Source: Campylobacteraceae bacterium (GTDB lineage: Bacteria; Campylobacterota; Campylobacteria; Campylobacterales; Sulfurovaceae). Taken from it: 43,089 nt of DNA. The notes below the pieces were generated by a model. That model did not search any database. It saw only the letters and a program-made list of their open reading frames with translations, and was not told the DNA's origin. Each line of letters opens with the position of its first letter. Position 1 is the stretch's first letter. This document shows positions 1 through 43,089 of this stretch, one piece after another. The position numbers and the translations under genes are program-made. Where the stretch lies: positions 1 to 43,089 of the forward strand of contig JALWKO010000051.1 of assembly GCA_027081405.1 (NCBI GenBank), given 5' to 3'.

Positions 1-1506
1 GTCCGGATGGGTCAGCTCGTACTCCATTTCGCTGTAGCGTTCGTAGCGCCGGGTCTTGTCCTTCTCCACTGAGCGCATGACGACCGCTTCGAGCCAGGCG
101 GGGGTGAGGGGATTGAGGCGGCGCAGTGGCGTTGTGGTGCGGAAAGTGGGGGTTTGGAAGGGTTCGATCTCCCCGTAGGGGAGCCTGCGGCTCAGCGCCT
201 CGTAGAGGGTGACGCCGATGGCGAAGATCTCGGTCGCTTCGCCGATGCTCTCTCCCGTGAAGCGCTCCGGGGCCAGATAGCTCGGCGTCCCGGCCCGGGA
301 GGCGATGGAGAAGATCTCCACGATGGAACCGAAATCGATCAGTTTGTAGACCCGTTTGCCGTGGCGGCGAAGGACGAGGACGTTTTCGGGTTTGATGTCG
401 CCGTGGACCAGGTCGCGGCGGAGAAGAAACTGGCTCGCGTGCAGCAGAAATTTCCCCAGATTGACCGCATCTTCGACGGGCAGCGGCTTGCGTGCGATCT
501 CCTCCTTGAGGGTGGGGGCGTCGATATATTCCATCACGTAGTAGCGGCAGCTCCGTTTGGCGGGGATCACCGCCTTGGGGAAAAATCCCGCTTTGAGGCG
601 GGAGGCGTTCCATGCCTCTTTGACGAAGAGATCGAGATAGGTTTCGTCGTGAATCGCCTCAAGGGGCGGGAACTTGAGGACGTAGCGCACCCCTTTTTTC
701 TCCGCCAGCCAGGTCCGTCCGTTTTGAATCAGGGGACGCAGGAGCCTGTAGCCGTCGATCGTTTCGCCCTTTTTGAGCGTTTCGGGGATCGGCAGGTCGA
801 TCTTTTTGAGGCTTTGGCGTTTGGATTCCCCCAGGATTTCGACCACGACGGCCGTGGTGTCGTCGGGGAGGTCGTCGTCGACCTTTTTGCTGGCGGCCTT
901 GACCAGGGCCACCGCTCCCGCGGGGAGCAGTCGGGCGATCTCCTCTTCGCTCAGCACCGCCTCCAGTCCGTCGCTGGATAGCAGCAGCCGGTCGCCGATA
1001 CGCAGATTGTTTTCGAAAAAGTAGATCTCCACCTCTTCACTCAGGCCGATCGCCTGGGTGAGGACGTGCTCCATCCCCTTCTCGTGGCTGACGTGGGGGA
1101 TGCTGAGTTGCAGCAGATCTCCATCCCGCAGCAGGAAAATGGGCGAATCGCCTACGTTGGCGCCGTAGAGGCGGTTCCCTTCGACGACGGCGACGCTGAG
1201 GGTCGTGAGGTATTCGGGGCGCTCGTACTCTTCGATCCCCTCCCGGTAGAGGATGGCGTTGATGTTGGCGATGAAGTGGCGTAGGGACTTTTCGATGCTC
1301 CAGCTACGGGGGCGGGCTTTGAAGCTGTCGATGAGGTAGTTGACCGCCCGGCGGGAAGCCTTGGCCCCCGCGGCGGCGCTGCCGACCCCGTCGCCGAGCA
1401 CCGCGATGCAGAGCTCGTCCGCCACCCGCACCGCTGCGAAATCCCCGCTGAGGGGTTCGTGCCCTTTGGCCAGGCCGAAGGTGGAGGTTTTGAAGAGGGA
1501 AGACAT
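1..1506 (-). CDS. bifunctional PP2C-type phosphatase / Ser-Thr protein kinase (partial, C-terminus outside window)
   Basis: Reading from ATG at 1506 gives 502 open codons to the window edge. Residues 1-225 look like a PP2C phosphatase: metal-site motifs LGDGVG (Asp39), NVGDSP (Asp120), SSDGLE (Asp179) and PDDTT (Asp216). Residues 250-500 look like a Hanks kinase: VLK Lys278, Glu297, catalytic loop HGDIKPEN (Asp371, Asn376), DFG at 391-393 and APE at 412-414. The catalytic loop has Gly in place of the usual Arg (non-RD), and the glycine-rich loop is weak. Kinase/phosphatase fusions of this architecture are known next to NarK-type transporters and nitrite reductase genes, as here, so a regulatory role in nitrate assimilation is inferred; the substrate is unknown. 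The start is followed at once by a typical MSSLFKT N-terminus. Confidence 0.88.
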   Translation of the reverse strand, partial: MSSLFKTSTFGLAKGHEPLSGDFAAVRVADELCIAVLGDGVGSAAAGAKASRRAVNYLIDSFKARPRSWSIEKSLRHFIANINAILYREGIEEYERPEYLTTLSVAVVEGNRLYGANVGDSPIFLLRDGDLLQLSIPHVSHEKGMEHVLTQAIGLSEEVEIYFFENNLRIGDRLLLSSDGLEAVLSEEEIARLLPAGAVALVKAASKKVDDDLPDDTTAVVVEILGESKRQSLKKIDLPIPETLKKGETIDGYRLLRPLIQNGRTWLAEKKGVRYVLKFPPLEAIHDETYLDLFVKEAWNASRLKAGFFPKAVIPAKRSCRYYVMEYIDAPTLKEEIARKPLPVEDAVNLGKFLLHASQFLLRRDLVHGDIKPENVLVLRRHGKRVYKLIDFGSIVEIFSIASRAGTPSYLAPERFTGESIGEATEIFAIGVTLYEALSRRLPYGEIEPFQTPTFRTTTPLRRLNPLTPAWLEAVVMRSVEKDKTRRYERYSEMEYELTHPD

Positions 1507-1520
1507 GGTTGCTCTTTGTC

Positions 1521-1611
1521 TATTGGTGTATTAGTGTATTGGTATATTGGGTAGGGGAGAAGGAAGCTCTACGTTCACTCCCAATACACCAATAACCAAT
1601 ATACCAATAAC
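1521..1611. repeat. inverted arrays of degenerate 8-nt TATTGGTR repeats
   Basis: Four near-identical octads (tattggtg, tattagtg, tattggta, tattggg) at 1521-1551 face their reverse complements (ccaatacacc, aataacc, aatatacc, aataac) at 1581-1611, about 30 nt apart. They lie between the kinase start and the narK end. The same CCAATA-type octads recur at 5162-5193 and 9772-9801. Confidence 0.75.
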
Positions 1612-1615
1612 AAGA

Positions 1616-1641
1616 GCGGATTTGACAAAAGTCAAATCCGC
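1616..1641 (-). terminator. hairpin overlapping the narK stop codon
   Basis: An 11-bp perfect inverted repeat, GCGGATTTGAC / GTCAAATCCGC with a 4-nt loop. The narK stop codon (1632-1634) lies inside one arm. A U-tract is missing, so termination strength is uncertain. Confidence 0.5.
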
Positions 1642-2906
1642 CCTCCCGCACTCACCCCCCAGGTGGTGCGCCAGCGGGTTTTGACCAGGCTGATGCCGAT
1701 GATCGCCACGGCGACGACGGCGGCGAAGAGGAAAAATCCCGCGGCGTATCCCCCAAAGGCGCTTTTGGACCATCCCAGCGTCTTGATGAGTGCCGTTCCC
1801 CCCAGGCCGCCGGCGCAGCCGACGATGCCGGTCATGATCCCCATATCCCGGCCGAAGCGCTGGGGGACCAACTGGAAGACCGCGCCGTTGGCCATCCCCA
1901 GGTTGGCCATGATCAAAAAGAGGATCAGGATCGCCAGGTAGAAGTGGTGCACGAAGGCGTTGAGAACGGCCAGGGCCGCCGTGGCACCGAAGAAGATGTA
2001 GAGGCTCTTGACCCCGCCCAGTTTGTCGGCGATACCGCCGCCTACGGGTCGCAGTACCGCCCCGGCGAAAATACACAGCGCTCCGAAGTAGCCGGCGACC
2101 ACTTTGACATTGGGCTCGTTGAGATATTCCAGCCCGAATTGGCTCATGTCGACCTGATAGGTGTTCATCAGGTAGACCTTCATGTAGTTGGCGAAGCCCA
2201 CGAAGCCTCCGAAGCTGACGGCGTAGAAGAGGCTGAACCACCAGGTATCTTTGTCTTTGAGCAACTTGAGATAATCGCCGAGTCTTTTGGGATTGGGCTT
2301 GTAGACATCGGCGGGGGCATCCTTGGCCATCAGGGCATAGATGATGAAGATAAAAGTCGAAAGGATCCCGCCGACCAGGAAAACCGCCTGCCATCCCCAA
2401 TACTCCGCGATCTTGGGGGCGAAAAGGAAGTCGAGAACGACACCGATGTTTCCCGCTCCGGCCAGTCCCAGCACCAACCCTTGCAGCCTGGGGGGATACC
2501 ACTGTCCCGCTTGGGGGAGTGCTACGGCGAAGGAGGCGCCGGCGAAACCGAGGCCGAAGGCCACCGCGAGCAGTTCGTGATAAGTGATCTCTTCACCGCG
2601 CAGATAGCCGTAAAAAAGGGAAGCGATGACGATCGCTTGGGAAATCAGCGCCGTCTTTTTGGCCCCGATCTTGTCGACGCCGAAGCCCAGCAGGATCCGC
2701 AGGATCGCGCCCGAAAGGATGGGGATCGCCAGTAGGGTCGCTTTCTGGTTGGGATCGAGCCGGAAACCGTGGGCCGCCAGCGACTGGCTGATCTCCGTGG
2801 CCAGAGGTCCCAGCATGGTCCAGACCATGAAGCTGAAATCGAAGTAGAGAAAGGCCGCGATGAGGGTCGGAAGGTGCCCCGCGGTCTTGAGTTCACCGAG
2901 TTTCAT
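1632..2906 (-). CDS. narK: nitrate/nitrite transporter, MFS NNP family (NarK/NasA type)
   Basis: A 424-residue protein with about twelve hydrophobic segments. The N-terminus (FSFMVWTMLGPLA) and two Gly-rich nitrate-signature stretches (AGAGNIG in the middle, GCAGGLGG late) are typical of the NNP branch of the major facilitator superfamily, which moves nitrate in or nitrite out across the inner membrane. The start is set by GAGGAG about 8 nt upstream of ATG 2906. It lies between the kinase/phosphatase gene (same strand) and divergent nirA, so import for assimilation is the likely role. Single-unit NarK length is normal; there is no fusion or truncation. Confidence 0.92.
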   Translation of the reverse strand: MKLGELKTAGHLPTLIAAFLYFDFSFMVWTMLGPLATEISQSLAAHGFRLDPNQKATLLAIPILSGAILRILLGFGVDKIGAKKTALISQAIVIASLFYGYLRGEEITYHELLAVAFGLGFAGASFAVALPQAGQWYPPRLQGLVLGLAGAGNIGVVLDFLFAPKIAEYWGWQAVFLVGGILSTFIFIIYALMAKDAPADVYKPNPKRLGDYLKLLKDKDTWWFSLFYAVSFGGFVGFANYMKVYLMNTYQVDMSQFGLEYLNEPNVKVVAGYFGALCIFAGAVLRPVGGGIADKLGGVKSLYIFFGATAALAVLNAFVHHFYLAILILFLIMANLGMANGAVFQLVPQRFGRDMGIMTGIVGCAGGLGGTALIKTLGWSKSAFGGYAAGFFLFAAVVAVAIIGISLVKTRWRTTWGVSAGGRI

Positions 2907-3045
2907 GCGATGTGCTCCTCGAATTGTGATGCCGCAATTATAGGTCAGATAATGTGCTTTTAATTGATGAATTTTTAATCAAAATAGTGATAACATTTTG
3001 CATATACTTCTCCAAAACATTCATTTTTTTCCTAAAGGTTTTGGA
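2907..3045. promoter_or_regulatory. divergent narK / nirA promoter region
   Basis: This AT-rich 139-nt gap separates divergent narK and nirA. A possible -10 for nirA is TATACT at 3003-3008. An imperfect operator-like palindrome, AATTG-N8-CAATT, lies at 2922-2939 just upstream of the narK ribosome site. No clear NtcA or NarL site was seen. Confidence 0.35.
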
Positions 3046-4944
3046 ATGAGACTCGAAGCGATCAGTGCCCGACACACGAAAATCAACAAAATCGAAAAGC
3101 TCAAAGCGACCCGGAGTTACAAAGAGGCCTGGGAAGCGCTGCAGCGCTACGCCCGGGAAGGGTATGACGCGATTCCCAAAGAGGACAAGGATTTTTTCCT
3201 CAAATGTTTTGGGATCTTCGACCGTCCGGCCACGCCGGGGCGGTTCATGATGCGGATCCGGATCCCGGGGGGACGGCTCGAGAGCGCTCAGGCCGAAGCG
3301 CTGGGGGAAATGGCCCGGGAGTTCGGGGAGGACTATATGGATCTGACGACCCGGGCCCAGGTGCAGCTGCGATATCTCAAGATCGAGGATATTCCCACGA
3401 TCATCGATCGGCTGGAGGGGGTGGGGATCACCAGCTGGCAGACCGGGGTGGACAATTTCCGAAACATCGTCACCGATCCCCTCGACGGTCTGGCCTATGA
3501 CAATCTGATCGAAACGGCTCCGCTGATCGATGCGATGCAATCACTCTGGCTCAAAAAGGAGGAGTGGATCGCCGCCATCCCCCGCAAATTCAACACCGCC
3601 ATAGGTGGATCGATGAGCAACCGCTGCAACCTCTTCGCCCACGATTGCTGTTTCGCTCTGGCGGTCCGGGACGGGGAATACGGCTTCAATGTCTACCTGG
3701 GCGGCAAGGTAGGGGCGATCGCCCAGAGTGCGGATGTTTTCGTCACCGAGGAGGATCTGCTGGCTTTCTACGAAGCGTTGATCCGCACCTACAAAAAGTT
3801 CGGCTTTCGGGACAGTCGCAACAAAAACCGTCTGCACTATCTCATCCAGGAGGCGGGGATGCGGACCGTGATCGAGGCGGTGGAGGAGATCGCCGGGCGG
3901 GAGTTCCGCAGGGCGGGGGAGACCCTGGTCAAAACCCCCCGAACCGAAGAGAAAGAGGGGCGGATCCGCCTGCGCGACGGGAGCTGGGCGCTGCATATGG
4001 TGGTCCCCTCGGGGATCTTCAGCGGGATGGCGATGATCCAAGCGGCCCAGACGGCGCGTGCGTACGGAAACGGACTGCTCAACATCTCCACGACCCAGAA
4101 CCTCTACATCCTCGGTGTCCCCACGGAGAAGATCGACGCGGCACTGAGTGCCAAACCCTACGATCGCTACGCCAACCGCTCCACCCCCTATTTCAATCAA
4201 CTGGTCGCCTGTGCCGGGGTGGACCTGTGCCCTTTCGGGGTCATCCCCAACAAGAAAGACGCCATCGAAATGGCACAGTACCTGGGGGATGCGGTTCCTT
4301 TGCCTGAGGACGCGACGATCCGGATGCACTGGTCGGCCTGCGTCAAAGGGTGCGGCGTGCACGAACTGGGGGACATCGGCTTCGTCGGCTGCAAGGTCAA
4401 AGAAAACGGAGAGACCGTCTACGGAGTGCACATCCAGCTGGGGGGCAAATCGACCGCGAGCCAGGAGGAGGCCTACGACATCCTGCGCAGCGTGCCATTG
4501 AGTCGGGCGCGGTTTTATGTGGCTCAGCTGGCACAGGCCTATCGGGATCTGCGACGGGAACGGGAGAGTTTCGAGCGGTTCGAGAGCCGGGTATTGCGGC
4601 GCTACTCCAAAGGGGCGATCGGATTCATCCTCCGATGGAACGTCGATATCGCCGGAAAACTGGGGGCGGGGGAACTCCGCTTCGCCAAAGAGTGGCCCGC
4701 CACCGAAGAGCGCAACGAGATCTTCCTGCTGGGACTCGAGATCTACAAGGCCCTCTCCGGGGAAAACGCCTATCAGGGGACCTACGCCTACAACCCGATC
4801 GAAAAGACCCCGCCCGTACCTCTAGCGAAACGGGTTCCCGCGGTGGGCAAAGAGCTCAGCGACGTGGTGATGAAGATGATCGCCCCGTCGGAAAAACGGT
4901 ACGAAGTCTTTACCGAAGTGCTGTCCGATCTGGGGATCAAATGA
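3046..4944 (+). CDS. nirA: ferredoxin-type assimilatory nitrite reductase (siroheme/4Fe-4S)
   Basis: A 632-residue protein of the nitrite/sulfite reductase family, which reduces nitrite to ammonium with six electrons, usually from ferredoxin. The siroheme-[4Fe-4S] ligands are visible as Cys389-x5-Cys395 and Cys432-x3-Cys436, and the substrate-side motif TTRAQVQLR is present. The start at 3046 (MRLEAISARHTK) is preferred over the open frame upstream because AAAGG precedes it and the upstream residues lack family character. About 130 residues follow the last conserved cofactor region, somewhat longer than many NirA proteins. Divergent narK and the kinase/phosphatase gene make an assimilation cluster. 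A sulfite reductase role is less likely, given NarK next door. Confidence 0.88.
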   Translation: MRLEAISARHTKINKIEKLKATRSYKEAWEALQRYAREGYDAIPKEDKDFFLKCFGIFDRPATPGRFMMRIRIPGGRLESAQAEALGEMAREFGEDYMDLTTRAQVQLRYLKIEDIPTIIDRLEGVGITSWQTGVDNFRNIVTDPLDGLAYDNLIETAPLIDAMQSLWLKKEEWIAAIPRKFNTAIGGSMSNRCNLFAHDCCFALAVRDGEYGFNVYLGGKVGAIAQSADVFVTEEDLLAFYEALIRTYKKFGFRDSRNKNRLHYLIQEAGMRTVIEAVEEIAGREFRRAGETLVKTPRTEEKEGRIRLRDGSWALHMVVPSGIFSGMAMIQAAQTARAYGNGLLNISTTQNLYILGVPTEKIDAALSAKPYDRYANRSTPYFNQLVACAGVDLCPFGVIPNKKDAIEMAQYLGDAVPLPEDATIRMHWSACVKGCGVHELGDIGFVGCKVKENGETVYGVHIQLGGKSTASQEEAYDILRSVPLSRARFYVAQLAQAYRDLRRERESFERFESRVLRRYSKGAIGFILRWNVDIAGKLGAGELRFAKEWPATEERNEIFLLGLEIYKALSGENAYQGTYAYNPIEKTPPVPLAKRVPAVGKELSDVVMKMIAPSEKRYEVFTEVLSDLGIK

Positions 4945-4948
4945 ATTG

Positions 4949-5255
4949 AGGATTGAGAATGGAGAATGGAGGATTTTGGAGCGCCCGGTGGGCGCGTTTT
5001 GAATGAGAAACGAGAAATGAGAAATTTTGGGGCGCCGCGGGGTGGCGCGAACTGAGTGAAGAGTGAAGAGTGAGGAGTGAAGAATTTCGGTGCGTTGCTC
5101 CGCAACGCGCTCTTTATGGAGACGGGACTTCAGTCCCGCATTGCAGGGCCAAAGCCCTGCCTCCAATACACCAATATACCAATAGACCAATAACGTTGCT
5201 GTAGGCGACACTCCTTGCGACTTGCGACGTGAGGCCCGAAGGGCCGTGCTTGCGA
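4949..5255. repeat. composite intergenic repeat: 7-nt arrays alternating with hairpins (copy B)
   Basis: This fills the nirA-lpxB gap. In order: GAGAATG-type heptads (4949-4980); hairpin GCGCCC/GGGCGC (4981-4995); heptads AAATGAG-type (5001-5028); hairpin GCGCC/GGCGC (5032-5048); heptads AGAGTGA-type (5053-5088); hairpin GCGTTGC-TCC-GCAACGC (5092-5108); a 49-nt folded module (5117-5165); CCAATA octads (5162-5193); then GTTGC/GCGAC and GGCCC-GAA-GGGCC hairpins. No ORF with coding character was found in it. Confidence 0.8.
5117..5165. repeat. 49-nt folded module, copy 1
   Basis: Outer arms TGGAG/CTCCA enclose two perfect hairpins, GGGAC-TTCA-GTCCC and GCAGGGC-CAAA-GCCCTGC. It matches 43 of 49 positions with the module at 9727-9775. 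Confidence 0.8.
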
Positions 5256-5312
5256 CCAGAGATGGGCCGTGCTGGCGACGCAGGGGCGGGATGGTTTGTT
5301 CATTTGTGCGGT

Positions 5313-6362
5313 CTACCCCCTGACAATCTCGGCGACCCGGTCGGCGCTGCCGTGTCCCAGGTAGCGCCGCAGCTTGAGGACGTCCTCGAAGTACCGTTCC
5401 CGGTCGAAGCGTTCCATCTCCCGCAGCAAGGCGTCGGCGCTGAGATCTTCCTGCAGAAGTTCGGGGTGGATGGGACGCCCCTGGAAGTCGAGGCCGAAGA
5501 GGTTGGCCAGTCCGGCGTATTCGATCCGTACCAGGCGGGTGGCGATGAAATAATCCAGCGGACGGGCCCGGTAGGCCAGGACGAAAGGGGTTCCGATCAG
5601 CGCCGCCTCCAGCGTGGCGGTTCCACTGCAGATGAAGGCGAAATCGCTTCTGTGCAACGTTCGGTGGCTTTCATGGGAGATCGTGAATCCTTCCAGATCT
5701 CCGTAGAGCTCCGCGATCCGCTGCGCGTCGAAAATCGGAGGGATCACCACCGTCGCGGCGATATCCGCTCCGAGCCGCCGACGCACTTCGCGGAAAATCG
5801 GCATGAGGGTCCGGATCTCCCCCGGCCGGCTGCCGGGGAGGAAGGCGACCCGTTCCAATCCCCTCGGCGGCGCGTCGCGGAACGCTTCGATCTCGTCGAG
5901 CAGGGGATGTCCCACGTAGGTAATCGGCGCGTCGGGAGAGTAGTAGCGCCGCTCGAAGGGGAGGATCGAGGCGAGGGTACTGAGGGTCCGCTCGAGGGTT
6001 TTGATCCGGTAGCGGCGCCAGGCCCACGCCTGGGGGAGGATGTAGTAGATGAGCTCTTTGTCGGGATAGCGTCTGCGGAGTTTTTTGGCCAGGGGGAGGT
6101 TGAACCCCGACCCGTCGACGAGGAGTACCTTGTCGGCCGTTTCGGCCTCTTCGACCATCCGTCGGGCCAGCCGGAGAAAGAAGGGCACTTTCCCCAGCGC
6201 GTCGACCACCCCCATCACCGCCAGAGAGCGGAGATCTTCGAGGGGTTCACCCAGCGAGGGGTTGAAGATCCCGCCGAGCTCCACCTCCGGCCCCAGACGC
6301 TCCATGAGTGCGGCCAGATGGACGTTGGCGGAGTGTTCGATGGCGCTTACCAGCAGTTTCAC
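5313..6362 (-). CDS. lpxB: lipid-A-disaccharide synthase
   Basis: A 349-residue GT19 glycosyltransferase that joins UDP-diacylglucosamine to lipid X in lipid A synthesis at the inner-membrane face. The N-terminus LVSAIEHSANVH is the campylobacterial form of the family. Also present are AVMGVVDALGK, PQAWAWRRYR, GHPLLDE and the sugar-nucleotide region LPGSRPGEI. Translation starts at GTG 6362 with AAGGAA upstream. Length is slightly below that of enterobacterial LpxB and normal for this phylum. It is divergent from the UbiD-family gene. No other lpx gene is adjacent. Confidence 0.93.
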   Translation of the reverse strand: MKLLVSAIEHSANVHLAALMERLGPEVELGGIFNPSLGEPLEDLRSLAVMGVVDALGKVPFFLRLARRMVEEAETADKVLLVDGSGFNLPLAKKLRRRYPDKELIYYILPQAWAWRRYRIKTLERTLSTLASILPFERRYYSPDAPITYVGHPLLDEIEAFRDAPPRGLERVAFLPGSRPGEIRTLMPIFREVRRRLGADIAATVVIPPIFDAQRIAELYGDLEGFTISHESHRTLHRSDFAFICSGTATLEAALIGTPFVLAYRARPLDYFIATRLVRIEYAGLANLFGLDFQGRPIHPELLQEDLSADALLREMERFDRERYFEDVLKLRRYLGHGSADRVAEIVRG

Positions 6363-6490
6363 GCAGGTTCCTTGGCGTTAGATTGGGAAAAGTGTAGCAA
6401 AATCGCGGCACCGTCCGGGAGTTTGGCGGCGGGCGCTAATGGAGTTTTTGGGATAATAGCTCCAATGAAACCATCGTGAAGGATCGCACC

Positions 6491-8332
6491 GTGCAAACCG
6501 ACTGGATCGAATGGCTCAAAGCGGAGGGGGGACTGCGGGTCATCGACGAGCCGCTCGACGTGGAGCTGGAGATCCCCCATATCGCCTATGCGGAAGTCAA
6601 ACGCCCTGACTCCCGCCCCCTTCTGTTTACCCGGCCCGTCTGGCGGGCGAAGGGGATCGAGTACGAGATGCCGGTGCTGATGAACCTCTTCGCCAACGAG
6701 GCGCTCACCCGAAAAATCCTCGGTGACGATCCCGACGCCCTGGCTGCGGGGATCGAATCGCTCATGAAACTTCGTCCGCCCCGGAGTCTCAAAGAGAAAC
6801 TCTCCATGCTCCCCAAGCTCATGAAACTCCGGAGCGTCTTCCCCAAACGGAGCCGGAAACGGGGGGCGTGCCAGGAGGTGGTCATTCCAAAAGAAGCGGT
6901 CGATCTGGACCGTCTCCCGATTTTGAAAACCTGGCCCCAAGATGGGGGGCGTTTCATCACGATGGGGCAGGTCTACACCCGGAGCCTGGACGGGACGATG
7001 CAGAACCTGGGGATGTACCGGCTCCAGCAGTACGACCGTACTCGGCTGGGGATGCACTGGCAGATCCACAAGGACGCGAGCCACTTTTTCGACCAGTACC
7101 GGGACGCGGGCCGGCCGATGCCCGTGACGATCGCCATCGGCGGCGATCCCCTCTATATCTGGTGCGGGCAGGCCCCCATGCCCCACGGGATGTTCGAGCT
7201 GTTGCTCTATGGCTACATCCGGGGGCGTAACGCCCGCCTCGTCAAGTCGCTCACCAACGACATCTACATCCCCGAGGACGTGGATATCGTGATCGAAGGG
7301 ACGGTCGATCCCGAGGCGATGGAGATCGAAGGGCCGTTTGGGGACCATACGGGCTATTACACCCTCCCCGAGCCGTTCCCGGTCCTGGAGGTGGAGACGA
7401 TCACGATGAAACGCGATCCGGTCTTCGCCGCCACGGTGGTGGGCAAGCCTCCCCTGGAGGACAAATACATGGGGTGGGCCACCGAACGGATCTTTTTGCC
7501 GCTGCTCAAGCCGATGGCTCCGGAGCTGATCGACTACCGGATGCCCGAAAACGGGGTGTTTCACAATCTCATCCTGGCCAAGATGGAGGTGCGCTACGCG
7601 GGCCACGCCCAGCAGTTCATGCACGCGTTCTGGGGAGTGGGGCAGATGAGTTTCGTCAAGCACGCGATTTTCGTCGGCAAGGAGGCCCCCGACCTGAAAG
7701 ACGACGCTGCGATCGCCCGCCATATCCTGCACCGTCTCGATCCGGAGCGGATCCTGGTGACCGAAGGGATCGTCGATCAGCTCGATCACTCCTCGCCGCG
7801 CCATTTGGTCGGGGGAAAAATGGGGATCGACGCCACGGGACCCGAAGTGGACGACCGGGTGGAGGAGCGGCTGGAGGACGACGAGCTCCTGCAGAAAGTC
7901 CGTTCCCTCGTCCTCGAAGCGGTGGCTTTGCACCAATATTTCACCGACACCCCCAACCCGATCGCGGTGATCGCCATCCGGAAACGGCGTTCGGCCAAGG
8001 AGGTGATCGACGCCCTCACGCCGCTTGCCCGTTACCTCGCGGTGGTCGTGATCGTCGACGCCGAAAACAACGATCTGGAGAACCCCTACATGCTGCTGTG
8101 GCGGGTCGTCAACAACATCGACGCCCGCCGGGATCTGATCCTGGAGCCGTTTATCGCCCTCGACGGGACCAACAAAGGGCCCATCGACGGCTTCCCCCGC
8201 CCCTGGCCCGACGATACCCACTGCGACCCCGAGACCCTGCGCCGTCTTGCCGATCGGGGGGTCCTCGATCTGGACGAGGAGTTCATCCGCCGCTTCGGCC
8301 TCCTCCCGTTCGACCTCTACGACGAAGGTTGA
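6491..8332 (+). CDS. UbiD-family decarboxylase, probable menaquinone (futalosine pathway) decarboxylase
   Basis: About 613 residues. The prenyl-FMN decarboxylase signature EGPFGDHTGYY is clear, with upstream LTNDIYIPEDVDIVIEG. Length near 600 and the N-terminus resemble the UbiD-like enzyme of the futalosine menaquinone route (Streptomyces SCO4490 type) used by Campylobacterota, which removes the aromatic carboxylate of a prenylated naphthoate. GTG 6491 is preferred because GAAGGA lies 7 nt upstream; an in-frame GTG at 6476 is possible. A four-codon mini-ORF (6465-6479) overlaps the ribosome site. A -10-like GATAAT lies at 6452-6457. A general UbiD aromatic decarboxylase cannot be excluded. 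Confidence 0.85.
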   Translation: MQTDWIEWLKAEGGLRVIDEPLDVELEIPHIAYAEVKRPDSRPLLFTRPVWRAKGIEYEMPVLMNLFANEALTRKILGDDPDALAAGIESLMKLRPPRSLKEKLSMLPKLMKLRSVFPKRSRKRGACQEVVIPKEAVDLDRLPILKTWPQDGGRFITMGQVYTRSLDGTMQNLGMYRLQQYDRTRLGMHWQIHKDASHFFDQYRDAGRPMPVTIAIGGDPLYIWCGQAPMPHGMFELLLYGYIRGRNARLVKSLTNDIYIPEDVDIVIEGTVDPEAMEIEGPFGDHTGYYTLPEPFPVLEVETITMKRDPVFAATVVGKPPLEDKYMGWATERIFLPLLKPMAPELIDYRMPENGVFHNLILAKMEVRYAGHAQQFMHAFWGVGQMSFVKHAIFVGKEAPDLKDDAAIARHILHRLDPERILVTEGIVDQLDHSSPRHLVGGKMGIDATGPEVDDRVEERLEDDELLQKVRSLVLEAVALHQYFTDTPNPIAVIAIRKRRSAKEVIDALTPLARYLAVVVIVDAENNDLENPYMLLWRVVNNIDARRDLILEPFIALDGTNKGPIDGFPRPWPDDTHCDPETLRRLADRGVLDLDEEFIRRFGLLPFDLYDEG

Positions 8333-8401
8333 TAAGAAACCCTTAAGTTTTTTACGATATGATTTTGTTGTTGATAAAAAATTTCGATTGAAAGGATTGC
8401 A

Positions 8402-8998
8402 ATGATCGTCACCAAAAAAGCCCCCGACTTCACCGCCCCCGCCGTATTGGCCGACGGGACAATCGTGGAGGATTTCAATCTGTACGAAAATTTCGGAGAG
8501 AAGGGGACCGTGCTGTTTTTCTACCCCCTCGATTTCACCTTCGTCTGCCCCTCGGAGCTGATCGCTTTCGATCACCGGCTCAAAGAGTTCCACGATCGGG
8601 GCATCAACGTCATCGGATGCTCGGTCGACAGCCAGTACAGCCACTTCGCCTGGCGTGAAACCCCCGTCGAAAAAGGGGGAATCGGACGGGTCGGATATCC
8701 GCTGGTGGCCGACCTGACCAAGCAGATCGCCCGGGACTACGACGTACTTTTCGACGAGGCGGTCGCCCTGCGGGGATCGTTCCTCATCGACCGGGACGGG
8801 ACCGTCCGCCACGCGGTGATCAACGACCTGCCTCTGGGGCGGAACATCGACGAGATGCTCCGGATGGTCGACGCGATGCTCTATACCAACGAACACGGCG
8901 AAGTGTGCCCCGCCAACTGGGAAAAAGGGAAAGAGGGGATGAAACCCGATACCGAAGGGGTCGCAGAGTACCTGGCCAAACACGCCGAGGAGCTCTGA
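8402..8998 (+). CDS. 2-Cys peroxiredoxin (AhpC/TSA family)
   Basis: A 198-residue typical 2-Cys peroxiredoxin of the Prx1 class. The peroxidatic cysteine is Cys49 in DFTFVCPSE, and the resolving cysteine is Cys169 in EVCPANW near the C-terminus. It reduces hydrogen peroxide and organic peroxides in the cytoplasm, normally recycled by thioredoxin (a trxC gene lies at 17.2 kb). GAAAGGA precedes the ATG, and a possible -10 TATGAT lies at 8358-8363. It is followed by a Fur-family regulator likely to be PerR, which fits a peroxide-response pair. It would be named tsaA or ahpC in related species. Confidence 0.93.
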   Translation: MIVTKKAPDFTAPAVLADGTIVEDFNLYENFGEKGTVLFFYPLDFTFVCPSELIAFDHRLKEFHDRGINVIGCSVDSQYSHFAWRETPVEKGGIGRVGYPLVADLTKQIARDYDVLFDEAVALRGSFLIDRDGTVRHAVINDLPLGRNIDEMLRMVDAMLYTNEHGEVCPANWEKGKEGMKPDTEGVAEYLAKHAEEL

Positions 8999-9047
8999 GG
9001 CTCATCACCGCATCAAGTAACGACTTCAAACTTTTGATGCGGCGATA

Positions 9048-9056
9048 TGCTACAAT
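9048..9056 (+). promoter_or_regulatory. extended -10 promoter for the perR-like gene
   Basis: TGC followed directly by TACAAT gives an extended -10 element. Transcription would start near 9063, leaving a leader of about 97 nt that contains the folded structure at 9067-9139. No convincing -35 was seen. Confidence 0.5.
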
Positions 9057-9066
9057 ATCCCGATCG

Positions 9067-9139
9067 TCCCCGGAGGGGGACTGTGGGAATGCCGGCGCCG
9101 CGCAGAGTGCTTCGCGCGAGGGTTCTGCCCTGCGCCGGC
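9067..9139 (+). other. structured 5' leader of perR-like gene
   Basis: A small hairpin (TCCCC/GGGGA, 9067-9080) is followed by three helices that abut exactly. Outer GCCGGCGC (9091-9098) pairs with GCGCCGGC (9132-9139) and encloses CGCGC/GCGCG (9099-9118) and AGGG/CCCT (9119-9131). No known riboswitch class was recognised. Confidence 0.5.
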
Positions 9140-9159
9140 GGAACGATGAAAGGACGCCC

Positions 9160-9582
9160 ATGACCAATTTTGCCGAAGTTCTCAAATCTCACGGGCTCAA
9201 AGCGACGTTTCAGCGGATGACGATCCTCGCGGTGATCGAAGAGCTGGGACACGCCTCGATCGACGAGATCTACGAAAATGTCCTCAAAACCCATCCGACC
9301 CTCTCATTGGCCACCGTCTACAAAAACATCGTGACGATGGTGGAGCAGGGGGTCCTGGTGGAGGTGCCCATTTCGGGGCGCAAGTCCAAATACGAGCTCA
9401 AAAAGCACGAACACCTCCATCTGATCTGCACCGAGTGCGGCAGCGTCACCGACCGGCAAATGGACGAGATCATCAGCGCAGACACCGAAAAAATCGCCCG
9501 GGATTCCGCCTTCCGCCTCCACGGCCGCCAGGTCAACCTCTACGGCGTCTGCGAACACTGCGCTCAGAAAGCGGCCTCCTGA
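9160..9582 (+). CDS. perR: Fur-family transcriptional repressor, PerR-like
   Basis: A 140-residue Fur-family protein: winged helix (residues 1-80, with SLATVYKNI recognition helix), then a dimerisation domain with the His-rich KHEHLHLIC stretch. The structural zinc site is Cys90-x2-Cys93 and Cys131-x2-Cys134. Such proteins sense metal or peroxide by metal-catalysed oxidation and repress defence or uptake genes. The start at ATG 9160 follows AAAGGA; the longer open frame upstream lies in the leader and is rejected. The peroxiredoxin gene just upstream favours PerR over Fur, but sequence alone does not settle this. Confidence 0.82.
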   Translation: MTNFAEVLKSHGLKATFQRMTILAVIEELGHASIDEIYENVLKTHPTLSLATVYKNIVTMVEQGVLVEVPISGRKSKYELKKHEHLHLICTECGSVTDRQMDEIISADTEKIARDSAFRLHGRQVNLYGVCEHCAQKAAS

Positions 9583-9617
9583 CTTTTCTTCGCCACATCG
9601 CTATATGGGAACTGGTT

Positions 9618-9862
9618 TTTGATGGAGAATGGAGAATTTTGGGGCGCAGCGGGGCGGCGCGGATTGATGTTGGATTTTGGATTCTGGATATTGGATTGCG
9701 GGGTGTTGCGATGCAACACATATTTTTGGAGGTGGGAATTCATTCCCGCACTGCAGGGCGAAAGCCCTGCCTCCAATACACCAATCATACCAATAGACCA
9801 ATGACGTCGCCGAAGGCGACGGTTCTTGCGACTTAAGGCCCGGTAGGACCGTGCCTGAGACT
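9618..9862. repeat. composite intergenic repeat (copy C)
   Basis: This has a similar module order to 4949-5255: GAGAATG heptads (9620-9640); a GCGC hairpin; heptads GATTTTG-type (9665-9699); hairpin GTGTTGC-GAT-GCAACAC (9703-9719); 49-nt module (9727-9775); CCAATA octads (9772-9801); hairpin GTCGCC-GAA-GGCGAC (9806-9820); TTGCGACTT; and a GGCCC-type hairpin. It lies in the convergent gap between perR and aspB; no gene was seen from 9583 to 9983. Confidence 0.8.
9727..9775. repeat. 49-nt folded module, copy 2
   Basis: Same length and spacing as 5117-5165. The first hairpin is GGGAA-TTCA-TTCCC; the C-G pair of copy 1 is an A-T pair here, so pairing is kept. The second hairpin arm GCAGGGC/GCCCTGC is unchanged. 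Confidence 0.8.
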
Positions 9863-9983
9863 ATTTATCCCTTCATTTGTTTTTCTTTGTTCATGTGGTT
9901 GGAGATGCTAGGCATGGTTTAATGAGCATTGGGGACCGTATCGGTCTCTGGTGTGACGGATCGTGTCGTACCCGATGGATCTT

Positions 9984-11153
9984 CTATCGGAGTGTCTTGA
10001 CGAACTTTTCGATCCGCCGGATCCCTTCGCGTATGGTGACGATGTCGGTGGCGAAGGAGAAGCGGAAATACCCCTCGGCACCGAAACCGATGCCGGGAAC
10101 GACGGCGACACCGGTCTCTTCCAGCAGTTTGGAACAAAACGCCATCGAATCGCTGCTGATTTCCCGGATGTTGACGAAAAGGTAGAACGCTCCGTCGGGT
10201 TTGGCGACGCTGAGTCCCTCGATCGCGTTGAAGCGCTCCACCGCCTCGTGGGCCCGGGCTTCGAAGGCTCTGCGCATCGTTTCGATCTCTTCGTCCACTT
10301 CGCCGCGCAATGCGGGAATCGAGGCTTTCTGTGTGATCGAGCAGATGTTGGAGGTACTCTGTGACTGGAGAGAGACCATTTTTTTGATCAGTTCTTTGTC
10401 GGGGGAGGCCAGATATCCCATCCGCCATCCGGTCATGGCGACCGATTTGCTTAGACCGTTGACGGTGACCGTGCGGCGGTACATATCTTCGTTGATCGAA
10501 GCCGCCGCGGTGAAACGGACGCCGTCGTAGACCAACTTCTCGTACATCTCGTCGCTGGCGACGAGGATTTCGGTCCCTTCTAGCACCTTCCCGATCGCTT
10601 CGAGCTCCTCTTTGGAATAGACCGCCCCGGTGGGGTTGGAGGGAGAGGTAAGGATGAGCAGTTTGGTCCGGGGAGTGATCGCGCCTCGGAGCTGTTCGGG
10701 GGTGATTTTGAAACCGGTCGACTCGTCGGTAGGGAGGATGACGGGTTTGGCTCCGGCGTATTTGACCAGCTCGGGGTAGGTGACCCAGTAGGGGGCGGGG
10801 ATGATCGCTTCGTCCCCTTCGTCGAGGATCGCCTGGGTGAGATTGAACAGCGACTGTTTGGCGCCGTTGCTGACGACGATCATCTCCCGGTCGTAGTGTA
10901 GTCCGTTGTCCCGCTGGAGCTTGTAGGCGACGGCGTCGAGGAGTTCGGGGATCCCCGCGACGGCGGTGTACTTGGTGAAATCCTGCCGGATCGCTTCGAT
11001 CGCCGCCTCCTTGATCCGTTCGGGGGTACCGAAATCGGGTTCTCCCGCCGAAAAACTCAGCACGTCTTTTCCCTGGGCTTTGAGCTCCCGGGCGAGGGTG
11101 GAGATGGCGATCGTCATCGAGGGTGAAAGGGCCTGGATCCTTCGGGAATACAT
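9984..11153 (-). CDS. aspB: PLP-dependent aspartate aminotransferase (class I, Igamma type)
   Basis: A 389-residue fold-type I aminotransferase. It has the LSPSMTIAI N-terminus of subgroup Igamma aspartate aminotransferases, the SNGAKQ phosphate-cup region, SPSNPTGAVYS, and the PLP lysine at 236 in NGLSKSVAMTGWRMG. It interconverts aspartate and oxaloacetate with 2-oxoglutarate/glutamate in the cytoplasm. ATG 11153 is chosen because AGAGGA lies 8 nt upstream; the open frame to 11222 has no family similarity. A GATAAT-like -10 lies near 11190 on the minus strand. It is divergent from the riboswitch operon. Confidence 0.9.
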   Translation of the reverse strand: MYSRRIQALSPSMTIAISTLARELKAQGKDVLSFSAGEPDFGTPERIKEAAIEAIRQDFTKYTAVAGIPELLDAVAYKLQRDNGLHYDREMIVVSNGAKQSLFNLTQAILDEGDEAIIPAPYWVTYPELVKYAGAKPVILPTDESTGFKITPEQLRGAITPRTKLLILTSPSNPTGAVYSKEELEAIGKVLEGTEILVASDEMYEKLVYDGVRFTAAASINEDMYRRTVTVNGLSKSVAMTGWRMGYLASPDKELIKKMVSLQSQSTSNICSITQKASIPALRGEVDEEIETMRRAFEARAHEAVERFNAIEGLSVAKPDGAFYLFVNIREISSDSMAFCSKLLEETGVAVVPGIGFGAEGYFRFSFATDIVTIREGIRRIEKFVKTLR

Positions 11154-11361
11154 CGAGCGGTCCTCTGTTTGGGAATCGTTAGACGCTATTATCCCGAAGT
11201 ATCCATTAGAGTTTGCCGACACGCTACGCAGAAATGGAATGCAAGATCTTTCTGGATCGTACGGTAACAGACACCGAAATCAACATTCTGAGGTTTTGCT
11301 GTTCTGAAAAATGGTACCTTCATTTTAAGTGCTTTTAAAGGGATTTATGAGATGATAACAT

Positions 11362-11370
11362 TGATATTAT
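11362..11370 (+). promoter_or_regulatory. extended -10 promoter of the riboswitch operon
   Basis: TGA directly followed by TATTAT. The predicted start near 11377 falls just ahead of the aptamer at 11382, which supports it. Confidence 0.5.
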
Positions 11371-11381
11371 GGAATATCTTT

Positions 11382-11464
11382 GAGCAGAAAGGCCAAACCC
11401 GTCGCGAGGCGGGGACGGAAAGCCATGGGTCTCCCATCGTGGAGATCGCCAGGTTGCCGATGCG
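11382..11464 (+). promoter_or_regulatory. cyclic-di-GMP-I (GEMM) riboswitch aptamer
   Basis: The conserved GEMM-I order is present: AGGCCAAACC (11390-11399), a hairpin CCCGTC-GCGA-GGCGGG with GNRA loop (11398-11413), GGGACGGAAAGCC (11412-11424), a second arm GTCTC/GAGAT (11429-11446), then GGTTGCCGATG (11452-11462). Relative to the Vibrio Vc2 aptamer as I recall it, the two-base helix flanking AAACC is CC/GG in place of GC/GC, so pairing is conserved by a double change. The base aligned with Vc2 G20, which separates c-di-GMP from cGAMP binders, is G, favouring c-di-GMP. Confidence 0.88.
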
Positions 11465-11580
11465 TTCTTCTTCGAAGCTATGGATCGTTCACGACAGATG
11501 CGTGAACCTCTCTGGCTGAATGCCTCGGTGTCTCCCCACGATGTTGCTACGGTGAGCCTTCATCTATTGTCAAGGAGTGG
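11465..11580 (+). promoter_or_regulatory. expression-platform leader between riboswitch and first gene
   Basis: This 116-nt stretch holds a CTTC/GAAG hairpin (11467-11477) and a perfect 7-bp hairpin GTTCACG/CGTGAAC (11487-11507). CCTT at 11558-11561 could pair with AAGG of the ribosome site at 11572-11575. There is no U-tract, so translational control is more likely than attenuation (inference). Confidence 0.4.
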
Positions 11581-12354
11581 ATGATGAGAGTATTGGTAAC
11601 GGTGTTGGCGACAATTGTGACACTGAGTGTCCAAAGTGTGGCATTCGAGATCAAAAATCTGGCGCAGGCCGTCAACGAAGCGGGACGTCAAAGGATGCTC
11701 ACCCAACGGATGCTCAAAGACTACGCGATGATCGGGATGGGGAATCAGTTCGGGAACCCCGTTCAGGATCTCAATCGAACAATACAGACCTTTGAAGAGC
11801 ATCTCAAAGCGTTGCGTTCCTTTGCCACCGACCCTGAAACGGTAAAAAGTCTCGAAGCGCAGCGAAATCTCTGGGATCAGATCCGTCCCAAACTCTTACA
11901 GAAACCGACCAAAAAAGAGGCGCAAACTCTCCAGAAGGAGCTGGACAAGCTTCTCAAAGCGGCAGATTTGACGACACGGCTTTTTGCCAAACAAACGGGG
12001 AAAAAGTCGGGGAAACTCATCAACATCTCCGGTCGGCAACGGATGCTCTCCCAGCGGATGGCGAATCTGTATATGCTGAAGGCCTGGGGGGTCGAAGACC
12101 CCCAATTCAAGGACAAGCTTCAAGCTGCGATCCAACTTTTCGGCGATTCCCTCGATACGCTTATGAAATCGGATCTCAATACTCCGGAAATCGATAAATT
12201 GCTTCACAGAGTCAAAAACAATTTCATGTTTTTTCAGATTATGAGCCGATCGTCGAATCGTTTTATTCCGTCGTTGATTTACGAAAAATCCAACGAGATT
12301 CTAAAAGACATGAACACCGTGACAGGCTTGTACGCTAAGCAAAAAGCCCGGTGA
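11581..12354 (+). CDS. secreted PilJ/NarX-like type IV pili MCP-N-domain protein (paralogue 1)
   Basis: A 257-residue protein with a Sec signal peptide (residues 1-21, ending SVA) and no other membrane segment, so periplasmic. It carries two copies of a helix motif: AGRQRMLTQRM (34-44) and SGRQRMLSQRM (150-160). The motif is that of the PilJ N-terminal / NarX sensor domain; NarX binds nitrate with the Arg of AGSLRMQSYR, which aligns with Arg38 and Arg154. The rest is predicted helical. AAGGAG precedes two adjacent ATG codons; the second (11584) has better spacing. It is the first gene of the c-di-GMP-riboswitch operon. A ligand-binding or accessory sensor role is inferred; no enzyme motif was seen. 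Confidence 0.85.
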   Translation: MMRVLVTVLATIVTLSVQSVAFEIKNLAQAVNEAGRQRMLTQRMLKDYAMIGMGNQFGNPVQDLNRTIQTFEEHLKALRSFATDPETVKSLEAQRNLWDQIRPKLLQKPTKKEAQTLQKELDKLLKAADLTTRLFAKQTGKKSGKLINISGRQRMLSQRMANLYMLKAWGVEDPQFKDKLQAAIQLFGDSLDTLMKSDLNTPEIDKLLHRVKNNFMFFQIMSRSSNRFIPSLIYEKSNEILKDMNTVTGLYAKQKAR

Positions 12355-12394
12355 TTGGATACAATAATCCCACGAATAGGCAAAGGAGAAAGAA

Positions 12395-13210
12395 ATGCGA
12401 AGAACCCGTATCTTGGGAGTGTTTGCCGTGGCGGCTCTCTTGGTGACGAATATTCCGGTGTCCGCGGAGCAACCGCACAATCCCGTGAAGGTCAATGAAT
12501 TGGTCAAAAAAGACGCGATTCGACTGATCGATATCGCCGGGAGACAGCGGATGCTTTCGCAGCGGATCGCCAAAGACTATCTCTATCTTGGGAAGCATAT
12601 CGCTACCGACAAGGCGCGTAAAGAGCTCAAAGCTTCCCTGGAAGAGTTTCGCGCCAATCTGGCCAAACTCGAAGAGATGATCAACGATCCGGAGATCAAA
12701 AATCTTCTGGCCTTTGTCAAACTGAGCTACAACGAACTTCTCGATACGATCAAAAAGCCTTTTGATATCAACAATGCCCAATTGGTGCTCGATTTGAGTG
12801 AATCGATGCTGGAGGGTAGCCAATACATTGTCGACAGTCTCAAGAAAAAAGCCAATGTCAAAGAATCGAAGATCGTGGCGACAGCAGGGAAGGAGCGGAT
12901 GCTTTCCCAACGGATCGCAAAATATTATCTTGCCTATCAAGCGGGGATCAAAGACAAAAACACCGTCGATCAGATGCGTGCGGCGGTCAAGGAATTTTCC
13001 GAAAAGCTCAAAACGTTGATGAACAATCCCGATAATACCGCCACGATCAACCAAAAACTGGCTCAAGTGGATAAATTGTGGAAAATTGTTTATAAATTCT
13101 ACCTCAATATCGAAAAAGGGGGATTGCCGTTTATCGTCTATACGACGACCAATGACATTACGCAGAAAATGGATGAAATTACGAAACTGTACATCAAGCG
13201 TTACAAATAA
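12395..13210 (+). CDS. secreted PilJ/NarX-like protein (paralogue 2)
   Basis: A 271-residue protein with a signal peptide (about residues 1-24, ending VSA) and a helical mature part. The duplicated P-box-like motif appears as AGRQRMLSQRI (48-58) and AGKERMLSQRI (164-174), each followed by KDYLYL or KYYLAY. This is strongly similar in plan to the upstream gene and likely arose by tandem duplication. AAAGGAG precedes the ATG. The 40-nt gap contains TACAAT (12360-12365), a possible internal promoter that would escape the riboswitch. Periplasmic location is inferred. The ligand is unknown; nitrate or nitrite is a guess from the NarX resemblance. Confidence 0.85.
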   Translation: MRRTRILGVFAVAALLVTNIPVSAEQPHNPVKVNELVKKDAIRLIDIAGRQRMLSQRIAKDYLYLGKHIATDKARKELKASLEEFRANLAKLEEMINDPEIKNLLAFVKLSYNELLDTIKKPFDINNAQLVLDLSESMLEGSQYIVDSLKKKANVKESKIVATAGKERMLSQRIAKYYLAYQAGIKDKNTVDQMRAAVKEFSEKLKTLMNNPDNTATINQKLAQVDKLWKIVYKFYLNIEKGGLPFIVYTTTNDITQKMDEITKLYIKRYK

Positions 13211-13222
13211 GAAGGACCGTCC

Positions 13223-13987
13223 ATGAAAAAAACACTCTTCGTTCTTTTCGTCGTAGTGTATTCGCTTGTTTCAACGACTGCCGACGCGGCGACGCGTGCG
13301 GAGGTCAATATCCTGGAAGCGACCGAAAACATCCGTTTCATCAGTCAGCGACTGACAAAAAACTACCTCTATCTCTTTGCCAATCCGTTAAAAATCGAGA
13401 TCAAAAAGCAACTTCGCTTAGATCTGAACGAACTGGTGGACAATATTCGTTCAATTTCCCTGAGTACCAACGATGAAGACACCAAAAATATTTTGGAGTT
13501 TCTTACCTACAGCAAAAACCAGATCGAAGCGTTGATTTCCAAAAAACCGAGTAAAGAAAACGCCGCGTTGATGCTTGATTACAGCGAAACCCTTCTAGAA
13601 GGGGCCAATTCCATCGCCAAAGCACATCAATATACCTTTACCCCCAGTGAAAAAATGCTCATTTTGAGTAAAAAGCTCAATTTCCTCGTTGAACGGGCGG
13701 CGAAATATTATATGGCTTTGGGGATCGGACTCGGGACCGATATCAATCACCAACAAATGAACGAGGCGATCCGGAATTTCGATGCGGATCTCAAAACGTT
13801 GGAGGCGTACGAGTATCCGGTAAAGTTGCAGAAAAAACGGGATCAACTTCTCCGGTTCTGGAAGGTGACAAAAGGGTTTTTCCCCCGTTTGGATAAGGTC
13901 TTCGCTTCCAACATCATGTGGCTTTCGACCGACAAACTCGAGCGTCTGACCGAAAACTTCGTTATCTACCATCGTAAGCATCAGTAA
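13223..13987 (+). CDS. secreted PilJ-like protein, divergent (paralogue 3)
   Basis: A 254-residue protein with a signal peptide (about 1-22, ending ADA). It shares the size and helical plan of the two genes before it, and keeps one recognisable motif, ATENIRFISQRL (33-44), where the Gly and the first Arg are lost but the Arg aligned with the NarX ligand-binding Arg remains. The second motif (near residue 145, EKMLILSKKL) is eroded. A 12-nt gap separates it from the previous gene, and it has a purine-rich GAAGGA ribosome site. The divergence suggests a different ligand or a structural partner role; both are inference. Confidence 0.8.
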   Translation: MKKTLFVLFVVVYSLVSTTADAATRAEVNILEATENIRFISQRLTKNYLYLFANPLKIEIKKQLRLDLNELVDNIRSISLSTNDEDTKNILEFLTYSKNQIEALISKKPSKENAALMLDYSETLLEGANSIAKAHQYTFTPSEKMLILSKKLNFLVERAAKYYMALGIGLGTDINHQQMNEAIRNFDADLKTLEAYEYPVKLQKKRDQLLRFWKVTKGFFPRLDKVFASNIMWLSTDKLERLTENFVIYHRKHQ

Positions 13988-13997
13988 GGAGTAACGG

Positions 13998-16900
13998 ATG
14001 AAAAAAACGATTCAAAAATTTCTCTTTCTCCTCCTACTGATTTTCGTGCTTGCGGCGGCGGGAGTCCTGGGATGGTATGCCTACAAAGCGTATGGTAAAT
14101 ACCGCTATGACCAGCAGGTGATGCAAAAGGTGTCGGTGATCCAGGATGTCAGCGACCTGATGCAGCTTTTGGGTGATGAGCGGATGCTCAGCGTCCGATT
14201 TTTGGCTGCTGGAAAACGAAACAGCCTCGATACGCTCAAAAATGCTCGTTCGCAAGTTGATTCCATGCTCAAAAAACTCGCCGGTGAGTTACAAAGCTTT
14301 CCCGACGTTCGAGCCAACGTGGCACTTGTCCACGGGGTACAGCAAAACCTCAAATCGATTCGAACCCGCGTCGATGCCATGAGCGTGGAATATCGCGATC
14401 TTTTGGTCGACGGTTTTCAGAAACAAGTCTTTGTTCCCATTCTCAATGTCTATCGGAGTATCGCTTCCCATCTGAACGTTCCCAAGCTCAATGAAGCGAG
14501 TATGTATGGATCCCGTTTGGCGGATCTCTATGCCAATGATGAGCTGGAACAGGATTTCGTCGGCTATCTGCTCGGTTTGAACAAAGCGATGTCCGCGGAA
14601 GATATGAAAATCTGGGATCGGGTCCTTTCGCAAGACGCGCTTCCCGATTTTTCTAAGATCGCTGATGTTGCGCTCCGGCAAAAAGTGGCCAAGATCCTCC
14701 ATGGGGAAGATTTCATCCAGATGCTCAACGACGAACGGGAAAATGTGATTTTCGGGATCGACGACGGGCATTACCCCGTCGATCAGAACCACTGGTTCAC
14801 CCGGACTCAAAAACGCCTGTCCCGTCTCGCGCGTTCGGCTGACACTATTCACGCACAGGCCAAAGGCTATATCGGTGAAAAGGTTTCAAACGACCGCAAC
14901 CGGGCGATTCAGTTTGCCGCCGCGTCGCTTGTCTTTTTGGTCCTTTTCGTCATTTTGGCGATTATCTATCACAACGTCCAAAAAGAGGCCAAACTCCTCG
15001 ACGAAACCCTCAAAAACATCGAGCTCGAACTCGATCCCCAAAAACAGCGCCAACTTCAGCGGATCGTAGAGCGCAGAGACCTTGCGGCGATCTACCGCTT
15101 CATGGCTGAGAGCATCAAGGAAGCCAACGTCGCCAAAGACCTTTTCCTGGCCAATATGTCCCACGAAATCCGTACGCCCCTCAACGGAATCGTCGGATTT
15201 ACGCAGCTGCTCAAAAACACCCCCCTCACTCCCGACCAGGAGGAGTTCGTTTCGGTGATCGAAAGCAGTTCGGAGAACCTCCTTTCGATCGTCAACGACA
15301 TCCTCGATCTCTCCAAGATCAATGCCGACAAGGTGGAACTGGAGGAGATCCCCTTCAACGCCATCGAGAAATTCGAAGACGCAGTGGAATCTTACGGAGC
15401 CAAGGCCGCTCAAAAGAATATCGAGTTTTCGGTATTCGTCGATCCTTCCCTCCCCAAGACTCTGGTGGGGGATCCCACAAAAATCTCCCAGGTTTTGGTC
15501 AACTTGATCAGCAACGCGATCAAATTTACCAGCAGCTACGGTGCTGTGGATGTGATCGTGGAGAAAAAAGAAGAGACCGAGAGTGCCGCCACCGTCTATT
15601 TCGCCGTGCGGGATACCGGGATCGGAATCAGCCCGGAGCAAAAAGAGAAAATTTTCGAAGCCTTTGCACAAGCCGATGTCAGTACGAGTAGGAAATACGG
15701 CGGGACGGGTCTGGGACTGGCGATTTCGAGCAAATTGGTCGAGCGGATGGGCGGGCATCTCGATATCGAGAGTGAAGTGGGCAAAGGGTCGACGTTCTTT
15801 TTCACACTTACGCTGCCAAAAGGAGAGGATCAGGAGCGCCAACTCCCCGACCTGAGCGGATTGCGTACGGCGATGCTCTTGCCCGAGAAAGCCAATATCC
15901 GCCAAAGTGACAAGAATCTGGAAAAATACGTCACCTATTGCGGTGCGGAATATGAGATCCACCGTTACGAAGACGTGTTTGTCCATCCGGCGGACAAGAT
16001 TGCCGACGTCTTTTTCCTCGACCATGCCTATTGTCGTCGGGAAGGGGAATTGGAGCGATTCCTCAACCTCGATGCCAAAATCGTCCTCATCACCACCGGG
16101 CATTTGAAAAAAGAAGCAGAAGAAGTGGTCGATCGGGTGGCAAAAATCATCTACAAACCGGTCAATTTCACCAAAACCCTCCGTGCGATGGAACGGGTCA
16201 AGGATTTACCGCGTCACGCAGCCGCATCCGGAACTGCAGAGAACGAAAACGTAGTGGAAAAATTCGAAGATCTTCGTATTCTCGTCGCCGAAGACAACCC
16301 TATCAACCAAAAATTGATCCGTACGACGCTGGAGCAGTTTGGAGCCGACGTGACTCTGGCGTCCAATGGACAGGAAGCGTTCGATCTGCGCAAACAAAAC
16401 GACTATGACCTGATTTTCATGGATATTCAGATGCCGGTACTCAACGGGATCGACGCCACCAAAGAGATTCTCCATTACGAGCAGATCAACCATCTCAAAC
16501 ATATTCCCATCATCGCTCTGACGGCCAACGCTCTGGCAGGGGATCGAGAGAAATATATGGCAGCGGGAATGGACAATTACATTCCCAAGCCGATCAATAT
16601 CGAGGAACTCCGTGCGATCATTCAGATGTATCATCCCAAGGTGCGGATGATCCCCAAGGAAGAGGCACGAAACGGAGAAGCTCCGGTGGAAGAAACCCAT
16701 GACGAGCCTTCTTCGCAACAGCATCCTTTACCCCAGTCTCAAGGCGAAGGGGTCGAGGTGCGATATGTCCAAGCTCCCGAAGTGTCTGCCGAAACTCCCC
16801 AGAAGCCGGAAGATTACCGAAAGGGTAGCTGGATCCTCTATGTCCGATCTCCTCTGATGGCCAGCTTGTATCGGAAAATCTTGCAACAATTGGGGATCGA

Positions 16901-17147
16901 AACGGTCCAGACGGTTCAGTCCGAGGAAGAACTGATCTCCTTGCTCGATCAAGGAAATGTGGAGTATGCACTGTTGGACGGCGCGATTCTGGGTGGGGAC
17001 GAATGCATTTTGATCGAAAGTATGAAAGAAGAGGGGATTCGCCCCTTTGTCCTCGTTTCTACGGGAGAAAAAGGTGATCACGCCTGTGCCGAAACGGTGG
17101 CTGTGGACCGTTTCGCACACGAAATCAAAAAACATCTCTCCACATAA
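13998..17147 (+). CDS. hybrid sensor histidine kinase with NIT-like periplasmic domain
   Basis: 1049 residues. TM1 at about 8-27; periplasmic helical domain about 40-300 starting with [17 protein letters not shown], typical of nitrate/nitrite-sensing (NIT) domains and echoing the ERMLSQR motif of the three upstream proteins; TM2 about 306-326. Then HisKA with His389 in [12 protein letters not shown], an HATPase domain (N-box [23 protein letters not shown]), a degenerate receiver-like segment (about 615-745), a true receiver with Asp809 in [11 protein letters not shown], and a C-terminal pseudo-receiver after a Pro/Gln-rich linker. AAGGAG precedes the ATG. It is the last gene of the riboswitch operon. 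No response regulator is adjacent, so the phosphoryl acceptor is unknown. Confidence 0.9.
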
Positions 17148-17172
17148 TCAATGCTACCTGGGTCCCATTGAT
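17147..17172. promoter_or_regulatory. palindrome upstream of trxC
   Basis: ATCAATG and CATTGAT are separated by 12 nt that themselves contain ACC/GGT. It sits just after the kinase stop and 16 nt before the trxC -10. It could be a weak terminator or an operator. Confidence 0.35.
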
Positions 17173-17188
17173 CGGGATCGAGGACGGG

Positions 17189-17194
17189 TATAAT
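17189..17194 (+). promoter_or_regulatory. trxC -10 element
   Basis: A perfect TATAAT, with TTGATC 15 nt upstream as a possible -35. The predicted start near 17201 gives a short leader before AAGGAG and the ATG at 17221. Confidence 0.5.
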
Positions 17195-17220
17195 CGTTCC
17201 AAAAAGCGAAGGAGTCGCCG

Positions 17221-17652
17221 ATGGAAACGATCAACGTGGTCTGTCCCCATTGTCTGAAGGTCAACCGCGTACCGAAAAAGGACCACTACTCCAAAGCCAA
17301 CTGCGGCTACTGCAAACGCTCCCTGCTTGATACCCATCCGGTCGACGTGGACGCTCAGGGGTTCGCCCAGTTCGTCCAGCGGAGCGACCTGCCCGTGGTG
17401 GTCGATTTCTGGGCCCCCTGGTGCGGTCCGTGCCGGATGATGGCGCCAGCGTACGAGCAGGCGGCCGCCGCGTTCCCCCTCAAAGCACAGTTCATCAAGC
17501 TCAATACCGAAGCCAACCCTCAGGTCGCGGCGCAGTTCGGGATCCGGTCGATCCCGACGCTGATCGTCTTCAAAGGGGGGCAGCCGGTAGGACAGACAAG
17601 CGGCGCGTTGGGTGCCGATCAGATCGCCGGATGGGTTCGCCAGTATCTCTGA
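17221..17652 (+). CDS. trxC: thioredoxin 2 (zinc-containing)
   Basis: A 143-residue thioredoxin with an extra N-terminal zinc finger (Cys8-x2-Cys11, Cys28-x2-Cys31), which marks the TrxC class, and the active site WCGPC (Cys68, Cys71). The cis-proline loop SIPTL is present. It is a cytoplasmic disulfide reductase, often induced by oxidative stress, and a plausible electron donor for the peroxiredoxin at 8.4 kb. AAGGAG lies 6-8 nt before the ATG. It appears monocistronic, with its own promoter after the sensor-kinase operon. Confidence 0.93.
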   Translation: METINVVCPHCLKVNRVPKKDHYSKANCGYCKRSLLDTHPVDVDAQGFAQFVQRSDLPVVVDFWAPWCGPCRMMAPAYEQAAAAFPLKAQFIKLNTEANPQVAAQFGIRSIPTLIVFKGGQPVGQTSGALGADQIAGWVRQYL

Positions 17653-17672
17653 CGGGGCAAGAGTATGAATGT

Positions 17673-17925
17673 GGAGTGAGGAGTGAAGAGTGAGGAGTGA
17701 AGGGGCGCCGCGAGGCGGCGCGGTCTGAATGAGAAATGAGAAAATAGAAATGAGAAATTTCGGGGCGCCGTGTGGCGGCGCGGTTTGATGGTGGATGTTG
17801 GATTTTGGATGCTGAATTGAGGTGTGTTGCTGCGCAACGACTCTATGAATAACAACTAGCGACTATCGACTAGTGACTAGCGACTGCCGACCGCGCCGAA
17901 GGCGACATTGCTTGCGACTTTGCGC
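17673..17925. repeat. composite intergenic repeat (copy D)
   Basis: Four heptads GGAGTGA-type (17673-17700); perfect hairpin GCGCCGC-GAG-GCGGCGC (17705-17721); AAATGAG-type repeats; hairpin GCGCCG/CGGCGC (17765-17781); heptads GATTTTG-type (17793-17820); hairpin GTTGC-TGC-GCAAC (17826-17838); five heptads CTAGCGA-type (17856-17890); then CGCC-GAA-GGCG and TTGCGACTT. The 49-nt module is missing here. It fills the convergent gap 17653-17975; no gene was seen. Confidence 0.8.
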
Positions 17926-17975
17926 GTAGGGAACGACATATCCATTTCGATCGGGTACTCCCGGATATCGTGGAC

Positions 17976-18533
17976 TTACGAAGCGAAAAAGTCCCGGATC
18001 GTCCCCAGATGCCGCTCGAATCCCTCGAAGGCGTGCGATCCCCCCTCTTCGAGGATGAGCCGGGCGCCGGGGAGGGCGTCCCGGGCGAGGCGGTAGTCGA
18101 GGACCTCGTCGCCGGTCTGAAGCATCAGCAACACCTTCTCCGGATGGGGAAAGGGTTCGACCCGGAAGCGCCGTAGGCTCTCGACATGGCGGGGGCTCCA
18201 CTCGAAGCGGGTCAGATCGTAGTAGTTGACCGCCTGGGTGGTTCGGGCCGCCAGGGTCTCCCAGGGGCGCAGCGAAGGGTTGACGAGCACCGCCTGCAGG
18301 TTGTGGCGTGCCGCGAGATAGAGGGCATAAAAGCCCCCGAGCGAGGAGCCGATGAGATGGAGCGGTTCGTGTCGTTTGCGGCAGTGGAGGGCGATTTGCT
18401 CGAGGGTGTCGACGGCCAGTTCGGGGACGTAGGAGAGGGAAGGGGCGAACACCGCTTCGCCGAAATATTCCCGGACTTTCCGGGCTTTTTCCCCCAGGCC
18501 GCTGCTGGCGAATCCGTGGATATAGAGGATCAT
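17976..18533 (-). CDS. YqiA/YcfP-type alpha/beta-hydrolase esterase
   Basis: A 185-residue small hydrolase. It opens with MILYIHGFASSG, has the nucleophile elbow GSSLGG, an acid in LQTGDEVLD and the catalytic His in GGSHAF, the order and size of the UPF0227 YqiA/YcfP family. The physiological ester or thioester substrate is unknown. ATG 18533 overlaps the polX stop in an ATGA arrangement, so translation is coupled and both sit in one operon. A GGGGAA ribosome site lies inside the polX end. Confidence 0.85.
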   Translation of the reverse strand: MILYIHGFASSGLGEKARKVREYFGEAVFAPSLSYVPELAVDTLEQIALHCRKRHEPLHLIGSSLGGFYALYLAARHNLQAVLVNPSLRPWETLAARTTQAVNYYDLTRFEWSPRHVESLRRFRVEPFPHPEKVLLMLQTGDEVLDYRLARDALPGARLILEEGGSHAFEGFERHLGTIRDFFAS

Positions 18534-20254
18534 CGTTCCCCTTTGGCCAGTGCTTTGGTGAGGCGTCCGTAGGGGAGGGTGTTGAGGATGTCGGAAGCTT
18601 CGAGCCATCCCCGGCGGGCCTGATGGAGGGCATAGGTGCGGAAACGGAGCTCTTCGGGATTTTGTGCCAGCGAGGAGAGGAGGAGTTTGGCGCCGGCGTC
18701 CCTGGCCATCCGGGCGTAGACGTCGTTGAGATCGAGCCGGTCGGGATGGCCGTCGATCTCCAGCGCCACCCGATGTTCCGCCGCCGCGGCGATCACCCGC
18801 TCCATGTCGACGGAGTAACCGTTTCGTCGGGAGATGATCCGCCCGGTGGGATGGGTCAGTGCGGTGACGGCGGGATGGGCCAGCGCCGCCAGGATCCGCC
18901 GGGTCTGCCGCTTCTTGTCCAGATCGAAGTGATCCTCCACCGTGACGTAGACCAGATCGAACGATGTGAGCAGATCCTCGGCCACCGGGAGCGATCCGTC
19001 TGCGTCGATCGCGATCTCGATCCCTTTGAGGATGCGGATTTTTTTGTAACGCCTGTCGAGTTCTCCGAGCTCTTTCAGATACGCTTCCAGAGGATCCCCC
19101 GATTTTCCGTGGCTGCTGAGCAGATGGTCGGCCCGATCGGCGAAACCGATGTAGGCGTCTCCCTGTCGCAATACCGCCTCGACCATCTCTTCGCAGGAGG
19201 CCGTTCCGATCGAATGGGTGGAGTAGCAGTGCAGATCTCCCCGGATCGCGTCGCCTTCTACGAGGCGGGGGAGTTTCCCCTCCAGCGCCGCTTCGATCTC
19301 TCCCCGATCTTCCCGCAGTTCGGGCTCGATGTAGTCCATTCCGAAAAGGCGGTAGATCTCCTCCTCGGTTTTGCCGGCGATCCGCTGCATCGTTTCGTCG
19401 AAAACGCCGTACTCGTTGACCTTCCACCCTTTCTCCACCGCCATTTTCCGGATAGCGATATTGTGGGGTTTGGAACCGGTGAAATAGTGCAACGCCGCTC
19501 CGTAGCTCAGGTCGGTGACGCAGCGGAAATCGACCTGGAGGTTGTTTTCGAGGATGATCGTCGAACGGGTGTCCCCTTTGGAGACGACTTCCTTGACTTT
19601 GTCGAAGCCGACGAAATGGTCCATCGTCCCCAGAGGATCGTCGGATGTGGCGAGGATGTCCAGATCCCCCACCGTCTCCTTGCGCCGGCGGAAACTTCCG
19701 GCGATGGTGAGTTGATGGATTGCTTCGTGTTTTTTGAGATAGTCGTAGAGTTCCATGGCGTAGGGTTCCGCCTCGGCATAGAGGAATCGGCGTCCCTCTT
19801 TTTTGTATAGGACCACCCCTTTGAGGATCTTCTCTTCGGTTTTGACGTCGAAGCCGGGGAGTTCCCGGATTTTGTGCGCTTCGGCCGCTTTTTTGAGATC
19901 TTCGAGCGACCCGATTCCCAGTTGTTCGTAGAGGGCCCGGGCCCGTTTGGGGCCGATCCCCTCGATTTTGAGCAGATCCAGGATATGAGGGGGGAACTCT
20001 TTTTTGACCTCTTCGAGCTTGGACAGCTTCCCGGTGGTGACGATCTCGGCGATCTTTTTGGCGATCCGTTCGCCGATGTCGGGAAGCTGGGAGAGGTCGT
20101 ACCCCTCTTTGACCAGTTTGGTGAAATCGTATCCGCTCGTTTCGATCGTCCGGGCGGCGTTGCGGTAGGCTCGGATCCGGAACGGATTGTCCCCTTTGAT
20201 CTCCAGCAAATCGCCCAGTTCTTTGAAAAAACGTGCGATTTCGGCGTTGGTCAT
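18530..20254 (-). CDS. polX: DNA polymerase X with degenerate PHP domain
   Basis: A 574-residue protein of normal PolX length. Helix-hairpin-helix repeats lie at about 50-110, the nucleotidyltransferase core has GSFRRRKETVGDLDI with Asp197, Asp199 and later Asp242, all intact. The C-terminal PHP domain normally gives a metal-dependent 3'-5' exonuclease. Here its ligand motifs are altered: HxH is HCY (342-344), TDHS is ADRA (372-375), GIExD is GIEIA (411-415), VHS is VED (439-441), TDAH is SLA-containing (527-530). THPTGR (467-472) remains. A gap-filling repair polymerase without PHP nuclease is inferred. AAAGGAG precedes the ATG. Confidence 0.92.
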   Translation of the reverse strand: MTNAEIARFFKELGDLLEIKGDNPFRIRAYRNAARTIETSGYDFTKLVKEGYDLSQLPDIGERIAKKIAEIVTTGKLSKLEEVKKEFPPHILDLLKIEGIGPKRARALYEQLGIGSLEDLKKAAEAHKIRELPGFDVKTEEKILKGVVLYKKEGRRFLYAEAEPYAMELYDYLKKHEAIHQLTIAGSFRRRKETVGDLDILATSDDPLGTMDHFVGFDKVKEVVSKGDTRSTIILENNLQVDFRCVTDLSYGAALHYFTGSKPHNIAIRKMAVEKGWKVNEYGVFDETMQRIAGKTEEEIYRLFGMDYIEPELREDRGEIEAALEGKLPRLVEGDAIRGDLHCYSTHSIGTASCEEMVEAVLRQGDAYIGFADRADHLLSSHGKSGDPLEAYLKELGELDRRYKKIRILKGIEIAIDADGSLPVAEDLLTSFDLVYVTVEDHFDLDKKRQTRRILAALAHPAVTALTHPTGRIISRRNGYSVDMERVIAAAAEHRVALEIDGHPDRLDLNDVYARMARDAGAKLLLSSLAQNPEELRFRTYALHQARRGWLEASDILNTLPYGRLTKALAKGER

Positions 20255-20355
20255 CGATTCTCCTTTGTGTGGAGAGCTGATTTTATTCTACACCATTTCC
20301 GCCGGTTGTAGAAAAAAACGGAGCGTTTCGTTTCGATCTTTCAAACAATAGCCGC

Positions 20356-20361
20356 TACAAT
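20356..20361 (+). promoter_or_regulatory. -10 element for L,D-transpeptidase gene
   Basis: TACAAT, 35 nt upstream of the ATG in the divergent polX gap; no clear -35. Confidence 0.35.
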
Positions 20362-20395
20362 TATCCTCCACTTTAATCGGAGCGAGGAAAATACC

Positions 20396-21034
20396 ATGGG
20401 AAAACGGGCGCTGCAATGGATTGTCGCGGCTCTGCTCTTTTCGACGATGGCGGCCCAGGCGCGAAAATGGATCGTCGTCGATCTGGGTACCCAGCAGGCG
20501 ATCGCCTACGAAGACGGCCATGAAGTGATGCGGGGATACGTCTCTACGGGAAGACCTGGACATCGTACCCCAACCGGGACGTTTCGGGTGCTCGAAAAAG
20601 CCCTGCGGCATGTTTCGAGCAAATACCCGCCACCAAACGGCGGAGCGCGAATGGACTATATGATGCGCCTGACCGACTACGGGGTGGCGATGCACCTGGG
20701 ATACGTTCCAAACTATCCTGCTTCCCACGGATGCATTCGCCTCGAAAACGGCTTTGCTCAGCGGCTCTATGCCTGGACTCCGGTGGGGACACGGGTGATC
20801 ATTCGAGGAACGCCGCCGCGATATGTGGATCGCGGCGGTTCCCGGTGGCACGCCGCCCAAAGGTCCCGATCGCGCAAAGTTCCGAAAAAACGGTACGGCG
20901 GTAACGATCCGCTGAAATTCCTCAGTTCGGTTCCCGGAAAGCGTGAGGCGTTCCTGCAGAAAAAAAAGCCGAAATCGCCCCGTCACGTTCCCGCTCCCAA
21001 GCCGATGCACCCGCTCGAGATGTTGCGGGGGTAA
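20396..21034 (+). CDS. L,D-transpeptidase (YkuD domain), exported
   Basis: A 212-residue protein with an N-terminal signal peptide (about 1-22) followed directly by a YkuD catalytic domain. The catalytic motif is SHGCIRL with His111 and Cys113; TPTGTFRV and MHLG are also typical. It acts in the periplasm on peptidoglycan stem peptides, forming 3-3 cross-links or attaching partners. The last 70 residues form an unusual Arg/Lys/Pro-rich tail that may bind the cell wall or nucleic acid; this is inference. The ATG follows an AGGA-type site. Confidence 0.88.
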   Translation: MGKRALQWIVAALLFSTMAAQARKWIVVDLGTQQAIAYEDGHEVMRGYVSTGRPGHRTPTGTFRVLEKALRHVSSKYPPPNGGARMDYMMRLTDYGVAMHLGYVPNYPASHGCIRLENGFAQRLYAWTPVGTRVIIRGTPPRYVDRGGSRWHAAQRSRSRKVPKKRYGGNDPLKFLSSVPGKREAFLQKKKPKSPRHVPAPKPMHPLEMLRG

Positions 21035-21119
21035 TGCCCTCCGGCGCATCCGATTCTCCGTCTTTGTTATTTCTCCTTTTTTCTTGATCTAGGTTGCACT
21101 TCGATTGGGGTATTTGCCC

Positions 21120-21125
21120 TATAAT
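21120..21125 (+). promoter_or_regulatory. -10 element for beta-CASP ribonuclease gene
   Basis: A perfect TATAAT 31 nt before the ATG. The best -35 (TTGCAC, 21094-21099) is 20 nt away, longer than ideal. Confidence 0.45.
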
Positions 21126-21155
21126 GGGTGTATCAGCGTAGAGTAAGGAGACATT

Positions 21156-22556
21156 ATGGCGTATTTACAATCGTTCGGAGCCGACGAGGTGGTGACCGGA
21201 TCGTGTCATATGCTGGTGCTCAAGGGGGGACGTCGCATTCTCGTCGATTGTGGAATGTTCCAGGGGAAAGAGGAAGAGCGCAATTTCGAGCCGTTCGGAT
21301 TCGATCCCAAAAAAGTCGATGCTCTTTTGATCACCCACGGTCACCTCGACCATGTGGGGAGGATCCCCCTCCTGGTCAAACAGGGCTTTCGCGGCCCCAT
21401 CTATGCCACCGAACCCACATTCGAGATCGCGGATATCGTCCTGCGCGACAGCGCCAAACTGATGGAGGAGGAGTATCGCACCCGGTACCGGAAAGCCCAG
21501 CGCCGCGGTGAGGAGGAATCGGTCCGCAAACCCCTCTATACCGTTGAGGATGTCGAGCGGGTATGGCTCCGGCCCACGATCCACGTGGAGTACGGCAAAT
21601 GGTTCCGCGTCCTCAAAGGGGTGCGCGCCCGCTACCGCAATGCCGGGCACATCCTCGGATCGGCCTTCATCGAGATCGAATACGACGAAGGGGAGGGGAA
21701 AAAGCGGATCGTCTTCAGCGGGGATTTGGGAAACAAGGTCGAAGTGGTGATGCCTGTTACCGAACGGGCCAAAACCGCCGACAACCTGGTCATCGAATCG
21801 ACCTACGGCGATCGGGAACATCGTCCACTCAAAGAAAGCATTCAGGAATTCAAAAAGGTCATTATCTACACGCTCCTCAACCGTGGCAACGTGATCATCC
21901 CCAGTTTTGCCATCGAACGGACGCAGGATATACTTTGCATACTCAAACAGATGTACAAAGACAAGGAACTTCCTTACTGCAAAGTCTTCCTCGATACCCC
22001 GATGGGGATCCGCACGACCAATGTGTTCAACAAATATGCCGAGCAGCTGAGCTCCCGATGTCAACGGTTCTATCGGGAGGATGGGGACGTGTTCCAATTC
22101 TCCCGGCTGATTTTCACCCCCGAAGTGGAAGATTCCAAACGGATCAACGAGATCGATCGCGGCGCGATCATCATCGCCGGCAGCGGGATGTGCACCGGCG
22201 GGCGGATCCTGCACCATTTCAAGCATCAGATCTGGAACAAGCGCAACGCCGTGATCTTCGTCGGATACCAGGCGCACGGAACCATCGGACGGGAACTCGT
22301 CGAGGGGGCCAAATGGATCAAGATCTATCACGAGAATATCCGTGTGAGGGCCTCGATTCATACCATCAACGGTTTTTCCGCCCATGCCGATCAGGACGAA
22401 TTGATCGATTGGATGAAAGGGTTCAAACGATTGGGAAACGTCTTCCTCGTTCACGGGGAGCTGGACAAACAACTCGTATTGCAAAAAGTGATGAAAAAAC
22501 GGATGGACAAAAAAGCGGTGATCGTGGAGGAGGCGAAAAAATATCCCCTTCCCTAG
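21156..22556 (+). CDS. metallo-beta-lactamase / beta-CASP RNA-processing nuclease
   Basis: A 466-residue protein. The MBL zinc motif HGHLDH is at 61-66, with DCGMFQG before it. Later motifs SGDLG, STYGDR (motif A), SGMCTGGRI and the C-terminal VHGE are those of the beta-CASP group related to CPSF73 and bacterial Ysh1-like proteins. It lacks the KH domains of the archaeal forms. A zinc-dependent RNA endo/exonuclease in the cytoplasm is the expected role. AAGGAG precedes ATG 21156. It is flanked by promoters on both sides, so likely monocistronic. Confidence 0.9.
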   Translation: MAYLQSFGADEVVTGSCHMLVLKGGRRILVDCGMFQGKEEERNFEPFGFDPKKVDALLITHGHLDHVGRIPLLVKQGFRGPIYATEPTFEIADIVLRDSAKLMEEEYRTRYRKAQRRGEEESVRKPLYTVEDVERVWLRPTIHVEYGKWFRVLKGVRARYRNAGHILGSAFIEIEYDEGEGKKRIVFSGDLGNKVEVVMPVTERAKTADNLVIESTYGDREHRPLKESIQEFKKVIIYTLLNRGNVIIPSFAIERTQDILCILKQMYKDKELPYCKVFLDTPMGIRTTNVFNKYAEQLSSRCQRFYREDGDVFQFSRLIFTPEVEDSKRINEIDRGAIIIAGSGMCTGGRILHHFKHQIWNKRNAVIFVGYQAHGTIGRELVEGAKWIKIYHENIRVRASIHTINGFSAHADQDELIDWMKGFKRLGNVFLVHGELDKQLVLQKVMKKRMDKKAVIVEEAKKYPLP

Positions 22557-22598
22557 GGGAACGGGACCTGATTTGCATTCGGAGCGTGCGTTTGAGGC

Positions 22599-22604
22599 TA
22601 CAAT
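22599..22604 (+). promoter_or_regulatory. -10 element for P-type ATPase gene
   Basis: TACAAT with predicted start near 22611. This supports translation from GTG 22639 over any upstream codon. Confidence 0.45.
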
Positions 22605-22638
22605 AAAACAATCGCGCTTCGAAAAAAAGGAGGATGCA

Positions 22639-25380
22639 GTGGGACGGAAAAAACACCATCAAAAACGGGCGAATTCATCGACGTCGCCGGTGCAAGAGCA
22701 AAAGAGCGGCAATTCGGAGACTCCCCAAATAAAAGAGACTCCGGATGCGAATATCGGCAATCTTCGGGGACTCAGCTCCGAAGAGGCCGCCCATCGCCTG
22801 AAACAGTACGGCTACAACGAGATCAAAGAAAAAGAGCTCACCTGGTGGCAGCGGCTCCTGCGTCGCTTCTGGGGGCCGATCCCCTGGATGATCGAAGTGG
22901 CGGCGATTCTGGCGGCGACGGTGCGCCACTGGGAAGAGTTCTGGATCATCATCGCCATGCTGCTGGTCAACGCCTTCGTCGATTTCTACCAGGAGTCCAA
23001 GGCCCTGAGCGCCATCGCCGTGCTCAAAAAGAAGCTCGCCCGCACCGCCCTGGTGCTCCGTGACGGCAAATGGCAGGTGATCCCGGCTCGGGAAGTGGTC
23101 CCCGGGGACATCATCAAGGTAAAAATCGGCGACATCGTCCCCGCCGACGCCAAGCTGTTGGGGGGCGGGGAGTTTTTGCTGGTGGATCAGTCGGCCCTGA
23201 CGGGAGAATCCCTGCCGGTAACCAAGAAGCTGGGGGACGAACTTTACGCCAATGCCATCGTCAAACAGGGCGAGATGATCGCCCAGGTGACCGCCACGGG
23301 GATCCACACCTATTTCGGCAAAACCGTCGGTCTGGTAGCCAAGGCCGAACGGGAGCAAAAGAGCCATTTCCAGAAGATGGTGATCCGGGTGGGGGATTTT
23401 CTCATCGCCGTGACAATCCTGATGATCCTGGTGATCATTTTTGTCGGGATCCATCGCCACGAGGAACCGGTAGAATTGCTGATCTTTTCGCTGGTGCTGA
23501 CCATCTCGGCGATCCCGGTGGCCCTGCCGGCGGTGCTGACGGTGACCATGGCGGTGGGCGCGGTGAACCTGGCCAGGAAACAGGCGATCGTCAGCCGTCT
23601 GGCGGCCATCGAAGAGATGGCGGGGATGGATATCCTCTGCTCCGACAAGACCGGGACGCTGACCCAAAACCGGATGAGCCTGGCCGATCCCTACGTAGCC
23701 GACGGCCATACCGCCGAAGAGCTCCTGCTCTATGCGGCACTGGCCAGCAAAGAGGAGAATCACGATCCCATCGAAAAGCCAATTTTCGAAGCGATCGATG
23801 CCCGTAATCTGCGGCCGAAACTCCAAAGCTACCTGGGGAACCTGAAAAAATTCCTCCCCTTCGATCCGGTCCACAAGCGGACCGAAGCGCTCTATGAGGG
23901 CAAGCAGTGTCTGGTGGTCACCAAGGGGGCGCCCCAGGTCATCATCGAGCAGTGTCATGAAGACGAGTTTGACAAAAAAGCGGCCTATGCCGCCGTGGAG
24001 TCCTTCGCCGACAAGGGCTTTAGGACCCTGGGGGTCGCTTACCGGGGTTGCGAAGAGGACTATTACCATTTCGTGGGTCTGATCCCGCTCTTCGATCCCC
24101 CGAGAGAGGACTCCAAAGAGGCGATCGCCGAAGCGCGCTCCAAAGGGGTCGAGGTCAAAATGGTCACCGGAGACAACATCGCCGTGGCCAAATATATCGC
24201 CCGGATTCTGGGAATCGGAGACAATATCAAAGATATCCGGGAGCTCAAGGGGGAGTCGATCGAGGAGTATCTCTACCTCTCCCAGGTCCTGACCAAGGCG
24301 TTTGCCCAGAAACTCCATCCCGACGCCTCCAAAGAGGAGATCGACAAGATCGTCTCCGACATTATGAAGCAGGTGAAGCGGGAGCTCTACAATATGCCGC
24401 TGCCCAAAGGGAGCGTCAAGAAGCATGAGAGCGAGATCATCGCCGCCATCGAAGAGGCCAACGGCTTTGCTCAGGTCTTCCCCGAAGACAAATATTTCAT
24501 CGTCGACGAGCTTCAAAAAGCCGACCATATCGTGGGGATGACCGGTGACGGGGTCAACGACGCCCCCGCGCTCAAAAAGGCCGACAGCGGCATCGCCGTC
24601 AGTGGAGCCACCGACGCGGCGAGAGCCGCGGCGGATATCGTCCTGATGGCGCCGGGTCTGCGAGTGATCGTCGATGCGATCAAAGAGGCGCGGATCACCT
24701 TCGAGCGGATGAAGAGCTACACGATCTTCCGGATCGCCGAGACGATTCGGATCGTCATCTTCATGACCCTGGCGATCGTGGTCTTCAACTTCTATCCCCT
24801 GACCGCGGTGATGATCATCGTCCTGGCGCTGCTCAACGACATCCCGATTCTGACCATCGCCTACGACAACACCAAAGTGCGGGAACAACCGGTTCGCTGG
24901 GATATGCGGGAGATGTTGGTGCTCTCCTCCTGGCTGGGGGTCGCCGGGGTGCTCAGCTCCTTTACGATCTTCTACATCGTCATGGTCTATCTCAAGACCC
25001 ATCCCGAATCGGCGGCATGGTTGCCCCATATCCCTCTGTGGGTCGATTACAAAGACAGCAAAGGATTCGAAGCCTTCGTCCAGTCGATCTTTTTCGCCAA
25101 AATGGTCATCGCCGGGCACGGAACCATCTACAACACCCGGATCGACGACTGGTTCTGGAAACGTCCCTGGCCGAGCTGGATCCTCTTTGGAGCGACCTTT
25201 TCGACCCGGGTGATCGGAACGATCATCGCCGTCTACGGCTTCGGGCTCATGACCCCCATCGGATGGGATTGGGCGCTTTTCATGTGGGCCTATGCATTGA
25301 CCTGGTTCGCTTTCAACGACGTGGTCAAAGTGGCCGTGTTGCGGTATTATCGGAAAAAACTGGGTATCGACGTGATCTGA
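22639..25380 (+). CDS. plasma-membrane proton-efflux P-type ATPase (type IIIA)
   Basis: A 913-residue P-type ATPase. Actuator motif LTGES, phosphorylation site Asp336 in CSDKTGTLTQNRM, hinge TGDGVNDAPALKKAD, and the membrane motif IPVALPAVLTVT, which with short termini points to the type IIIA proton pumps of plants, fungi and some archaea and bacteria. It uses ATP to export protons and could guard cytoplasmic pH. The start is GTG 22639, 5 nt after GGAGG; the N-terminus is Lys/His-rich and hydrophilic. Downstream PPK2 may belong to the same unit, although a repeat lies between. Confidence 0.9.
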   Translation: MGRKKHHQKRANSSTSPVQEQKSGNSETPQIKETPDANIGNLRGLSSEEAAHRLKQYGYNEIKEKELTWWQRLLRRFWGPIPWMIEVAAILAATVRHWEEFWIIIAMLLVNAFVDFYQESKALSAIAVLKKKLARTALVLRDGKWQVIPAREVVPGDIIKVKIGDIVPADAKLLGGGEFLLVDQSALTGESLPVTKKLGDELYANAIVKQGEMIAQVTATGIHTYFGKTVGLVAKAEREQKSHFQKMVIRVGDFLIAVTILMILVIIFVGIHRHEEPVELLIFSLVLTISAIPVALPAVLTVTMAVGAVNLARKQAIVSRLAAIEEMAGMDILCSDKTGTLTQNRMSLADPYVADGHTAEELLLYAALASKEENHDPIEKPIFEAIDARNLRPKLQSYLGNLKKFLPFDPVHKRTEALYEGKQCLVVTKGAPQVIIEQCHEDEFDKKAAYAAVESFADKGFRTLGVAYRGCEEDYYHFVGLIPLFDPPREDSKEAIAEARSKGVEVKMVTGDNIAVAKYIARILGIGDNIKDIRELKGESIEEYLYLSQVLTKAFAQKLHPDASKEEIDKIVSDIMKQVKRELYNMPLPKGSVKKHESEIIAAIEEANGFAQVFPEDKYFIVDELQKADHIVGMTGDGVNDAPALKKADSGIAVSGATDAARAAADIVLMAPGLRVIVDAIKEARITFERMKSYTIFRIAETIRIVIFMTLAIVVFNFYPLTAVMIIVLALLNDIPILTIAYDNTKVREQPVRWDMREMLVLSSWLGVAGVLSSFTIFYIVMVYLKTHPESAAWLPHIPLWVDYKDSKGFEAFVQSIFFAKMVIAGHGTIYNTRIDDWFWKRPWPSWILFGATFSTRVIGTIIAVYGFGLMTPIGWDWALFMWAYALTWFAFNDVVKVAVLRYYRKKLGIDVI

Positions 25381-25384
25381 AAAA

Positions 25385-25431
25385 CGGGGCGAAGCCCCGC
25401 GCCATTGGTCATTAGTCATTGGTTATTGGGA
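25385..25431. repeat. hairpin plus GTCATTR heptads
   Basis: CGGGGC-GAA-GCCCCG (25385-25399) is followed by ATTGGTCATTAGTCATTGGTT-type heptads (25405-25431). The hairpin follows the ATPase stop and could terminate. Confidence 0.65.
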
Positions 25432-25465
25432 AGTAGAGAATTTGAACTTTGAGGAAAGGGAGAAG

Positions 25466-26224
25466 ATGAAAAAGAAAGAGTACAAAAAGCAGTTGTATGA
25501 TCTACAGGTGCAGTTGGTGAAGTTCCAGCGCCACGTCATCGACAAGGACCTGAAGGTCTGCGTGATCTTCGAGGGGCGCGATGCGGCGGGCAAGGACGGT
25601 ACCATCAAGCGCTTCCGGGAGCATCTGAGCCCCCGGGAGGCGCGGGTGGTGGCCCTGGGCAAACCCAGCGACCGGGACAAAAAATCCTGGTATTTCCAGC
25701 GCTACGTTCCTCATCTGCCCAGTGGTGGGGAGATCGTCTTTTTCAACCGCAGTTGGTACAACCGCGCCGGGGTCGAGCCGGTGATGGGCTTTTGCACCGA
25801 AGCAGAGTACCGCTCCTTTATGGAAGAGGTGGGGAGCTTCGAGCAGATGCTGGTGCATAGCGGCATGATCTTCATCAAATACTACCTCGACATCTCCAAA
25901 GAAGAGCAGAAACGCCGCCTCGAAGCGCGCAAACACGACCCGCTGAAACAGTGGAAGCTGAGCCCCATCGACATGCAGGCCCAGAAACTCTGGAAAAAAT
26001 ACTCCACATATCGGGACAAGATGTTCGAGAAGACCTCTTTCGTCTTCGCCCCCTGGCACGTCATCCACAGCGACGACAAAAAGACCGCCCGGATCAACGC
26101 CATCAAACACTTCCTCTCCCAGGTGGAGTATCCCGAAAAAGATGAGAAACTGCTGATTTACGACAATGACGTCGTCTGCACCTTCGATCCGGTCTGTTAC
26201 GACAAAGGACTCATCGCTCCATGA
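25466..26224 (+). CDS. ppk2: polyphosphate kinase 2 (PPK2 family)
   Basis: A 252-residue single-domain PPK2. Walker A is GRDAAGKDG (37-45); Walker B and lid are in RSWYNRAGVEPVMGF, and the KHDPLKQWKLSPID lid region is well kept. It transfers phosphate between polyphosphate and nucleoside mono- or diphosphates in the cytoplasm; the subclass cannot be assigned safely by eye. The start is ATG 25466 after AGGAAAGGGAGA. Its stop overlaps the next ATG by 4 nt, so the two are translationally coupled. Confidence 0.92.
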   Translation: MKKKEYKKQLYDLQVQLVKFQRHVIDKDLKVCVIFEGRDAAGKDGTIKRFREHLSPREARVVALGKPSDRDKKSWYFQRYVPHLPSGGEIVFFNRSWYNRAGVEPVMGFCTEAEYRSFMEEVGSFEQMLVHSGMIFIKYYLDISKEEQKRRLEARKHDPLKQWKLSPIDMQAQKLWKKYSTYRDKMFEKTSFVFAPWHVIHSDDKKTARINAIKHFLSQVEYPEKDEKLLIYDNDVVCTFDPVCYDKGLIAP

Positions 26225-27468
26225 ACCTGGCTCCCGAACTGGTCCATTTCATCCTCACGGTCACCTTCGGCTTCCTCATCGGATTGGAGATTCGAAGCTA
26301 TCGGGAACATTTCCACCCCGATCGTCCCAAGGATTTTTTCGGAACGGCACGTACCTATACGTTTATCGCCATTTTGGGTTATATTTTTTATCGTCTCGAC
26401 CCGGAACGGCTGATCCTCTACACGACGCTTCTTGTGGGGCTGACGCTGCTCTATGCGATCTTCTACTATCGCAAAGTTCAGGAGAACCGCCACAGTATCC
26501 TGCTTTATCTGGTGATGCTCGTAGTCTACAGTTTCGGGCCGCTCATGGAGCGTTTCCCCATCTGGATGGCCACGCTCCTTTTTGTCCTGACGGTCTTTGT
26601 TCTCAATGCCAAACCTTTGATCGAGCGGTTTTCCAGCGATTTCAACACCTACGAGTTCGAGACGCTGGGGAAGATGGTGCTCCTTTCAGCGGTGATCCTG
26701 CCGATCCTCCCCGATCGCAACGTCATCCCCTACATTCCGCTCTCACCTTTCAAAATTTGGCTGGCGGTGGTGGTGATCTCGGGGATCAGCTACGGCGGTT
26801 ATCTGGCCCAGAAGTACTTTTTTCCCAATCGGGGCTATTTCCTTACCGGAATCATCGGCGGCACCTACTCCTCCACCGCCACGACCGTGGTCCTGGCCCG
26901 CAAAGCCCAGGCGATAGGGGGCAATCCTCTGATCGACGCGTCCATCATCGCGGCGACGTCGATGATGTATCTTCGGCTCATCGTCGTGGCGCTGATTTTC
27001 AATTTTTCCGTCGGGATGCAGCTGCTCGTACCTTTTACCGTGCTGGCTCTACTGGGCTTTCTCTTCGCCGCTTTCTACATCCGGCGGGGGAGACGCGCTG
27101 AGCACCGTCCCGATTTCGTCGATCGCAACCCATTGGAGCTTCGCACGGCGTTTTTGTTCGCTTTACTCTTCGTTCTGATGATGGTGATCACCGAATATGT
27201 CACCCGACACTATGGTAGCGGCGGGCTGAAAGCCCTGTCGTTTCTCGTGGGATTCACCGATATCGATCCCTTTGTCCTTTCGATCCTGACAGGGAAATAT
27301 GCCTTGACGCTACATGAGATCGTTGCGGCGATCATCATCGCCGCAGGGAGCAACAACCTTCTCAAAGCCGTTTATGCCCTTTGGTTCGGGGGGAAGGTCA
27401 CCTGGCGTTCTGCATTGTGGATCTGTGTGCTTGGAATTGTGACGATCGGATACGGATGGGTGGTATAG
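26221..27468 (+). CDS. MgtC/SapB-DUF4010 family membrane protein
   Basis: A 415-residue protein with about 11-12 membrane segments. The N-terminal part (FGFLIGLEI, RTYTFIAILG) resembles the MgtC/SapB membrane domain, and the second half carries GGTYSSTATTVVLARKA, characteristic of DUF4010. The transported substrate, if any, is unknown. The ATG overlaps the PPK2 stop (ATGA), so it is made with PPK2 and may take part in the same phosphate or ion response (inference). Confidence 0.85.
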   Translation: MNLAPELVHFILTVTFGFLIGLEIRSYREHFHPDRPKDFFGTARTYTFIAILGYIFYRLDPERLILYTTLLVGLTLLYAIFYYRKVQENRHSILLYLVMLVVYSFGPLMERFPIWMATLLFVLTVFVLNAKPLIERFSSDFNTYEFETLGKMVLLSAVILPILPDRNVIPYIPLSPFKIWLAVVVISGISYGGYLAQKYFFPNRGYFLTGIIGGTYSSTATTVVLARKAQAIGGNPLIDASIIAATSMMYLRLIVVALIFNFSVGMQLLVPFTVLALLGFLFAAFYIRRGRRAEHRPDFVDRNPLELRTAFLFALLFVLMMVITEYVTRHYGSGGLKALSFLVGFTDIDPFVLSILTGKYALTLHEIVAAIIIAAGSNNLLKAVYALWFGGKVTWRSALWICVLGIVTIGYGWVV

Positions 27469-27487
27469 TGAAAATCCCGTATTTTGT

Positions 27488-27555
27488 CGACCTGAACACG
27501 ATTCAGGACCCAAGGCTTATCGTACATTTCAAACCCTGGATTCTGGATCGAGTCT
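27488..27555. repeat. decayed CCTGAA/TTCAGG palindromic repeat
   Basis: CCTGAA-CACGA-TTCAGG (27491-27507) followed by a lone CCCTGGATTCTGG arm. It resembles part of the cloverleaf repeat at 29872-29950 and seems a remnant. Confidence 0.45.
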
Positions 27556-27611
27556 GGCATTGACGGCGAATAGAAGGAACTTGAATTGAAACCAAACCCG
27601 AAAGGAACGAA

Positions 27612-28568
27612 ATGAAGAAAAAATTTCCCATCGAAAACACCGAACTCCCCTGGGAGCACCCCAAACCCAAAGCGGAGGATCCTCATGCACAGCGGTTGGT
27701 GCGGGAGATCATGCAAAGCCCCACCTACCGCCTGGCAGAAGAGGATGTGGACTTTCTCCAGTCGTATGATACGCGGGGGATCCGTCTGGAGCTGGACTAT
27801 CTCAAGGCGGAACTGGCCATGGCCCGTGCGGGGATCAAACATACCATCGTCGTTTTCGGAAGCGCCCGGATCCGGGAGCGCAAAACCGCCATGGCACACC
27901 TGGAGGAGATCCAAAGAAAACTCAAAAAAGACCCCGACAACGAAACGCTGATGCGGGAACTCTATGTGGCGGAACGGATGCTGGAAAAAAGCGTCTACTA
28001 CGACGATGCCCGGATGTTCGGTCGCTATGTCAGCCGCAGCGGCAAAGGGCCCGGAGACAGCCGGGTGGTGATCATGACCGGCGGAGGGCCGGGAATCATG
28101 GAGGCGGCCAATCGGGGGGCCCACGACGTGGGGGCCAAAACGGTCGGGCTCAATATCCATCTCCCCCACGAACAGTTCCCCAATCCCTACATCACGCCGG
28201 AGCTTTGCTTTCAGTTCCACTACTTTGCCATTCGCAAGCTCCATTTCCTCAATCGTGCGAAAGCACTGGTGGTCTATCCTGGAGGATTCGGCACCTTTGA
28301 TGAACTCTTTGAAACTCTGACCCTGATCCAGACCCGCAAAAACGATCCGATTCCGGTGGTATTGGTCGGCCGCTCCTACTGGAGCAAAGCGGTCGATTTC
28401 GATTTCCTGGCGGAGGAGGGGGTGATCGCTCCGGAGGATCTAGAGATCTTCCATTTTGCGGATAACGCCGCCGAAGCCTGGAAACACATCCTGAACTGGC
28501 ATGAGATCTACAATACCCCTCTCCTGGCAAAAGGGGAGAAGACCGGGATGGAGAATGAGGAACATTAA
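27612..28568 (+). CDS. LOG family protein (cytokinin riboside 5'-monophosphate phosphoribohydrolase-like)
   Basis: A 318-residue protein of the TIGR00730/LOG family (once called lysine decarboxylase). The two signature motifs are GGGPGIMEAANRGA and PGGFGTFDELFE. An N-terminal extension of about 85 residues is present, longer than minimal LOG proteins. Family members hydrolyse nucleoside 5'-monophosphates to base and ribose 5-phosphate; the bacterial role is often nucleotide salvage or stress. AAAGGA precedes ATG 27612. It is separate from the PPK2 unit by 143 nt. Confidence 0.87.
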   Translation: MKKKFPIENTELPWEHPKPKAEDPHAQRLVREIMQSPTYRLAEEDVDFLQSYDTRGIRLELDYLKAELAMARAGIKHTIVVFGSARIRERKTAMAHLEEIQRKLKKDPDNETLMRELYVAERMLEKSVYYDDARMFGRYVSRSGKGPGDSRVVIMTGGGPGIMEAANRGAHDVGAKTVGLNIHLPHEQFPNPYITPELCFQFHYFAIRKLHFLNRAKALVVYPGGFGTFDELFETLTLIQTRKNDPIPVVLVGRSYWSKAVDFDFLAEEGVIAPEDLEIFHFADNAAEAWKHILNWHEIYNTPLLAKGEKTGMENEEH

Positions 28569-28598
28569 GGATATAAATAAAGTATCTTTAGTTGTATC

Positions 28599-28631
28599 GT
28601 TTAAGAATGGTTAAACCGTATCTCCTATGAT
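28599..28631 (+). promoter_or_regulatory. YfdX-gene promoter with palindromic operator
   Basis: A perfect GTTTAA-N6-TTAAAC palindrome (28599-28616) lies just upstream of a -10 TATGAT (28626-28631), in position to act as an operator. Confidence 0.45.
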
Positions 28632-28662
28632 TTATTTATCTTAAAAGACTTAAGGAGAAACG

Positions 28663-29778
28663 ATGAAAAAGATGATAATTTCAGCCGCCGCTGCGATGGC
28701 GGTGGGAACGGGACTCCAAGCCGGAAATGGTGTTTTGGCAAATGTTCACGGAAAACCGGTATTCCATAACGAAGTGGCAGGCGCCAGTTACTACAGTATG
28801 CAGAAAAAAGCGGCTCGCTCCTTTATCCCCGCGGCGATCAAGGCTCACCATGCCGCGACGCCCAAGCCTCCCAAAGAGATTCTCAAGGCTTTCGGTGATA
28901 CGGTGCGCGCTGTGCAGGCGATTCAGCACAAAGATACCAAGTCGGCGCAGAAATACCTGCAAGAGGCTGACAAACTCTTTACGAGCGTGCTGAAGAAAAA
29001 CCCTCAACTCAAGTTTGTACCGGTGGATGAGATGATTCTGGTCAACGATGTGATCACAACTCCCCAGGATGCCAAACGGGTCGTCGACGGAGCGAGAGAA
29101 TTGCTGAAATACTACCGGACTCAGGCTGCAAGAGAACTGTTGAGACCGCTGAAGGATGAGATGGATGTCCTGACCTCCTATCTGCCCATGGAACTCTATC
29201 CCGCTGCGACCAAAAAGGCGCTGGAGGCACTGAAAAAGGGCAAAGTGGATCAGGCGCTGGGGGTGATGGCCGATGCCTTCCATACGATCGTCACCGTTAA
29301 GACTGTGATCCCCATTCCTCTCCTGGCTGCCCAGGACTTTGTCCGTCAGGCAGCCGCACTGGACAAATCTAAAAAAGAGGAGGCAACCAAGCTTCTCGAA
29401 GCGGCAAAAGCGGAACTGCAGAAAGCCTACTACTTTGGCTATACGGATAAGCGCAGTGCCGCCTACAAAGATCTCTATGACCAGATCAATGCCCTGGAGA
29501 AAGAGATCAAAGGCAAAAATATGGTCGAAAAGCTCTACACCCATCTGAAAGAGAGCTTCAGCAAGCTGATCGGCAAAATCTACTCTGATATGAGAGACAC
29601 GGTTGCAACTGAAGAGGCCAAAGTGCTGAAAAATCCCAAAGAGTCCATGGGGATTCCTTCGGCCAAAGCCAAAGTGGAAGAGACCCGGAACAAAGATAAG
29701 TTTGAAGCGAAAATGAAAGCTTCGGACTTCGGCAAAGAGGTGGAAGCTGACCTGAAAAATGCGGCTCTCTCCCAATAA
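28663..29778 (+). CDS. YfdX family exported protein
   Basis: A 371-residue protein with a clear signal peptide (about 1-20, LQAGNG) and a long Lys-rich helical mature region, typical of YfdX-family (PF10938) periplasmic proteins. YfdX in enterobacteria is linked to acid or stress response. Repeated VDGARELL, KKALEALKKGKVDQALGVM and LLAAQDFVRQAAALDK helices are evident. It has its own promoter and terminator, AAGGAG before the ATG, and is flanked by a LOG gene and the convergent dedA. The precise function is unknown. Confidence 0.82.
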   Translation: MKKMIISAAAAMAVGTGLQAGNGVLANVHGKPVFHNEVAGASYYSMQKKAARSFIPAAIKAHHAATPKPPKEILKAFGDTVRAVQAIQHKDTKSAQKYLQEADKLFTSVLKKNPQLKFVPVDEMILVNDVITTPQDAKRVVDGARELLKYYRTQAARELLRPLKDEMDVLTSYLPMELYPAATKKALEALKKGKVDQALGVMADAFHTIVTVKTVIPIPLLAAQDFVRQAAALDKSKKEEATKLLEAAKAELQKAYYFGYTDKRSAAYKDLYDQINALEKEIKGKNMVEKLYTHLKESFSKLIGKIYSDMRDTVATEEAKVLKNPKESMGIPSAKAKVEETRNKDKFEAKMKASDFGKEVEADLKNAALSQ

Positions 29779-29794
29779 ACCTTCTTCTCTGAGG

Positions 29795-29836
29795 GTGGGC
29801 AACAGTCGCCCACTCTACCTCTCTTTTCTTTTTCGT
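29795..29836 (+). terminator. intrinsic terminator after yfdX-like gene
   Basis: GTGGGC-N6-GCCCAC stem followed by a T/C-rich run ending TTTTCTTTTTC. Confidence 0.55.
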
Positions 29837-29871
29837 CAGTATTTTTTCATATTGAGTGTTCTGAAAAACTT

Positions 29872-29950
29872 TCGTCATTCCGGATTTAATCCGGAATCCA
29901 GGGCTGCAAATTCCCATGATGCCCTGGATCCTGAATTGAGTTCAGGACGA
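29872..29950. repeat. cloverleaf-like palindromic repeat (GTCATTCC type)
   Basis: Outer TCGTC/GACGA arms enclose three hairpins: ATTCCGGAT/ATCCGGAAT, CCAGGGC/GCCCTGG and TCCTGAA/TTCAGGA. It looks like the scattered GTCATTCC intergenic repeats of many proteobacteria. No gene from 29779 to 29972. Confidence 0.7.
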
Positions 29951-29972
29951 CAGAGCAGCGCAGTGTTTGATC

Positions 29973-30560
29973 TTATATTGCATTTGTCCTAGCTTTTCTT
30001 AGCTCTCTCCAGACATAGACTGAAACGGAGAGAATGACAAAACCAAGCAAAATCAGTGAAAACCAGGCGGCGCTTTTGTGGGCGGCCTGGCCTTCACCGA
30101 AGATATAGCCGATCAGCAGCATGAACCCGACCCAGATGAGGTTGGCAGCGAAGGTGAGGGGGATGAAATCGCGCAGTCGCATGTGGGAGAGTCCGGCGGG
30201 GATCGAGATGTATTGACCCAACCCCGGCGTCAGGGGAGCGAGGAAGACAGAGATCTTCCCGTGCCGCCGGAAAAACAGCCCCACTTTACGAACGATGGGT
30301 TTTCGTCCTACAAAGCGGTGGACGAGGTAGCGGGAGAGGGTGTAGTTGACCAGCGCGCCGCTGAGGCTTCCCAAAGCGCCGGAGACGAGGAGTAGGGTGA
30401 AGCTCTTTTCCCCCAAGGACGCGAGATAGCCCGCGGGAATCAGCAGAATTTCGCTGGGGACCGGGATGAAGGTCCCCACCAGCAACATATAGAGATAGAC
30501 TCCCAGATATCCCAACCCGTCGGCGAAGTGGATGAGAAACAGGGTCAGGGAATGGAGCAT
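29973..30560 (-). CDS. DedA family membrane protein (VTT domain)
   Basis: A 195-residue protein with about 5 hydrophobic segments. Family hallmarks are IPVPSEILLIPAG near the N-terminus and the charged RRHGKISVFLAPLTPGLGQYISIPAG re-entrant region. DedA proteins are inner-membrane, often proton-coupled, and some flip undecaprenyl phosphate or phospholipid. The ATG lies 1 nt past the stop of the ferritin-like gene, so they share an operon. Which lipid is handled here is unknown. Confidence 0.88.
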   Translation of the reverse strand: MLHSLTLFLIHFADGLGYLGVYLYMLLVGTFIPVPSEILLIPAGYLASLGEKSFTLLLVSGALGSLSGALVNYTLSRYLVHRFVGRKPIVRKVGLFFRRHGKISVFLAPLTPGLGQYISIPAGLSHMRLRDFIPLTFAANLIWVGFMLLIGYIFGEGQAAHKSAAWFSLILLGFVILSVSVYVWRELRKARTNAI

Positions 30561-30561
30561 T

Positions 30562-31347
30562 TCAGATCCCGAGGACCCGCAGGGCCCCCTGGATCGTGGA
30601 GGCGGTGGCGTTTTCCACGTGACGATGCAGGTGCAGCGGATGCATCAGCATCTTGACCGCCATTTTGTAGGGGTAGAACTTTTTGGCGAAGGTCCTGGTC
30701 TGGGCTTTGAAACTCTCGAAATCTTCGCTGGGGGCGATGTATTTGTGGGCGATGAAGATGTCTTCGTCGCTGGCCATTTTGAGTCGGTTGTAGATCACTT
30801 TGGTGATCTCGGTGCGGCCCAGATGTTCTTCCTGATTGTATTTTTCGAAACCCTTGTCGAACTCCTCGTAATGATAGACTTCGTCTTTATGGATATTGTG
30901 GGCGATCTCGGCCAGGATCGGTTCACCGATCGATTTGGCGTATTCGGTCATGGCGCGGTAGAGCGTGGAGGTTCCGGTCTCCACCACCATCCGGGCCAGG
31001 AGTTCCCGTCCCCGTGAAGGCTGAAATTCGTCGAGGGTGCAGAGTTTGCCGTATTCTTGGCGGAACCCTTCGTAGGCCTTGTCCCAGTCGAAATCGGGCC
31101 AGACGGTCCGGATGTATTTTCGCAGCGCCCTGCCGTGCTGCAGCTCTTCGGGTTCCCAGGTATTCTCCAGCCAGGAGACGATCGGTTCGTCTCCTGCATA
31201 GAATTCCGCCAGGTTCTTTTCGTAGAGATCGGACGTGATCTCGATAAAGGAGGCGATCGCCACGACTTTGAAAAGGAAGTCATTGTCCCGGATTTTGGCG
31301 ACGTCGATGGCTTCGTAATCGATGTCCTCATAGTTCCATCGCGGCAT
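30562..31347 (-). CDS. ferritin-like diiron protein, acyl-ACP-desaturase-like
   Basis: A 261-residue mostly helical protein. A diiron four-helix layout is suggested by a first Glu in SFIEITSDLYE, EELQH (EExxH) in WEPEELQHGRAL, a Glu in MVVETGTS, and a DEVYH (ExxH) in HKDEVYHYEEF. The spacing and the Trp before EExxH resemble the soluble fatty-acid desaturase_2 group, but ferritin-like proteins of unknown role cannot be excluded. ATG 31347 follows GAAGGA; the frame upstream to 31398 is rejected. It is 1 nt from dedA, which fits a membrane-lipid function (inference). Confidence 0.7.
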   Translation of the reverse strand: MPRWNYEDIDYEAIDVAKIRDNDFLFKVVAIASFIEITSDLYEKNLAEFYAGDEPIVSWLENTWEPEELQHGRALRKYIRTVWPDFDWDKAYEGFRQEYGKLCTLDEFQPSRGRELLARMVVETGTSTLYRAMTEYAKSIGEPILAEIAHNIHKDEVYHYEEFDKGFEKYNQEEHLGRTEITKVIYNRLKMASDEDIFIAHKYIAPSEDFESFKAQTRTFAKKFYPYKMAVKMLMHPLHLHRHVENATASTIQGALRVLGI

Positions 31348-31442
31348 GGCGTTTCCTTCTTTTATTGAACGATGTCGATTCGTAGGAATCACAATCATGA
31401 AACTTCGCTTTAAAGATTATAACCGAAAAAAAATCGCTCGAA

Positions 31443-31458
31443 AGTGACCTGGATCACA
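31443..31458. promoter_or_regulatory. CRP/FNR-family-like operator
   Basis: AGTGA-CCTGGA-TCACA matches the CRP consensus TGTGA-N6-TCACA at 9 of 10 positions. It lies between the divergent ferritin-like gene and ppsA, about 63 nt upstream of the ppsA ATG. Confidence 0.45.
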
Positions 31459-31520
31459 TTCCTGTTTGTCAACGGGTGATAGGATTGAGGAAGATTCCAA
31501 CTTTATCAAAGGATTTCCCA

Positions 31521-33938
31521 ATGAGTCGGTTCGTCAAATGGTTCGAGGAGATCGGCATCGAGGATGTCCCCGAAGTGGGGGGCAAAAACGCATCGCTCGG
31601 GGAGATGTATCGCAATCTGACGCAGGAGGGGGTGCGGGTGCCAAACGGTTTCGCCGTGACGGCGGAGGCCTATCGCCACTTTCTGGAAAAGGGCGGCCTG
31701 GAGCCCAAACTCCATGAGATCCTGGACGGGCTCGATTACGACGACGTGACGGCATTGCAAAAAGCCGGAGCGGCCTGCCGAAAATTGATCCATGAATCCC
31801 CCGTTCCCGAGGATCTGCAAAAGGCGATCATCGAAGGGTATCGCAAACTGCAGCGGGAGTATGGAAAGGGGGTGAGTCTGGCGGTCCGTTCCTCCGCCAC
31901 CGCCGAGGATAGCCCCGAAGCTTCGTTCGCAGGACAGAACGACACCTACCTCAACATCAAAGGCGACGACGCCCTCATCGACGCCTATCGCCGCTGCCTG
32001 GCCAGCAACTTCACCGACCGCAGTCTGCACTACAAACACGACAACCGTTTCGAATGGGACAAAGTGTACTTGAGCGTCGTCGTGATGAAGATGGTCCGCT
32101 CCGACATCGGCGCCAGCGGAGTGATGTTCAGCCTCGACACCGAGACAGGATTCCGGGACGTGGTTTTCATCAACGCCGCTTGGGGGTTGGGGGAGAACGT
32201 GGTGCAGGGCACCATCGATCCGGATAGTTTCTACGTCCACAAACCGACCTTCGAAAAGGGCTATCGTGCGGTGCTGAAGCGTCGCCTGGGCAAAAAAGAG
32301 CTCAAAATGGTCTTTACCGACACCCTCAACACCGACAACATCGCCGTGGAGTACACCAAAAATATCCCGACAACTGAGGAGGAGCGCAGCCGCTTCGCCA
32401 TCACCGACGACGACGTGATGGTCCTGGCCGACTACGCCATCAAGGTCGAAAAGCACTATTCCCGAAAAGCGGGCCACGAAAAGCCGATGGATATGGAGTG
32501 GGCCAAGGACGGCGAAGATGGACACCTCTATATGGTCCAGGCGCGCCCCGAGACGGTCGAATCGCAAAAGAAAGGGACGATGCTGGAGATCTACCGGCTC
32601 AAAGAGCGGGGCAAAGTGCTGGTCACCGGCCGGGCCGTAGGGACCAAGATCGGTCAGGGGAAAGTCCATTACATTCCCGATGTCGAGCATTTGAACGAGT
32701 TCCGACCGGGCGAGGTGCTGGTGGCCGAAACCACGACTCCCGATTGGGAGCCGGTGATGCGGACGGCGGCGGCGGTAGTAACCGAAAAGGGGGGACGGAC
32801 CTGTCACGCCGCGATCGTGAGCCGGGAACTGGGGGTCCCCGCGGTCGTCGGTGCCGAAGGGGCGACGAGCATTCTCAAGGATGGTCAGGAGGTGACCGTA
32901 AGCTGTGCCGAAGGGGAGACGGGATACGTCTACGACGGCATCCTTCCGTTCGAAGTGGAAACGGTGGATCTGAGCAACCTCCCTAAACCCAAGACCGAAA
33001 TCATGATGAACCTGGGCAATCCCGACCAGGCCTTCAGTCTGGCCGATCTGCCCGTCGACGGCGTGGGGCTGGCGCGGATGGAGTTTATCATCAACGAATA
33101 CATCAAAGCCCACCCGATGGCCCTCAAGCATCCCGAAAAAGTGGACGAGGAGACCCGAAAGCAGCTGGAAGACCTCGCGAAGGCCTATGAGAGTATGGAA
33201 GATTTCTTCGTCAAGACGCTCTCCGAAGGGGTCGCCACCATCGCTGCCGCGGTCTATCCCAAACCCTGCGTGGTGCGGATGAGCGACTTCAAGACCAACG
33301 AATACGCTACCTTGCTGGGGGGAAAATTCTTCGAGCCGGTCGAGGACAATCCGATGCTCGGCTTCCGTGGGGCGGCCCGCTATACCCACCCGGCCTACGA
33401 AGAGGGATTCGCCCTGGAGTGTGCGGCGATGAAGCGGGCGAGGGAAGTGATCGGCATGGACAACATCATCCTGATGATCCCCTTCTGCCGCCGGATCGAA
33501 GAGGGGCGCAAAGTGGTCGATACGATGGCCAAATACGGCTTGAAAAAGGGCGAAAAGAGCCTCGAAGTCTACGTCATGTGCGAAATCCCCAACAACGTCA
33601 TCCAGATCGACCGCTTCAGCGAAATCTTCGACGGCTTCAGCATCGGCAGCAACGATTTGACCCAGCTGACTCTCGGCGTCGACCGCGACAGCGAGATCGT
33701 CGCGTTTGATTACGACGAGCGGGACCCCGGCGTGCTCAAGATGATCGAGATGGCCGTCGAGGGGTGCCGACGCAACCGGCGCCACAGCGGTATCTGTGGC
33801 CAGGCGCCGTCGGATTATCCGGAGGTGGCGGAATTCCTGGTCCGGCTCGGTATCGACAGCATGAGCCTCAACCCCGACAGCGTGCTTCGCACGATCCAGG
33901 ACATCGACAAGTTGGAAGAGAAACTGGGTCGGAAGTAG
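31521..33938 (+). CDS. ppsA: phosphoenolpyruvate synthase
   Basis: An 805-residue protein. N-terminal ATP-grasp domain (VGGKNASLGEMY, AVRSSATAEDSPEASFAGQ), phosphohistidine domain with His429 in GGRTCHAAIVSRELGVPAVVG, and C-terminal TIM-barrel with IGSNDLTQLTLGVDRD and SGICGQAPSDYPE. It turns pyruvate and ATP into PEP, AMP and phosphate, the entry to gluconeogenesis, as expected of an autotroph. ATG 31521 follows AAAGGA; the open frame upstream is not used. It heads an operon with a 60-residue ORF and an aldolase. Confidence 0.95.
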   Translation: MSRFVKWFEEIGIEDVPEVGGKNASLGEMYRNLTQEGVRVPNGFAVTAEAYRHFLEKGGLEPKLHEILDGLDYDDVTALQKAGAACRKLIHESPVPEDLQKAIIEGYRKLQREYGKGVSLAVRSSATAEDSPEASFAGQNDTYLNIKGDDALIDAYRRCLASNFTDRSLHYKHDNRFEWDKVYLSVVVMKMVRSDIGASGVMFSLDTETGFRDVVFINAAWGLGENVVQGTIDPDSFYVHKPTFEKGYRAVLKRRLGKKELKMVFTDTLNTDNIAVEYTKNIPTTEEERSRFAITDDDVMVLADYAIKVEKHYSRKAGHEKPMDMEWAKDGEDGHLYMVQARPETVESQKKGTMLEIYRLKERGKVLVTGRAVGTKIGQGKVHYIPDVEHLNEFRPGEVLVAETTTPDWEPVMRTAAAVVTEKGGRTCHAAIVSRELGVPAVVGAEGATSILKDGQEVTVSCAEGETGYVYDGILPFEVETVDLSNLPKPKTEIMMNLGNPDQAFSLADLPVDGVGLARMEFIINEYIKAHPMALKHPEKVDEETRKQLEDLAKAYESMEDFFVKTLSEGVATIAAAVYPKPCVVRMSDFKTNEYATLLGGKFFEPVEDNPMLGFRGAARYTHPAYEEGFALECAAMKRAREVIGMDNIILMIPFCRRIEEGRKVVDTMAKYGLKKGEKSLEVYVMCEIPNNVIQIDRFSEIFDGFSIGSNDLTQLTLGVDRDSEIVAFDYDERDPGVLKMIEMAVEGCRRNRRHSGICGQAPSDYPEVAEFLVRLGIDSMSLNPDSVLRTIQDIDKLEEKLGRK

Positions 33939-33941
33939 GCT

Positions 33942-34124
33942 ATGAGAGAGTGGATCGATGAGGATAGTCTCATTGCCGAAATCATCTCTATGAAGATCAG
34001 AAACGGTGAGATGAAAACCCGCGATGCCGAAGAGGTTTTTGCCGAATTGCACCTTTTTGGTGATAGAGGGGGAAAGAAGAATGAGGCTAAGAGCAGTTCA
34101 AAAGTGACAAAGGAGAAAAAATGA
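33942..34124 (+). CDS. small hypothetical protein between ppsA and aldolase
   Basis: A 60-residue ORF, starting 3 nt after the ppsA stop and overlapping the aldolase ATG by 4 nt (ATGA). GGAAGTAGG just ahead of its ATG comes from the ppsA end. The N-terminal half is acidic (REWIDEDSLIAEII), the C-terminus Lys-rich (GGKKNEAKSSSKVTKEKK). No family was recognised. Tight coupling on both sides argues it is translated. It may simply couple aldolase translation to ppsA, or act as a small partner. Confidence 0.6.
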   Translation: MREWIDEDSLIAEIISMKIRNGEMKTRDAEEVFAELHLFGDRGGKKNEAKSSSKVTKEKK

Positions 34125-35041
34125 TACAAGAAGACATTCGAAACTTCCTTCCTGCCGATGTGCCGGAAGAGATGGAAAAGACCTTTCTCGAGAATTTCGA
34201 GAAGACCACCAACGGAACCGGGCGCTTGATGCTCTTTGCCGGGGATCAGAAGGTCGAGCACCTCAACAACGACTTCTACGGCCCCGATATCCCCGAAGAG
34301 GACAACGACCCCGAGCACCTCTTTCGCATCGCCCAATTGGCCAGGATCGGGGTTTTCGCCACCCAGTTTGGGCTGATCAGCCGCTACGGCAGGGACTACA
34401 AAGAGGTTCCCTACCTTGTCAAGCTCAACTCCAAAACCAACCTGGTCCCCTACGACGCCAAGGACCCCTACAGCCAGCAGTGGTTCGACGTCGGAGATGT
34501 GGTTCGCTTTGGTGAGAGCAGCGGGCTGGATATCCGCGGGGTGGGCTATACCGTCTATCTGGGGGGTGAGCATGAGCACTCCATGCTGCGCGAAGCCGCC
34601 CGCATCGTCCACGAAGCCCATCTCCACGGCATGCTGGCGGTGCTCTGGATGTATCCCAAGGGCCCCTTCGTCAAAAACCAGCACGATCCCCATCTGATCG
34701 CCGGAGCCGCCGGCGTGGCCGCCTGCCTGGGGGCCGATTTCGCCAAGGTGAAGGTCCCCTACGACGAAGAAGGAGCCTTCGTCCCCGAACTGCTCCAAGA
34801 AGCCACCACCGCTGCCGGCCGCACCGGAGTGCTCTGCGAAGGGGGAAATAAGACGGACGAAGAGGCCTTTTTGCGGGAACTGCACGAGCAGATCCACATC
34901 GGGGGCAGTCGCGGCAACGGCACCGGGCGCAACATCCACCAGCGCACTTTGGAGGAAGCGGTCAAAATGGCCGGTGCGATCTATGCGATCACGTGTGAGA
35001 ATGCGACGGTGAAGGAAGCATTGGAAATCCTCAATGAGTGA
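34121..35041 (+). CDS. class I aldolase, archaeal FbaB/DeoC-like
   Basis: A 306-residue TIM-barrel aldolase. LMLFAGDQKVEH near the N-terminus and the Schiff-base region AKVKVP (Lys209 or Lys211) fit the class I archaeal-type fructose-bisphosphate aldolase / DeoC-like group. GGNKTDEEAFLRELHEQIHIGG and the GGSRGNGTGRNIHQ phosphate loop are kept. With ppsA upstream and enolase at 37.7 kb it likely works in gluconeogenesis, joining triose phosphates to fructose 1,6-bisphosphate. Translation is coupled to the small ORF. The exact substrate is not proven by sequence. Confidence 0.85.
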   Translation: MIQEDIRNFLPADVPEEMEKTFLENFEKTTNGTGRLMLFAGDQKVEHLNNDFYGPDIPEEDNDPEHLFRIAQLARIGVFATQFGLISRYGRDYKEVPYLVKLNSKTNLVPYDAKDPYSQQWFDVGDVVRFGESSGLDIRGVGYTVYLGGEHEHSMLREAARIVHEAHLHGMLAVLWMYPKGPFVKNQHDPHLIAGAAGVAACLGADFAKVKVPYDEEGAFVPELLQEATTAAGRTGVLCEGGNKTDEEAFLRELHEQIHIGGSRGNGTGRNIHQRTLEEAVKMAGAIYAITCENATVKEALEILNE

Positions 35042-35130
35042 GGAGTTAGGAGTTAGGAGTGAAGAGTTGTGGTTTGTGTTGCTTCGCAACACTTTCTTTC
35101 TAATGACAAAGAGGGGCGAAGCTCCGTTCA
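35036..35130. repeat. heptads AGGAGTT plus GTTGC hairpin (copy E)
   Basis: AGGAGTT-type heptads (35040-35068) begin at the aldolase stop codon. Then a perfect hairpin GTGTTGC-TTC-GCAACAC (35076-35092), and GGGGC-GAA-GCTCC near 35112-35124. Confidence 0.7.
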
Positions 35131-35164
35131 AAAGACAAACGACGAATTAAAGCAAGGAAACAGA

Positions 35165-36559
35165 ATGACCCATTACGATCTCATCGTTATCGGCGCCGGT
35201 CCCGGCGGCACGCCTGCCGCGACGGCGGCGGCGCAGTTCGGCAAAAAGGTGCTCCTCGTCGACAAGCGCGGTGAACCGGGGGGCGAATGCCTTTTTGAGG
35301 GATGCATCCCCTCCAAGATCCTCGAAAACGCCGCCAATCGTTACGCGATGCTTCAAAATGCCGGAGCGTTTCATATCGACCTGGAGGGGGTGCCCCAGAT
35401 CCACTGGGAGCAGGTGATCGCCGACAAAGAGGCGCTGCTCCAAAAACGCTCCCAGGCGGCACTGAAGCAGATCGAGGCGATGCCGACCCTCGATTTTCTG
35501 GGCGGTGAGGCGACCTTTGTCGACGAGCGTACCATCGAGGTGAACGGCGAGCGTTATACCTTCGACAAGGCGATCGTCGCTACAGGGTCGCGTGCGCATA
35601 TTCCGCCGCTGAAAGGCGAGGGGGTGGCGCATGCCTGGACCAATGCCGATATTTTCAAGCAGTCGAAGCTCCCTGAGGAGATCGCCTTTATCGGCGCCGG
35701 GGCGATCAGCTGCGAACTGATACAGATGTTCGCCAAGCTGGGGGTCAAATGCCACCTCCTCGAGCGAGGACCCCGTATCCTCAAGCGGATCGACGAAGAG
35801 GCGGCACTGGCAGTGCAGAAACGGATGCAGGAGCAGGGGATCGACGTGATCCTGAATGTCACCTTTGGCGAAATCGACGGTGAAGCGGGCGATTTTACGA
35901 TCCATTACGAACAAAACGGCGAAAAAAAGAGCCTCAAAGTCCCCCACGTGCTCATCGCCGCGGGCCGGGCGGCCAATGTGGAGGGAATAGGCCTGGAAAA
36001 GGCGGGAGTTGAATACGACCGACACGGCATCAAAGTCGACGAGACACTTCAGACCTCCCAGCCCTACATCTACGCCGTGGGTGACTGTGCTGTCGGACCC
36101 AAATTCGCTCACTGGGCGACCTATGAAGCGGGCATCGCCATCCACAATCTTTTCGCCCCGATGAAGCACAAGGTGGACGAGGGTAAACTGAGCTGGGTGC
36201 TTTTCAGTGATCCGCAGATCGCTTCGGCCGGACTCACGGAGGCCGATGCCGCCAAAGCGGGGATCGACGTGACGGTGGAGAAATACGACTACCGCATCGA
36301 TGCCCGGGCTCAGATCGACAAGGATCCGGAAGGGTTCATCAAATTCGTCATCGAGAATCAAAGCGGCGTCATCAAAGGGGTGCAGGTGCTCAGCTACGAT
36401 GCCTCCAGTCTCAGCGGCGAAGCGTCGCTGATCGTCGCCAACGGGCTTAAGCCGATGGATGTGATGCGAACGATCCATCCCCACCCGACTTTGACCGAAG
36501 GGTTCGGTAAACTCTCACAAAAGATCTTTTTCCAATCGATGATGAAACGGGGGCGCTGA
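35165..36559 (+). CDS. dihydrolipoyl dehydrogenase-like FAD/NAD(P) oxidoreductase
   Basis: A 464-residue class I pyridine nucleotide-disulfide oxidoreductase. FAD motif GAGPGG (10-15); redox disulfide Cys42-x4-Cys47 in GECLFEGCIPSK; NAD motif GAGAISCEL; second FAD site YAVGDC; C-terminal HPHPTLTE with the active-site His and Glu. This fits dihydrolipoyl dehydrogenase; mercuric reductase is unlikely, as the extra cysteines are missing. ATG 35165 follows AAGGA. The next gene overlaps its stop by 1 nt. No 2-oxoacid dehydrogenase subunits are adjacent, so the lipoyl partner is unknown. Confidence 0.85.
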   Translation: MTHYDLIVIGAGPGGTPAATAAAQFGKKVLLVDKRGEPGGECLFEGCIPSKILENAANRYAMLQNAGAFHIDLEGVPQIHWEQVIADKEALLQKRSQAALKQIEAMPTLDFLGGEATFVDERTIEVNGERYTFDKAIVATGSRAHIPPLKGEGVAHAWTNADIFKQSKLPEEIAFIGAGAISCELIQMFAKLGVKCHLLERGPRILKRIDEEAALAVQKRMQEQGIDVILNVTFGEIDGEAGDFTIHYEQNGEKKSLKVPHVLIAAGRAANVEGIGLEKAGVEYDRHGIKVDETLQTSQPYIYAVGDCAVGPKFAHWATYEAGIAIHNLFAPMKHKVDEGKLSWVLFSDPQIASAGLTEADAAKAGIDVTVEKYDYRIDARAQIDKDPEGFIKFVIENQSGVIKGVQVLSYDASSLSGEASLIVANGLKPMDVMRTIHPHPTLTEGFGKLSQKIFFQSMMKRGR

Positions 36560-36798
36560 TGGCACACAAAAGAACCAAACCGAAATCTTTCAACTGGTCT
36601 CGCTACTGGAAAGTCTCTTTCGTCTATTTCGTCGTCTTCGTGATGATCGTGTCACTCATCGACTACTATGCGATGATGGCCTTCAACTTCCTCTGGCTTC
36701 TGGCACTCTCCGCCGTGACGGCATTGATCGTGGGCTATGTGCACGTCAAAAGTGGGAAAAAAGACCACGTTGACGAAGTGGCGGAGGAGCTTCTTTAG
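36559..36798 (+). CDS. small two-helix membrane protein
   Basis: A 79-residue protein with a basic N-terminus (HKRTKPKSFNWSRYWK) and two membrane helices (about 18-36 and 43-62), then a charged tail. Its ATG overlaps the upstream stop (TGATG), so it is coupled to the flavoprotein gene. No family was recognised. It may anchor or regulate the oxidoreductase at the membrane (inference). Confidence 0.75.
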   Translation: MAHKRTKPKSFNWSRYWKVSFVYFVVFVMIVSLIDYYAMMAFNFLWLLALSAVTALIVGYVHVKSGKKDHVDEVAEELL

Positions 36799-36940
36799 GT
36801 CATTTAGAGTCATTAGAAGTCATTTTGCACGCTACGCGTGCAGCGATTTATGGGAGAGATATAGTTTTCTTTAATGACTACGAATGACTGGGCGAAGCCC
36901 AAAATGACCATAAATGACCGGCGCAAAGCGCCAAATGACT
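36797..36940. repeat. GTCATT / AATGAC repeats with three hairpins (copy F)
   Basis: Three GTCATT units (36799-36825), perfect hairpin GCACGC-TAC-GCGTGC (36827-36841), AATGACTACGAATGAC, hairpin TGGGC-GAA-GCCCA (36889-36901), AAATGACC twice, and hairpin GGCGC-AAA-GCGCC (36920-36932). Confidence 0.7.
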
Positions 36941-37030
36941 TTTCACTGTTTGTAACGCAGGTTGCATTGAAGATAACGCTAAAAGGTTACACTTTTAAGT
37001 GTGACAAAAAAATATGCATGGAGGTGCACG

Positions 37031-37597
37031 ATGTGGAACTATGGGATGCTGCCCGACGACGGGCAGTTGATCGCGAAATTTTCCAAACACGCGACGATCG
37101 CGGGAATCGTCATGACGATCCTAGGGATCCTGGCGATCGTCTATCCCTTTAGTGGAGCGCTCTTTACCGTGGCGTTCGTCGCCTGGCTGATGATCTTCGG
37201 CGGGGTGATGGCGGGCTTCGCCACGGCCAAGACCAACCCCAAAGACTGGCTGGGGTGGCTCAAAGCCTTCATCCTGATCGTGACGGGTGTGCTGATGATT
37301 TTCATGCCCGGCGTCGGAATCCAGGCGATCGCGCTGATCCTGGCGATCTATTTCCTCATGGATACCTTCGCCGGGTTCGCCATGGGTTCGATGATGCGGC
37401 CCCTCAAAGGGTGGTGGCTCTGGACCCTCAACGGGGTGCTGTCGTTGATTCTGGCCATCATTTTCCTGACCTCCTGGATCAACGTGGCCCAGACCGCGTG
37501 GCTGATCGGGATTTTCGTGGGGATCAGCCTCCTTTTTGACGGCGTGGTTCTCCTGGTCATGGGGAACCGCTTCAAAAAACTCGCTTCGGAAAAATGA
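37031..37597 (+). CDS. HdeD family membrane protein (DUF308)
   Basis: A 188-residue protein with six membrane helices and short loops, the HdeD/DUF308 pattern (GIVMTILGILAIVYP, FGGVMAGF, NGVLSLILAIIF). In E. coli HdeD is linked to acid resistance at high cell density. ATG 37031 is chosen for the strong GGAGG 7-8 nt upstream; the frame from 37001 is rejected. It lies between a repeat region and enolase. With YfdX and the proton ATPase it adds to an acid/pH-stress theme (inference). Confidence 0.85.
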   Translation: MWNYGMLPDDGQLIAKFSKHATIAGIVMTILGILAIVYPFSGALFTVAFVAWLMIFGGVMAGFATAKTNPKDWLGWLKAFILIVTGVLMIFMPGVGIQAIALILAIYFLMDTFAGFAMGSMMRPLKGWWLWTLNGVLSLILAIIFLTSWINVAQTAWLIGIFVGISLLFDGVVLLVMGNRFKKLASEK

Positions 37598-37664
37598 TCA
37601 CTCTTCGCAGCGGGCCGGAGTGTTCCGGTCCGCTCCGCTTCGTACGATGTAGAAAGGATCCAGC

Positions 37665-38942
37665 ATGGCAGCTACATCCATCGCCGACATCGGGGCGATC
37701 GAGATACTGGATTCCCGCGGCAATCCCACTGTCCGTGTCTTCGTGACGCTGGAGGATGGGACGCGGGTGAGCACGTCGGTCCCTTCGGGGGCCAGCACCG
37801 GTGAGCACGAAGCCGTGGAACTGCGTGACGGCGACCCGGCCCGCTACGGGGGCAAGGGGGTGCTCAAAGCCTGCAACAATGTCAACGAGGTGATCGCTCC
37901 GGCCCTCAAGGGGATGGATGCGAGGGAGCAGCTGCTCATCGACCGGACCATGATCGAACTTGACGGTACCGAGAACAAGGGGCATCTGGGGGCCAACGCG
38001 ATTCTGGGGGTCTCCATGGCCGTGGCCAAAGCGGCCGCCGCGGCGGAGGGCGAAGAGCTCTACCGCTATCTGGGCGGCAGCGAGTCCCGTCGTCTGCCGG
38101 TGCCTTGCATGAACATCCTCAATGGCGGAGAACATGCCGACAACAGCGTCGATTTCCAGGAATTTATGGCGGTGCCCCACGGGGCGCCCACCTTCGGCGA
38201 AGGGCTCCGCTATGTCGCCGAGACCTTCCATACCCTCAAAAAGATCCTGGAGGTCAAAGGCTACTCCACCGCCGTCGGGGACGAAGGGGGCTTCGCCCCC
38301 AACCTGAAAAGCAACGAGGAGGCCATCGAGCTGATCGTCGAAGCGATCGAAAAGAGCGGCTACAAGCCCGGCATCGATATCTCCATCGCCATCGACAGCG
38401 CCGCCACCTCCTTCTCCACCGACAAAAAGGGGCACTACGACCTGCGATGGTCGGGTGCCGGCAAAATGACCAGCGACGATCTGATCGCCCTGGCCAAGGA
38501 GTGGGTGGCCAAATACCCCATCATCCTCTGGGAAGACCCCCTGGCCGAGGAGGATTGGGAGGGCTTTGCCAAATTCACCGCCGAGCTGGGGGATAAGATT
38601 GAAGTGGTGGGCGACGATATCTTCGTCACCAACACCAAATTTATCCGGCGCGGCATCGAACAGCACACCGCCAACGCCTCGCTGATCAAGCTCAATCAGA
38701 TCGGCTCCGTCACCGAGACGGTAGATGCGGTGCGGCTGTGCATCGAGCACGGCTGGCGGGCCTTCCTCTCCCACCGCTCCGGTGAGACGGCCGATACCTT
38801 CTTGGCCGATTTCGCCGTGGCGATGGGGACGGGACATCTCAAGAGTGGCTCCGCTTCCCGCAGCGAACGCCTGGCCAAATACAATCGGATCCTGGAGATC
38901 GAAGCCCAGTTGGGAGCGGACGCTCTGTATTACTGGAAATAA
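37665..38942 (+). CDS. eno: enolase
   Basis: A 425-residue protein of normal length. Typical motifs: [73 protein letters not shown], the catalytic-Lys segment [13 protein letters not shown] and [18 protein letters not shown]. It interconverts 2-phosphoglycerate and PEP. It forms, with ppsA and the aldolase, a gluconeogenic neighbourhood. GAAAGGA lies 5-10 nt before the ATG. Confidence 0.97.
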
Positions 38943-38970
38943 TGCCCGGCCCTCTTCGGAGGAGGGCATT
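38941..38970 (+). terminator. hairpin after enolase
   Basis: AATGCCC/GGGCATT arms with an inner CTC-TTCG-GAG tetraloop stem starting at the stop codon. No U-tract; a second CCCGAT/ATCGGG hairpin follows. Confidence 0.45.
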
Positions 38971-39055
38971 GGTCCCGATTTATCATCGGGTAGGTGAATA
39001 GGGACGAGTGCCCCACGGCAGTCATATCAATAAATATTAAAACAATACACTAGGG

Positions 39056-40405
39056 ATGGATATGTCATCACAAAACGGCAAAGCCAAAGCCTTCGGACTC
39101 TGGAGCGCGATCTTTCTTGGGATCGGCTCCATGGTGGGGGCGGGGATCTTCATCGTCATCGGCCAAGCCGGAGCCATCGCCGGCAATATCGTCTGGCTCT
39201 CCTTCGTCCTGGGAGGCATCGCCGCGGGGCTGAGCGGCTACTCTCTGGCCAAACTGGCGCTACGCTACCCCTCTCGGGGCGGGATCGTGGAGTATCTGGT
39301 CCAGGGCTACGGCGAAGGGGTCTTCTCCGGGGCGGCCAGCGTGCTCTTTTATTTCTCCGGACTCATCGCCATCGCCGCCATCGCCAAAAGTTTCGGCACC
39401 TACGCCGCGACCTTCTGGCATGCGCAAGCCGAGGGCTGGGTGGTGGATGCTTTCGCTCTGGGGATCCTGGGGTTTTTCCTCCTGGTCAACCTCGTCGGCG
39501 CGACCTTCGTGGCCCGTTCGGAGAATCTCATCGTCCTCATCAAAGTGACGATCCTCGTTGTCTTCGCCGTGGCGGCCCTCTTTACGATCAAACCCCAATA
39601 CCTCTCCGCTTCCGCGATGCCGCCGCTCAAAGACATGCTTTTCGCTACGGGACTGACCTTTTTCGCCTATCAAGGTTTCAGCGTCATCACCAATACGGTG
39701 GAGGATATGGAAAACCCTGCCCGGACGATGATGCGGGCGATGATGGGGGCGATCGCCATCGTGGCGCTGCTCTATATCGTTACTGCCGTGGCGGTGCTGG
39801 GGAATCTCCCTCTCGAGAAGGTGATCGAGACCAAAGACTACGCCCTGGCAGAGGCGGCCAAACCGGTCTTTGGGGTCTGGGGCTTCAAGATCATGGCGGC
39901 CACGGCGCTGCTGGCCACCGCCTCGGCGATCAACGCGTCGCTCTACGCCACCGCCGACATCGGCTATACCATGGCCAAAGAGGGCAATCTTCCCAAGATC
40001 TACAGCTACAACGTCTTCCGCTCCTTCGAGGGGCTCATCATCAGCGTAGCTCTGATCGTGCCGTTGGTGCTCTTTTTTGACCTGACGGCGGTGACCACAG
40101 TGGCGGCTCTGGCGGTGCTGGTGGTGCAGGGGCTCACCCACGTGGGGCATCTGATGCGGCTCAAAGAGACCGGAGCCAACCCGATCCTGGTGGCGCTGGC
40201 GGCCCTGGCGATGTTTGCCATCTCGGGGATGACGCTGGTCTATACCAGCCGCCACGAACCGATGATCGGCTACTATCTGATGGGAGCATTTGCGCTGGCC
40301 TTTCTGGTCGAGATCGGGCTCCGTTTGGCGACGAAGCGGATCGTCAGCCGGCAGATCGTGGACTTGTTCAACCTTAAGAGATGGGAAGAGGAGAAACGGA
40401 TATGA
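39056..40405 (+). CDS. APC superfamily amino-acid permease
   Basis: A 449-residue inner-membrane protein with about 12 helices. The first helix holds IGSMVGAGIFIVIGQAG, the substrate-backbone-binding GAGIF motif of APC permeases; FFAYQGFSVITNTVEDMENPAR in the middle is also typical. The substrate is unknown, probably amino acids. ATG 39056 or 39062 may start it; an AGGG site suits the second. Its stop overlaps the start of the next permease gene by 4 nt, suggesting equimolar production. Confidence 0.88.
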   Translation: MDMSSQNGKAKAFGLWSAIFLGIGSMVGAGIFIVIGQAGAIAGNIVWLSFVLGGIAAGLSGYSLAKLALRYPSRGGIVEYLVQGYGEGVFSGAASVLFYFSGLIAIAAIAKSFGTYAATFWHAQAEGWVVDAFALGILGFFLLVNLVGATFVARSENLIVLIKVTILVVFAVAALFTIKPQYLSASAMPPLKDMLFATGLTFFAYQGFSVITNTVEDMENPARTMMRAMMGAIAIVALLYIVTAVAVLGNLPLEKVIETKDYALAEAAKPVFGVWGFKIMAATALLATASAINASLYATADIGYTMAKEGNLPKIYSYNVFRSFEGLIISVALIVPLVLFFDLTAVTTVAALAVLVVQGLTHVGHLMRLKETGANPILVALAALAMFAISGMTLVYTSRHEPMIGYYLMGAFALAFLVEIGLRLATKRIVSRQIVDLFNLKRWEEEKRI

Positions 40406-41610
40406 TCGCCAATATCATCGTCATCACCGCGACATTGGTACTGACGCTGCTGCTCTTTTCCAAACCGGTAGAGAAGAGCTCTTGGTGGGCCGCGACGGTG
40501 ATCCCGCTGGCCTCTATCATCGGGAGCGGCTTTCTGGTCGTCGCGCCGATTTTGCAGATGAGTATGGGGCGTTATGCGGCCTTCGCCATAGCGGGGCTGG
40601 TGACGCTAGCCTATCTCATCGGGGCGGCGATCCGATTCAATATCCGCTGGGTCGAGCCCAAACTGGCGGCGGGGACCCTGCATCCGGCTCCAAGGAGCCT
40701 GGAGATTCTCTCCCAGTGGGCGCTCTCTTTTGCCTATGTGGTTTCGGTTACCTACTATCTGGCGCTTTTTGGGGACTTTCTGCTGCGGGGCGTCAACGTG
40801 GTCAATCCAACCCTCTCCCATATCATCACGACGGCAGTACTGATCTTCATAGCCGTTTACGGCCGGCACCGGGGCTTCAATTTTCTGGGGCGTTTCGAAG
40901 CGCTGAAACTGGGAATCATCGGAGGACTCCTGGCCGGTCTGGTCTGGGGAAACTGGAAAGTGTGGGAAGCGAGGATCTGGCATTTGCCCGCTTCGGGGAA
41001 CCCGACGCTGCACGACTGGCGGATATTGCTGGGGATGTTGATCGTGGTGCAGGGCTTCGAGACTTCCCGCTATCTGGGGGACAAGTTTCCCCCCAAACTC
41101 CGCATTCGCACCATGCGTTACGCCCAGTGGATCAGCGGGGGGATCTATGTGGTCTATATCGCGTTGATGCTTTATTATTTCAACTATCCCCTTCCGCCCC
41201 AGGGACAGGATACGGCGATCATCACCCTGAGCAAACATGTGGCTTTGGTACTGCCGGTGATGCTGCTGGTCTTGGCGCTCATCGCCCAGTTCGACGCGGC
41301 CATCGCCGATGCCCAGGGAGGCAGCGGACTCTTGGAAGAGCTGAGCCGCCGCCGGATTACGCTGGCGACAGGCTATCTGATCATCGCTGCAGGCGGCATA
41401 TTGATCGTCTGGAGCTCCAATATCTTCCAGATCATCACCTACGCCTCCCAGGCTTTTGCCGTCTACTATATGCTTCAGAGTATGGTGGCGGCGTTGACGG
41501 CGGCCAAGCACGAGGATATTCCCCATCGCTGGAGTAAATTTTTCGGCTTTGCGTTGGTGGCGGCGATGGCGGCGACGGTGGTACTCTTCGGAATTCCTGC
41601 CGGAGGGTGA
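40402..41610 (+). CDS. multi-helix membrane transporter, APC-superfamily-like (coupled)
   Basis: A 402-residue protein with about 10-11 hydrophobic segments. It lacks GAGIF but has IIGSGFLVVAPIL in its second helix and QGFETSRYLGDKFP, comparable with the mid-region QGF motif of the permease before it, so distant APC-fold kinship is likely. ATG 40402 follows GAGGAG and overlaps the upstream stop (ATGA). The pair may form a two-component carrier or two carriers made together. The substrate is unknown. Confidence 0.72.
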   Translation: MIANIIVITATLVLTLLLFSKPVEKSSWWAATVIPLASIIGSGFLVVAPILQMSMGRYAAFAIAGLVTLAYLIGAAIRFNIRWVEPKLAAGTLHPAPRSLEILSQWALSFAYVVSVTYYLALFGDFLLRGVNVVNPTLSHIITTAVLIFIAVYGRHRGFNFLGRFEALKLGIIGGLLAGLVWGNWKVWEARIWHLPASGNPTLHDWRILLGMLIVVQGFETSRYLGDKFPPKLRIRTMRYAQWISGGIYVVYIALMLYYFNYPLPPQGQDTAIITLSKHVALVLPVMLLVLALIAQFDAAIADAQGGSGLLEELSRRRITLATGYLIIAAGGILIVWSSNIFQIITYASQAFAVYYMLQSMVAALTAAKHEDIPHRWSKFFGFALVAAMAATVVLFGIPAGG

Positions 41611-41652
41611 GGCGAATTGATGTATCATTCTGGAAAGAGTAGGGAATGATTC

Positions 41653-41681
41653 CGTCATCCTGAGCTTGACTCAGGATGACG
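41653..41681. repeat. perfect 12-bp palindrome, CGTCATCCTGAG type
   Basis: CGTCATCCTGAG / CTCAGGATGACG with a 5-nt loop. It is related to one arm of the repeat at 29872-29950. It could also terminate the permease operon. Confidence 0.65.
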
Positions 41682-41746
41682 AATAGGGTTTCATTGAGTT
41701 TCAAAAGGGGATAGGATAGTCGATCGATCGGGAGCGGGTCAGGGAA

Positions 41747-42061
41747 TTGGCACAAAGGCTTCGGGAGACGGAAGAGGCACTTTACCGTGAACTTCGGGAG
41801 GAAAAAGAGAAGATCACCTGCGATTTTGACGAAGAGCGGATTGGCCTCTGGGACTATATTCGTCGGGGGAGGATCTCCTACGGGTTGACCGCTCCGGTGA
41901 TCTACGGGATGATCGTCCCCGCTGCGATCCTCGATCTGAGTGTCACGATCTATCAGGCGGTCTGTTTCCCCGTTTACGGCATTCCCAAAGTGCGGCGTCG
42001 GGACTATATCGCTGACCTGCTCCCCGAATTTCAGGCCAAATCCAAAGTTAGTCTACAATAA
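41747..42061 (+). pseudogene. conserved membrane protein gene, 3' end replaced by IS3 element
   Basis: About 90 native residues: a charged coiled N-terminus (REEKEKITCDFDEERIG) and a membrane region ending LSVTIYQAVCFPVYGIPKVRRRDYI. I recall proteobacterial proteins of about 190 residues with this stretch (LDLWVTLYQAICFPIYGI) that go on with VIDRHKLAYLNAIEK. Here the match stops after RRRDYI at about 42012, and the remaining codons read from IS sequence to a stop at 42061. The first usable start is TTG 41747; the frame is open from 41720 without a canonical start, so the true start is uncertain. The product is probably non-functional. Confidence 0.65.
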
Positions 42062-42084
42062 CCCTACTAACGGAGGATTCGACC

Positions 42085-42348
42085 ATGAAAAAACGATTTA
42101 CCCAGGAGCAGATCGTTGCGATCTTGCAAGAGGCACAGCGTGCCGATACCCAGCGAGAGGTGATTCGCAAATACAATATCAGTGAACAGACCTTCTACAA
42201 GTGGAAGCGGACCTACGGGGGAATGAGCGTCTCGGAGGTCAAACGGCTCAAAGCCCTGGAAAAGGAAAACGCCAAACTCAAAAAGCTGTTAGCCGAGCAG
42301 ATGCTGATCAACGAAGCACTCAAGGAGATTACGGAAAAAAAGTGGTGA
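42085..42348 (+). CDS. IS3-family transposase OrfA
   Basis: An 87-residue helix-turn-helix protein (FTQEQIVAILQEAQ, ISEQTFYKWKRTYGGM) with a C-terminal leucine-zipper-like helix (LKALEKENAKLKKLLAEQML). It binds IS ends and is usually fused to OrfB by -1 frameshifting. GGAGG precedes ATG 42085. The stop lies 3 nt after a GAAAAAAAG run that can serve as slippery site. Confidence 0.93.
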   Translation: MKKRFTQEQIVAILQEAQRADTQREVIRKYNISEQTFYKWKRTYGGMSVSEVKRLKALEKENAKLKKLLAEQMLINEALKEITEKKW

Positions 42349-43089
42349 CGCCTGCTGCGAAGAAAGAGGCGGTGCGCATGATGATGCACCGTGGTATCTC
42401 CCAGCGGCAGGCGTGCCGTGTGCTTGGGGTAAATCGATCCCTGCTTGCCTATACCCCGAAGCAGCCCGTCAAAGACAAAGCACTGATGGAGTTGGTTAAA
42501 GCCCTGAGTGAAGCATATCCGCGCTTTGGCTACAGGCGTATCGGTGCGATACTGGCCTGGCAACAGAAGGAGCCGATCAACGCCAAACGGGTCTATCGGA
42601 TCTGGAGGATGCTCAATCTGCAATTACCCAGGCGCAGACCCAAAAAGAAACGACCGGGCAGTGCCCCCATCACTCCGATCAGTACCCATGCAAACCATGT
42701 CTGGAGTTACGATTTCGTCAGTGACCGCACGGCAGACGGAAGAAAGCTCAAGATCCTGGCGGTGGTGGACGAATATACAAGAGAGTGTTTGGCGCTTGAA
42801 GTGGCTTCCTCGATTCGATCAGACCATGTAATCGATACCCTTGGCAGGCTCATGAGCCTTTACGGCAAGCCCGCCTTTATCCGCTCGGACAACGGACCGG
42901 AGTTTACGGCCAAGGCGGTGATCAAATGGCTCACAAGCCATCGCATCGGTCCGGCATTTATCGAACCGGGATCTCCCTGGCAAAACGGCTACATCGAAAG
43001 CTTCAACGGAAAATTCAGAGATGAATGTCTGAGCAGAGAATGGTTCGCAAGCAAAAAAGAGGCCCAGGTCATCATCGAACAGTGGCGGC
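42342..43089 (+). CDS. IS3-family transposase OrfB, DDE integrase (partial, 3' end outside window)
   Basis: Open from GTG 42342 to the window edge (249 codons), in the -1 frame relative to orfA. An HTH_21-like segment (SEAYPRFGYRRIGAIL) is followed by the rve integrase core: first Asp in VWSYDFVSD, second in RSDNGPEF, Glu in NGYIESFNGKFRDECL. All three DDE residues are present, so the visible part looks intact. The frame joins orfA cleanly by a -1 slip on A-AAA-AAG (42336-42342), giving an OrfAB fusion starting EKKVVTPAAKK. Confidence 0.92.
   Translation, partial: MVTPAAKKEAVRMMMHRGISQRQACRVLGVNRSLLAYTPKQPVKDKALMELVKALSEAYPRFGYRRIGAILAWQQKEPINAKRVYRIWRMLNLQLPRRRPKKKRPGSAPITPISTHANHVWSYDFVSDRTADGRKLKILAVVDEYTRECLALEVASSIRSDHVIDTLGRLMSLYGKPAFIRSDNGPEFTAKAVIKWLTSHRIGPAFIEPGSPWQNGYIESFNGKFRDECLSREWFASKKEAQVIIEQWR

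Follow-up and report, generated by a model that had tools for sequence, protein, structure and literature searches.

The question raised by this locus is what a riboswitch for c-di-GMP, a messenger of biofilm life, would control when it stands in front of genes for small exported sensory proteins and a membrane-bound histidine kinase. The window, i.e., the whole stretch of 43,089 nucleotides that was analysed, corresponds to contig C51 in the genome (1.93 Mb, 99.97% complete) of a deep-sea-vent bacterium, whose nearest named records are Nitratifractor and metagenome-assembled genomes (MAGs) labelled 'Campylobacteraceae'. The operon reported here by a first-pass annotation, with its riboswitch and its sensory genes, was confirmed as real. 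Its four genes lie on the + strand with gaps of 40, 12 and 10 nt, as the range of 10-40 nt given earlier had stated, and the aptamer ends 118 nt before the start of PilJ1. The features are as follows, with coordinates counted from the first letter of the window:

11362..11370, + strand: candidate extended -10 (TGa TATTAT), read in the sequence by consensus only
11383..11462, + strand: c-di-GMP-I (GEMM-I) riboswitch aptamer (Rfam 66.2 bits; covariation; invariant ligand-choice positions in 16 copies)
11456..11529, + strand: candidate expression platform (single-sequence folding only)
11560..11585, + strand: Shine-Dalgarno sequence (AAGGAG, 11572-11577) and start codon in a predicted hairpin (energy model only)
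11581..12354, + strand: PilJ1, predicted exported tandem-PilJ protein (Pfam PilJ, N-box, AlphaFold, NasR/McpN matches)
12395..13210, + strand: PilJ2, predicted exported tandem-PilJ protein (Pfam PilJ, N-box)
13223..13987, + strand: PilJ3, predicted exported and diverged tandem-PilJ homologue without N-box (sub-cut-off Pfam score, motif scoring, tree)
13998..17147, + strand: hybrid histidine kinase, TM - periplasmic NIT - TM - HisKA - HATPase_c - receiver(s) (Pfam; AlphaFold residues 1-375)
2998-4941, + strand: nirA-like gene (NIR_SIR), 7-9 kb from the operon
1632-2906, - strand: MFS transporter, 7-9 kb from the operon

The extended -10 ahead of the aptamer, which had been noted before, stands as a consensus match, and several relatives carry TATAAT-like boxes at the corresponding place 5' of the aptamer. 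A scan of the + strand of 11200-17450 found no promoter-like sites, and the counts of terminator-like sites in the operon region were not above those of shuffled sequences. With four same-strand genes, short gaps and no internal promoter-like site on the + strand, the layout is that of a single operon. Comparative sequence analysis establishes a canonical aptamer, three ordered and predicted exported tandem-PilJ proteins, a NIT hybrid kinase and the co-inheritance of the four genes. Our main reading, to which we assign a probability of about 0.5, is that these genes form a conserved periplasmic nitrate-sensing module under a c-di-GMP riboswitch, with c-di-GMP setting the dose of the module.

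Class and predicted ligand of the aptamer

The best Rfam model for the leader in a cmscan of the window is c-di-GMP-I-GGC (RF03167) with 66.2 bits and an E-value of 1.3e-13, the gathering score being 59 bits. Among 16 aptamer homologues, standard pairs occupy 97.6% of cells and both sides have changed in 9 of 18 pairs; this pairing support was reached by 0 of 500 shuffles, and the P2 and P3 helices are both supported. Score and covariation together uphold the earlier assignment to GEMM-I. The window aptamer resembles the c-di-GMP-I class (RF01051/RF03167) in its fold, its above-cut-off score and its G/A/C ligand-choice positions, and differs in that its target is a sensory operon.

At the bases equivalent to G20, A47 and C92 of Vc2, the 16 aptamers, from the window and 15 relatives, invariably have G, A and C (G10, A37 and C75), and the C92 equivalent lies at position 11457 of the window. 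The mapping onto Vc2 numbers was made from background knowledge together with the numbering of a cGAMP riboswitch. The latter was used to place G20 as the base before the P2 closing pair (PMC6274999). Since G, A and C occupy the positions of ligand choice, the leader aptamer is predicted to be specific for c-di-GMP in the ordinary way and not for cGAMP, so that c-di-GMP, the ligand originally named, is the one expected.

Three other assignments were rejected. Although c-di-GMP-I-GGC is the best model, the base that follows the closing pair of P2, equivalent to A47, is A in the window, as in the c-di-GMP-I consensus, and not G as in the c-di-GMP-I-GGC consensus, which excludes membership of the GGC variant with its defining base taken from the consensus lines of the two models. 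The cGAMP (GEMM-Ib) class, which needs A at '20', was dropped because G is found there in all 16 copies. A new ligand through a flip at G20 was dropped as well, because the C-G found against the consensus G-C is the P2 closing pair and leaves G20 unchanged; this flip is ordinary covariation, with U-A in one relative.

PilJ proteins, kinase and candidate ligand

All three PilJ proteins begin with signal-peptide-like segments, as read from the sequence. The Pfam PilJ domain (PF13675, gathering cut-off 26.6 bits) is matched by PilJ1 with 87.3 bits (9.5e-25) and by PilJ2 with 71.9 bits (5.8e-20), while PilJ3 scores 13.9 bits, below the cut-off. The AlphaFold model of PilJ1 (mean pLDDT 92) consists of two tandem four-helix bundles. 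Its best full-length match in the PDB by TM-score is the NIT domain of NasR (4akk; TMq 0.62), which likewise has two four-helix bundles per chain, and each single repeat has the fold of the ligand-binding domain of McpN (6gcv; TMt about 0.75, 2.4-2.5 Å, 24% identity), the Foldseek E-values of the PilJ1 matches being modest, above 0.001. However, NasR acts as an antiterminator in the cytoplasm and has an ANTAR domain, whereas PilJ1 appears to be a stand-alone exported protein, and McpN, a nitrate chemoreceptor of P. aeruginosa, works as a homodimer, whereas PilJ1 and PilJ2 would be soluble exported proteins with both domains in a single chain and without membrane anchor or signalling domain.

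An N-box was defined by Martin-Mora et al. for nitrate-binding PilJ domains, including that of McpN (PMC6381276), and was used here as the pattern [IVL]-[ND]-x-A-G-x-Q-R-M-L-[ST]-Q. In the six frames of the window it occurs exactly at only two places, 11671 in repeat 1 of PilJ1 and 12527 in repeat 1 of PilJ2, and repeat 2 is imperfect in both proteins (9/10 at 12019 in PilJ1, 8/10 in PilJ2). Repeat 1 scores 10/10 in 37 of 46 PilJ2 copies and 9-10/10 in 47 of 57 PilJ1 copies, a bin that includes diverged proteins, e.g., gammaproteobacterial ones. The Gly and Arg of the N-box, corresponding to the P-box G-x-x-R chemistry of NarX and NarQ, which is also found in PilJ1 and PilJ2, are kept in repeat 1 of 49/57 PilJ1 and 41/46 PilJ2 and in the same numbers in repeat 2; in PilJ3 the pair is present in neither repeat of any of 55 homologues. 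The earlier description of three secreted proteins with P-box-like motifs applies to PilJ1 and PilJ2, whose motif is intact, and fails for PilJ3, whose motif is lost. Nitrate, proposed earlier as a candidate signal, is the leading candidate ligand judging from the exact published N-box in two of the three proteins. PilJ1 and PilJ2 would be nitrate receptors of the periplasm, both soluble, and a single chain may form the site with its two bundles, as in NasR, whereas McpN and NarQ make theirs by dimerisation. PilJ3, having lost the site, may be a structural or regulatory partner and not a nitrate binder.

The fourth protein proved to be the NIT-like hybrid histidine kinase that had been annotated, with Pfam matches to NIT (43.8 bits against a cut-off of 24.9), HisKA, HATPase_c and Response_reg, and no HPt domain was found in it by Pfam. 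Its sensor region (AlphaFold, residues 1-375) has its best match in NasR with an E-value of 3.4e-6. NarX and NarQ differ in having a NarX-type sensor, whereas a NIT sensor is combined here with a hybrid kinase with receiver(s). Two arginines of the NIT domain presumably correspond to the nitrate site of NasR: the second is kept in most of 29 kinase homologues, while the first (R62 in 'ER') varies outside the genus, so that nitrate may not be a ligand of the kinase itself.

This variation also lends weight to the alternative that survives best, in which the riboswitch does regulate the operon and the PilJ proteins bind a ligand other than nitrate, such as another small anion, a peptide or a quinone-like compound, and report an unrelated periplasmic signal. 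The PilJ protein of P. aeruginosa, with two consecutive PilJ domains and no N-box, binds no nitrate (PMC6381276), and the N-box is likewise missing from a diverged copy of the module on contig C71 of the same genome and from C27-like paralogues under GEMM control. We nevertheless regard a different ligand as rather unlikely in view of the exact N-boxes and their retention among PilJ1 and PilJ2 homologues, and of NapA, a periplasmic nitrate reductase encoded in the genome, which makes periplasmic nitrate a relevant signal. In addition, the vent isolate Nitratifractor salsuginis grows by nitrate respiration (PMC3156401). Its cultured strain DSM 16511 has the aptamer and the full module.

Conservation of the module and the proposed receptor-kinase step

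The synteny anticipated in Campylobacterota relatives is present: the order PilJ1-PilJ2-PilJ3-kinase is kept in congeners and also, beyond these, in more than 25 contigs from Campylobacterota; a few contigs end within the module and show only part of the order. Counting an extra PilJ1 that some modules contain, the order in congeners and other genera is PilJ1-(PilJ1)-PilJ2-PilJ3-kinase, and a PilJ3 homologue is present in almost every module. A PilJ3-profile match was obtained in 20 of 397 genomes drawn from the phylum, most of them from the family of the window. In the relatives that were read, the module is flanked by an aminotransferase gene and, in many cases, by a thioredoxin gene. The nirA-like and MFS genes of the window, annotated before as narK and nirA about 8 kb away, do exist 7-9 kb off; they are not among these conserved flanking genes, and their inclusion as a linked unit was rejected.

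The copy on C71 is an A-B-C-kinase cluster in which A, B and C match PilJ1, PilJ2 and PilJ3 best in BLAST. PilJ1 is the partner of A and PilJ3 that of C in the tree, both at 100/100, with PilJ2 and B between them; because of the long branches, this grouping is support and not proof. Conservation of the four-gene unit extends across a bacterial family, and as far as our search reached it is undescribed in the open literature. At the level of titles and abstracts in the open literature, with subscription papers outside the scope, no description of this system was found in work on riboswitches with PilJ and a histidine kinase, on cyclic di-GMP riboswitches in Sulfurovum or on soluble PilJ/NIT receptors of the periplasm, which agrees with the novelty claimed at the outset.

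In the proposed mechanism, the receptors would contact the NIT domain of the kinase, whose phosphorelay would be set jointly by the dose of the receptors and their occupancy by ligand. TorT-TorS and NreA-NreB are pairs of an accessory receptor and a kinase, and they may serve by analogy as a model for this step. The shared principle would be that a soluble receptor acts on the kinase, which is proposed from synteny in the present case. The receptor folds differ from PilJ, being a periplasmic binding protein and a GAF domain, respectively, and NreA (described in PMC8199190) is cytoplasmic.

The soluble PilJ proteins could instead work as decoys or antagonists, either by titrating nitrate or by competing with the kinase sensor, in which case the riboswitch would tune sensitivity down and not up. 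Competition or hetero-assembly is conceivable because the NasR-type fold is common to the receptor and the sensor of the kinase, and the near-constant presence of the degenerate PilJ3 would also suit a decoy. We consider this improbable, since the strict order and the co-duplication of three distinct receptor types point to an assembled unit rather more than to a sink alone, and gammaproteobacterial MAGs contain a PilJ1-PilJ3 pair without such a kinase beside it. Returning to the nitrate-sensing module, we put forward only tentatively that one-chain pseudo-dimeric nitrate receptors (PilJ1 and PilJ2) and a binding-dead PilJ3, assembled on a NIT hybrid kinase and made under the control of a c-di-GMP riboswitch, constitute an undescribed class of multi-protein periplasmic sensor that couples surface life to the sensing of electron acceptors.

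Distribution and possible action of the riboswitch

The conserved core is the sensory module, to which c-di-GMP control adds a recurrent, lineage-specific layer that has been kept in some cases and lost in others. An aptamer lies upstream of PilJ1 in 13 of 30 PilJ1 loci examined, in several genera, and in 12 of 45 clusters with upstream sequence in a named set that partly overlaps with these loci; the other 33 are without it. It is absent before the module in several congeners, a decayed remnant (17 bits) occupies the same place in locus L049, and the aptamer model has no match at all in some module-bearing genomes. Control by c-di-GMP is therefore optional, and the first-pass view of riboswitch and genes as one system holds for the genes, while the riboswitch, found in only a fraction of the module copies, falls outside the core.

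Where the aptamer is present, binding of c-di-GMP to the leader would alter the expression of the whole operon. In single-sequence folding, the segment 11456-11467, with the C92 equivalent in it, is able to pair with about 11518-11529, and such an anti-aptamer stem would exclude the ligand-bound aptamer. The Shine-Dalgarno sequence is also complementary to the 5' leader at 11377-11383. Its predicted exposure showed no consistent change with and without the aptamer in the window and in the relatives except L062, and a sign of the switch read from folding was dropped for this reason. An intrinsic terminator was rejected as the expression platform, as none is evident between aptamer and start codon and terminator-like counts equal those of shuffles.

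That the aptamer mainly serves another RNA initiated upstream, in a chance or decaying association, and that the module has its own promoter between aptamer and PilJ1 is very improbable: a promoter-like TGATACAAT/TGATAAAAT, which would bypass the switch, lies 3' of the aptamer in four congeners, and the decay and absences described above fit this explanation, but no such box was seen at this place in the window, L045 and L046, and the same pairing of aptamer and module is met again in several genera, and before diverged paralogues too, far above rough chance. Of 105 aptamers in the family with an inspected downstream gene, 22 have a tandem-PilJ or NIT-kinase gene as their immediate downstream neighbour, with diverged paralogues at 20-40% identity among these genes, against a rough expectation of fewer than 1 in 105 (about a dozen such genes per ~1,900, with orthologues that are not independent).

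Many genes downstream of the remaining aptamers look like lipoproteins, adhesin-like or other secreted proteins by reading, not all of them being annotated. The genome of the window has four aptamers of the c-di-GMP-I type, and two of the other ones directly precede genes for a giant Calx-beta/cadherin protein and an SdrD_B protein. The riboswitch may tie nitrate sensing to the attached state, whether high or low in c-di-GMP, alongside adhesins under the same aptamer class. If the nitrate-sensing reading is true, stand-alone exported PilJ receptors join the known ways of sensing nitrate, c-di-GMP controls the making of an input sensor and not of an output such as adhesion or motility, and attachment and the choice of electron acceptor are linked in vent bacteria that reduce nitrate; the cultured Nitratifractor strain makes this reading testable. 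The genome of the window encodes 16 GGDEF domains, so that c-di-GMP can be made.

Putative promoter between riboswitch and PilJ1

In four congeners (loci L042, L043, L044 and L048), an extended -10-like element, TGATACAAT/TGATAAAAT, lies 3' of the riboswitch and 5' of PilJ1. This box is a possible second promoter, which would bypass the riboswitch.

Further PilJ proteins

Two c-di-GMP-I aptamers are found at locus L174:5198-6322, each immediately 5' of its own diverged tandem-PilJ gene, and gammaproteobacterial MAGs (L252, L255-L259) carry a PilJ1-PilJ3 pair without an adjoining kinase. The genome to which the window belongs encodes two paralogous PilJ proteins (L074:3182-4000 and L075:6460-7278), whose signal peptides are Tat-like, with RRDLLK and RRDFLK, whereas those of the window PilJ proteins are Sec-like.

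Aptamers in other gene contexts

A second type of sensory operon headed by an aptamer was observed in relatives, at L190:515-6260 and L158:4607-9941. Behind the c-di-GMP-I aptamer come genes for a small PAS protein, a further protein, which in L190 matches HPt weakly, a NIT hybrid kinase and a receiver.

On contig C90 of the window's own genome, a c-di-GMP-I aptamer on the minus strand (L072:6890-6973) faces the 3' side of dnaJ; no clear gene was seen 3' of it, and it possibly acts in antisense. At three loci (L134, L137 and L144), a pdxJ-like gene, named by eye, is located 260-280 nt 3' of a c-di-GMP-I aptamer, and the one at L137 is near the PilJ module.

Follow-up and report, generated by a model that had tools for sequence, protein, structure and literature searches.

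A secreted tandem-PilJ trio encoded with a NIT-domain hybrid kinase and a riboswitch suggests divided nitrate sensing in a Sulfurovaceae bacterium

A trio of secreted proteins encoded together with a NIT-domain hybrid histidine kinase, preceded by an RNA switch from the cyclic-di-GMP family, suggests that a kinase and free helper proteins may divide the task of sensing nitrate. The operon lies in a window, meaning the whole stretch of DNA that was analyzed, of 43,089 nt from contig JALWKO010000051.1 of a Campylobacteraceae bacterium (Sulfurovaceae; assembly GCA_027081405.1). We favor, with a probability of about 60%, an accessory-protein two-component sensor in which secreted receptors for nitrate, and possibly nitrite, work through the NIT kinase. 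To our knowledge, nitrate sensing by NarX, NarQ, McpN and NasR resides in one kind of chain; a nitrate motif on free periplasmic proteins encoded next to a kinase that shares their fold would, if true, be a different sensor build. The pieces are known, and what is new is their combination: a secreted PilJ trio, a NIT kinase and a riboswitch.

The operon is on the + strand and begins with gene 1 (type A, positions 11581 to 12354, 257 aa), gene 2 (type B, 12395 to 13210, 271 aa) and gene 3 (type C, 13223 to 13987, 254 aa), separated by 40 and 12 bp. After a further 10 bp comes the gene of the hybrid kinase (13998 to 17147, 1,049 aa). Each of the first three genes codes for an N-terminal hydrophobic signal segment, with a maximum 19-residue hydropathy of 1.87 to 2.12. 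Past residue 30 the hydropathy never exceeds 0.80, indicating that there is no second membrane helix. An earlier reading of the same DNA from its letters and open reading frames (ORFs), hereafter the sequence-only reading, had described three tandem, secreted, membrane-free paralogues, and we recovered them with exactly the same extents.

Genes 1 and 2 belong to the PilJ family (PF13675). The profile matched each of them in two stretches, at E = 9.5e-25 (87.3 bits) for gene 1 and E = 5.8e-20 (71.9 bits) for gene 2, against a gathering cut-off of 26.6 bits. Gene 3 fell below that cut-off (E = 0.056, 13.9 bits) and is recognized as a paralogue through its whole-length similarity to gene 2. The Pfam NIT profile (PF08376) gave no match to genes 1 to 3 up to an E value of 10, and their resemblance to NIT domains is one of fold only. 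In McpN, as described in the portion of the report drawn on here (PMC6381276), the dimer axis is occupied by a single nitrate, which G58, A59, R61 and M62 of both subunits hold, and the authors offered the N-box pattern [IVL][ND]xAGxQRML[ST]Q for predicting nitrate binding. Gene 1 carries a full match to this pattern, VNEAGRQRMLTQ (residues 31 to 42, with G35 and R38; 11671 to 11706, + strand), and a second copy, INISGRQRMLSQ (residues 147 to 158, with G151 and R154; 12019 to 12054, + strand), which keeps G-x-x-R and departs once from the strict N-box, Ala to Ser. In gene 2, IDIAGRQRMLSQ (12527 to 12562, + strand) matches the full pattern by reading, and VATAGKERMLSQ (12875 to 12910, + strand) keeps G-x-x-R with two departures. 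Both genes therefore hold two motif copies, as had been noticed from the letters. Across the A3 alignment (95 of the 163 ORFs found, 200 to 340 aa long, with redundancy above 72% removed), 89 of 95 proteins retained G-x-x-R in both copies, and 25 had two strict N-boxes. A profile of the family searched against the PDB retrieved McpN (6gcv) as its best match (E = 2.1e-9), with R38 of gene 1 opposite the nitrate-binding R61; the profile was needed, as the sequence of gene 1 alone reached McpN at only E = 0.18. The PF13675 matches and the alignment with the nitrate-contact motif bear out the assignment to a PilJ/NarX-type sensor domain.

The AlphaFold2 model of gene 1, built with 95 relatives, had a mean pLDDT of 94.3 and a pTM of 0.89. 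Past the signal peptide, its eight helices form two four-helix bundles, the outcome that the sequence-only reading had predicted; a different fold would have counted against it, and the bundles are of the NIT/PilJ type. Foldseek placed NasR (4akk) first among PDB structures, with a TM score of 0.64 over the query and no match reaching E = 0.001. VIA-align matched NasR end to end with a Z score of 19.0 across 229 residues (model residues 23 to 257), at 8% identity within the structural alignment, and aligned the halves of gene 1 with McpN (16.2), PilJ (15.6), NarQ (14.8) and NarX (13.0). As unrelated helical bundles such as talin and vinculin reached only about 12 in the same list, the NasR match stands clearly apart. 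Genes 2 and 3 probably share this fold, given their homology to gene 1. In NasR, according to the part of the paper used here (PMC7496416), the proposed nitrate-pocket residues sit in helices 1 and 5. The two N-box copies of gene 1 occupy the corresponding helices of the model, copy 1 in the first and copy 2 in the fifth (residues 142 to 168), from which we infer that a tandem protein can build in a single chain the symmetric site that McpN makes from two subunits. Such a single-chain version of a symmetric nitrate site would be handy for structures and biosensors.

The kinase matched PF08376 (NIT) at E = 5.1e-11, with 43.8 bits against a gathering cut-off of 24.9, and also PF00512, PF02518 and PF00072, giving the order transmembrane segment, NIT, transmembrane segment, HisKA, HATPase and receiver. 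The transmembrane segments lie near residues 8 to 26 and 306 to 324 and enclose the periplasmic NIT sensor domain (residues 53 to 286; 14154 to 14855, + strand). The AlphaFold2 model of the sensor had a pLDDT of 94.2 and aligned with NasR at a Z score of 26.3 over 255 residues, the runner-up scoring 10.4. Taken with the NasR score of gene 1, this argues that the two modeled proteins have the NIT-type double bundle in common, although their sequence families differ, PilJ in one case and NIT in the other. A NIT match was present in 13 of the 15 kinases scanned. The helix-5 pocket residues given for NasR, in the same portion of that paper, are E175 and R176 (PMC7496416). All 15 aligned members of the kinase family have a Glu in helix 1 and another in helix 5; the Arg that follows it occurs in 13 of the 15 for helix 1 but in 9 of the 15 for helix 5, the kinase of the window having Gln there. 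This pattern would fit a kinase that depends on free proteins, although the ligand specificity of NIT domains is poorly understood.

The order A-B-C-kinase recurred in 35 loci, of which 32 are distinct (L057, L065 and L077 duplicate L043, L055 and L044), with A or A-B repeated in some. Gene B of L041 and L042 escaped the simple ORF caller, which in several G+C-rich loci also chose an ORF other than the PilJ gene. A C-type gene lies directly 5′ of the kinase gene in 35 of 35 kinase loci, and in every one the contact Gly of copy 1 is replaced by Glu, as in LEATENIRFISQ of gene 3 (13313 to 13348, + strand), where the Arg is kept. The Arg three residues past that Glu is present in 31 of the 35, the exceptions being Lys in L059 and L064, Ala in L060 and Gln in L070. 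Gene 3 had been read as keeping one motif copy while eroding the other; in fact both are degenerate, the first by this Glu and the second by loss of the motif. In the tree, six kinase-adjacent C-like genes (L059, L060, L064, L075, L080 and L082) fell outside the C clade and were classed as C by their box letters.

We then considered type C in 60 related genomes, reading by eye how the 32 matches of at least 100 bits were paired with kinases. A kinase NIT match lay at most 2 kb downstream of 30 of them. The other two are G027:C256, where a kinase fragment is found at the contig end, and G036:C123, which is followed (in L140) by a 1,079-aa ORF that is kinase-like by its start. C and the kinase occur without an adjacent A or B in three genomes (G020, G029 and G004), in G004 at the same site as elsewhere, beside an aminotransferase gene. 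Tandem A-B genes occur with neither C nor a kinase within the locus in L078, L079, L081 (Sedimenticola-type) and L083. Since C accompanies the kinase even where no A or B is adjacent and is missing from kinase-free A-B loci, type C is the closest companion of the kinase, and A and B are the carriers of the ligand motif. For the close pair L043/L044, dN/dS was 0.051 for A, 0.048 for B and 0.045 for C. The possibility that gene 3 is a decaying copy was ruled out by this last value, by the Glu found throughout the kinase loci and by the retention of C with the kinase where A and B are lacking. A soluble extracytoplasmic protein encoded with a kinase is one mark of a periplasmic-partner system, and the conserved cassette has it. 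The co-operonic NIT hybrid kinase, the upstream riboswitch and the conservation of type C were all absent from the sequence-only reading.

A scan of species genomes indicated how far such proteins extend: at least 309 of 592 candidate stretches encode relatives, and the best 80 of the 309 confirmed loci were analyzed. Among these 80, soluble relatives come from Campylobacterota, Gamma- and Betaproteobacteria and Bacteroidota. In the loci, 159 of 163 matching ORFs are shorter than 400 aa, and the remaining four were judged from their start sequences to be ORF-calling artefacts. The scan patterns included the N-box, so the conservation of N-box copy 1 in scan loci is partly circular. Judging from their sequences, free tandem-PilJ proteins are widespread, contrary to the earlier view that soluble, membrane-free versions of the domain are unusual. 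A plasmid search yielded two Cupriavidus replicons only, with no annotation at the match. Among the articles retrieved from a PubMed Central collection, in which subscription papers are scarce, none dealt, by title and abstract start, with soluble tandem-PilJ proteins or with the cassette.

We propose that the products of genes 1 and 2 would act as soluble periplasmic receptors. The two PilJ bundles of either chain would form a built-in pseudo-dimer, like the NIT domain of NasR, and a single anion would sit between the helix-1 and helix-5 G-x-x-R motifs, in the manner of nitrate on the dimer axis of McpN. Motif-degenerate gene 3 would most likely dock on the kinase and couple A and B to it, and the hybrid kinase would, through its NIT periplasmic domain, convert the result into phosphotransfer. 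A more specific version is tentative, and we would bet against it as it stands. It holds that, among four proteins of the same fold, A and B would be the free nitrate receptors and C, with its invariant Glu, would permanently mimic the anion-bound state. Loaded A and B would compete with C at the kinase or displace it, the ratio of loaded to unloaded forms rather than a membrane pocket would set the output, and the cyclic-dinucleotide riboswitch would tune supply to the attached versus the free-living state.

The proposed sensor resembles several known systems in part. TorT-TorS, XylFII-LytS and QseG-QseE likewise pair a separate extracytoplasmic protein with a sensor kinase, and their sensor bundles were among the fold matches of gene 1. 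The partner proteins of those systems have other folds, whereas the three putative partners described here share theirs with the kinase sensor. NarX and NarQ have the P-box A-G-x-x-R-M-x-S-x-R and the sensor-domain fold in common with genes 1 and 2; in them, however, the sensor domain is flanked by membrane helices inside the kinase, while genes 1 to 3 have a signal segment only and the kinase of the cassette is a hybrid with a NIT sensor. McpN (PA2788) offers the PilJ four-helix bundle and an N-box with G-x-x-R, but it is a membrane chemoreceptor whose domain dimerizes, whereas genes 1 and 2 carry two copies per free chain. NasR is alike in its two four-helix bundles per chain, with its proposed pocket in helices 1 and 5, and differs in that it is a one-component protein and binds RNA through an ANTAR domain.

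The same architecture and mechanism might instead serve another anion or small molecule, nitrate being merely the ancestral ligand, which we regard as unlikely. The periplasmic region of Pseudomonas aeruginosa PilJ (7zjr, 8wdf) also consists of tandem PilJ domains, but it belongs to a membrane chemoreceptor in which the N-box is not conserved; in the assays reported in the portion of the McpN paper drawn on here, neither this protein nor the NIT-domain chemoreceptor PA4520 bound nitrate (PMC6381276), and the ligand cannot be read from the fold alone. Motifs are strongly variable in paralogous cassettes (C71 of the window's own genome, L037; L094), and copy 2 frequently deviates from the strict pattern. 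Two minimal C-kinase cassettes adjoin genes that resemble, by eye, sox genes. Against another ligand, the first copies in genes 1 and 2 both match the pattern that the McpN authors derived for nitrate binding, and distant relatives sit in nitrate assimilation operons. Of the 59 distant loci L078 to L136, which belong to the best 80 of 309, 12 have the gene flanked by nirB and nasA (L095, L107, L111, L112, L116, L122, L125, L127 and L133 to L136), and NarK and a phosphatase-kinase fusion are mostly close by. By our estimate, the chance of finding a given gene in a 17-kb stretch of a 5-Mb genome is well under 1%; this placement ties the family to nitrate.

The placement between nirB and nasA would also suit secreted proteins that bind nitrate or nitrite without signaling, as a buffer or for delivery to a periplasmic reductase or uptake system, with the kinase merely co-expressed. 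Solitary tandem-PilJ genes with no neighboring kinase of this kind are common, and the genome of the window encodes NapA (contig C78). Nevertheless, we consider a non-signaling binder quite improbable, as in Campylobacterota the genes keep a fixed order and spacing relative to the kinase, and type C, itself devoid of the binding motif, remains with the kinase where A and B are absent. The host group, Sulfurovum/Nitratifractor-type Campylobacterota, mostly has a periplasmic nitrate reductase gene, with a NapA match in 47 of 60 relatives. Among genomes scoring at least 150 bits for gene A, 22 of 24 had such a match, versus 25 of the 36 others, an association that is weak and confounded by kinship. 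Among the genomes with a strong gene-A match, 7 of 24 had no NarK match, and the cassette was present in two genomes without a NapA match. The window itself encodes NarK, a NirA-like nitrite reductase and a phosphatase-kinase within positions 1 to 4944, about 6.6 kb upstream of gene 1. The NarK and nitrite-reductase genes at 1632 to 4944 were rejected as proof of function: no nas-type genes were found near the cassette in the 20 loci L037 to L056, and the linkage is therefore not conserved.

Upstream of gene 1 by 118 nt, a c-di-GMP-I-GGC riboswitch aptamer (RF03167) was detected at 11383 to 11462 on the + strand (66.2 bits against a gathering cut-off of 59, E = 1.3e-13). Matches of the same clan precede gene A in L040 to L044, L046, L052 and L054; in L045, L048, L049, L050, L051, L055 and L056 the region before gene A yielded none. 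In a covariance model built from ten sequences, 9 of 21 pairs varied on both strands of the helix, so that the helices are backed by covariation. The model added L066 and, at the corresponding position in L047, a weak trace (17.6 bits); the other cassette loci within the 59 sources searched gave no match at E = 1 or better. In whole genomes the model marked PilJ genes twice in G021 (C43 and C81), and the C81 copy precedes a diverged cassette. Three other copies are present in the genome of the window, one before a 1,442-aa SdrD_B-repeat protein and one before a 1,766-aa cadherin/Ig-type protein. This sharing of a riboswitch family with giant surface proteins, together with the generic nature of four-helix bundles, is what could be said for genes 1 to 3 being structural or adhesion-related periplasmic helical proteins that have lost ligand binding, a very improbable reading given the near-universal G-x-x-R in both copies across the A3 proteins and the strong purifying selection. 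In the accessory-protein sensor that we favor, the riboswitch, its ligand and direction of control being putative, would set the supply of the cassette as part of a regulon that elsewhere in the genome includes the giant surface proteins. The usual ligand within the class is c-di-GMP, with cyclic AMP-GMP sensed by rare variants, according to the portion of the source used here (PMC7266159). The riboswitch offers a testable connection between a cyclic dinucleotide and nitrate perception. Terminators and promoters were no more frequent near the operon than in shuffled sequences. The stability of the leader was unremarkable (z = -0.88), and its centroid fold has a hairpin around the ribosome-binding site.

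The genome containing the window holds a further, diverged cassette on contig C71 (locus L037, 3-4000), consisting of three paralogues and a kinase truncated by the contig end. The motifs were degenerate in all three of these paralogues, and the ligand of this cassette is perhaps different from that of the main one. On contig C41 of the same genome (L039, 6570-7405), a PilJ paralogue is broken into two ORFs, and downstream of it lies a 1766-aa surface protein whose gene is preceded by a riboswitch.

Reduced cassettes were found in relatives. Two loci, L138 (5821-9594) and L139 (537-4343), have two-gene cassettes composed of gene C and the kinase alone, both adjoined by genes that, judged by eye, resemble sox genes for thiosulfate oxidation. 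In the related genome G021, gene A contains in-frame stops (contig C43, 43354-44046; L146) and the riboswitch is still present 5′ of it; NapA, the periplasmic nitrate reductase, had no match in that genome. In Ralstonia/Cupriavidus loci such as L118 (7094-7882), the tandem-PilJ gene is immediately preceded by a gene for a second protein of the N-box type, approximately 262 aa long.

Tat-like signal sequences were identified in 7 of the 95 aligned tandem-PilJ paralogues, one encoded on contig C27 of the window's own genome (L038, 7459-8277) and the others at L051, L108, L110, L122, L129 and L133. These signals suggest export in a folded state.

In the window, a PP2C-phosphatase/protein-kinase fusion (1-1506) adjoins the NarK and nitrite reductase genes. 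Related fusions occur in betaproteobacterial nas clusters (L107, L111, L122, L125, L127 and L133-L136), and the protein is a candidate regulator of nitrate assimilation. At the other end, a transposase with rve and HTH_21 domains (42201-43088) extends past the contig end and is probably an insertion sequence at which the assembly broke.
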